Assembly (NCBI GenBank): GCA_014360335.1
Contig: JACIXS010000130.1
Coordinates: forward strand, 1-36,187
Direction: 5' to 3'
Length of the DNA: 36,187 nucleotides
Origin: a bacterium
Lineage (GTDB): Bacteria; DUMJ01
The notes below the pieces were generated by a model, which saw only the letters and a program-made list of their open reading frames with translations, was not told where the DNA came from and did no database searches. The position numbers and the translations under genes are program-made. Every line of letters begins with the position of its first letter. Position 1 is the stretch's first letter. Below are positions 1 to 36,187 of the stretch, piece after piece.

Positions 1-25
1 TACTCTTTTTATGCATAGGTAAATT

Positions 26-34
26 TGGTATAAT
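26..34 (+). promoter_or_regulatory. Extended -10 promoter element, rightward
   Basis: The sequence TGGTATAAT gives a consensus -10 box with an extended TGn element. No convincing -35 is present; the region 17 bp upstream is T-rich. Transcription would start near position 41 and run into the inverted repeat at 51-131, then antisense to the nitrilase gene. No plus-strand gene follows for 1.7 kb, so this may drive a small RNA or be fortuitous. Confidence 0.3.
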
Positions 35-50
35 GGTAAGTATCAATTAA

Positions 51-131
51 AATCACTCCTTTCTGGTTTGGATTTTTTATTATAGTATATCAATTCCAGC
101 CAGAAAGGAGCACTCTTTCTAAAAAGTGATT
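51..131. repeat. Nested inverted repeat at the end of the nitrilase gene
   Basis: Two arm pairs are visible. CTCCTTTCTGG (56-66) is exactly complementary to 100-110, and AATCACT (51-57) is exactly complementary to 125-131, overlapping the nitrilase stop codon. The inner loop is about 33 nt, too long for a standard intrinsic terminator, and neither side has a clean T-tract right after the stem. It may end transcription of udk-nitrilase or form part of a small RNA. The pairing is seen directly; the role is unknown. Confidence 0.45.
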
Positions 132-1035
132 ACACCCCAGATCTTCTTCTGTCTTGGTTATTCTCAGCCCTAGCTATATAGTTTTTATAAGTCAGTAGAT
201 TGAACTCTCTAATTATATCTTCTATCTTTATCTCTTCTGTAAGAGGTTCAACTGTAAAGAGGGCTTCGTCTTCAAATGATTCTATCTTTACCTTATCACC
301 ATACTTTTTTAAAATTTCCAAAGGCTTATCGTGTTGAAAGTCCCAGTGAAATACCTCTGTGTCAAGTTCTACTCTATCCCAAACCCAATAAGAAAATCTA
401 TCTGTCTTTACTTTCCATCTTCCAAGCTTATCTATAATACCAGACTTTAGTCCCCAAGTAGAAGCAATTATAAAGACATTGAAGAGTGTAGCAATAGAGT
501 TCAACATTCTCCCGCCTGGATAGGCTGAAGAGAAGATAATTAGCTTTGCCCCATTATCTATTTGATACTTCCAATAAGAGGACCAATTGGCATCAAAACA
601 TATCTGACATCCAATCTTTCCAAACTCTGTATCTATAGGCTTTTGGTCTTTAGCTCCAGGTGAGACACCGTCTTCCATCTCGGGCTCGGTTGGATGTATC
701 TTATCATACTTACCAACGAACTCTCCTTTACAATTAAAGATAAACAACGAATTATAAATCCGTTCGCCCCTTCTATCATAGGCTGAACCTGCAAGATAGG
801 TATTATATCTTCTGGCTAGACTAGACATAAACTGCTTTATTCTATCAGTATCTCTAACATCTCTAGCCTTTATTGAGAGTCCTACATACGGAAAGGTCTC
901 TGGTAAAGCCACGATATTAGGCTTTATGTTACTTATATCTTTTAAGAGATTCTCTATATAGGTTAAATTATCCTCAACGTCCTTTGGCTTTCTATACTCC
1001 TGTGCCATAGAAACAGTAGCTATTTTTATCTGCAC
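130..1035 (-). CDS. Carbon-nitrogen hydrolase (nitrilase superfamily)
   Basis: A cytoplasmic amidase-type hydrolase that cleaves a non-peptide C-N bond; the substrate cannot be read from the sequence. The Glu-Lys-Cys triad of the superfamily is present: E46 in ALPETF, K112 in YDKIHPTEPE and C146 in CQICFD. The length of 301 residues is normal for a single-domain member, with a slightly long charged C-terminal tail (from about 270). The start is GTG with GGGAGGG about 6 bases upstream. It lies 12 bp downstream of uridine kinase and is probably its operon partner, which hints at nucleobase or ureido metabolism, but that is inference from context only. Family assignment is secure; the specific amide substrate is not. 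Confidence 0.9.
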   Translation of the reverse strand: MQIKIATVSMAQEYRKPKDVEDNLTYIENLLKDISNIKPNIVALPETFPYVGLSIKARDVRDTDRIKQFMSSLARRYNTYLAGSAYDRRGERIYNSLFIFNCKGEFVGKYDKIHPTEPEMEDGVSPGAKDQKPIDTEFGKIGCQICFDANWSSYWKYQIDNGAKLIIFSSAYPGGRMLNSIATLFNVFIIASTWGLKSGIIDKLGRWKVKTDRFSYWVWDRVELDTEVFHWDFQHDKPLEILKKYGDKVKIESFEDEALFTVEPLTEEIKIEDIIREFNLLTYKNYIARAENNQDRRRSGV

Positions 1036-1047
1036 CTTAATCCCTCC

Positions 1048-1674
1048 CTAAAATCTAACTCTCCAAGTAGTTCTCAATCTCTGAATAAATTCTACAACCA
1101 CATTTATTGCCTTTTCATTATATCCGCCATGGGGGATAACTATATCTGCATACTTTTTAGTAGGCTCAACATATGCATCATGCATTGGTTTTACAGTAGT
1201 TAGGTACTGGCTTATTACAGATTCAATAGTCCTACCCCTCTCAAAGATATCTCGTTGGAGCCTTCTTATAAATCTCTCATCGCTTTCAGCATCTATAAAT
1301 AACTTTAAATCAGCCAAGGCTCGGAGTTCTTCATAATACAAAGCAAAGATACCCTCTATAATCAAAATGGGCTTTGGTTCAATTCTTATAAACTCACCGG
1401 TTCTAGTATACTGCGTAAAATCATACATTGGAAGGTCTATAGCCTTTCCAGTAAGAAGTTCTTTTATATGTCTAACTATAAGGGTATGTTCAATCATATC
1501 TGGATGGTCATAGTTATACTTTCTACGCTCTTCTAATGGGATATGTCTCATATCTCTATAATAGTTATCCATTGGAAGCATAATGCATTTCTCTTCACCA
1601 AAGTTTTCTATTATCTTTCTAGAAACGGTTGTCTTTCCAGAACCAGTTCCACCGCCGATGAGGATAATAAACAT
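1048..1674 (-). CDS. udk: Uridine kinase
   Basis: Phosphorylates uridine and cytidine to UMP and CMP in pyrimidine salvage, in the cytoplasm. The 208-residue protein starts with a Walker A loop, GGGTGSGKTT, within its first 16 residues, followed by the Udk hallmarks MDNYYRD, NYDHPDMI, DLPMYDF, IIEGIFAL and a Walker-B-like LFIDAESDERFIRRLQRD stretch. The ATG at 1674 is preferred over a TTG six codons upstream because GTTAGGAGGTAGTTAT places a strong ribosome site just before it. It is the first gene of a pair with the nitrilase-like gene and has an extended -10 promoter upstream at 1710-1718. Length is standard for the family. Confidence 0.93.
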   Translation of the reverse strand: MFIILIGGGTGSGKTTVSRKIIENFGEEKCIMLPMDNYYRDMRHIPLEERRKYNYDHPDMIEHTLIVRHIKELLTGKAIDLPMYDFTQYTRTGEFIRIEPKPILIIEGIFALYYEELRALADLKLFIDAESDERFIRRLQRDIFERGRTIESVISQYLTTVKPMHDAYVEPTKKYADIVIPHGGYNEKAINVVVEFIQRLRTTWRVRF

Positions 1675-1709
1675 ATAACTACCTCCTAACAATATTCAGT
1701 AACAGTAAA

Positions 1710-1718
1710 ATTATAGCA
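1710..1718 (-). promoter_or_regulatory. Extended -10 promoter for udk-nitrilase
   Basis: On the minus strand the sequence reads TGCTATAAT, a consensus -10 hexamer with an extended TGn. No good -35 is seen. It lies about 36 bp before the udk start and partly overlaps, back to back, the rightward promoter of the MFS gene. Confidence 0.5.
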
Positions 1719-1734
1719 CAGCCTCTATATGCCC

Positions 1735-1763
1735 TTGTCTTTATCCTTCTATTGAGATAAAAT
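1735..1763 (+). promoter_or_regulatory. Promoter for MFS-PHP pair
   Basis: TTGTCT (1735-1740), a 17-bp spacer and TAAAAT (1758-1763) match sigma-70-type elements at 4/6 and 5/6. It lies about 35 bp before the GTG of the MFS gene. Confidence 0.45.
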
Positions 1764-1798
1764 CTTAAAATAAAACCAGCTAAGAAGGAGGAAGACAG

Positions 1799-2941
1799 GT
1801 GAGTAGAAAGGCACTATACTTCTTTATATCTTACTTTATATCACTAGTCTTAGCATTAAACTTTCAGCTCATTCCTCCATTGATTCCACATATTATTAGA
1901 GAGTGGAATATAACAAGGTCCCAAGCAGGATTAATTACTGGAACAACAGCCTTACCACCTATGATTCTTGGGCTCTTTGGAGGATACTTCTTAGATAGAT
2001 TTGGCAACAAGAAACCTATAATGGTAGCTTTAAGCTTCTATTTACTAGGAGAAATCTTATTTCTCCTAGCTAGCCATTTCAGTTCTCTTATTCTATCAAG
2101 AATAATAATTGGACTTGGAGCTGTCATCTTAGCAATAGTAGGTCTAAGGATACTTGCAGAAGAATTTCAAGGGGAAAACCTTGGTAAGGCGGTAGGATTT
2201 TGGAGTACAGGACTTCCTGTGGCAGCACTTATCTCCTTCAATATCTTTTCACCAATAGCGGTCAGATATCACTGGAAGACCCCAATGTATATAGTTTTGG
2301 TATTTACTATATTAGTATTTACAATGATTCTACTCTTTTACAGGGAGAAGCCTAAAAGAGCAGAGGATAATAATATGGGATTTCTTAGGTCTATCAAAGA
2401 GATCCCTCAAAAGGTATGGTTTTTAGGAACAATATGGTTTCTATTCAATGCAGGTTCTCTATCCTTCTTAACATTTGCTCCCGACTATTTTGTAACAAAA
2501 GGGCTATCACCGGCCTATGCGTCATCGGTCAGTAGTCTCTATATGATAGGGTCATTTCTTTCTCCTCTTGTAGGATACATCTTAGATAAAACAACAAGGC
2601 ATAATTTAATTATGTTTGGTGGAGCAACTCTTCTATCACTCTCTCTGATGCTTGTATATCTTATAAGTTTTCCACTAATGATATTCATAGCAGGTATATT
2701 TGCTGTATTAGTTCCCCCTAGTGTATTCTATCTACTACCAAAACTTACCGATAAACTGGGTTTAGGATATGCCATCTTGAGCCTCTTTGTTAATCTAAGT
2801 TCAGTTTTTGTCCCCTATCTAATAGGATATGCCAGAGATCTCTCTGGAACCTATTTTGCCAGTTTTCTTCTTATGTCAACTTCTATCTTCTTTTCAGGAC
2901 TACTTGGATTAAATCTAAAACTTAAGGAGGAGATAAGGTAA
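1799..2941 (+). CDS. MFS transporter, 12-TM type
   Basis: An inner-membrane secondary transporter of the major facilitator superfamily; the substrate is unknown. At 380 residues it holds two sets of about six hydrophobic helices with a charged central loop (KPKRAEDNN, around 185-195). The family's motif A is visible between helices 2 and 3 as GGYFLDRFGNKKP. The overall look resembles CynX/NimT-like or general small-molecule permeases, but no substrate-specific motif is recognisable. The GTG start has AAGGAGG 7 bases upstream. The next gene, a PHP-domain protein, begins one base after the stop, so the two are translationally coupled and likely functionally linked, perhaps uptake and hydrolysis of a phosphorylated or ester compound (inference). 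Confidence 0.88.
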   Translation: MSRKALYFFISYFISLVLALNFQLIPPLIPHIIREWNITRSQAGLITGTTALPPMILGLFGGYFLDRFGNKKPIMVALSFYLLGEILFLLASHFSSLILSRIIIGLGAVILAIVGLRILAEEFQGENLGKAVGFWSTGLPVAALISFNIFSPIAVRYHWKTPMYIVLVFTILVFTMILLFYREKPKRAEDNNMGFLRSIKEIPQKVWFLGTIWFLFNAGSLSFLTFAPDYFVTKGLSPAYASSVSSLYMIGSFLSPLVGYILDKTTRHNLIMFGGATLLSLSLMLVYLISFPLMIFIAGIFAVLVPPSVFYLLPKLTDKLGLGYAILSLFVNLSSVFVPYLIGYARDLSGTYFASFLLMSTSIFFSGLLGLNLKLKEEIR

Positions 2942-2942
2942 T

Positions 2943-4253
2943 ATGAATAATGATATAGAGCTACTTATTCAAGGGCTAAATGACCCAGATGTAAACAACA
3001 GACTATCAAATCTAAAAAGACTCAGAGAACTTGTAGATAAAGGTTATATACCTAAGCCATATGTAAATAAATACGCAGTCAATAATCATATACATACCAC
3101 GTATTCTTTCTCTCCTTATTCACCTACAAAATCTATATGGATGGCTTATAATGCTGGACTTATGACCGCTGGTATAATGGACCACGATTCAATAAGTGGG
3201 GCAAGAGAATTTATTGATGCTGGAAAGGTCATTGGAATAGCAACAACTATTGGTGTAGAATGTAGGGTCAATTTTGCCAACACCCCTGTAGAAGGGAGAA
3301 AACTGAATAATCCCGACCAGGAGACAGTAGCCTATGTATCTCTACATGGTATTCCTCACACACAGATAGATAAAGTAAAGAATTATTTCTCCAAATATCA
3401 GGCAGAGAGAAACAAGAGAAATAGGTTAATGGTAGAAAGATTAAATGGGATAATGGAACCATTTAATATAAGGATAGATTTTGATAACGATGTGGTCCCA
3501 CTATCACAGCACAGAGATGGTGGGACTATAACAGAGAGACATATACTTTATGCGCTATCACTAAGACTTATAGATAAATTTGGAAAGGGTGAAAAGCTTG
3601 TAAGATTCTTAAAAGAGACATTAAAAATAAATCTTACTAAAAAGATTGAGGGTTATCTATTAGATGAAGATAATCAGTACTATGACTATGACCTCCTAGG
3701 GGCATTAAAGGCAGAACTTGTCCCCAGATTCTTTATACCTGCAACTACTGAATGCCCTGACGTTAGAGAGATAGTAAGATTCTCAAAAGAGATAGGCTCT
3801 ATTCTAGCCTATGCCTATCTTGGAGATATAACAGAATCGGTCACTGGAGATAAGAGGAGCGAGAAGTTCGAAGATGAATACTTAGATTTACTCTTTGAGG
3901 TCCTCAAAGACCTTGGATTTGATGCGGTAACATATATGCCGTCTAGGAATACAATAGAACAGCTTAAAAGAGTAAAAGCTCTCTGTGAAGAGTATGAGCT
4001 ATTCCAGATAAGTGGAGAGGATATTAACTCTCCAAGACAATCTTTTATATGTGAAAAGTTAAAACTTGAAGAGTTTAGAAACCTTATAGAATCCACATGG
4101 GCATTGATAGGACATGAGATATCAGCCACAGAAGATGTAAATAAAGGAATGTTCTCTGAAGAGACAAAGAAGAGATATCCAAGCCTTAGTGAAAGGATAA
4201 AGATATTTGCCGAGATTGGTAGGAAGAGTTTCTCAGGAGAGGCATATAGATAG
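2943..4253 (+). CDS. PHP-domain metal-dependent phosphoesterase-like protein
   Basis: The polymerase-and-histidinol-phosphatase (PHP) fold is marked by NHIHTTYS (H49, H51) and MDHDS (D80, H81, D82), metal-binding motifs of the family. A further acidic motif, GEDINSPRQ, lies near residue 360. About 40 residues precede the PHP core, and around residues 100-270 there is a large insertion of unknown function, so the 436-residue protein is longer than a minimal PHP phosphatase. It is presumably cytoplasmic, since no signal peptide is seen. The ribosome site AAGGAGG lies within the last codons of the MFS gene. I infer phosphoester hydrolysis; the substrate is unknown. A bidirectional terminator follows immediately. 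Confidence 0.82.
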   Translation: MNNDIELLIQGLNDPDVNNRLSNLKRLRELVDKGYIPKPYVNKYAVNNHIHTTYSFSPYSPTKSIWMAYNAGLMTAGIMDHDSISGAREFIDAGKVIGIATTIGVECRVNFANTPVEGRKLNNPDQETVAYVSLHGIPHTQIDKVKNYFSKYQAERNKRNRLMVERLNGIMEPFNIRIDFDNDVVPLSQHRDGGTITERHILYALSLRLIDKFGKGEKLVRFLKETLKINLTKKIEGYLLDEDNQYYDYDLLGALKAELVPRFFIPATTECPDVREIVRFSKEIGSILAYAYLGDITESVTGDKRSEKFEDEYLDLLFEVLKDLGFDAVTYMPSRNTIEQLKRVKALCEEYELFQISGEDINSPRQSFICEKLKLEEFRNLIESTWALIGHEISATEDVNKGMFSEETKKRYPSLSERIKIFAEIGRKSFSGEAYR

Positions 4254-4256
4254 GGA

Positions 4257-4291
4257 ATAGGGAGCAGAAACAAAAAACTGCTCCCTATTTT
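4257..4291. terminator. Bidirectional intrinsic terminator
   Basis: ATAGGGAGCAG (4257-4267) pairs perfectly with 4278-4288, with a 10-base A-rich loop followed by TTTT on the plus strand. It sits between the converging PHP and nitroreductase genes. Confidence 0.8.
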
Positions 4292-4303
4292 CTGATGCCT
4301 ACC

Positions 4304-4804
4304 CTAGAAGCTATTCCACTTTAACACCTCTTCTAAACTCTTCTTGGGAACCTGTCTATTCTCTTCCATTGGGTATCCAACTGATATGAGTGTCATAAGC
4401 TCCATATTATCCGGACAGTTTAACACTTCTTTTATTTTTTGAGATTGTGATTTTTTATAAACGTTTATCCAGCAGGTCCCTAATCCATAGCTCTGAGCGG
4501 ATATAATCATATTTTCAGTAGCTGCACAGGCATCTTCAAGGCCGGTTTCTGCATCCTTCTCACAGAATACTGCAATACAGGCACCTGCAGAGCTTATAAA
4601 TTTACCAGAAGTAGTAGCATTTGCTACTTTCTCTTTCATCTCTTTATCGACTACAACTACAAAGACCCAGGGCTGTTTGTTATAGCCTGAAGGAGCTAGT
4701 CTTCCACAGTCAACTATATCCTCTAAAATCTCTCTAGGAATTTCTTTATCTATATACTTTCTCACACTTCTTCTTGACTTTATAACCTCTACTACTTTAT
4801 TCAT
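4304..4804 (-). CDS. Nitroreductase family protein (FMN oxidoreductase)
   Basis: An FMN-dependent NAD(P)H oxidoreductase of the nitroreductase superfamily, cytoplasmic, usually homodimeric. The N-terminal RRSVRKY motif binds the FMN phosphate; GRLAPSGYNKQPW and GLGTCWI are further family signatures, and VGYP near the C-terminus is typical. The 166-residue length matches the short class. The open frame extends 23 codons upstream into hydrophobic noise; I chose the ATG at 4804 because GAGGAGGGCTT directly precedes it and the family motif then starts about ten residues in. The natural substrate is unknown. It stands alone on the minus strand with its own extended -10. Confidence 0.9.
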   Translation of the reverse strand: MNKVVEVIKSRRSVRKYIDKEIPREILEDIVDCGRLAPSGYNKQPWVFVVVVDKEMKEKVANATTSGKFISSAGACIAVFCEKDAETGLEDACAATENMIISAQSYGLGTCWINVYKKSQSQKIKEVLNCPDNMELMTLISVGYPMEENRQVPKKSLEEVLKWNSF

Positions 4805-4838
4805 AAGCCCTCCTCTTTTAAAAGTAAAGATTATTATA

Positions 4839-4847
4839 ATTTTACCA
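4839..4847 (-). promoter_or_regulatory. Extended -10 promoter for nitroreductase
   Basis: The minus strand reads TGGTAAAAT, matching the extended -10 form seen repeatedly in this window, about 35 bp before the ATG. No clear -35 is present. An adjacent TATAAT just downstream could be an alternative. Confidence 0.4.
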
Positions 4848-4887
4848 TTAGCTAATAGTAGTAGAAAATTCAATCAATCTGGGATTA

Positions 4888-4985
4888 ACTACCACAACTA
4901 CCAGGACTACCAGGTATTTTAAACAAATCTATATAGAGCGAAGAAATTGTTTTAAAAACGTGGTAGACGTGGTAGTCATGGTAGT
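4888..4985. repeat. 98-bp imperfect palindrome built of ACTACCA heptamers
   Basis: The left arm carries ACTACCA three times at exact 9-bp spacing (4888, 4897, 4906). The right arm carries the inverse, TGGTAGT or TGGTAGA, three times at the same spacing (4961, 4970, 4979). The complementarity continues inward through TTTAAACAA (4918-4926), paired imperfectly with 4947-4955, to a central CTATATAG (4929-4936). The arms are thus about 45 bp with scattered mismatches. It lies in the gene-poor stretch 4805-5271 between the divergent nitroreductase and protease genes. It could be a long RNA hairpin, a multi-site operator or a small non-autonomous repeat; nothing decides between these. Confidence 0.8.
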
Positions 4986-5008
4986 CGCATACTGCTTAAG
5001 AATACAAA

Positions 5009-5248
5009 ATGCTTATGGTAAAGTTAATTGATAAGAATAAACAAGTTACCTGTTACTGTTCATTCAAGTGTAGAAATCTGAGAAAATTCAAGTATAATAT
5101 TAGTATGAAGAAGCGTATTCCTATATTCCTTGATATAATAGACGATAAGAAAAGTATCATCTCGATGAAGGTTTTCTTTACAGTAATCTTCGGCCTTTCG
5201 ATACTGGTAATTATATCTTCAATAAGCTACATAACAAGCTTAAGATAA
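5009..5248 (+). CDS. Doubtful small open frame with C-terminal hydrophobic segment
   Basis: A 79-codon open frame (or 47 codons from the ATG at 5105) ends 23 bp before the C11 protease gene. The last 25 residues could form one membrane helix (VFFTVIFGLSILVIISSI). Neither ATG has a ribosome site, and the first half contains CGT and TCG codons that are rare in this window. A TATAAT at 5093-5098 without a good -35 lies inside it and may instead be the protease promoter. I do not recognise the protein and think it more likely non-coding. Apart from this, the palindrome and the promoters, the stretch 4805-5271 appears empty. Confidence 0.18.
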   Translation: MLMVKLIDKNKQVTCYCSFKCRNLRKFKYNISMKKRIPIFLDIIDDKKSIISMKVFFTVIFGLSILVIISSISYITSLR

Positions 5249-5271
5249 AGTTTATGAAGGGAGAGACTAAA

Positions 5272-6432
5272 ATGGGAAGAAGGGTCCTAAATCTTCTATT
5301 ATTAACTATCATTCTTTTCTCTTTCTCCACAGGACAGTACGGATGTGAGTGTACTAATCAAACAGGCCGAGCAAAGTGGACATTTATGGTGTTTATGAAT
5401 GGGGATAATGACTTAGAACGTTGGGCTGATTCGGATCTAGATGAGATGAAATCGGTAAATTCTACTAATGATGTAAATATTATTGTTCAGTTAGATAGAT
5501 ATTATACCAATGGAGCATGGAGATACAGAGTCTTACATAAATATCTACAGGAAGTCTGGTCAACAGATACTGAACTAGACTCTAGTTCTCCTGATACCTT
5601 AGAAGATTTTGTCACTTGGACTATAGCAAACTATCCTGCAGACCATTATGCCTTAATAATATGGAATCATGGTGGTGGATGGAAGAGAAAAACTCTAGGC
5701 TTAAGAGGAATATCCTACGATGTTACATCAGAGGGATATATGACTATGGTTCAATTAAAATCTGCCCTAAGCCAGGTTGGTAGAAGAATAGAAGTTCTTG
5801 GTATGGATGCCTGTCTAATGGCGATGATAGAGGTGGCATACCAGGTAAAAGACTATGCAGACTACCTAGTGGGTTCAGAAGCGAGCGAACCAATTGAAGG
5901 TTGGCCCTACGATGATATACTCTCTGAGTTGGTAAGTAATCCAGAAATGAGTCCTTCAACGCTTGCCTCTACTATAGTTAATAAATATGGTATCCGTTAT
6001 AACTCCTGGAGCAACGTTACTCTGTCAGCAATAGACCTAAGTAAGATCTCTAATCTAAAGGATGCATGTAATAACTTGGCTCTAGCATTAAATACTAATA
6101 TGAGTAGGTATAAAACAGAGATACAGAAAGCTATAGCTAACACAGAATTTTATGATTACTCTGACTTTCGAGACCTATATCACTTCGCTCAGAATATTTA
6201 TAACAGTATAAACGATCCTTCAGTCTATACCCCAGCTGATAATGTTATGAGTAATGTAGATTCAGCTGTAATAGCAGAATGGCATAGTAGTAATCTAGCA
6301 TATTCACACGGTATATCTGTATGGCTACCAGATTCATCACGCTACAACTCTTACTATAGCCTCTATAAATCCCTAGACTTTGCAACAGACACTTATTGGG
6401 ATGAGTTCTTAGGAGCACTGTATAGTAATTAG
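5272..6432 (+). CDS. Clostripain-family (C11) cysteine peptidase, exported
   Basis: A secreted or surface protein of peptidase family C11. The 386-residue chain begins with a basic stretch and a hydrophobic core (residues 3-20), so export is likely; a Cys at 25 follows, but GQYGC is a poor lipobox. The family's catalytic His is H133 in WNHGGGW, and the catalytic Cys is C181 in GMDACLM, both in the right order and spacing. A FMNGDNDLE motif early in the domain is also typical. Clostripain-type enzymes cut after basic residues, but specificity here is unproven. I chose the ATG at 5272 because GGGAGAG lies about 7 bases before it; an ATG six codons earlier lacks a site. It is probably monocistronic, convergent with gmhA. 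Confidence 0.85.
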   Translation: MGRRVLNLLLLTIILFSFSTGQYGCECTNQTGRAKWTFMVFMNGDNDLERWADSDLDEMKSVNSTNDVNIIVQLDRYYTNGAWRYRVLHKYLQEVWSTDTELDSSSPDTLEDFVTWTIANYPADHYALIIWNHGGGWKRKTLGLRGISYDVTSEGYMTMVQLKSALSQVGRRIEVLGMDACLMAMIEVAYQVKDYADYLVGSEASEPIEGWPYDDILSELVSNPEMSPSTLASTIVNKYGIRYNSWSNVTLSAIDLSKISNLKDACNNLALALNTNMSRYKTEIQKAIANTEFYDYSDFRDLYHFAQNIYNSINDPSVYTPADNVMSNVDSAVIAEWHSSNLAYSHGISVWLPDSSRYNSYYSLYKSLDFATDTYWDEFLGALYSN

Positions 6433-6443
6433 AGGTTAGTTTA

Positions 6444-7013
6444 CTATTTACACAACTCTGCCTCTATCAATTCACACATAGTGTGTATAATTACTATATG
6501 TATCTCCTGAATCCTAGGGGTTGAGTTTAGCCTAACTATGATAGGTATATCTACTAGACCCCCTAGTTTCCCTCCATCACAGCCCAAAAGTCCTATAGTA
6601 TTTATAGATAAACTCTTGGCTGTATTAACAGCAGATATTAAATTTAGCGCATTTCCACTTGTAGAGATAACTATAAGGGCATCTCCTCTATTACCTAAGG
6701 CTTCTACCTGCCTGGAGAAGACTCTATCAAATGAATAATCGTTACCTATAGCGGTAAGTATTGACGTATTTGTAGTGAGAGCTATGCCTGGTAGGGCTCT
6801 TCTCTCTTTTAAAAACCTACCTACTAACTCTCCAACAAGATGTTGGCTATCAGCAGATGAACCACCATTACCAGCTACAAGGATCTTATTACCATTCTTT
6901 AGTGTTTCTATGAGTAATTCTACCGCCTTCTCTACAGAGGATATTAATTCCTTGTCTAAAAGAACATTTCTATATTCATAAGCCTCTCTAAAGATATCAC
7001 TTACATTCTTCAT
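6444..7013 (-). CDS. gmhA: D-sedoheptulose-7-phosphate isomerase
   Basis: Converts sedoheptulose 7-phosphate to D-glycero-D-manno-heptose 7-phosphate, the first step toward the heptose of LPS inner core or S-layer glycans. The SIS fold is clear: [17 protein letters not shown] binds the sugar phosphate, ISTSGNALN is the second phosphate loop, and HTMCELIE is close to the usual C-terminal motif. The length of 189 residues is standard. The ATG is preceded by GGAAGGAGAG. It supports a cell envelope containing heptose, but no other heptose genes (hldE, gmhB) are nearby, so a paralogous SIS role cannot be excluded. Confidence 0.88.
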
Positions 7014-7032
7014 ACTATAATCTCTCCTTCCT

Positions 7033-7061
7033 TTGCCAATTTAACGCTTATATTTTATAAT
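7033..7061 (+). promoter_or_regulatory. Promoter for GH5 glycosidase
   Basis: TTGCCA (7033-7038), a 17-bp spacer and consensus TATAAT (7056-7061), ending 32 bp before the ATG. The -10 overlaps the -10 of the opposing gmhA promoter. Confidence 0.65.
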
Positions 7062-7065
7062 ACCA
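7057..7065 (-). promoter_or_regulatory. Extended -10 promoter for gmhA
   Basis: The minus strand reads TGGTATTAT, an extended -10 about 43 bp before the gmhA ATG. It shares five bases with the -10 of the GH5 promoter on the other strand, so the two polymerases cannot bind at once. Confidence 0.45.
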
Positions 7066-7093
7066 AATAAAAGATGCTAGAGGAGGGATAGCT

Positions 7094-8098
7094 ATGTTCT
7101 TAAAGGAGATTTTTATCGTCTCTATTCTAGTTCTATGCCTATCTATAAAAGCCAACATAAGCTTTGGGAAAACTCTACCTATACTTCGTGGAGTAAATAT
7201 GGGTAATGCATTAGAAGCTCCTATTGAAGGTCAATGGGGGGTAATAATAAGAGATGAGTATTTTAAATTAATAAAAGAGGCGGGGTTTGACCATGTAAGG
7301 ATACCTGTTAGATGGTCAGCACATGCAGATATAAAACCTCCATATACTATTGATAGTAACTTCTTTAATAGGGTAGACCACGTGGTGAATACCGCTCTAA
7401 AGAACAATCTCTATGTGATTTTAAATATACACCACTACGAAGAGATAATGCAGAGACCAGAACAACATAAAGATAGATTTTTAAAAATCTGGGAACAACT
7501 CTCTAAACATTATAAAGATTACCCTGAAAGATTATGGTTTGAGTTACTCAACGAGCCATGCAATTATCTAAACAGTAGCCTTTGGAATCAGTATCTAAAA
7601 GAGGCTATAGGTATTATAAGAAAGACAAATCCTACAAGAAAAATTGTAGTTGGTCCTACAGATTGGAATAGTATATATAGATTGAACGAGCTAGAGATTC
7701 CTAATGACCCCAATATAGTAGTAACCTTCCACTACTATAATCCATTCCAATTTACACATCAGGGGGCAGAGTGGGTAAACCCTTCTCCTCCAGTTGGGAC
7801 TAAATGGCTTGGGACAACCTTAGAAAAACGAATAATCTCAGGAGAATTAGATATGGCAGTAGAGTGGGCTAAGAAGCATAATAATATACCACTATTCTTA
7901 GGAGAGTTTGGGGCATACAGTAAGGCAGATATGGAATCTAGGGTAAGATGGACATCATTTGTTGCTAGGTCCGCAGAAGAAAGGGGTATTGCCTGGTGCT
8001 ATTGGGAGTTCTGCGCAGGCTTTGGCATATATGACCCTATTAGAGAGGAATGGCGAACACCACTACTCAGAGCTCTTATACCGGCTGTAGAGAAATAG
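7094..8098 (+). CDS. Glycoside hydrolase family 5 (endoglucanase-like), secreted
   Basis: A retaining beta-glycosidase of GH5, the cellulase/mannanase clan A family, predicted to act outside the cell. Residues 1-25 form a signal peptide with a hydrophobic core (IFIVSILVLCLSI). The TIM-barrel landmarks are in order: RGVNMGNALEAP, HVRIPVRW, NIHHYEE, the acid/base E154 in LLNEPC, FHYYNPF, and the nucleophile E271 in LGEFGAY. At 334 residues it is one catalytic domain with no carbohydrate-binding module. The ribosome site GAGGAGGGA precedes the ATG. The substrate is probably a beta-1,4-glucan, but mannan or mixed-linkage glucan is possible. Transcribed alone from 7033-7061; the next gene converges on it. 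Confidence 0.92.
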   Translation: MFLKEIFIVSILVLCLSIKANISFGKTLPILRGVNMGNALEAPIEGQWGVIIRDEYFKLIKEAGFDHVRIPVRWSAHADIKPPYTIDSNFFNRVDHVVNTALKNNLYVILNIHHYEEIMQRPEQHKDRFLKIWEQLSKHYKDYPERLWFELLNEPCNYLNSSLWNQYLKEAIGIIRKTNPTRKIVVGPTDWNSIYRLNELEIPNDPNIVVTFHYYNPFQFTHQGAEWVNPSPPVGTKWLGTTLEKRIISGELDMAVEWAKKHNNIPLFLGEFGAYSKADMESRVRWTSFVARSAEERGIAWCYWEFCAGFGIYDPIREEWRTPLLRALIPAVEK

Positions 8099-8101
8099 AT
8101 A

Positions 8102-8710
8102 CTACTGTATAGGTGTATAGTTTATCTCAGAGCCGACTACAATCCTTCCATCTTCAATAACTAAAACAGGCACAGACTCTATCTTGATCTTTTTTCTACT
8201 TCCATCAGGTAAGCTTACCTCTACAAGTGATTCAAAAGGCTTTGGTCCCGGAAAGGAGAAGGCAATCTGATAAATCTTAGATATATCTACTTCTCCCACC
8301 ACTACTCTTTTACCTAGAACATTAAAGGCAACCTCGAATGCTACCTTCTCCACCTTTATATTAATCTTGTTCTCGTTAGAATCGTATCTAATAGAAACCT
8401 CTCCATAGGCAGGAGTAGAGTAGTTAACAGGTAGACTCTTAAATGACACCGTTACTTCTGCCTGAAAACGTGCCCTTCCAGCAGTTAGAATTATTTTAGG
8501 ATTCTTAACGGTCCAGGTATATTCCCCCTTTATTCCTATAATGCTGAAAGAGTCGGTCTTCTTAACCTCACCTATAGTATCTAAAAATCTATTAAGAGTC
8601 TCCTGACGAATCACTATACTTGCATCAGGCTCACTCCCCCTAGCTAAAGAGAAGCTAGAAAAAAAGACAGTAAGCAAAAAGATACTTAAAATAGCTTTTG
8701 AGATCCTCAT
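8102..8710 (-). CDS. Exported protein of unknown function, beta-rich
   Basis: I do not recognise this family. The 202-residue protein has a clear signal peptide (residues 1-24: basic start, hydrophobic core ending SLARGS), so it is exported. The mature part alternates hydrophobic and polar residues in long beta-strand-like runs, with an early segment (SIVIRQETLNRFLDTI) that recalls lipid-binding tubular domains such as YceB/DUF1439, but the resemblance is weak. It contains no cysteine, so it is not a lipoprotein. TAGGAGGATGAT precedes the ATG. It ends 3 bp from the converging GH5 gene and shares a tightly built divergent promoter region with the peroxiredoxin, which may mean shared control. 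Confidence 0.75.
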   Translation of the reverse strand: MRISKAILSIFLLTVFFSSFSLARGSEPDASIVIRQETLNRFLDTIGEVKKTDSFSIIGIKGEYTWTVKNPKIILTAGRARFQAEVTVSFKSLPVNYSTPAYGEVSIRYDSNENKINIKVEKVAFEVAFNVLGKRVVVGEVDISKIYQIAFSFPGPKPFESLVEVSLPDGSRKKIKIESVPVLVIEDGRIVVGSEINYTPIQ

Positions 8711-8743
8711 ATCATCCTCCTATTTTAAAAGTCCACAAAGGCT

Positions 8744-8771
8744 ATTATAAAGCATAATTAACTCCTGTCAA
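8744..8771 (-). promoter_or_regulatory. Consensus promoter for the exported protein gene
   Basis: On the minus strand TTGACA (8766-8771), a 16-bp spacer and TATAAT (8744-8749) are both perfect consensus, about 33 bp upstream of the ATG. The -35 is one arm of a dyad whose other arm is the -35 of the peroxiredoxin promoter. Confidence 0.75.
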
Positions 8772-8786
8772 GACAAATCCTTGACA
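8766..8786. promoter_or_regulatory. Perfect 7-bp dyad spanning two opposing -35 boxes
   Basis: TGTCAAG (8766-8772), a 7-base spacer and CTTGACA (8780-8786). Each arm contains the -35 of one of the divergent promoters. It may be an operator for a dimeric regulator or simply the product of back-to-back consensus -35 elements. Confidence 0.6.
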
Positions 8787-8809
8787 AGAATAGATACCTA
8801 TGTTAAACT
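8781..8809 (+). promoter_or_regulatory. Promoter for peroxiredoxin
   Basis: TTGACA (8781-8786), a 17-bp spacer and TAAACT (8804-8809) with an extended TGT just before it. It lies about 37 bp before the ATG. Confidence 0.6.
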
Positions 8810-8845
8810 AATTTTAGTTACAAATAATTATTAGGAGGTGACAAC

Positions 8846-9493
8846 ATGGAGGAACAAGCAAAAATTGTTAGTCTACCTAGGCTAAATGAACCTGCTCCTG
8901 ATTTTGAAGCGGTAACTACCCATGGGAAGATAAAACTATCAGACTATAGAGGCAAGTGGGTAATATTGTTTTCTCACCCAGCAGATTTTACACCAGTCTG
9001 TACAACCGAGTTTGTTGCTTTTAGTAAAGCCTATGAAGAGTTTGCAAAGAGAAATACCCAATTGATTGGCCTTAGCATCGATAGTATATACTCTCATTTA
9101 GCTTGGGCACAAAATATTGAGAAGAACTTTGGCATAAAGGTCCCATTTCCCGTTATCGCAGACTTAGATATGAAGGTAGCTACTCTATACGGAATGGTTC
9201 ATCCACAGGCGAGTAGTACTCAGGCGGTAAGAGCGGTATTCATCATTGATGACAAAGGTATTTTAAGAGCTATGATTTATTATCCTTTGACAAACGGAAG
9301 AAATATCCAGGAGATTATAAGACTTCTTGACGCACTACAGACAAGTGATAAACACGGAGTAGCTACCCCAGCGAATTGGATGCCAGGAGACAAAGTAATT
9401 GTCCCTCCACCAAATACTCAAGAAGCTCTAGAAAAGAGACTTAAAGAGGATTACGAGTGTGTAGACTGGTATTTATGTTTTAAGAGCCTATAA
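8846..9493 (+). CDS. Peroxiredoxin, Prx6/thermophile type
   Basis: A thiol peroxidase that reduces hydrogen peroxide and organic hydroperoxides in the cytoplasm. The peroxidatic cysteine is C52 in the hallmark PADFTPVCTTEF. The 215-residue length and long C-terminal extension fit the Prx6 group, and the tail carries two more cysteines, C205 and C211 (YECVDWYLCF), spaced as in the archaeal thermophile enzymes, where one of them resolves C52 across the decamer ring. The start ATG has TTAGGAGGTGA upstream. It is monocistronic: strong promoter before, good terminator after. In an anaerobe it would be a main defence against oxygen exposure; the electron donor is not evident nearby. Confidence 0.95.
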   Translation: MEEQAKIVSLPRLNEPAPDFEAVTTHGKIKLSDYRGKWVILFSHPADFTPVCTTEFVAFSKAYEEFAKRNTQLIGLSIDSIYSHLAWAQNIEKNFGIKVPFPVIADLDMKVATLYGMVHPQASSTQAVRAVFIIDDKGILRAMIYYPLTNGRNIQEIIRLLDALQTSDKHGVATPANWMPGDKVIVPPPNTQEALEKRLKEDYECVDWYLCFKSL

Positions 9494-9545
9494 TAACCCC
9501 CTTAATATATCTCATTCCACTTCTCTCCCTCTACCCTACTTTCTC

Positions 9546-9576
9546 ACCGGGTAACAGGCTTGTTACCCGGTTCTTT
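9546..9576 (+). terminator. Intrinsic terminator after peroxiredoxin
   Basis: ACCGGGTAACA (9546-9556) pairs perfectly with 9561-9571 around a GGCT loop, followed by TCTTT. It is the most GC-rich hairpin in the local intergenic DNA. Confidence 0.85.
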
Positions 9577-9583
9577 AATAAAG

Positions 9584-9612
9584 TTGTCCTTTTTTAAATT
9601 TTATGCTAATAT
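9584..9612 (+). promoter_or_regulatory. Promoter for the small helical protein gene
   Basis: TTGTCC (9584-9589), a 17-bp spacer and TAATAT (9607-9612) with an extended TGC. It lies about 32 bp before the ATG and may also supply transcripts running into the MNT/HEPN remnant and hflX, since no terminator intervenes. Confidence 0.5.
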
Positions 9613-9644
9613 TTAGTTAAAGATGAGAAATTTGGGAGGTTACT

Positions 9645-9851
9645 ATGCCTGACAGTATCAATAGTGTCGATACCCTTCAGATGTCATTAGTGCTCTATGC
9701 TATTAAGAAGGCTCAAAGTTTAGAAGAGGATGCTAGTAATACAGTGATACAGAAGACACTTCAGAAAATGGAAGACTATAATGAGTTTATAAGAGATTTA
9801 GAAAAAGATATATTCCCTTGGCTCGGCAGGAACATAGATACAAGGGCATAA
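9645..9851 (+). CDS. Small helical protein of unknown function
   Basis: A 68-residue acidic, helix-prone protein without signal peptide, membrane segment or cysteines. GGGAGGT lies 4 bases before the ATG and a promoter is visible upstream, so the gene is probably real. The N-terminal half (DTLQMSLVLYAIKKAQSLEE) has the spacing of the YjfB-like putative motility proteins (a Met-Ser early, then V/L-x-x-A-x-x-KKA), but that is a weak resemblance and no flagellar genes are in the window. It precedes the decayed MNT/HEPN module by 7 bp and might alternatively be a leftover of the same accessory unit. Confidence 0.6.
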   Translation: MPDSINSVDTLQMSLVLYAIKKAQSLEEDASNTVIQKTLQKMEDYNEFIRDLEKDIFPWLGRNIDTRA

Positions 9852-9858
9852 ATATAGT

Positions 9859-10194
9859 ATGATCAGAGAATGGTTTAACAAACTAATTAATTTGATTTTT
9901 TAAGAGGCAAAGAGCTACTATGGGGAGAATTTAACCTCTTTTGTAATCTTTGGTTCTTGCGGAAGAGGGACCCCAAATCCTAGCTCTGACATAGATATAC
10001 TTATAATAAAGGATGCTCCTTCTGGAAGAATCAAAAGAGCGAAAGAGTTCTATGAGAATATAGAAAAAAAGATAGAACCTCATATAGAAGAACTAAGAAG
10101 CTACGGAATCAACACCTTTCTCTCTCCAATTATAAGAACAGAAGAAGAGGTTAAATTAGGAAGTTCATTATATAGAGTATTATTTGAAGAGTAA
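9859..10194 (+). pseudogene. Minimal nucleotidyltransferase (MNT domain), interrupted
   Basis: From the ATG at 9859 the frame encodes MIREWFNKLINLIF, hits TAA at 9901-9903, then continues in the same frame with a clear MNT domain. The nucleotidyltransferase signature is intact: FGSCGRGT, then SDIDILII with the paired catalytic Asp residues. It ends at a second TAA (10192-10194) after the segment SPIIRTEEEVKLGSSLYRVL, which looks shorter than usual for the family. MNT proteins pair with HEPN proteins as type VII toxin-antitoxin modules, in which the MNT AMPylates or otherwise neutralises the HEPN RNase. With an early nonsense codon and no start behind it, this copy is very likely dead, unless TAA is read through or the base calls are wrong. 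Confidence 0.75.
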
Positions 10195-10477
10195 GATTAT
10201 TCTGACGTAGTAAGAGAAGCTCAGGAGGTTGTAGAACTATGCACTAAGGCGATGCTTAGATATACAAGGTATAGATGTACCTAAACAGTATTTGGAATAC
10301 AGAGACATATTTCCAGATGAAGTTAGAGAGGAATTACCAAAGATAGCTGAGATATCAAAGTATCTGAGAAAGGAAAGAGAATTTGCCCTTTATGGTGATA
10401 TAGATTTTATTCCCACAGAAGAGTATAATAAAGATGCAGAATTTGTAGTTAAAACTGCAGAAAAACTAATAGTATGA
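10195..10477 (+). pseudogene. HEPN-domain partner, frameshifted and lacking its start
   Basis: Right after the MNT stop, the same frame reads DYSDVVREAQEVVELCTKAMLR, the core helix of a HEPN protein, with no start codon before it. Around 10250-10262 the frame must shift by one base to continue with IQGIDVPKQYLEYRDIFP, then LRKEREFALYGD, both typical of the HEPN C-terminal half, ending at TGA 10475-10477. The N-terminal HEPN helix is missing, as if a deletion joined the end of MNT to the middle of HEPN. Together with the upstream nonsense codon this is a decayed MNT/HEPN pair. The final TGA overlaps the hflX ATG. Confidence 0.72.
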
Positions 10478-12075
10478 TAAAGACCGCTGAAGAGATAAAG
10501 AAGTTATTAACAGCATCCTTAAAGAGAGATGCTAATAGTGAGAGTTTTATAGGTAAAAACTTTATAGAGGAGCTAGCTTCTTCTTCTGTAAGGATTCATA
10601 AGAATATATCTGTCTATCTAACAAGAAAGAAACAGATTTTAGATGTTTTGATAGACTCAGGTTCGAGTAATATTCCCATCTCTGAAAGAAAAGATTCTCT
10701 ATCTAAGGTTTTTTGTATCTCTACAAAATTGGGGAAGGATGCGGTTATAAACGGTATAGAATTAGCTACACTTAAGAATCTGAGGTTAGATTTCTTCGCT
10801 GTTCTCTCTATATCTAAGGATGGAAGGCCTAAAGATATGCAGGTAGCTTTTCTTGATGGAGAAAGATTAGATACCTTTGAGTTGGTTGGACCTTATCCAT
10901 ATGACTATTTCTTTACCTTTGACTTTCTTGAAAAGATATCGGAGATAGAAAAGAAAAGCGAAACTATAGCTTATGAAACAGGAGAAGAGAGAGAAAGAGT
11001 AGTTTTGGTTGATGTAAGAAATGGAAAAGATAAGGCCTTAGAGGATTATCTCTTTGAAGAACTAGAAAGATTGACTGTTACTGCAGGAGGAGAGGTTGTC
11101 TATAAGTTATCCCAAAGGAAGGATTCCCCAGACCCTAGATATTATATAGGTGAAGGAAAGGTAAGAGAACTTGCAGATATCGTCCAGCGGGTATCGGGAA
11201 ATCTTGTTATATTTAACGGAGACCTTTCTCCATCGCAGATAGCGAACTTAGAATCTGTCCTTGGAGTTAGAGTAATTGATAGGACAGACTTAATCCTTGA
11301 TATCTTTGCTAAACATGCAAGGACAAAAGAGGGTAAACTACAGGTAGAGTTAGCTCAGTTAAAACACATATTACCCCGACTTATAGGAAAAGGTAAAGAA
11401 CTCTCCCGGCTTGGTGGAGGAATAGGTACTAGAGGACCAGGAGAAAGAAAACTAGAAACAGATAGGAGACATATAGAGCGTAGGATAGAATTTTTAGAAA
11501 GGGAGATAGAAAGAGTCAAACGTCATAGAGCCCTTATAAGGTCAAATAGGGAGAGGAATAATATACCTGTAGTAACGCTTGTTGGATATACAAATGCAGG
11601 TAAGTCTACCCTTATGAACGCTCTTACACATTCAAATGTATTAGTAGAGGATAAACTCTTTGCTACTTTAGACCCAACAACTAGGATACTGTGGCTTGGA
11701 GATGTAAAAGCACTCTTAACTGATACAGTAGGATTTATACATAAACTCCCACATCATCTAGTAGAAGCCTTTTCCGCAACATTAGAAGAGATAAGATATG
11801 CAGATATTATCCTAAATGTAATAGATGCAAGTGACCCATTCTTCTATGAACATATAAAGGTTGTAGACGAGATGCTAAGGTATCTAGAAGCCTATGATAA
11901 ACCCATAATAAGGGTCTATAATAAGATAGACCTGATAGAGGACAGAAGCGAACTTATCCCTCTTACAGGAGATAAAAGTGTATTTGTCTCTGCTTTAACA
12001 GGAGAAAACCTTGAAGAACTTAGGTCTCTACTTAGTTCGGAAATCCAGGGGCTCTTGACAAATGCAAGTTATTAG
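10474..12075 (+). CDS. hflX: GTPase HflX, long form
   Basis: A ribosome-associated GTPase that splits stalled 70S ribosomes, notably under heat stress. The 533-residue chain has an N-terminal extension (about 1-170) of the kind found in Clostridia-type HflX, then the HflX domain with YYIGEGKV and the glycine-rich GGGIGTRGPGE near 314-324, then the GTPase: P-loop GYTNAGKST (371-379), DTVG (417-420), NKID (483-486) and SALTG (506-510). The ATG overlaps the stop of the HEPN remnant and has no obvious ribosome site, so initiation may depend on coupling to that remnant. Its last codons contain the tRNA promoter. tilS-hpt-ftsH follow, a translation and quality-control neighbourhood. Confidence 0.93.
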   Translation: MIKTAEEIKKLLTASLKRDANSESFIGKNFIEELASSSVRIHKNISVYLTRKKQILDVLIDSGSSNIPISERKDSLSKVFCISTKLGKDAVINGIELATLKNLRLDFFAVLSISKDGRPKDMQVAFLDGERLDTFELVGPYPYDYFFTFDFLEKISEIEKKSETIAYETGEERERVVLVDVRNGKDKALEDYLFEELERLTVTAGGEVVYKLSQRKDSPDPRYYIGEGKVRELADIVQRVSGNLVIFNGDLSPSQIANLESVLGVRVIDRTDLILDIFAKHARTKEGKLQVELAQLKHILPRLIGKGKELSRLGGGIGTRGPGERKLETDRRHIERRIEFLEREIERVKRHRALIRSNRERNNIPVVTLVGYTNAGKSTLMNALTHSNVLVEDKLFATLDPTTRILWLGDVKALLTDTVGFIHKLPHHLVEAFSATLEEIRYADIILNVIDASDPFFYEHIKVVDEMLRYLEAYDKPIIRVYNKIDLIEDRSELIPLTGDKSVFVSALTGENLEELRSLLSSEIQGLLTNASY

Positions 12076-12083
12076 GGTATTAT
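12055..12083 (+). promoter_or_regulatory. Strong promoter for tRNA-fMet/tRNA-Met
   Basis: Consensus TTGACA (12055-12060), exactly 17 bp, then TATTAT (12078-12083). The -35 lies in the last hflX codons. The predicted start is about 7 bases before the mature tRNA-fMet 5' end. It probably also drives tilS, hpt and ftsH. Confidence 0.8.
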
Positions 12084-12096
12084 TTATATTGGAAGA

Positions 12097-12173
<77 letters not shown>

Positions 12174-12181
12174 TTTTTTAT

Positions 12182-12257
12182 GGCGGCATAGCTCAGTTGG
12201 CAGAGCAGGCGGCTCATACCCGCTATGTCCGAGGTTCGAATCCTCGTGCCGCTACCA
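12182..12257 (+). tRNA. Elongator tRNA-Met (CAT)
   Basis: A 76-base tRNA with anticodon CAT and encoded CCA ending at 12257, 8 bases after tRNA-fMet. The acceptor stem closes with a G1-T72 wobble and GGCGG start, as in the Bacillus subtilis elongator tRNA-Met, and 4-69 and 5-68 are G-C rather than the C-G pairs that E. coli TilS prefers. So Met, not lysidine-modified Ile, is the better reading, although tRNA-Ile2 also carries CAT. Confidence 0.9.
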
Positions 12258-12264
12258 ATGTTTG

Positions 12265-13644
12265 ATGGATTTCATAGAAAAAGTCAAGGACTTTATCCAA
12301 AGACATAAACTTATCTCTCCTAAAGATACAATTCTAGTAGGCGTATCTGGAGGACCAGATTCTATGGCTCTTCTTTTTGCATTATCTTCTCTAAAGAAAG
12401 AACTGGATTTTTCTATGGTAGTCTGTTATGTTGACCATAAACTTCGACCAGAAAGTAAAGATGAAGCAATATTTGTCTCCCATACAGCCCAAAAATTAGG
12501 CTTACCTTTTGTCTTGAAAGAGTTAGATATAGATAAAACGAGAAGACAGGGAAGCTTGGAGGAAATTGCAAGAGTTGCTAGATACAAAGCTTTAGAAGAG
12601 GCAAGGATAGAGAGTAATGGAAACAAGATAGCTACCGCCCATCATCTGGATGACCAAGTAGAAACTGTCATTATGCGTATTATAAGAGGAACAAGTATTA
12701 AGGGACTAAAAGGAATTCCGGTCAAAAATGGAAATATTATTAGACCCTTGATGTGCGTATGGAGAAGAGAAATATTAGACTTTTGTAAAGAAAATAGTAT
12801 AAGCTACGTCATAGACAGCTCAAACTTAAGCACTGCCTTTACAAGAAATAAAATAAGGCTAGAGCTCCTACCAAAACTTACAGAATACAATCCAAGAGTA
12901 AAAGAAGCTATACTAAGGATAGCTATTCAAGCAGAAGAATTAGACCAGTTTCTATCACATTTAGAAGAAGACCTTCTAGAGAAATATAGGGTCTCCAGTC
13001 AAGAGTTTTATGTTCCTATAGAAGATATAGATACTTTACCTAATCTCTTAAAGAGAAGAATATTTATGAGGATACTTACTGATATTAGTCCAAAGCCAAA
13101 CGAGATAAGAGAAGAATCTTATAAGATGATTGAATATCTCTTAGATGGTTCTACCGGTCAAAGGTTAGACCTTCCGGGAGGAGCTATAACCTATAGAGAC
13201 CATAATGGGATAAGGATATTAAGAGAAGAACTGGAACATCTACCCGTGTACGAACTTAACGTGCCAGGCATAACTATTATAGATAAGCTAAATAAGAGAG
13301 TGTATATAGAAGTAGTGGAAGATGATAGATATCTAAAAGAGAAACTATCTAATAATCTATATACTTTTTACCTAGATTTTGATAAAATAAAACTGCCGAT
13401 ATACCTTAGAAGTCCTAAAGAGGGCGAAAGATTCTCTCCTTTAGGCCTTAGAGGTAAGAGTAAAAAATTGCAAGATATAATGGTTGATAGAAAGATACCT
13501 AGAGAATATAGAGGTCTATATCCTGTTATAGTTGATAGCAGTGGGGAGATTATATGTATCCCTGAATATACCATTAGTGAGAAGGCAAAGATAACTAATA
13601 ATACAAGGAAAATACTTGTGGTGAGGATTGAAGACTATGAGTAA
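12265..13644 (+). CDS. tilS: tRNA(Ile)-lysidine synthase
   Basis: Attaches lysine to C34 of the CAU anticodon of tRNA-Ile2, switching it from Met to Ile decoding. The PP-loop ATP pyrophosphatase motif SGGPDS is at residues 28-33; VDHKLRPES and HHLDDQVET follow, and TRNKIRLELLPKL marks the end of the catalytic domain. The C-terminal part (from about 360; LRSPKEGERFSPLGL) is the TilS C domain. At 459 residues it is full length. The ATG at 12265 is only 7 bases after the tRNA-Met CCA end, so no ribosome site fits outside the tRNA; a TTG at 12262 is an alternative start. It overlaps hpt by 8 bases, in the common tilS-hpt-ftsH order. Confidence 0.95.
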   Translation: MDFIEKVKDFIQRHKLISPKDTILVGVSGGPDSMALLFALSSLKKELDFSMVVCYVDHKLRPESKDEAIFVSHTAQKLGLPFVLKELDIDKTRRQGSLEEIARVARYKALEEARIESNGNKIATAHHLDDQVETVIMRIIRGTSIKGLKGIPVKNGNIIRPLMCVWRREILDFCKENSISYVIDSSNLSTAFTRNKIRLELLPKLTEYNPRVKEAILRIAIQAEELDQFLSHLEEDLLEKYRVSSQEFYVPIEDIDTLPNLLKRRIFMRILTDISPKPNEIREESYKMIEYLLDGSTGQRLDLPGGAITYRDHNGIRILREELEHLPVYELNVPGITIIDKLNKRVYIEVVEDDRYLKEKLSNNLYTFYLDFDKIKLPIYLRSPKEGERFSPLGLRGKSKKLQDIMVDRKIPREYRGLYPVIVDSSGEIICIPEYTISEKAKITNNTRKILVVRIEDYE

Positions 13645-14191
13645 TATAAGAATTCTCTACTCGCAGGAAGAGATACAGAAAAGGGTAAAAGAATTAGGAG
13701 AAGAGATTACAAGAGCTTATACAGGAAAGGTTCCGCATCTTGTATGCATCCTTAGAGGAGCGGTAATATTTCTCTCTGACCTTATAAGATATATAAACCT
13801 TCCACTCACTATAGACTTTATGGCTGTCTCTAGTTATGGAAGAGGGACAAAGTCTAGTGGTGTTGTAAAGATTATAAAAGACTTAGACGAATCTATAGAG
13901 AATAGAGACGTCCTCATAGTAGAAGATATCATAGATACAGGTCTTACACTTGAACATCTTACTAAGATATTTAAGGCTAGGAATCCGAGAGACTTAAAAG
14001 TATGTGTCCTCTTAGATAAAGAGGCAAGGAGAGTAGTCAATATAAATGTGGACTTTGTGGGATTTAAAGTCCCAGACGAGTTTATAATAGGGTACGGATT
14101 AGACTATAATGGTCTTTACCGTAATTTACCATTTCTTGGTATCTTAGATAATTTAGAGTTTGGAGGCGAAAGTTTTGAGAAGACAGTTTAA
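13637..14191 (+). CDS. hpt: Hypoxanthine phosphoribosyltransferase
   Basis: Salvages hypoxanthine (and often guanine) to IMP/GMP using PRPP, in the cytoplasm. The PRPP-binding signature VLIVEDIIDTGLT is complete, preceded by the PPi loop LRGAVIF and the flexible-loop region SSYGRGTKSSG; FKVPDEFIIGYGLDY near the C-terminus is the purine-binding part. Length 184 is standard. The ATG at 13637 follows GAGG by about 10 bases and overlaps the end of tilS; a TTG three codons earlier is less likely. In Bacillus, HPRT interacts with TilS and regulates ftsH; the same gene order here makes that worth noting, but nothing in the sequence shows it. Confidence 0.96.
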   Translation: MSNIRILYSQEEIQKRVKELGEEITRAYTGKVPHLVCILRGAVIFLSDLIRYINLPLTIDFMAVSSYGRGTKSSGVVKIIKDLDESIENRDVLIVEDIIDTGLTLEHLTKIFKARNPRDLKVCVLLDKEARRVVNINVDFVGFKVPDEFIIGYGLDYNGLYRNLPFLGILDNLEFGGESFEKTV

Positions 14192-15974
14192 CGGAGCAAT
14201 AATATACTTTATCATATTTATTATATTAGCGGTTCTCTTCTGGAGGTCTATGTTCAACATAGGGTCTTCTCCGGTAGAGATAAGCTATTCTGACTTCCTC
14301 AACTATGTAAGGCAGGGAAGGGTTGCAGAAGTTACCATCGGAGAGACCATAAAAGGTAAGTTTTTAGATGGAGGAGAGTTTGTTACCTATAAGATTGAGG
14401 ACCCAAACCTTGTGCAGGAGTTGATGAAAGCTAATGTAAGATTTACAGGCGTTCCGCCTGCCCAACCTTCCTGGTGGCTTGGACTTGTCTCACCACTTAT
14501 AACGGTAATACTTATAGGTCTACTCTGGTATTTTATGTTCAGACAGGCTCAGGGCGCAAACAATCAAGCGATGTCTTTTGGGAAAAGTAGAGCAAGACTA
14601 GCTTCGGAGAGTAAAGTCAAGGTAACGTTTGCCGATGTAGCAGGTGTAGAGGAAGCCAAAGAGGAACTAAGAGAGGTTGTAGAATTCTTAAAAAATCCAA
14701 AGAAGTTCCAATCATTAGGAGCAAAGATACCTAAAGGGGTATTACTAGTTGGGCCTCCTGGGTCTGGTAAAACCTTATTAGCAAGAGCGGTGGCAGGAGA
14801 GGCAGGGGTTCCTTTCTTTAGTATAAGCGGTTCGGAGTTCGTCGAGATGTTTGTAGGTGTAGGAGCATCTAGGGTGAGGGACCTCTTCAATCAAGCCAAA
14901 AGGCATGCCCCTTGTATAGTCTTTATCGATGAGATAGATGCTGTAGGAAGACACAGAGGAGCTGGGCTAGGGGGAGGACACGACGAGAGAGAACAGACAT
15001 TGAACCAGCTTCTAGTTGAGATGGACGGCTTTGATGCAAATACCGGCATAATAGTTATAGCTGCCACTAATAGGCCAGATATACTTGACCCTGCACTTCT
15101 AAGACCTGGAAGAATAGATAGAAAAGTAGTAGTAGATAATCCAGATGTAGAAGGACGACTGGAGATACTAAAGATACACGCACGGGGAAAGCCACTAGCA
15201 GATGATGTAAATCTTCAGATAATAGCGCAAAGGACTCCTGGCTTTTCAGGGGCAGACCTAGCAAACCTTATGAATGAAGCGGCACTACTTGCAGCTAGAA
15301 GAAATAAAAACAAGATTACAATGCAAGAACTGGAAGAAGCTATAGATAAGGTTATTGCAGGGCCAGAAAGAAAAAGTAGGGTCTTATCTGAAAAAGAGAA
15401 AGAGTTGATTGCCTATCATGAGGTAGGTCATGCCCTAGTAACAAAGTTTCTACCAAATGCAGATAAGGTCCACAGAATTTCAATAATACCTAGAGGGATG
15501 GCTTTAGGATATACCTTACACCTCCCCACTGAGGATAAGCATATACTAACAAAGGAAGAACTGCTCGATAAGATAGTTACAGCTCTAGGAGGAAGGGCAG
15601 CAGAAGAGATCATATTCAATGAAAATACTACAGGGGCCCAGAATGACCTAGAAGTAGCGACGGAAATAGCTAGGAAGATGGTAACCGAATTTGGCATGAG
15701 CGAAGAACTAGGACCTTTAACCTTTGGTAAGAAGCAAGGTCAAGTTTTCCTAGGTAGAGACCTTATAGAGAGCAGAAACTACAGTGAACAGGTAGCTTTT
15801 ATGATAGATAAAGAGGTTAGAAAGATAGTAGAATCCTGCTACGAGAGAGCCAAGGAAATCCTATCAAATAATAAAGAGATTCTTATAAAGATTGCCAATA
15901 TACTTAAAGAGAAAGAAACTATAGAGGCAGAAGAGTTCGAAAAGCTTGTAGCAGAAAATCTTGCGGTAACTTAA
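14175..15974 (+). CDS. ftsH: ATP-dependent zinc metalloprotease FtsH
   Basis: A membrane-anchored AAA+ protease that extracts and degrades misfolded membrane proteins and short-lived regulators. From the start: a first membrane helix (about 9-24), an extracytoplasmic domain, a second helix (about 101-121), the AAA domain with Walker A GPPGSGKT (193-200) and Walker B IVFIDEID (248-255), the second region of homology ending [16 protein letters not shown], and the protease site HEVGH (415-419). The 599-residue length is normal. The TTG at 14175 is chosen because GGAGG at 14162-14166 sits 8 bases before it; a TTG five codons earlier overlaps that site. It overlaps hpt by 17 bases and ends the operon. 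Confidence 0.97.
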
Positions 15975-16007
15975 AAAGCAAAAAGGGAAGGGACTCACCC
16001 CTTCCCT
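15973..16007 (-). terminator. Intrinsic terminator, strongest for leftward transcripts
   Basis: AGGGAAGGG (15984-15992) pairs perfectly with 15999-16007. On the minus strand the stem is followed by a T-rich tract (TTTTGCTTTTT), ideal for ending the sugar-metabolism operon; it probably also ends ftsH transcripts. A second small hairpin (16024-16041, ATACTC/GAGTAT) lies just inside. Confidence 0.8.
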
Positions 16008-16081
16008 CTATTATACTTAGGGTATACTCTCTAAGGAGTATCACCTCGTAGATTCAAACCTTAATTAATCCAAACAGACTT

Positions 16082-17188
16082 CTATATGATTGCTTCTCCT
16101 GTATTTGGATCAAACAGGTGCATCTTATCCATATCGAAGTATACTCTCCATTCTAGACCTGTCTGTGCCTTGGTTGCAGGGTCTACTGTAGCTACTATTA
16201 CATGTTCTCCTGTTGTCAAATACAGGTTAACCTCTGAACCTAGAGGTTCTGTTACATCTACAGTAGCCTTTATGGTCCACTCAGGCTTTGTATCTGCCTC
16301 TCTCATAAGCTCTGCATCATAGATGTCCTGAGGTCTTATACCGAAGATAACCTCTTTTGTAGCATAGGGTTCAACTAGCGAGTTGAGAGATTCAGGTACT
16401 TTCACCTCAAAGCTTCCTGCATTCAGCCAATAGCCACCATTCTTCTTCTCTAACACTGCATTTATAAAGTTCATTGCTGGGCTACCTATGAATCCTGCTA
16501 CAAAGAGATTTCTAGGCTTATTAAACAGGTTCAATGGTGTATCTATCTGCTGAATTACTCCATTGTTCATAACAACAATCTTATCACCCATCGTCATAGC
16601 TTCTACTTGGTCGTGGGTTACGTAGATTGTTGTAACTTGTAGTCTGTTATGAAGTCTCTTCAACTCTGCCCTTGTCTGAACCCTCAACTTAGCGTCTAGG
16701 TTAGACAATGGCTCGTCCATGAGGAAGACTTGAGGTGTTCTAACTATAGCCCTACCTAGTGCTACTCTCTGCCTCTGCCCACCTGACAGTTCCTTCGGCT
16801 TTCGCTTAAGAAGGTCTTGAATCCCAAGCATTTCTGCTACCTCTTTTACTTTCTGCTCGATCTCCTTCTTAGGAACCTTCCTAAGCTTAAGTCCAAACGC
16901 CATATTATCGAAGACTGTCATATGAGGATAGAGGGCGTAGTTCTGGAAGACCATAGCGATGTCTCTGTCCTTAGGGGCAACATCATTAACTAACCTATCC
17001 CCTATGTAGATATTACCTTCGGTTACCTCCTCAAGGCCAGCAATCATTCTTAAGGTAGTCGTCTTACCACAGCCTGAAGGACCTACCAGGATGCAGAACT
17101 CCTTGTCTTCGATGACAAGGTTTGCATCCTTCACCGCTTCTACGGTACCAAACCTCTTCGTCACATGTTCAAGTACTACTCGCGCCAT
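16082..17188 (-). CDS. Carbohydrate ABC transporter ATPase, MsmX/UgpC type
   Basis: The cytoplasmic ATPase that energises ABC importers of sugars, often one shared by several permeases. Walker A GPSGCGKTT (36-44), Q-loop FQNYALYPHM, signature LSGGQRQR (134-141), Walker B VFLMDE (154-159), DEPLSNLDAKLR and H-loop H192 are all intact. Residues 240-368 form the TOBE-type C-terminal domain characteristic of the MalK/UgpC/MsmX group. No permease or binding protein is adjacent, which fits a multi-task ATPase. Codons look somewhat richer in C than in neighbours, suggesting high expression. GAGGAGG lies about 12 bases before the ATG. It follows PGI/PMI by 59 bp and may be co-transcribed. Confidence 0.93.
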   Translation of the reverse strand: MARVVLEHVTKRFGTVEAVKDANLVIEDKEFCILVGPSGCGKTTTLRMIAGLEEVTEGNIYIGDRLVNDVAPKDRDIAMVFQNYALYPHMTVFDNMAFGLKLRKVPKKEIEQKVKEVAEMLGIQDLLKRKPKELSGGQRQRVALGRAIVRTPQVFLMDEPLSNLDAKLRVQTRAELKRLHNRLQVTTIYVTHDQVEAMTMGDKIVVMNNGVIQQIDTPLNLFNKPRNLFVAGFIGSPAMNFINAVLEKKNGGYWLNAGSFEVKVPESLNSLVEPYATKEVIFGIRPQDIYDAELMREADTKPEWTIKATVDVTEPLGSEVNLYLTTGEHVIVATVDPATKAQTGLEWRVYFDMDKMHLFDPNTGEAII

Positions 17189-17247
17189 ACTTTTTCAACG
17201 CCTCCTCTTTGTAAGTTTTTATTTATACCCTCATTAATAATATACCT

Positions 17248-18321
17248 CTATGTATGAACAAATGTTCTCCCCCTCTTTAGATACTCTTTAAGTCTCTCTA
17301 TACTATCAACAGGAGTTGGGTCTACTCCTCTCTTGATTGCTAAGTAGAATGAAACAAAATCCCCAATATATATAAGAGATAGGAATCTTTCTAATAGTGA
17401 CTCTCCTCTACTCCAAACATCTTCTATACCTGCAGATATAGAGGAGATAAATTCTTTCATATATTGAATTCTAAGTTTTATCCTCTCTATCTCTGACTTA
17501 TCTCTAAGAAATACAACAAATGTCTTCTTTAAAAACTCATCTCTACCTTCCCATCCCATAATCTCGTTATGATTCAATTCAGGAAAACTATTCCATATTG
17601 CAAATATCTTACTGTTTTCGTTAAGCTGACACTTCCATCTATAGGCAATAACACCAAAATATTCGTCAGGTGCGTATATAATTGGTAGATAACCATCTAT
17701 CTTATTGGCTAACCTTTTAGCTATATTAGACTCCTCTGGAATCTCTTCTTTCAATTCATTCTCTCTTATATCCTGCATCAAACTTACAGCTTTTTCTATA
17801 TCTTCATCGGTAATATTAATAAATCCTAACCTTGATAGGACGCTCAGAACAGGTATAAACGTGTAACCTAAGGCAGCTCTGGGTGGAAATCCTTTAGGTA
17901 TAGTAATAGAAGTAATACCTTTTTCCTTTGATATACACTCTATCTCTCCGCCAGAAGCCACTGTTATAACACCAGCGCCTCTCTCTAAACCCTCTTTACA
18001 GGCACTTATAGACTCTTCCGTATTTCCAGAATAGCTAACAACTATAAGTAAGGTATCTTTATTCACAAAGCCAGGGAGCATATAGTCTCTAACGATAGAA
18101 AATGGTATCTTGAGATCCCAATATCCAAGAGACTTTATAATATCTCCCCCTATCGCAGACCCACCCATACCTACAAGCACTATATTATTCCAGGACCTAG
18201 CTAGATGCGAAATGTCTACATTTTTCCCAACTTCCCAAGCAGATAGAATCTGTTCAGGAAGGTTATATATTTTCTGATACATACCAGAAGAGTCTTTTCC
18301 AGAGAAAATTTCCCTTTCCAC
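17248..18321 (-). CDS. Bifunctional phosphoglucose/phosphomannose isomerase
   Basis: Interconverts glucose 6-phosphate, mannose 6-phosphate and fructose 6-phosphate, the enzyme type first described in archaea and found in some thermophilic bacteria. It has the double SIS layout: GMGGSAIGGD (51-60), SYSGNTEES (96-104), ELNHNEIMGWEG in the second half and the C-terminal DPTPVDSIERLK with its conserved substrate-site residues. The GTG at 18321 is preferred because AAAGGAGA lies 7 bases before it; an ATG six codons upstream has no ribosome site. The protein is then 357 residues. It sits with a ROK kinase and an aldolase, so glucose/mannose entry into glycolysis is its likely role. Confidence 0.92.
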   Translation of the reverse strand: MEREIFSGKDSSGMYQKIYNLPEQILSAWEVGKNVDISHLARSWNNIVLVGMGGSAIGGDIIKSLGYWDLKIPFSIVRDYMLPGFVNKDTLLIVVSYSGNTEESISACKEGLERGAGVITVASGGEIECISKEKGITSITIPKGFPPRAALGYTFIPVLSVLSRLGFINITDEDIEKAVSLMQDIRENELKEEIPEESNIAKRLANKIDGYLPIIYAPDEYFGVIAYRWKCQLNENSKIFAIWNSFPELNHNEIMGWEGRDEFLKKTFVVFLRDKSEIERIKLRIQYMKEFISSISAGIEDVWSRGESLLERFLSLIYIGDFVSFYLAIKRGVDPTPVDSIERLKEYLKRGRTFVHT

Positions 18322-18345
18322 TTCAGATTCTCCTTTCATAAAAGT

Positions 18346-19338
18346 CTAACTAGCAGATATACCTTTTTCTAATTTTTCCATAACAAGGACACAGGCGCCT
18401 ATCATACCGGCAGAATCACCCAACTCAGCAGGTATAATCTCCACAACATCTCTAGAGCCAGGAAAACTCCTCGTCTTTACCATCTGTATAGCAGGAGGCA
18501 TAAGTATATCCCAAGACTTAGCGATCCCTCCACCTACAATTATACATTCAGGATTGAATACCGTGGTAAGAGTTACGAGCCCCAGCCCGAGATAATAGCT
18601 CGTTTCTCTAAAGACATCCAAAGCAACCTTATCTCCCATCTTTGCAGCCTTATATATTAAGGCTGGAGTTATTTTGGATATATCTCTATCTGCCAACTCA
18701 AATATCTTTGTCTCTAATCCACTCTTAATAGCTTTCTCTGCCCTAGCAACCATAGAAGGACCAGCAGCAAGCGCCTCAAAACAGCCATAGTTACCACAAT
18801 TACACTTTGGCCCATTACTATCTATCACCATATGTCCTATCTCTCCACCACCTCCGATGCTTCCACGGAATAACTCTCCATTAATAATAATCCCTGAGCC
18901 GATTCCAGTTCCAAGGGCAATGAATATCATATACTTCTTACCTTTTCCAGCTCCAAACCTTCTCTCTCCTAGAGCAGCAACACGAACGTCATTCTCTATA
19001 AAAACTGGAACATTAAACCGATTCTTTATTGGGCTAACCATATCAACATTATGCCACTTTAGATTTGGGGAAAATATATTGATTCCTTTGTCTACATCCA
19101 AGATACCAGGAGCACCTAATCCTACCCCTAGTATATCCTTCCCAGTAAGTCCTGCTTTCACTATAGCCATATCTATATATTCAACTATCTTATTCATTAC
19201 AGCATTGGGACCGTCTTCTACTGGGGTATCTGTATCTAATCTGGAAAGGACATTCCCCTCAAAATCCATAACTCCAACAGTAAAAGTTGTTCCACCTAAA
19301 TCTACTCCAACAACCTTTTTAGTCCTGTCTATATTCAT
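18346..19338 (-). CDS. ROK-family glucokinase
   Basis: ATP-dependent hexokinase of the ROK family, most likely glucokinase given its PGI/PMI neighbour. The ATP phosphate loop VGVDLGGTTFTVG opens the protein, the catalytic base is D117 in IENDVRVAALGE, ALGTGIGSG is the second phosphate motif, and the ROK zinc site is complete: H169 in GEIGHM with C179, C181 and C186 in CNCGNYGCFEA. There is no N-terminal DNA-binding helix-turn-helix, so it is an enzyme and not a ROK repressor. At 330 residues the length is standard. GGAAGGG precedes the ATG. It starts 3 bp after the aldolase stop. Mannose, fructose or allose as substrate cannot be excluded. Confidence 0.9.
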   Translation of the reverse strand: MNIDRTKKVVGVDLGGTTFTVGVMDFEGNVLSRLDTDTPVEDGPNAVMNKIVEYIDMAIVKAGLTGKDILGVGLGAPGILDVDKGINIFSPNLKWHNVDMVSPIKNRFNVPVFIENDVRVAALGERRFGAGKGKKYMIFIALGTGIGSGIIINGELFRGSIGGGGEIGHMVIDSNGPKCNCGNYGCFEALAAGPSMVARAEKAIKSGLETKIFELADRDISKITPALIYKAAKMGDKVALDVFRETSYYLGLGLVTLTTVFNPECIIVGGGIAKSWDILMPPAIQMVKTRSFPGSRDVVEIIPAELGDSAGMIGACVLVMEKLEKGISAS

Positions 19339-19341
19339 ACC

Positions 19342-20193
19342 CTATACCCTTCCTGCACTCCCTAATATGTCTATATTATTTAAGACTTCTCTCTTCACGT
19401 TTTCTATTCCTTCGGTTAGATAATCTCTAGGTTCTATAGTCCCATTATTCAATGCCCTCTTTATCCCATCTGCCATAGCCATTTTTAATTCAGTAGCAAT
19501 ATTAACCTTTTTTATCCCAAGCTGGATAGCCTTTCTTATATCCTCTTTAGGAACACCAGATGAGCCATGAAGGACTAGAGGGACATCAGGCAACTTAGAA
19601 TGTATCTCCTCTAAGCGCTGGAAATTTATCTTAGCGTTTTTCTTCTGCATTCCATGAGCGGTCCCTATCGCTATGGCAAGAGAGGTAACTCCAGTAAGTT
19701 CATAGAATTTCACCGCATCTTCCACTTCTGTATATATGGCTTCATCCTCTCTTACCTTTATATACTCTTCTACCCCACCAATCCTACCTATCTCCCCTTC
19801 TACAGGTATCCCCACTGCTTTAGCTATCTTGACTACTTCTCTTGTAGTAGCTACATTCTCATCAAAGGATAGATGAGAACCGTCATACATTATAGAGGTA
19901 AAGCCAGCCCTTATAGCCCCTACAATAGTCTCTAATTTCCTAGAATGGTCCAAATGAAATACAACGGGAATGTTTTCAGAGAACTTATCAGCAAATTTAA
20001 TAAGATGAGTCAAGTAATCAAAGCCTAAAAACTTTACTGTGCTTTCACTAGCCTGAATAATAACTGGAGAATTGGACTCTTTAGCAGCAAGGATAATCGC
20101 TACCAAAAATTCTCTATTGGAGATATTAAATGCCCCAATAGCATAATTGTTATTAAGAGCTTCTTTTAATAGTAAATCTGCAGTAACTAGCAA
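19342..20193 (-). CDS. fba: Class II fructose-bisphosphate (or tagatose-bisphosphate) aldolase
   Basis: Zinc-dependent aldolase that cleaves fructose 1,6-bisphosphate to dihydroxyacetone phosphate and glyceraldehyde 3-phosphate. Catalytic D82 and zinc ligand H83 lie in FHLDHSRK; zinc ligands H180 (GTAHG) and H209 (LHGSSG) and E134 follow in order, and KVNIATEL near 233-240 is a phosphate-binding motif. The 283-residue length fits the short GatY/Fba group, so tagatose bisphosphate is the alternative substrate. The usual HLDHG is HLDHS here. The TTG start is supported by AAAGGAG 8 bases before it. It is packed between the papain-fold/TPR gene and the ROK kinase. Confidence 0.88.
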   Translation of the reverse strand: MLVTADLLLKEALNNNYAIGAFNISNREFLVAIILAAKESNSPVIIQASESTVKFLGFDYLTHLIKFADKFSENIPVVFHLDHSRKLETIVGAIRAGFTSIMYDGSHLSFDENVATTREVVKIAKAVGIPVEGEIGRIGGVEEYIKVREDEAIYTEVEDAVKFYELTGVTSLAIAIGTAHGMQKKNAKINFQRLEEIHSKLPDVPLVLHGSSGVPKEDIRKAIQLGIKKVNIATELKMAMADGIKRALNNGTIEPRDYLTEGIENVKREVLNNIDILGSAGRV

Positions 20194-20208
20194 CTCTGTA
20201 ACTCCTTT

Positions 20209-21195
20209 CTATTTATAATTATCTAATAGATTTCTTATCTCTTTATCTTCTGGTTCTAAGACTAGATAACTATTCAGGACATCCCTTGCATCTTCTAACT
20301 TTCCTTGAGATGCAAGGAAATTAGCATAATCCTTTACTATCTCCTTATCACTAGGACTCAACGTATACCCTCTAGAGAAATACAGCTCTGCGGTCTTTAC
20401 CTCGCCTGATTTCCAGTATATGAGTCCAGCGGTATTGTATATGTATGGTAACTGATAATTAGGCAAGATCTTATCTATAACCTTTCTAGCACCTCCCAAA
20501 TCTCCAAGCTGTAAAAGGATGTAAGCGTAAGCATTCAATCCCATAGGATTGTCAGGATATATCTTTAGATACTTTTCTATCTCACTCTTGGCAGATTTCC
20601 AATCAGAATTAACTACATATCTCCTGGTGTTAGAGTAAAAGAGTAGAGCATTTTTGATTGTATTATTTTCTACTATACTTAATCTTTTATCTTTTGGAAG
20701 GATTACAACAGTAATACTAGGAGCTTCTCTCACCCATAGAGATTTAAATTTATCTTCATCTAGAGTATAGTTACTCCTAATAATGGGGTCATTAGTAACT
20801 AATCCCCTTTGGTCATCGAACCCTATAACTAATCTCCAATATAGATAATCATAGGGCTTTCTAAAAGACTGTCCAACTATAACCGGTATCTCTGAATAGT
20901 TTATGATATTCTTAATCTCTCTTATTTGAAGCTGTGTTATGTAAACTCTATAACCTTTACCTTCTAGATAAGATACTGCAGAAGATAAATCTTCCCAGCC
21001 TAGAGGAGCTACCCTATTTTTCAAATCTTCTATATTAAATTTTTCTCCATAGTATTCTAAGACCATAGAGATACAACTGACAAGTGGATAGCCTTCTATA
21101 TTATAGTAGGGAACAGAAACCAGAGAAAAAGAACTTGCTATTACCCAACTAGGTAATGAAAGAAACAATAATATTAAGGCTGATAATCTATACAA
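20209..21195 (-). CDS. Exported papain-fold (C39-like) domain with TPR repeats
   Basis: A 328-residue protein with an N-terminal signal or anchor (3-20), a C39-like domain (about 24-180) and three or four tetratricopeptide repeats (about 190-328). The C39 core is seen in YPLVSCISMVLEYYG, with C41 at the nucleophile position, and YWRLVIGFDDQ ... TNDP at the His/Asp strand. The residue expected to be catalytic His is Y119, and the Gln that normally forms the oxyanion hole five residues before Cys is Y36, so it is probably not a working protease. The TTG at 21195 has GAGG 7 bases before it and begins 4 bases after the rpsU stop; an ATG inside rpsU (21264) has no such support. TPRs suggest a binding or assembly role. 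Confidence 0.78.
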   Translation of the reverse strand: MYRLSALILLFLSLPSWVIASSFSLVSVPYYNIEGYPLVSCISMVLEYYGEKFNIEDLKNRVAPLGWEDLSSAVSYLEGKGYRVYITQLQIREIKNIINYSEIPVIVGQSFRKPYDYLYWRLVIGFDDQRGLVTNDPIIRSNYTLDEDKFKSLWVREAPSITVVILPKDKRLSIVENNTIKNALLFYSNTRRYVVNSDWKSAKSEIEKYLKIYPDNPMGLNAYAYILLQLGDLGGARKVIDKILPNYQLPYIYNTAGLIYWKSGEVKTAELYFSRGYTLSPSDKEIVKDYANFLASQGKLEDARDVLNSYLVLEPEDKEIRNLLDNYK

Positions 21196-21199
21196 AACT

Positions 21200-21367
21200 T
21201 TACCTCTTTCTCTTCCTAGAAGCCTCTCTCTTCCTCTTTTCGCTTGGTTTCTCGTAGTGTTCATGTCTACGGATCTCTGAAAGTATACCTGATTTCTGAA
21301 TCTCTCTTCTAAACCTCTTTAGAGCGCTCTCTATTGACTCATTTTCTTGAACCTGAACTTCAGGCAT
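21200..21367 (-). CDS. rpsU: 30S ribosomal protein S21
   Basis: A 55-residue basic protein of the 30S platform, helping mRNA binding near the anti-Shine-Dalgarno region. [18 protein letters not shown] and the basic tail [13 protein letters not shown] are the family hallmarks. The ATG at 21367 follows AAAGGAGGGG with a somewhat long spacer of about 10 bases; an in-frame ATG seven codons upstream overlaps the ribosome site. It is the first gene after a strong promoter and heads a run of sugar-metabolism genes, where in many bacteria it neighbours dnaG or yqeY instead. Confidence 0.95.
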
Positions 21368-21414
21368 TACATTAGCCCCTCCTTTCAAATTTCATTTTAT
21401 TTTTTAATAATTGA

Positions 21415-21443
21415 ATTATAAACTCCTTATGCAAATTTTTCAA
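21415..21443 (-). promoter_or_regulatory. Promoter for rpsU and the sugar-metabolism genes
   Basis: On the minus strand TTGAAA (21438-21443), 17 bp, TATAAT (21415-21420). It begins only 6 bases after the atpD stop codon and separates the ATPase operon from the rpsU group, although read-through is possible because no terminator is seen between them. Confidence 0.7.
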
Positions 21444-21448
21444 TAGGA

Positions 21449-22069
21449 TTATCTTCCCCTAATAATATCCTTTATCCTCATAAGTCTAGTAATAGTCTCC
21501 AATTGTAGTTCCTCCAACTTCATTGAGATAAACCTTATTGCCGATTCCATCTGAGGGATAAGTTCATACTCTAAGGCATTAACCCTTCTTCTTGTGCTTT
21601 CTAGAGCAATTCCTAGATTTATAACTGAGACCTGCAGTTCCATAAGTCTTATAAGCTTATCTAGAGAATCTAGAAGCTGTTTATAGGCAGAATCTAGCTC
21701 GACAGAAACACCTAAGAAACCATAGAGTAAAGGACCTGGATATACTACTTCAAGCACTGGTATAGGGACATTAACTATGGATTTCCACCCTACATTTATC
21801 TCCATCTTACTTAGTGGTTCCACTAGCGTCCTATCGAACAAGAAGGGGTCCCCCAAGGCACTTGCCAGCTGAAAAGCCCTATTTACATCCTCTAGAGACT
21901 TTATAAGCTCTGTAAGGACTGACTCTAACTCATTTAAGTAACTTAGGAATTGTCTCATCAACTCTTCCTGTTTATCTTTTAGGAGCTTATGTCCTCTTCT
22001 AGCTACATTCAGACGCCTAGTTAATTTTAGAAGCTCCATCCTATTTGGACGGACTTTAATCTCTGGCAT
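21449..22069 (-). CDS. atpD: V-type ATPase subunit D (central stalk)
   Basis: The long coiled-coil rotor shaft that turns inside the A3B3 head. The 206-residue protein opens with [18 protein letters not shown] and continues [15 protein letters not shown], both typical of subunit D, and has long N- and C-terminal helices with a short hydrophobic hairpin between them (LLYGFLG region), as in other bacterial D subunits. The ATG overlaps the end of atpB by 14 bases. It is the last gene of the operon; the stop is followed directly by the rpsU promoter. Confidence 0.95.
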
Positions 22070-23432
22070 CGAAATACACCTCTAAGTACTTATCTCTTAT
22101 ACGCTTTAGTTCTTCTCTAGGAAGTAACTTTAGCAATTGCCAAGCTATATTTAGTGAATCTTCTATAGACCTATCTTCATACTCTCCCTGTCTGACTAGC
22201 TTATCTTCAAACTGATTAGCAAATTCTATATATTTTCTATCAATATCAGTAAGGGCTCCCTCACCAAGTATTACTGCTAGTTCTTTAAGCTCCTGCCCTC
22301 TTGCGTAAGCAGCAAAGAGCTGATTTGATACATCAGCGTGGTCTTCCCTAGTCTTACCAGCACCTATCCCCTTATCTTTTAATCTAGATAGCGAAGGGAG
22401 AACATTTACCGGCGGATAAATTCCTCTTCTATGTAGACCTCTATCTAGAATAATCTGTCCTTCCGTTATATATCCTGTTAGATCTGGAATCGGATGTGTG
22501 ATATCGTCTTCGGGCATTGTAAGTATAGGCATCTGGGTTATAGAACCCCTCTTACCTCTAATTCTTCCTGCTCTCTCATAAATGCTAGCGAGGTCTGTAT
22601 ACAGATAACCTGGGTATCCTCTTCTGCCCGGAACCTCTTTTCTAGCAGCAGAAATTTCTCTTAATGCCTCACAATAATTAGTCATATCTGTAAGGATTAC
22701 CAATACATGCATATCCTTCTCAAAAGCCAAATATTCGGCTGCTGTAAGAGCCAATCTAGGGGTAGCTATCCTTTCAATAGCAGGGTCATTGGCTAAGTTT
22801 ATAAAGAGAACAGCTCTTTCAAGAGCTCCGGTACGCCTAAAATCATCTATGAAAAATTCTGCTTCCTCAAATGTTATACCCATAGCGGCGAATACTATAG
22901 CAAAACTCTCTTCAGCAGTTAATATCCTAGCCTGTCTAGCTATCTGAGCAGCTACTCTATTGTGTGGAAGCCCAGACGCTGAAAAGATTGGTAGCTTCTG
23001 ACCTCTTACTAGAGGATTCATAAGGTCTATAGATGAGATCCCTGTCTGTATAAACTCAGAAGGATAATCCCTGTTATAAGGATTTATCGGGTTTCCATTT
23101 ATGTCCAGCCTTGCATCTGGTATATACGGAGGGCTCCCATCAATAGGCCTTCCAAAACCACTCATTATCCTACCAAGCATATCTAAAGATACGCCTAACT
23201 CTATACCTCTACCTGTAAATCTAACCTTACTTCTTGCTAACTCTAAACCTGTAGCACCTTCAAAAAGCTGGACCAGAGCCTTATCCTCATTTATCTCTAG
23301 AACTCTTCCTCTTCTTATACTTCCATCAGGAAGTTCAACTTCAACCATCTCATCGTATTTTGCCCCTTCTACCCCTTCAACTAACATAAGAGGACCAGCT
23401 ATTTCTCTAATGGTAAGATATTCCTTTATCAT
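22056..23432 (-). CDS. atpB: V-type ATPase subunit B (non-catalytic)
   Basis: Alternates with A in the hexameric head and completes the nucleotide sites. The 458-residue chain begins [21 protein letters not shown], has the degenerate P-loop region [19 protein letters not shown] that replaces Walker A in V-type B subunits, followed by [15 protein letters not shown] and [15 protein letters not shown]. Complete length for the family, no missing segments. It starts one base after the atpA stop (TAG), so the two are translated in tandem at matching amounts. Confidence 0.97.
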
Positions 23433-23433
23433 T

Positions 23434-25200
23434 CTATACCTTTACCCCCATAAGCCTAGAAAATTCTTCCTTCAGCCTATCTTCAAGAGCAAAGAACTTC
23501 ATCTTTTCCTGTTCAGGTATGTACTTCATACGAGAGATCTCTTCTCTTATAGGTAAGTTAAGTATATCCTCTAACAAAACACTATTATCCAGAGCGGATA
23601 AACCTTGATGATAAAAATCTAAGATTATGCTTAACATATATAGCTGTTTCTCTAGAGATGTATATGTATCTAACTCGTTGAATGCATTCTGGAGCAAGAA
23701 ATCTTCCCTTATAGACCTAGCGACCTCTAGAAGGAACCTCTCTTTCAGGGAGATTGCCTCTATGCCTACTAATCTTGTAATCTCTCTAAGCTCTGCCTCT
23801 CTACTTAATATACTCAATGCCTCATTTCTCAAAGAGATATAATCTCTACCAGTAACGGTCTTTATATAATCCCCAACTGACTCTACATAGAGGGAATAAC
23901 TTGTCAACCAGTTTATGGCTGGGAAATGTCTCTCATAAGCTAGGGAAGCATCCAAACCCCAGAAACATCTTACTACTCTCAGTGTATTTTGGACTACCGG
24001 CTCGGAAAGGTCTCCTCCCGGGGGAGATACCGCACCTACAATTGTCAAAGAACTCTCCCTATCCTCACTCCCCAATACTTTTACCCTTCCCGCTCTTTCG
24101 TAGAATTCTGCTAGTCTAGTCCCAAGATAGGCAGGATATCCTTCCTCACCGGGCATTTCTTCTAATCTTGCAGACATCTCTCTTAAAGCCTCTGCCCATC
24201 TAGAGGTAGAGTCTGCCATTAAAGCTACATTATATCCCATATCTCTAAAATATTCCGCTATAGTTATACCTGTATATATAGAAGCCTCTCTTGCTGAGAC
24301 AGGCATATTAGATGTATTAGCTATAAGAACAGTCCTCTCCATTAATGGACGGCCAGTTCTAGGGTCGATAAGATGAGGAAATTCTAAGAGAACATCTGTC
24401 ATCTCATTCCCTCTTTCTCCGCAACCCACATACACTACTATATCCGCATCTGCCCACTTTGCCAACTGATGTTGCACTACCGTCTTACCACTTCCAAACG
24501 GACCAGGGATACAAGCGGTTCCACCTTTTGCTACAGGGAAGAACGTATCTATAACTCTCTGACCCGTTACTAGAATCTCTCTAGGAGGAAGTTTCTCTTT
24601 TACCGGTCTAGGCCGTCTTACAGGCCATCTCTGTAGCATAGTGATATCATACAGTCTATCTCCATCTTTTACCTTGGCAACAACTTCATCTACGGTGAAC
24701 TCTCCCTCTTTTATCTCTTCTACAATACCTTTAATCCCTGGTGGGACCATAATTCTGTGGGTTATAGTCTCGGTCTCTTTTACCTCACCTATAACATCTC
24801 CACCCTCTACTCTAGTTCCTTTCTTAACTAACGGCTTAAAATGCCAACGGATATTTCTATCTAGAGCTGGAACCTCTACCCCTCTAGTAATATAATCCCC
24901 TACCCTTTCCGCTATAGCCTTTAAGGGCCTTTGTATCCCATCAAATATAGTCCCTATAAGTCCAGGTCCCAACTCTACACTGAGAGGAGAACCTGTCGTC
25001 TCTACTGGCTCTCCAGGACCTAAACCTGAAGTATTTTCATAAACCTGTATATAGATATTTTCTCTTCTTAACTCTATTATCTCACCGATCAGTCCTAATT
25101 CTCCAACTCTTACCACATCGAACATTCTGGCTCCAGGCAAGCCTCTAGCTACCACTAGAGGACCCGAAACCCTTACAACATAACCTTTACTGTCTTTCAT
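23434..25200 (-). CDS. atpA: V-type ATPase subunit A (catalytic)
   Basis: The catalytic subunit hydrolysing or making ATP in the V1/A1 head. At 588 residues it includes the A-type bulge insertion (around 115-190, with VPPGIKG) that separates it from F-type beta. Walker A is GPFGSGKT (233-240), the catalytic Glu is E262 in GERGNEM, and [14 protein letters not shown] and [11 protein letters not shown] are family landmarks. The third ATG of the open frame (25200) is chosen because GGAGGG lies 8 bases before it; the ATG two codons earlier would be only 2 bases away. It overlaps atpF by 14 bases. No intein is present, although A subunits sometimes carry one. Confidence 0.97.
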
Positions 25201-25501
25201 TGCCATTTCCCTCCGCAAAGATCTTAGTCCCTACCGCTCTTATAACAAAATTCGAGAAAAAACCTTTTATCTTTTCTCCACCTTGAGTGGGAATCACCCC
25301 AAGGATTGGTAACTTCTCTTCCCTTTCTATCTCTAATATATTTGAAAACTCTTCATCTATCAAGACTAATCCATAATCCTTTAACTTTCTTATAGTACTT
25401 AATACCTCTTCTTTTGTCCTAGCATCAAAGATATCTACACCTAAACTCTCATATATGGAGAGGAACTCTTTTCTTCCAACAACTGCGACCTTATAAGCCA
25501 C
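25187..25501 (-). CDS. atpF: V-type ATPase subunit F (central stalk)
   Basis: A small Rossmann-like central-stalk subunit that binds D and modulates activity (NtpG in Enterococcus). The 104-residue sequence opens [19 protein letters not shown], has [10 protein letters not shown] in the middle and IPTQGG toward the end, the usual subunit F pattern. The second GTG of the frame (25501) is preferred since TAAGGAG is 8 bases before it; the first GTG at 25510 overlaps that site. It overlaps atpC by 11 bases and atpA by 14. Confidence 0.92.
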
Positions 25502-26456
25502 GGATACCACTCCTTAAGGTTTGGATGGGAAGTCCATATTCTAGCCCAGAAAAGATAAATAGTATATTCTTATGCTCTATCTCTTTTCTGAAGAAATAAT
25601 CCAAGATCGGTTCATAACCAAAGGCGGTATACTTACTTACACTCAAAAGCTCAACAAGACTCTCCTCCATCTTCTTTTCCAGAATTATAGGTCTGTCTAA
25701 ATACTCTCTCATACCTAACCTCTCTACTACTTCGCTATCCTTCCAACCTTCGAGATTCGCATCTAGTAATCTTAGATACTCTCTTACCTCTATTGTCCCC
25801 CCGCTATAAAAGAATGCTCTATACCTATCCGGATAGTTTACCGTTTTTATCCTTAATGCTATCTTAAGATTTTCTAAATCTATCTGTCTAGTTAAAAGAG
25901 ATTCCAAGAGACTGTATCCATTTTCTCTACTAAGTTCAATAAGGCCTCTAAAGTAAGCCTGCTCCAAGTAGTATGTCCAGAGAACAGGTTCCTCTTCGAT
26001 CTCTTCTAAAATGTCCCAAGGGTAAGGGAGATCTTTTAATAACTCTAAATCTCTACTATTCTTTATTCTCTCTAAGACCTCTAGCGAGATCAGACCTCCA
26101 CCATACAGAGTAACATCTTTCTCGCTTAGTATACCATAAAGAACCTTCTTAATATTCCCTAGGTCAATCTTATATCTAAAGTAATATAAAAACTCTTTCT
26201 CAGGTAAAATCTTCTCTACTTCGTTCATCTCTGAAAGGAGATGGTAAACTAATTTATACTGGATATCATCAAAACTATCAGTATCGCTTATAACTCTTCC
26301 ATAGGGAGTCTCAATAAGAAGCCTAATTAAATCCTTAGAGGTCTTTGCAGTCAAAAATCTTTCCCAATCAGCAGGTGTAAATAGCCTTGCAGATAGAGCC
26401 CTTATCTTACCTACCGCAGTGGCAAAGTCTAGATTTTCCTTAAATGCTACTGGCAT
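25491..26456 (-). CDS. atpC: V-type ATPase subunit C (rotor socket)
   Basis: The funnel-shaped subunit (C in bacteria, d in eukaryotes) that couples the D-F shaft to the membrane K ring. The 321-residue protein shows the loose repeat of the family: VGKIRALSARLFTPADWERF at the start, IDLGNIKKVLYGI near 98, IDLENLKIALRIK near 192 and FRKEIEHKNILFIFSGL near the C-terminus, each a helix ending in the conserved N-h-[KR]-x-h-h pattern. The start ATG overlaps atpE by 17 bases. Length is slightly shorter than many family members but complete. Confidence 0.92.
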   Translation of the reverse strand: MPVAFKENLDFATAVGKIRALSARLFTPADWERFLTAKTSKDLIRLLIETPYGRVISDTDSFDDIQYKLVYHLLSEMNEVEKILPEKEFLYYFRYKIDLGNIKKVLYGILSEKDVTLYGGGLISLEVLERIKNSRDLELLKDLPYPWDILEEIEEEPVLWTYYLEQAYFRGLIELSRENGYSLLESLLTRQIDLENLKIALRIKTVNYPDRYRAFFYSGGTIEVREYLRLLDANLEGWKDSEVVERLGMREYLDRPIILEKKMEESLVELLSVSKYTAFGYEPILDYFFRKEIEHKNILFIFSGLEYGLPIQTLRSGIRGL

Positions 26457-27036
26457 TTCTCTCAGCCTCTTTAAGAATCTTTCCTACTTCTTGCTCTATT
26501 TCTGGCCTTATGTTCTGAAAGGTAAGCTCTAAGGTATTGTTTACGTCAAAATCTGCGCTTCTAACTATAAACCCACCCCTTATATCACCACTGGAGATCT
26601 TAAAATTAATATTACCTTTGAGTCTCTTTATCTCTTTAGACAAGAATTCTCCAAACCTTCGCATATCATAATCTGAGAGGATAATCTCTTCATCTCCTTT
26701 AAAATCTACCTCCAATAAACCCTTCAAAAGATAATCGAAATATTTAGGACTCTCTAAGATCTCTTGAAAAGCCCTAGAAACAACATCCTCTATAGCCCTT
26801 TGAACCTCCATAAGGATACTCTTCTGTATCTCTAGGCGAATGTTAGCAAGGCTCTGTCGCTTTAGACTAGACATATCCCTTTCTATACTTCTCAATCCCA
26901 ATGTCTTTATGTTTTCTGCTTCTATATTTGCCTCTTCTAGTATACTCTCAGCCTTTTTATTAGCTTCTTTTATTATCTCTTCTGCATTCTTTCTAGCTTC
27001 TAAAAGTATACGCTCTTTAAGTTCTTGAAAGCCCAT
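26440..27036 (-). CDS. atpE: V-type ATPase subunit E (peripheral stalk)
   Basis: Forms, with the G/H-type subunit, the peripheral stalks that hold the head still. The first 100 of 198 residues are a charged coiled coil rich in Ala, Glu and Lys (ILLEARKNAEEIIKEANKKA), followed by a globular C-terminal domain with GDIRGGFIVRSADFDVNNTL, a conserved E-subunit pattern. AAGGATGAT lies upstream of the ATG, 16 bp after the atpK stop. Confidence 0.9.
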   Translation of the reverse strand: MGFQELKERILLEARKNAEEIIKEANKKAESILEEANIEAENIKTLGLRSIERDMSSLKRQSLANIRLEIQKSILMEVQRAIEDVVSRAFQEILESPKYFDYLLKGLLEVDFKGDEEIILSDYDMRRFGEFLSKEIKRLKGNINFKISSGDIRGGFIVRSADFDVNNTLELTFQNIRPEIEQEVGKILKEAERNASSI

Positions 27037-27052
27037 CTGCTATCATCCTTCT

Positions 27053-27523
27053 CTATATCTTTATACCATTGAGAAGAAGGATTGTTGCCAAAAGCCCTAG
27101 GATAGCATATGTCTCTACAAGAACAGCCAAAATTAAGGCTCTTCCAGCCTCTTCCACTCTCTTGGCTACCATACCCACACCGGCAGCTGAAACCTTACCC
27201 TGATGAATCCCAGAAACAAGACCACTTATAGCAACTGGTAAGCATGCAAATAGAATCTGAAGTCCCTGAAACATGTCTGGGGTTACAGGATTTCCTCCCA
27301 ATAAACCTAACTTAGAGATAACCAAAAAACCTGCCAAGAAACCATATATACCCTGTGTGCCAGGAAGAGCTGCTAATAATAACAGGTTACCAAACTTTTC
27401 TGGCTGTTCACTTAAGAGTCCTGCACAAGCCTGACCAGCTATACCTACACCAATACTAGACCCTATACCTCCACCAAATACAGCTAAAGCAGACCCAAGT
27501 ATTGCTAGAGCGGTTCCTATCAT
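27053..27523 (-). CDS. atpK: V-type ATPase subunit K (membrane rotor proteolipid), 4-TM
   Basis: The ion-carrying ring subunit. Its 156 residues form two fused hairpins (four membrane helices), the same length as Enterococcus hirae NtpK. Only the second hairpin has the ion-binding carboxylate, E137 in LVETYAILG; the equivalent place in the first hairpin is Q57. The residues known to bind sodium in NtpK (L61, T64, Q65, Q110, E139) have exact counterparts: L53, T56 and Q57 in LPGTQG, Q108 in HQGK, and E137. I therefore predict a sodium-coupled enzyme with one site per subunit. It starts one base after the atpI stop. Confidence 0.96.
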   Translation of the reverse strand: MIGTALAILGSALAVFGGGIGSSIGVGIAGQACAGLLSEQPEKFGNLLLLAALPGTQGIYGFLAGFLVISKLGLLGGNPVTPDMFQGLQILFACLPVAISGLVSGIHQGKVSAAGVGMVAKRVEEAGRALILAVLVETYAILGLLATILLLNGIKI

Positions 27524-29506
27524 CTATTCCATTACCTCCTTTTCTATTGTATATGTTCTTATCTTTCTTAGCGGGTTAAATTCTCTTCCTCCACCTTCAA
27601 AGAATTTTCCAAAGAATTCTACAAATTGTAACCTACTCGTATGGACAAAGGCACCAAAGGTATTTATTATCATATTAAATAGGTGTCCTCCAATAAAGAT
27701 TACTACACCTATTATGGTTCCAAGTATAGGTATACCACTAAAGGTTTTTACCAATTCGTTTACCACGGTAGCAATAACACCAGTAGCCAATCCTAAAGCC
27801 AATAATCGTGAATAGGACAAGACATCACTGAGATAGCTTATTACTGAATAAAGACTACCCAACCCACTAGTAATCTTAAGGAATATAGACCTCTGATGCC
27901 TACCCTGTGTAGCAACTAATGCTATAGCCATAATTAGAGTAAAATATGTAGCTATTTTACTCATAAACTTCAAACCTTCTACTGTAAATGTCCCTCCAGT
28001 AAACACTATAGATAAGAGGAAAAGAATCCAGAAGAGTTGGTCAAAGATAGCCTCTTTATACTGTCTTCTTTTAAGATTCAACAGCATCTTTATAAACAAC
28101 CCGAATATTATCTGTATAAAGCCTAACGCTAAAGATAAACCTAAAAAGATAATGGGATCTTTTAGTGGATCAAAAAGAATCAGCTTTCTTCTTATAGGTT
28201 CAAAGAATGAGAGAAACTTAAATGCCTCTGAAACATTTCCAAACCATCCACCCGTAATAGCTCCTGCTCCAATAGTGAATAACCCACATATAAATAGAAG
28301 TTGTAATAACTTCTTTCTGTGTCTCTCAATAACCAGATTCCTATACAAGTATAGAGAGAGAATAGACAAGATTATACCGTAGAAGGCATCAGTAAGGCAC
28401 AGTGCAAAGAAGACAGCAAAGAATGGTGCTAATAGGGGAGTAGGGTCAAATTCCTTACTATTAGGATATCCATATATGCCTGTAACAACTTCAAATGGCG
28501 AAGTGAAAGAATTATTCTCTAAGGCTACTGGAGGTTCATCCTCAGGTTCTGGCTTGGACGTTTCTACATAGAGATCTTTAAACCTCTTTTCCAACATCTC
28601 CTTTATCTCTTTTGCATCTTTCTCTCTAATCCATCCTGTTATGAAGAACATATTTTTTGTGTGTATAATCCTGCCAAGATGTTCATATCTAATAAGATCA
28701 TTCTGATAATTATCATACTGAACATACAGTGCATTAAGTAGTTCGTTCCCCTTTTTCTTTATCTCTTCAAGAATCTCTTCTCTCCTCTTTACCAAAATAT
28801 CTATTCTTCTTTCGATACTTGCCAGTTCTTCCTTAGGGGTCCCAGAAAACTTTTCCAGATTGAATATAGTTACGTTATACTTAGAAAATACACCTCTTAC
28901 TTCTCCAACTACATCTTTATGAGCTACAACAATAAAAAAGACATACTGAGAAGTTTCTCTTACAACGGATATATCAGCCAAATAACCTTTAATCTCTTCG
29001 GTAAACTTCTCTAAGTCACCCTTTCTTATCTGACCCAAAAACACATCAACATATTTTAGTTCTCTTATACTTCTAATAGAAAAGTTTAAATTTTCAAATG
29101 GCGTTAAAATCTCTTTATCCTGTGATAAAGTATTTATTGAACTCTTAATCTCTTCTAAAGAACTCTGCCAAGATTCGACGGTTCCATACCCACCATTATT
29201 GTTAAAATTTTTAATAAGGTCCTCCCTCTCTTTATTAGAGAGTGGAAGTTTCTGGGGAACAAACAGGTCTATAACGCTACTCTTTACTTCTACAAAGTCT
29301 TTTAAAAATAGTATATTTGACCTTATCCTATTAAGCTCTCTACTAATATCTGAAATCTTAGATGGTAACCATTCTAAACTGAAATCATTATCTAGATTGA
29401 CCTTTTCTATCTCAAGGACACCTAAGTCCTGTAATAGAGATAAGACATCCTCCTCATCATCTTTATGCCCAACTAAAAAAAGTCTAAGCATTGGGAGGAT
29501 AGCCAT
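27524..29506 (-). CDS. atpI: V-type ATPase subunit I (membrane stator, a-type)
   Basis: The stator that forms the ion half-channels. The first 340 or so of 660 residues are a cytosolic arm with coiled coils; seven to eight membrane helices follow, beginning at PTPLLAPFFAVFFALCLTDAFYG. The essential arginine facing the rotor glutamate lies in LSYSRLLALGLA, and a second arginine-bearing segment HTSRLQFVEFFGKFFEGGG is near the C-terminus, as in NtpI. The ATG follows the upstream stop directly, with AAGGTGG within that gene as a probable ribosome site. Full length. Confidence 0.96.
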   Translation of the reverse strand: MAILPMLRLFLVGHKDDEEDVLSLLQDLGVLEIEKVNLDNDFSLEWLPSKISDISRELNRIRSNILFLKDFVEVKSSVIDLFVPQKLPLSNKEREDLIKNFNNNGGYGTVESWQSSLEEIKSSINTLSQDKEILTPFENLNFSIRSIRELKYVDVFLGQIRKGDLEKFTEEIKGYLADISVVRETSQYVFFIVVAHKDVVGEVRGVFSKYNVTIFNLEKFSGTPKEELASIERRIDILVKRREEILEEIKKKGNELLNALYVQYDNYQNDLIRYEHLGRIIHTKNMFFITGWIREKDAKEIKEMLEKRFKDLYVETSKPEPEDEPPVALENNSFTSPFEVVTGIYGYPNSKEFDPTPLLAPFFAVFFALCLTDAFYGIILSILSLYLYRNLVIERHRKKLLQLLFICGLFTIGAGAITGGWFGNVSEAFKFLSFFEPIRRKLILFDPLKDPIIFLGLSLALGFIQIIFGLFIKMLLNLKRRQYKEAIFDQLFWILFLLSIVFTGGTFTVEGLKFMSKIATYFTLIMAIALVATQGRHQRSIFLKITSGLGSLYSVISYLSDVLSYSRLLALGLATGVIATVVNELVKTFSGIPILGTIIGVVIFIGGHLFNMIINTFGAFVHTSRLQFVEFFGKFFEGGGREFNPLRKIRTYTIEKEVME

Positions 29507-29821
29507 CTACCCAACCACCTTCTCCTTTATCTGATTTACTATGGATTGTTTCCTCGCTTCCAATAGAGTCTTGAATTTTTCTAGAATAAGGCTACTTTCT
29601 TTCAATAGATTTTCTTTAATGTCCTCTATCTCTCTTTTAGTCTTTTCAAGCGCTAATTTTCTCTCTTCTTCCACATCCAATTTAGCCTGATTAACTATCT
29701 CTAAAGCCTCTTGTTTAGCTCTCTCTACAATCTCTTGAGCTTTAGCTTTAGCTTCTTTCAATATCTCTTCACTATTAGTCTCTAAGTCCTGTATCTGAAC
29801 AAGTATATCTTCTGGTCTCAT
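29507..29821 (-). CDS. atpH: V-type ATPase peripheral-stalk subunit G/H
   Basis: A 104-residue, almost entirely coiled-coil protein (Ala, Glu, Lys rich; KAKAQEIVERAKQEALEIV) at the head of the operon, the position of NtpF in Enterococcus. It would pair with subunit E in the peripheral stalk. The helix shows the right-handed 11-residue spacing common in such stalks, as far as the eye can tell. GGAGGCGATGTGA precedes the ATG, and a promoter lies about 25 bp further up. Confidence 0.9.
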   Translation of the reverse strand: MRPEDILVQIQDLETNSEEILKEAKAKAQEIVERAKQEALEIVNQAKLDVEEERKLALEKTKREIEDIKENLLKESSLILEKFKTLLEARKQSIVNQIKEKVVG

Positions 29822-29846
29822 TCACATCGCCTCCACTTAGGAAGAT

Positions 29847-29876
29847 ATTCTAACATACTATTCTATATATAGTCAA
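29847..29876 (-). promoter_or_regulatory. Promoter of the V-ATPase operon
   Basis: On the minus strand TTGACT (29871-29876), 18 bp, then TAGAAT (29847-29852) with an extended TGT. The -10 ends 25 bp before the ATG of the first gene. It is back to back with the PAC2-gene promoter, 31 bp away. Confidence 0.65.
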
Positions 29877-29907
29877 ATATCACGATAGAGGAGAAACTTA
29901 TCTAATC

Positions 29908-29936
29908 TTGATTTGTAACATACAATCCTATACAAT
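29908..29936 (+). promoter_or_regulatory. Promoter for the PAC2-family gene
   Basis: TTGATT (29908-29913), 17 bp, TACAAT (29931-29936), ending 18 bp before the chosen ATG. The leader is very short. Confidence 0.5.
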
Positions 29937-29954
29937 TTAATAGGAGGGATGGAT

Positions 29955-30839
29955 ATGGAAGACCTAATAGTATATGAGAAGATAGAGTTAAATAAGCCTT
30001 ATTTAGTTATGGGATTTTACGGCTGGCCCAATGCTGGCGAAGTAGCTACTAATACCCTGCTCTATCTTATAAAAAATCTCCCCGCTAAGATCTATGCAGA
30101 GATAAACCCTGAAGACTTCTATATATTGACTACCTCAGAGTATGCAAGACCTCAAGGAGCTATAGAAAAAGGAACTCTGGTAGCCTTCGACCCACCAAAA
30201 TCAGTCTTATACTACTGGAAGAATGAAAAGGGTAATGATATACTTCTCCTACTAGGAAGAGAACCAGACATAAGATGGAAAAGGTATTCAGATACTATAC
30301 TTGATTTTCTATCGAGATTTGGCTTAAAAAAGGTATTTACTATAGGAGGAGAATACGCACTAGTTCCACATACTAGAGACCCTAGGATATCAGTTGTAGT
30401 CAATAATGAAAAATTAAAGGAGGAACTTGAAGGGTTAGGCATAGACTTTGCCGATTATAGCGGTCCCACCTGTATCCATACATATCTATTGTTAGCGTGT
30501 AAGGTTAGAGGAATCGACTGTATAAGCCTGTGGGGAGATGCTCCAAACTATATACAGATGTCTAATCCGAAGGTTTCCTACTTTATCTTAAAGGCACTTA
30601 TAAAACTTTTAGGGATAGAAATATCCCTTGAAGATATAAAAAGAGAAGGGGAGAATTTCGAACAACAGATCTCTAAAGCTATTGCACAGAAACCTGAGGC
30701 TCAAGAGTTTCTAAAAAAGCTAGAAGAAGCCTATGATGAAAGTAAAAAGGCAAACAGCACTGATAAGAGCGAGATAGAAGAACTTATAAAAGGTGTAGAA
30801 GACTTCTTAAGACAGGATGGACAAGAAAGACAAGAATAA
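29955..30839 (+). CDS. PAC2-family protein
   Basis: A member of the PAC2 (proteasome assembly chaperone 2-like) family, present in archaea, actinobacteria and scattered thermophiles; the bacterial function is unknown. Landmarks are GFYGWPNAGEVATN at about 20-33, TTSEYARPQ, a middle TIGGEYALVPHTRDPR and DYSGPTCIHTYLLLAC. The C-terminal 60 residues are charged and helical and lack family-defining features. The ATG at 29955 is used since AGGAGGG ends 7 bases before; an ATG two codons earlier touches that site. There are no proteasome genes in the window. It diverges from the V-ATPase operon and converges on bioY. Confidence 0.85.
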   Translation: MEDLIVYEKIELNKPYLVMGFYGWPNAGEVATNTLLYLIKNLPAKIYAEINPEDFYILTTSEYARPQGAIEKGTLVAFDPPKSVLYYWKNEKGNDILLLLGREPDIRWKRYSDTILDFLSRFGLKKVFTIGGEYALVPHTRDPRISVVVNNEKLKEELEGLGIDFADYSGPTCIHTYLLLACKVRGIDCISLWGDAPNYIQMSNPKVSYFILKALIKLLGIEISLEDIKREGENFEQQISKAIAQKPEAQEFLKKLEEAYDESKKANSTDKSEIEELIKGVEDFLRQDGQERQE

Positions 30840-30867
30840 TTGCAAGAAAACCTTAAGGCATTTAGAA

Positions 30868-31467
30868 TTATAATGATTGAGTCTTTCCTATACCAATACT
30901 CTCTAACCTAGTAACAATAGCCTTAGCAGATAGAGAAGAGATGATAGACTTAATTACATCCGGAATAATAAATGGGAAGAATCCAAGTTTTAGGACACCA
31001 ACTACATCTGTACTTTTCCCTAGATAGAAATTGAGTATCAGGTATAGATATGGCAGACCAACAAGATAAATAGTTAATAAACCTAGGAGAGAAGCTAAAA
31101 AATAATCTCTTAACAAGCCTTTACCACTTTCTATAACTTTACCAGAGAGCCAGCTAGCAAGAATAAACCCCAAAAGGAAACCAAAGGTGGGCTTTAATAT
31201 ATAAGTAAATCCGCCATAAGGAGGAGAAGCAAAAACAGGAACCCCTATAAGACCTAAGAGCACATAGATAAACATACTTACAGCTCCCAACTTAGAACCT
31301 AAAATCATCCCTGAAAGTAGTGCTACCATAGGTAAAAGGCTAAAAGGCACAACCATCGTTCCTGTCCCTAACCTAACAATAACAGCGGAAGCTATTGCTA
31401 AAGCGGTAAAAAGAGAAACTCGAGTTATATCTCTGCTAGAAAACTTCACTCTTTTAGGCATTTTCAT
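30868..31467 (-). CDS. bioY: Biotin transporter BioY
   Basis: The substrate-binding membrane component of energy-coupling-factor biotin uptake. At 199 residues it has about six hydrophobic helices; the diagnostic stretches are ALAIASAVIVRLG, FSLLPMVALLSGMILG (compare the usual P-x-T-x-Q region), GGFTYILKPTFGFLLGFI and the C-terminal IIPDVIKSIIS, in which the Asp and Lys are typical of BioY. No bioM/bioN genes are nearby, so it must share an energising module or work alone. Its ATG overlaps the TGA of the upstream HD-GYP gene (ATGA), giving tight translational coupling; GAGGG lies about 9 bases before. Confidence 0.93.
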   Translation of the reverse strand: MKMPKRVKFSSRDITRVSLFTALAIASAVIVRLGTGTMVVPFSLLPMVALLSGMILGSKLGAVSMFIYVLLGLIGVPVFASPPYGGFTYILKPTFGFLLGFILASWLSGKVIESGKGLLRDYFLASLLGLLTIYLVGLPYLYLILNFYLGKSTDVVGVLKLGFFPFIIPDVIKSIISSLSAKAIVTRLESIGIGKTQSL

Positions 31468-33194
31468 AGCTTAAATCCCTCTTTAAAGATTTCAATACAA
31501 GCATCAACTACCCTTGCGTCATATAAAATACCTTTATTCTTTTCTATCTCTCCTAAAGCATCCTCTAGATTTAATGCCGGTCTATATGGTCTATGGGAAG
31601 TCATAGCTTCTATAACATCTGCAACTGCTATTATCCTAGCTTCTAGTAATATGTTTTCTCCCCTCAATCCTAGAGGGTATCCTGATCCATCTAGTCTTTC
31701 ATGATGCTGAAGAATAATCTTTGCAATAGGCCATGGGAAATCTATATCTTTTAGTATCTCAAAGCCACTGGTAGGATGAGTTTTAACAATAGCAAACTCT
31801 AAGGAGTTTAATCTACCTGGTTTATTTAAAATCTCAGAAGGAATCGTAATCTTTCCTATATCATGAATATAGGAAGCAATCCTAATTCCTTCAATCTTCT
31901 CCAAAGGGAAGCCAAGTCTTTCTGCAATCTTTACAGATAATAGCATTACCTTTCTCTGATGTCCTGTGGTATACGGGTCCTTAAGCTCTACAGTCCTAGA
32001 AAGCACAGATATTATGTCATCAAAAGATTTTTTAATTCTCTCATAGCTTAATCTTAGCTCTTCTTCCATTAGTCTCTTCTCAGTAACATCTTCTACAGTT
32101 CCCAACTCATATAAAAAGTTCCCCCGTTCAGCTTCTATCCTAGAGCATCTCATACGTCCCCAAAAGATAGACCCATCCTTTCTTATAAACCTTTTTTCGA
32201 GAGTATATTCGTCTATTTCACCATCTAACAACTTTTTAAAGTTTTCTAAATCTTTATCTATATCTTCAGGATAAGTAAACTTCTTCCAAGTAATACTTTT
32301 GAGCTCTTCTTCTGTATACCCTATCATTCTCTGCCAGGTAGGGTTAGTAGCAATGGCCTTTCCTTCTGCATCAGTAAGACCTATACCTATTGGGGCTCTT
32401 TCAAAGAGGAGTCTAAACTTTCTCTCGCTCTCTCTAAGCTTCTCTTCGTAGTTTACTTTCTCAGTTATATCTATAAGTATTCCATGATATTCAATAATAT
32501 TACCATTCTCATCTCTAACTACATATGTCCTCTCTTGGACCCAACGTATATTACCATCTCCGGTAACTATTCTATACTCTAAAGTAAATTGATCCTTCCC
32601 ACTCCTTATATATTCTTCGAGCTTAGGATAGTATAGGGTATTTAAGTCTTCCGGATAAACTATCTGATAATAGCTCAGCTTCTTTTCTAGAAAATCTTTC
32701 TTTTTATAGCCGAACCTTACAATATTGTCTGTGACAAATTTTACATCTCCCTCTTTGACAGGAGTCCATATAAAGACCACTATGTCACTTAGGGATATAG
32801 CTTTTTCTAAAAGATTCAAGGACATCTCTGCCTCTTTATGCTTGGTTATATCCTCTATAGTCACTATAAATCCCTTATGTGAAGGTTCAGTGTTTAATTT
32901 AGAAACACCAATCCTACAGTATAAAGTCCTTCCATCCTTATGTCTAAACTCTAGCTCTAGATGACAAATATTACTAGACTCCATTTTTTGGCATACTAGA
33001 TCTCTATACTCTAATTCTTTTCCTGGTGGAAATATCTTAGTAATACAAGCTCCAATAAGCTCGTCTCTATCCCAACCTAGTATATCTTTTATTCTCTTGT
33101 TAGAGTACACTATGCCCCTATCTATTACTATTAAGATAGCCTGAGGTATCAAGTCAAATAAGGTATCTTCTTTTTTAATGTCTTTTAAAACCAA
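31464..33194 (-). CDS. PAS-PAS-PAS-HD-GYP sensor, predicted c-di-GMP phosphodiesterase
   Basis: A cytoplasmic sensor (no membrane helix in its 576 residues) with three PAS domains (about 10-118, 128-248, 256-375), a short coiled linker and an HD-GYP domain (about 390-576). The catalytic parts are intact: GHQRK with H412, HDIGK (H444-D445), H473, HHERLDGSGYP (H497, H498; GYP 505-507) and VADVIEAMTSHRPYR. HD-GYP proteins hydrolyse c-di-GMP to pGpG or GMP. There is no GGDEF domain. What the PAS domains sense is unknown. The TTG start at 33194 is tentative: GAGGAGGAG is about 13 bases upstream, a long spacer. It is coupled to bioY by a 4-base overlap. Confidence 0.93.
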   Translation of the reverse strand: MVLKDIKKEDTLFDLIPQAILIVIDRGIVYSNKRIKDILGWDRDELIGACITKIFPPGKELEYRDLVCQKMESSNICHLELEFRHKDGRTLYCRIGVSKLNTEPSHKGFIVTIEDITKHKEAEMSLNLLEKAISLSDIVVFIWTPVKEGDVKFVTDNIVRFGYKKKDFLEKKLSYYQIVYPEDLNTLYYPKLEEYIRSGKDQFTLEYRIVTGDGNIRWVQERTYVVRDENGNIIEYHGILIDITEKVNYEEKLRESERKFRLLFERAPIGIGLTDAEGKAIATNPTWQRMIGYTEEELKSITWKKFTYPEDIDKDLENFKKLLDGEIDEYTLEKRFIRKDGSIFWGRMRCSRIEAERGNFLYELGTVEDVTEKRLMEEELRLSYERIKKSFDDIISVLSRTVELKDPYTTGHQRKVMLLSVKIAERLGFPLEKIEGIRIASYIHDIGKITIPSEILNKPGRLNSLEFAIVKTHPTSGFEILKDIDFPWPIAKIILQHHERLDGSGYPLGLRGENILLEARIIAVADVIEAMTSHRPYRPALNLEDALGEIEKNKGILYDARVVDACIEIFKEGFKL

Positions 33195-33231
33195 TCCTTA
33201 AATCTTCTCCTCCTCAAATTCTTGTATCTGT

Positions 33232-33266
33232 ATTATACCATAGAACTCTTATCTCTATGGTAAAAT
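33232..33266. promoter_or_regulatory. Back-to-back extended -10 promoters forming a dyad
   Basis: TACCATAGA (33236-33244) and TCTATGGTA (33254-33262) are exact inverted repeats around 9 bases. Reading outward, each arm makes an extended -10: TGGTATAAT leftward (33232-33240) toward HD-GYP-bioY and TGGTAAAAT rightward (33258-33266) toward the MFS exporter. Neither has a good -35. Confidence 0.6.
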
Positions 33267-33305
33267 ATTTATCATAAAAGCTACAATGCCAGTTAGGAGG
33301 ATAAA

Positions 33306-34706
33306 ATGAACCCTAAATCGAGCAAACTGATAAAGGATAGAGAGATAAAATACACAGTCTTAATCGCTTCTATAACAAGTTCTTTCCTTACAGCATTTTT
33401 AGGTTCCGCAGTAAATATTGCCTTACCTTTACTCAGTAGAGAATTATCGATAGATACTGTTTTGCTTACATGGATAAATACCTCTTATCTACTCTCAACC
33501 ACTATATTTTTAGTTCCTTTTGGTAGAATCTCCGATATCTATGGTAGAAAGAAAATCTTTCTATATGGAGTCTCTATTTTTACTCTATCTTCTCTTCTCT
33601 GTGGGATAGCAAATAACTATACCTTGCTAATAATACTCAGGGTCTTACAGGGAATAGGTGCAGGTATGTTATTTGCTACAAGCACCGCTATATTAACGTC
33701 TGTATTCCCTATTGGAGAAAGAGGGAGAGCATTAGGACTTAGCGTCACTTCGGTATATATAGGACTCTCTCTTGGGCCATTCCTAGGAGGCGTATTAACT
33801 AAAAATTTTGGATGGAGAAGCGTATTTTTATTTGGCGCTATAATAGGAACTTTTACCATAGTCCTTATCTTAGCAGTGCTAAAAGAGGAATGGATAGAGG
33901 CTAAAGGAGAATCTTTTGATATTCTAGGTGCAATAATATACGGAATTGCTATAGCTAGTTTTATGTATGGATTTACCAAGTTACCAAGTAGGATAGGCTT
34001 CTATCTGGTATTGATCGGAATACTAGGATTTATTGGTCTTGTATATAACTCTTCTAGGGAAAAAGAACCAATACTAGATGTAAAACTCTTTCTCAATAAC
34101 AGGGTCTTTTCTCTATCAAATATCTCTGCTTTAATAAATTACAGTGCAACCTCTGCAGTCTCTCTACTTCTAAGTTTATATCTACAACAGGTAAAAGGAC
34201 TAAATCCTCAATCTGCTGGTACGACATTAATCTTTCAGCCTCTAACTCAAGCTATGTTTTCTCCACTAGCGGGAAGACTCTCTGATAGGATTCAACCAGG
34301 ATATATAGCCTCTATTGGGATGTCTTTTACAACATTGGGATTATTTTTATTGAGATACATAGATAATCATACTCCTATATCTTTTATAATATTTTGTTCT
34401 ATAATCTTAGGTTTTGGCTTTGGGTTATTCTCGTCTCCTAATACTAATGCAATTATGAGTTCCGTCGATAGAAGACTATATGGAATTGCATCATCTATGG
34501 TTAGCACTATGAGGATGTTAGGACAGACATTCAGTATGGGAATATCAACAATAGTTTTTACTCTAGTTATTGGAAGGACTCAGATACAACCGGAAAACTA
34601 TTCTTTACTGATTACCAGTATAAAGTTAATATTTACAATCTTTACTATTCTATGTCTTGTTGGTGTCTTTAGCTCATTAGGTAGGGGGAAGTTAATAAGA
34701 GACTGA
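33306..34706 (+). CDS. MFS drug exporter, DHA2 (14-TM, EmrB/QacA) type
   Basis: A proton-driven multidrug-type exporter in the inner membrane. The 466-residue chain has about 14 hydrophobic helices. Motif A is GRISDIYGRKKIF after helix 2, motif B LRVLQGIGAG (about 113-122), and motif C SVYIGLSLGPFLGG (about 149-162), the last a mark of drug:H+ antiporters. NIALPLLSREL near 38-48 corresponds to the D1-type motif of DHA2 proteins. The ATG follows TTAGGAGGATAAA. Substrate is unknown. An SDR oxidoreductase begins 27 bp downstream, so the pair may modify and export, or detoxify, one compound (inference). Confidence 0.9.
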   Translation: MNPKSSKLIKDREIKYTVLIASITSSFLTAFLGSAVNIALPLLSRELSIDTVLLTWINTSYLLSTTIFLVPFGRISDIYGRKKIFLYGVSIFTLSSLLCGIANNYTLLIILRVLQGIGAGMLFATSTAILTSVFPIGERGRALGLSVTSVYIGLSLGPFLGGVLTKNFGWRSVFLFGAIIGTFTIVLILAVLKEEWIEAKGESFDILGAIIYGIAIASFMYGFTKLPSRIGFYLVLIGILGFIGLVYNSSREKEPILDVKLFLNNRVFSLSNISALINYSATSAVSLLLSLYLQQVKGLNPQSAGTTLIFQPLTQAMFSPLAGRLSDRIQPGYIASIGMSFTTLGLFLLRYIDNHTPISFIIFCSIILGFGFGLFSSPNTNAIMSSVDRRLYGIASSMVSTMRMLGQTFSMGISTIVFTLVIGRTQIQPENYSLLITSIKLIFTIFTILCLVGVFSSLGRGKLIRD

Positions 34707-34733
34707 GACTAATCCTAATTGGAGGTGAAACTG

Positions 34734-35507
34734 ATGAACAGTGAATATAGGGATAAAGTTGTAGTTGTAACCGGGGGAGCACAAGGGATAGGCTATGCTA
34801 TCTCCAAAGCATATCTAGATGAAGGGGCATATGTCTCTATAATAGATATAGATGAAGAGGCTCTTAATGAGCTCAGAGAGATAGACTTCAAAGAGTTCGA
34901 AGATAGGGTTATGTATATAAAGTGTGACTTGGCAAGCGAGGAAGAAATTATAACAGCTTGCAATATGATAATAGAAAGGTTCAAAAGGGTAGATATACTT
35001 ATCAATAATGCTGGGATTGGTTCTACAAAGAGTATCTTTGAAAGAGACACATCGGAGTGGGATAGGGTAATAAATGTAAATCTCAGGGCTCCCTATCTTA
35101 TGACTAAGTATCTAGCTAAAAATATGAATGAAGGAGGATGCATTATCAATATAGCCTCTACAAGAGCCTTTATGTCCGAGCCAAACACTGAGCCTTACTC
35201 CGCATCAAAAGGAGGATTAGTAACGCTAACCCATTCCCTAGCTATATCTCTTTCCCCATACAAGATTAGAGTGAACTGTATTAGTCCAGGATGGATAGAG
35301 ACATCTAACTATAAAAAGAGGTCAGAGAGGACTATCCCACAGCTTAGAGATATAGACCATTCTCAACATCCAGCTGGAAGGGTTGGAGTCCCTGAAGATA
35401 TAGCATACACCTGCCTTTTTTTGACATCTCAAAAGGCAGGTTTTATTACAGGGACAAATCTAACAGTAGATGGTGGAATGACCATAAAGATGATATATGC
35501 TGAATAA
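34734..35507 (+). CDS. Short-chain dehydrogenase/reductase (SDR), classical
   Basis: NAD(P)-dependent oxidoreductase, Rossmann fold, 257 residues. The cofactor loop is TGGAQGIG (13-20), NNAG is at 91-94, and the catalytic residues are S142, Y155 and K159 (YSASK). DIDIDE after the second strand, with an Asp, favours NAD(H) over NADP(H). SPGWIETS and the C-terminal ITGTNLTVDGG are classical-SDR marks. The ATG at 34734 is preferred because GGAGGTGA lies 5 bases before it; the frame opens five codons earlier over that site. Substrate unknown. It follows the MFS exporter in an apparent two-gene operon and converges on the LolA-like gene with one base between stops. Confidence 0.92.
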   Translation: MNSEYRDKVVVVTGGAQGIGYAISKAYLDEGAYVSIIDIDEEALNELREIDFKEFEDRVMYIKCDLASEEEIITACNMIIERFKRVDILINNAGIGSTKSIFERDTSEWDRVINVNLRAPYLMTKYLAKNMNEGGCIINIASTRAFMSEPNTEPYSASKGGLVTLTHSLAISLSPYKIRVNCISPGWIETSNYKKRSERTIPQLRDIDHSQHPAGRVGVPEDIAYTCLFLTSQKAGFITGTNLTVDGGMTIKMIYAE

Positions 35508-35508
35508 T

Positions 35509-36187
35509 CTACTTGCCAGACTGTGACCCAAAGGGGAATCCAGGAGCCCCTTGGATAGTTCCGCCCTTTATCACCTTGGCGTCTTTAGGAAAACTTCTTA
35601 AGGTTGCTACCTTAAGACCTATATTGTACTTTATATCAAGTATATCTATTGTTCCAATGGACTGCCCCTTGGTATCAAATAACTCTATCTTTATTGGATT
35701 CAAAGAGCTCTTCTCCAGATAAAAAATTCCTCTGCCAAAATCTCCTTTCTGATTCTCCTTCAAAGTAGCGGTTAAAACATAGACATCTTTTTTGTCTACT
35801 TTCTTTTCTTCCACAGCTAGGTCGTAGGTCTTTTCTAGGTCCTTAAAGATGGATGTAGGGTTAGTCAGGTCCATATTAGGAATATTAGTTTTCCCCTGTT
35901 CTATCTTACTTTGAACCACCTGATTAGTTATCGGAGAATACATACTCAAGAGATGCTTCTCATTATCAACGAGCATCACAGTTCCTTTAAAGGTGTCTGG
36001 TTCTAAGTATGTAATCCTTACCACAACAGGATTAGTGATAGATTCTATCTTTAGCCTATAGGTAAGTTTTGTAGTCTGGGTAGAACCTGAACTCATACCT
36101 GTAATACTCATACTCATCCTTATATCTATATAAGAATCTTTTACCTCTTTTGTTCTGTTTGTTATCTTATCTATAATCTCTTTTGGT
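35509..36187 (-). CDS. LolA-like / outer-membrane lipoprotein-sorting-type protein, 5' end off the window
   Basis: The frame is open from the stop at 35509 to the right edge, so the N-terminus, presumably with a signal peptide, lies beyond. The visible 226 residues begin PKEIIDKITNRTKEVKDSYI and then MSMSI, a pattern like the first helix and strand of LolA-type domains (Ile-x-Lys-Ile, then a helix ending before beta strands). The rest is beta-rich with VVRITYLEPDTFKGTVMLVDNEKHLLSMYSP and NPIKIELFDTKGQSIGTIDI, both LolA-like, and a Gly/Pro-rich C-terminus (GAPGFPFGSQSGK). LolA proteins carry lipoproteins to the outer membrane. The assignment to that fold is reasonable, the function is not certain. 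The first in-window ATG (36117) is internal. Confidence 0.72.
   Translation of the reverse strand, partial: PKEIIDKITNRTKEVKDSYIDIRMSMSITGMSSGSTQTTKLTYRLKIESITNPVVVRITYLEPDTFKGTVMLVDNEKHLLSMYSPITNQVVQSKIEQGKTNIPNMDLTNPTSIFKDLEKTYDLAVEEKKVDKKDVYVLTATLKENQKGDFGRGIFYLEKSSLNPIKIELFDTKGQSIGTIDILDIKYNIGLKVATLRSFPKDAKVIKGGTIQGAPGFPFGSQSGK

Follow-up and report, generated by a model that had tools for sequence, protein, structure and literature searches.

The stretch of DNA analysed here (the window) is the 36,187-nucleotide contig JACIXS010000130.1, which belongs to a genome (G000) assembled to 2.37 Mb in 433 contigs. It contains a large palindrome inserted between two divergent genes. On one side is a gene of the nitroreductase family (4304..4805, minus strand), whose start was set at the ATG conserved in relatives, and on the opposite side is a small conserved ORF of 47 amino acids (5105..5248, plus strand). 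This ORF has a hydrophobic segment and is placed directly upstream of a clostripain gene. Its frame is intact in the related genome G001, with a one-codon deletion, and can be aligned in a third genome of the genus, G002. No rep gene was found near the palindrome, whose neighbours are the nitroreductase gene and the small ORF with the clostripain gene. Since this copy (C37) is not located 3' of a primase-helicase gene, it is termed here an orphan copy rather than a working origin.

The whole element, an orphan origin-like palindrome to which no strand is assigned, extends over positions 4884..4999, which is the extent of its identity with another copy of the same genome (C203). The left arm is composed of three ACTACCA units on the plus strand (4888..4894, 4897..4903 and 4906..4912). 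The right arm is read on the minus strand and holds unit 3', TGGTAGA, with one change (4961..4967), followed by units 2' and 1', both TGGTAGT (4970..4976 and 4979..4985). The strict 9-bp period of three heptamers per arm, which had been claimed from the letters of the sequence, was confirmed, a single base of the six units being altered. The interior (4913..4960, no strand assigned) comprises the inner stem and the loop, is mostly AT-rich and has a majority of columns that are invariant across the genus; it is a candidate unwinding region. At its centre the palindrome is 81% A+T. The original prediction gave the arms about 45 bp of complementarity and considered CTATATAG to be central; the measured arms are 39 nt, and CTATATAG sits in the loop at 4929-4936, the centre of symmetry being 4936.5.

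With its 39-nt arms and 20-nt loop the palindrome scored 21.5 and is by far the top inverted repeat of the window, the runner-up stem scoring 12; the best stem in ten first-order Markov windows reached at most 15. The pattern ACTACCA-N2-ACTACCA, with two mismatches or fewer, was matched four times in the window, where 0.30 matches are expected; none of 100 shuffles gave as many. When the seven copies described below were compared, the two arms were complementary at 128 of 147 unit positions and at 7 of 28 spacer positions, the latter being the chance level. It is thus the units and their pairing that are kept and not a perfect stem, which agrees with the earlier remark that mismatches fall mainly between the units. 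The stem also shows covariation, with nine double-changed cells and a score that was reached by none of 500 shuffles.

The minus strand of the palindrome is predicted to fold into a very stable RNA (-44.3 kcal/mol, z = -8.5), as might a structured RNA, a terminator or an attenuator. Such a function is nevertheless extremely unlikely. No Rfam family was matched at gathering score, the spacers between the units are not kept paired, the insertions are found upstream of divergent genes, and no T-tract follows the end of the stem. This leaves the earlier suggestion of a structured RNA unsupported and bears out the earlier statement that the element does not have the design of a terminator. The sub-threshold Rfam matches were to microRNA families only and were taken as artefacts of the long hairpin.

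A search of the host genome and its relatives, which had been proposed as a check, revealed a dispersed family. The covariance model identified seven copies in three genomes of the genus: G000 has three, while G001 and G002 have two each, these counts being based on sequence and covariance-model searches of the three genomes. The other genomes searched, which all belong to other families, gave short, chance-level matches only. Within G000 the window copy is accompanied by C203, with 99% identity, and by C386, with 100% identity over 101 bp. The two G001 copies are 99% alike, and copies of G000 and G001 share about 87% identity.

Comparison of the flanks shows that three copies, that of the window among them, are insertions which relatives lack. 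Both flanks of C37 and of C133 are conserved in G002, and both flanks of C203 in G001, in each case without the element and with a shorter intergenic region, the intergenic divergence being too great for exact junctions to be placed. For C37 the comparison rests on G002, because its flanks in G001 are on separate contigs. It had been proposed that absence from close relatives would suggest chance or a recent local duplication, but this rule does not hold here, the element being present elsewhere in the same and in related genomes.

Of the five copies that are not ancestral, four are placed between divergent genes, among them that of the window, and the genes flanking three copies are related to redox or iron functions (nitroreductase, FAD oxidoreductase, ferritin). 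A transcription factor acting on the ACTACCA units of divergent promoter regions would account for this location. However, identity within a genome is 99-100% over the full length of about 100 bp, in the spacers and the loop as well as in the units, against 87% between species, and orthologous promoters lack the element. Both facts point to copying and not to separately evolved sites, and we consider a regulatory array of this type very improbable.

The copying itself could be due to a non-autonomous MITE- or REP-like palindrome moved by an unidentified transposase, in which case the adjacency to a rep gene described below would be coincidental or the result of an old copy having inserted there. 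This would explain near-identical dispersed copies at sites empty in relatives, most of them (C37, C203, C133 and G2C3) between divergent genes. C37 and C203, alone among the copies, are bounded by TTAA at either end, which is the sole hint of a target preference; no parent transposon was found. On the other hand, there are only two to three copies per genome, and the Y1 (PF01797) RAYT transposase is absent from the three genomes, the controls being positive in five genomes. Moreover the shared ends differ according to the pair of copies compared: C133 and C40 remain alike for a further 15 nt of flank, in which the stop codon of a HEPN gene is contained, and C37 and C203 share about 5 and 14 nt. 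Although the numbers are small, such variable ends argue against a transposase with fixed ends and fit the capture of DNA pieces centred on an origin. A mobile repeat would also leave without explanation the pRN1-like position and the arm period that were observed at other rep genes. We therefore regard it as an improbable explanation. The small mobile palindromic repeat of the original prediction stands as far as dispersal into sites empty in relatives is concerned, but not as an ordinary REP, for which the Y1/RAYT transposase would be missing.

The copies C386 (G000) and C40 (G001) are orthologous, each being enclosed by the same pair of neighbours, a HEPN gene and a helicase gene. This copy is the ancestral one, its flanks being common to two species and its identity being 87% despite saturated synonymous sites. 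The stem begins 28 bp (C386) and 25 bp (C40) past the 3' end of the helicase gene, which encodes a PrimPol-SF3 protein (Rep) and is present in the genus as a single copy, one per genome. The encoded protein contains the domains PF08706 (D5_N) and PF19263 (DUF5906), together with PF09250 (Prim-Pol) in G001 only. The Rep of G001 matches TIGR01613 ('phage/plasmid primase, P4 family'), its nearest relative among chains with a solved structure is 7OLA ('DNA primase'), and the helicase part has 34-37% identity with ORF904 of pRN1 and pHEN7. When the two genes are compared, the Rep of G000 (L070:6666-8018) is seen to have lost the Prim-Pol of about 240 residues present in G001 (L072:956-3025) by an in-frame deletion which leaves the helicase frame open. 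Between G000 and G001 the dN of Rep is 0.10 and synonymous sites are saturated (pS 0.84), so that the helicase is under strong purifying selection. A non-coding palindrome that is 87% identical beside such saturated sites is itself strongly conserved.

In G002 only a helicase-gene remnant of 32 residues was found at the ancestral locus, next to HEPN, MNT and tRNA-Val genes. This region (C7, L199:2232-7341) includes, beside the tRNA-Val, a large helicase-like protein of 1119 aa, classed by eye, and two HEPN/MNT-type pairs in addition to the rep remnant, and looks like an integration or defence hotspot. The tRNA-Val is about 0.9 kb from the ancestral copy, but integration there with an attachment duplicate was considered and rejected, no partial duplicate being present in the stretches examined. 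A link to four-helix-bundle/IVP proteins (PF05635) gave no match in the genus, control genomes being equally silent, and a literature search for GxxExxY returned nothing relevant.

The position of the ancestral copy recalls known origins. Plasmid pRN1 has a 100-bp stem-loop which starts 54 bp 3' of orf904 and whose integrity is needed for replication, as two studies found; in one of them the bare stem-loop, placed at another site of the plasmid, was enough to restore replication, and the same study remarked on a comparable stem-loop 3' of rep in phage BIP-1 (PMC4234260, PMC3869888). Our stem finder recovered this published origin at +54, where it ranked first among the inverted repeats of pRN1. 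The helicases of SaPI and of SCCmec (Cch2) have iterons directly downstream of their genes, and Cch2, which is of the D5/Primase_Cterm kind, binds via its C-terminal domain (PMC7581432).

Collections of plasmids and phages supplied 24 PrimPol/D5-SF3 replicons, chosen from the best and spread hits and not at random, in which the inverted repeats near the rep end were examined within a search zone of 700 bases which was our own choice. In 16 of the 24 a stem was found near the rep end whose arms measured 14 nt or more, and in 13 of these 16 it was the top stem of the stretch examined; the remaining eight had no clear near-rep stem in this zone. The best arm lag was 9 in 12 of the 16 near-rep stems and in 8 of 47 control stems located elsewhere in the same records. 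Lag-9 arms that were individually significant numbered 8/16 and 3/47, respectively (Fisher p = 3.6e-4), the positive replicons being partly kin (the pRN family and two lactobacillus plasmids). The arm units include TGTCCATAG and TGTCCAAC in pRN1, TGTCACCAC and TGTCACAAC in pHEN7, CTAACACAG and GTAACACAG in Salinibacter pSR11, GTTCCATAA and GTTCCAACA in the Pediococcus replicon, TGGACGGAT and TGGACAGAT in mycophage ZoeJ, and ACGTTTATC, ACGTTTAAC and ACGTT in the satellite Javan171. Streptococcus phages show the same architecture with a period of 8; their units, of the GTTACC type, differ from phage to phage. A T-run just inside the stem is common to many of these replicons, but not to all, and was not used as a criterion. 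The pRN1 stem is already known; the new part is the 8-9-bp arm units common to such replicons, of which no earlier description was found in the literature searched, a body that excludes preprints and most subscription journals.

Related arrangements were noticed in two further plasmids. Caldicellulosiruptor pATHE01 (L234, reverse complement 1765-1910) has an inverted repeat with 9-bp arm units, TTCACTCTA, within the 3' part of its Prim-Pol/AAA gene, and a Halomarina plasmid (L239:5337-6228) has three successive inverted repeats downstream of the primase gene, all with a best arm period of 9. A broad hairpin class defined as (ACCA-N5)x3 - 34..64 - (TGGT-N5)x3 was matched many times, in FCPU426, Sterolibacterium and Rhodospirillales among others. 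These dispersed hairpins have 9-bp arm units of the (CACCAAGGA)n type (L076-L155, e.g. L127:512-618, L154 and L092) and include some of Sterolibacterium bin-427. They are alike by construction and, since the PF19263 helicase was found in only 2 of 15 such genomes, we do not claim them to be the same thing. The genes between distant arms at these loci showed no consistent pattern. Pattern matches in viral contigs were mostly one repeated sequence occurring in many contigs, with no consistent hairpin.

The ancestral copy 3' of an ORF904-like Rep, the equivalent position of the pRN1 stem-loop and the shared 8-9-bp arm period lead us to suggest that the palindrome is probably a chromosomal orphan copy of an iteron replication origin of the pRN1/SaPI type. 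Each ACTACCA heptamer would be a putative iteron to which the DNA-binding part of Rep attaches. At the two opposed arrays of three, two helicase hexamers could be loaded so as to face the AT-rich centre, and this centre would then be melted and primed. Given the unit pairing and the covariation, cruciform extrusion may accompany this step. The array of sites for a protein recognizing ACTACCA in both orientations, as originally proposed, fits such an inverted iteron array, and the units are kept in the copies of the family; the identification of the protein as the Rep helicase is our own proposal. More tentatively, short pieces centred on the origin, perhaps products of aborted initiation, might be captured at chromosomal breaks, which would give rise to orphan copies with variable short flanks. 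The dispersed G000 copies have lost neither the interior nor any of the six units, so that binding of Rep to them would still be possible. Orphan copies may bind Rep and need not replicate anything.

Several observations speak against an orphan origin. The window copy has no rep nearby, the Rep of G000 is without Prim-Pol and G002 keeps only a Rep remnant. Collections of viruses, phages and plasmids yielded no autonomous replicon with exactly this origin, and close relatives of the G001 Rep were represented in viral contigs by one weak match only. The replicon survey is also weakened by the third of its members without a clear near-rep stem, by the kinship of several positives and by its non-random sample.

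It is also conceivable, though in our view doubtful, that the orphan origins have a function in the chromosome, as decoys or as control sites of a domesticated Rep helicase; the Rep of G000, although without Prim-Pol, has a helicase that is under strong purifying selection when compared with that of G001. If this were true, the host would use the solo origins to interfere with related invading replicons or to titrate them, or else to steer Rep to chosen promoters. Solo chromosomal origins would be an unusual class of low-copy dispersed repeats, and raise the question of debris or decoy. The arm units with a period of 8-9 bp, which occur in plasmids of archaea and bacteria as well as in phages, offer a concrete candidate, open to testing, that would unite the pRN1 stem-loop and the SaPI iteron origins under one architecture.

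The class of origin is known; the solo chromosomal copies, like the shared arm units, are new. Among the closest systems is Sulfolobus pRN1, which like the ancestral copies has a hairpin of about 100 bp just 3' of a PrimPol-SF3 rep, with an AT-rich loop and arms of direct repeats at a 9-bp period (the repeats being our own reading of pRN1). The present family differs in its bacterial host, in having three units per arm with unpaired spacers instead of two units in a perfect stem, and in its orphan copies, which are scattered over chromosomal sites away from rep. In SaPI and SCCmec Cch2 an initiator helicase is likewise followed directly 3' of its gene by short iterons, but the origin has been described only inside the island, whereas here solo copies exist elsewhere (PMC7581432). 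The alpha protein of phage P4 is similar as a single primase-helicase initiator that binds repeated sites (discussed in PMC4234260) and different in its bacterial-type primase. REP/REPIN elements with RAYT (PMC3116915) are also short, dispersed, intergenic palindromes; in contrast, the genus studied here has no Y1/RAYT gene, only seven copies, arms of 9-bp units and an ancestor linked to rep.
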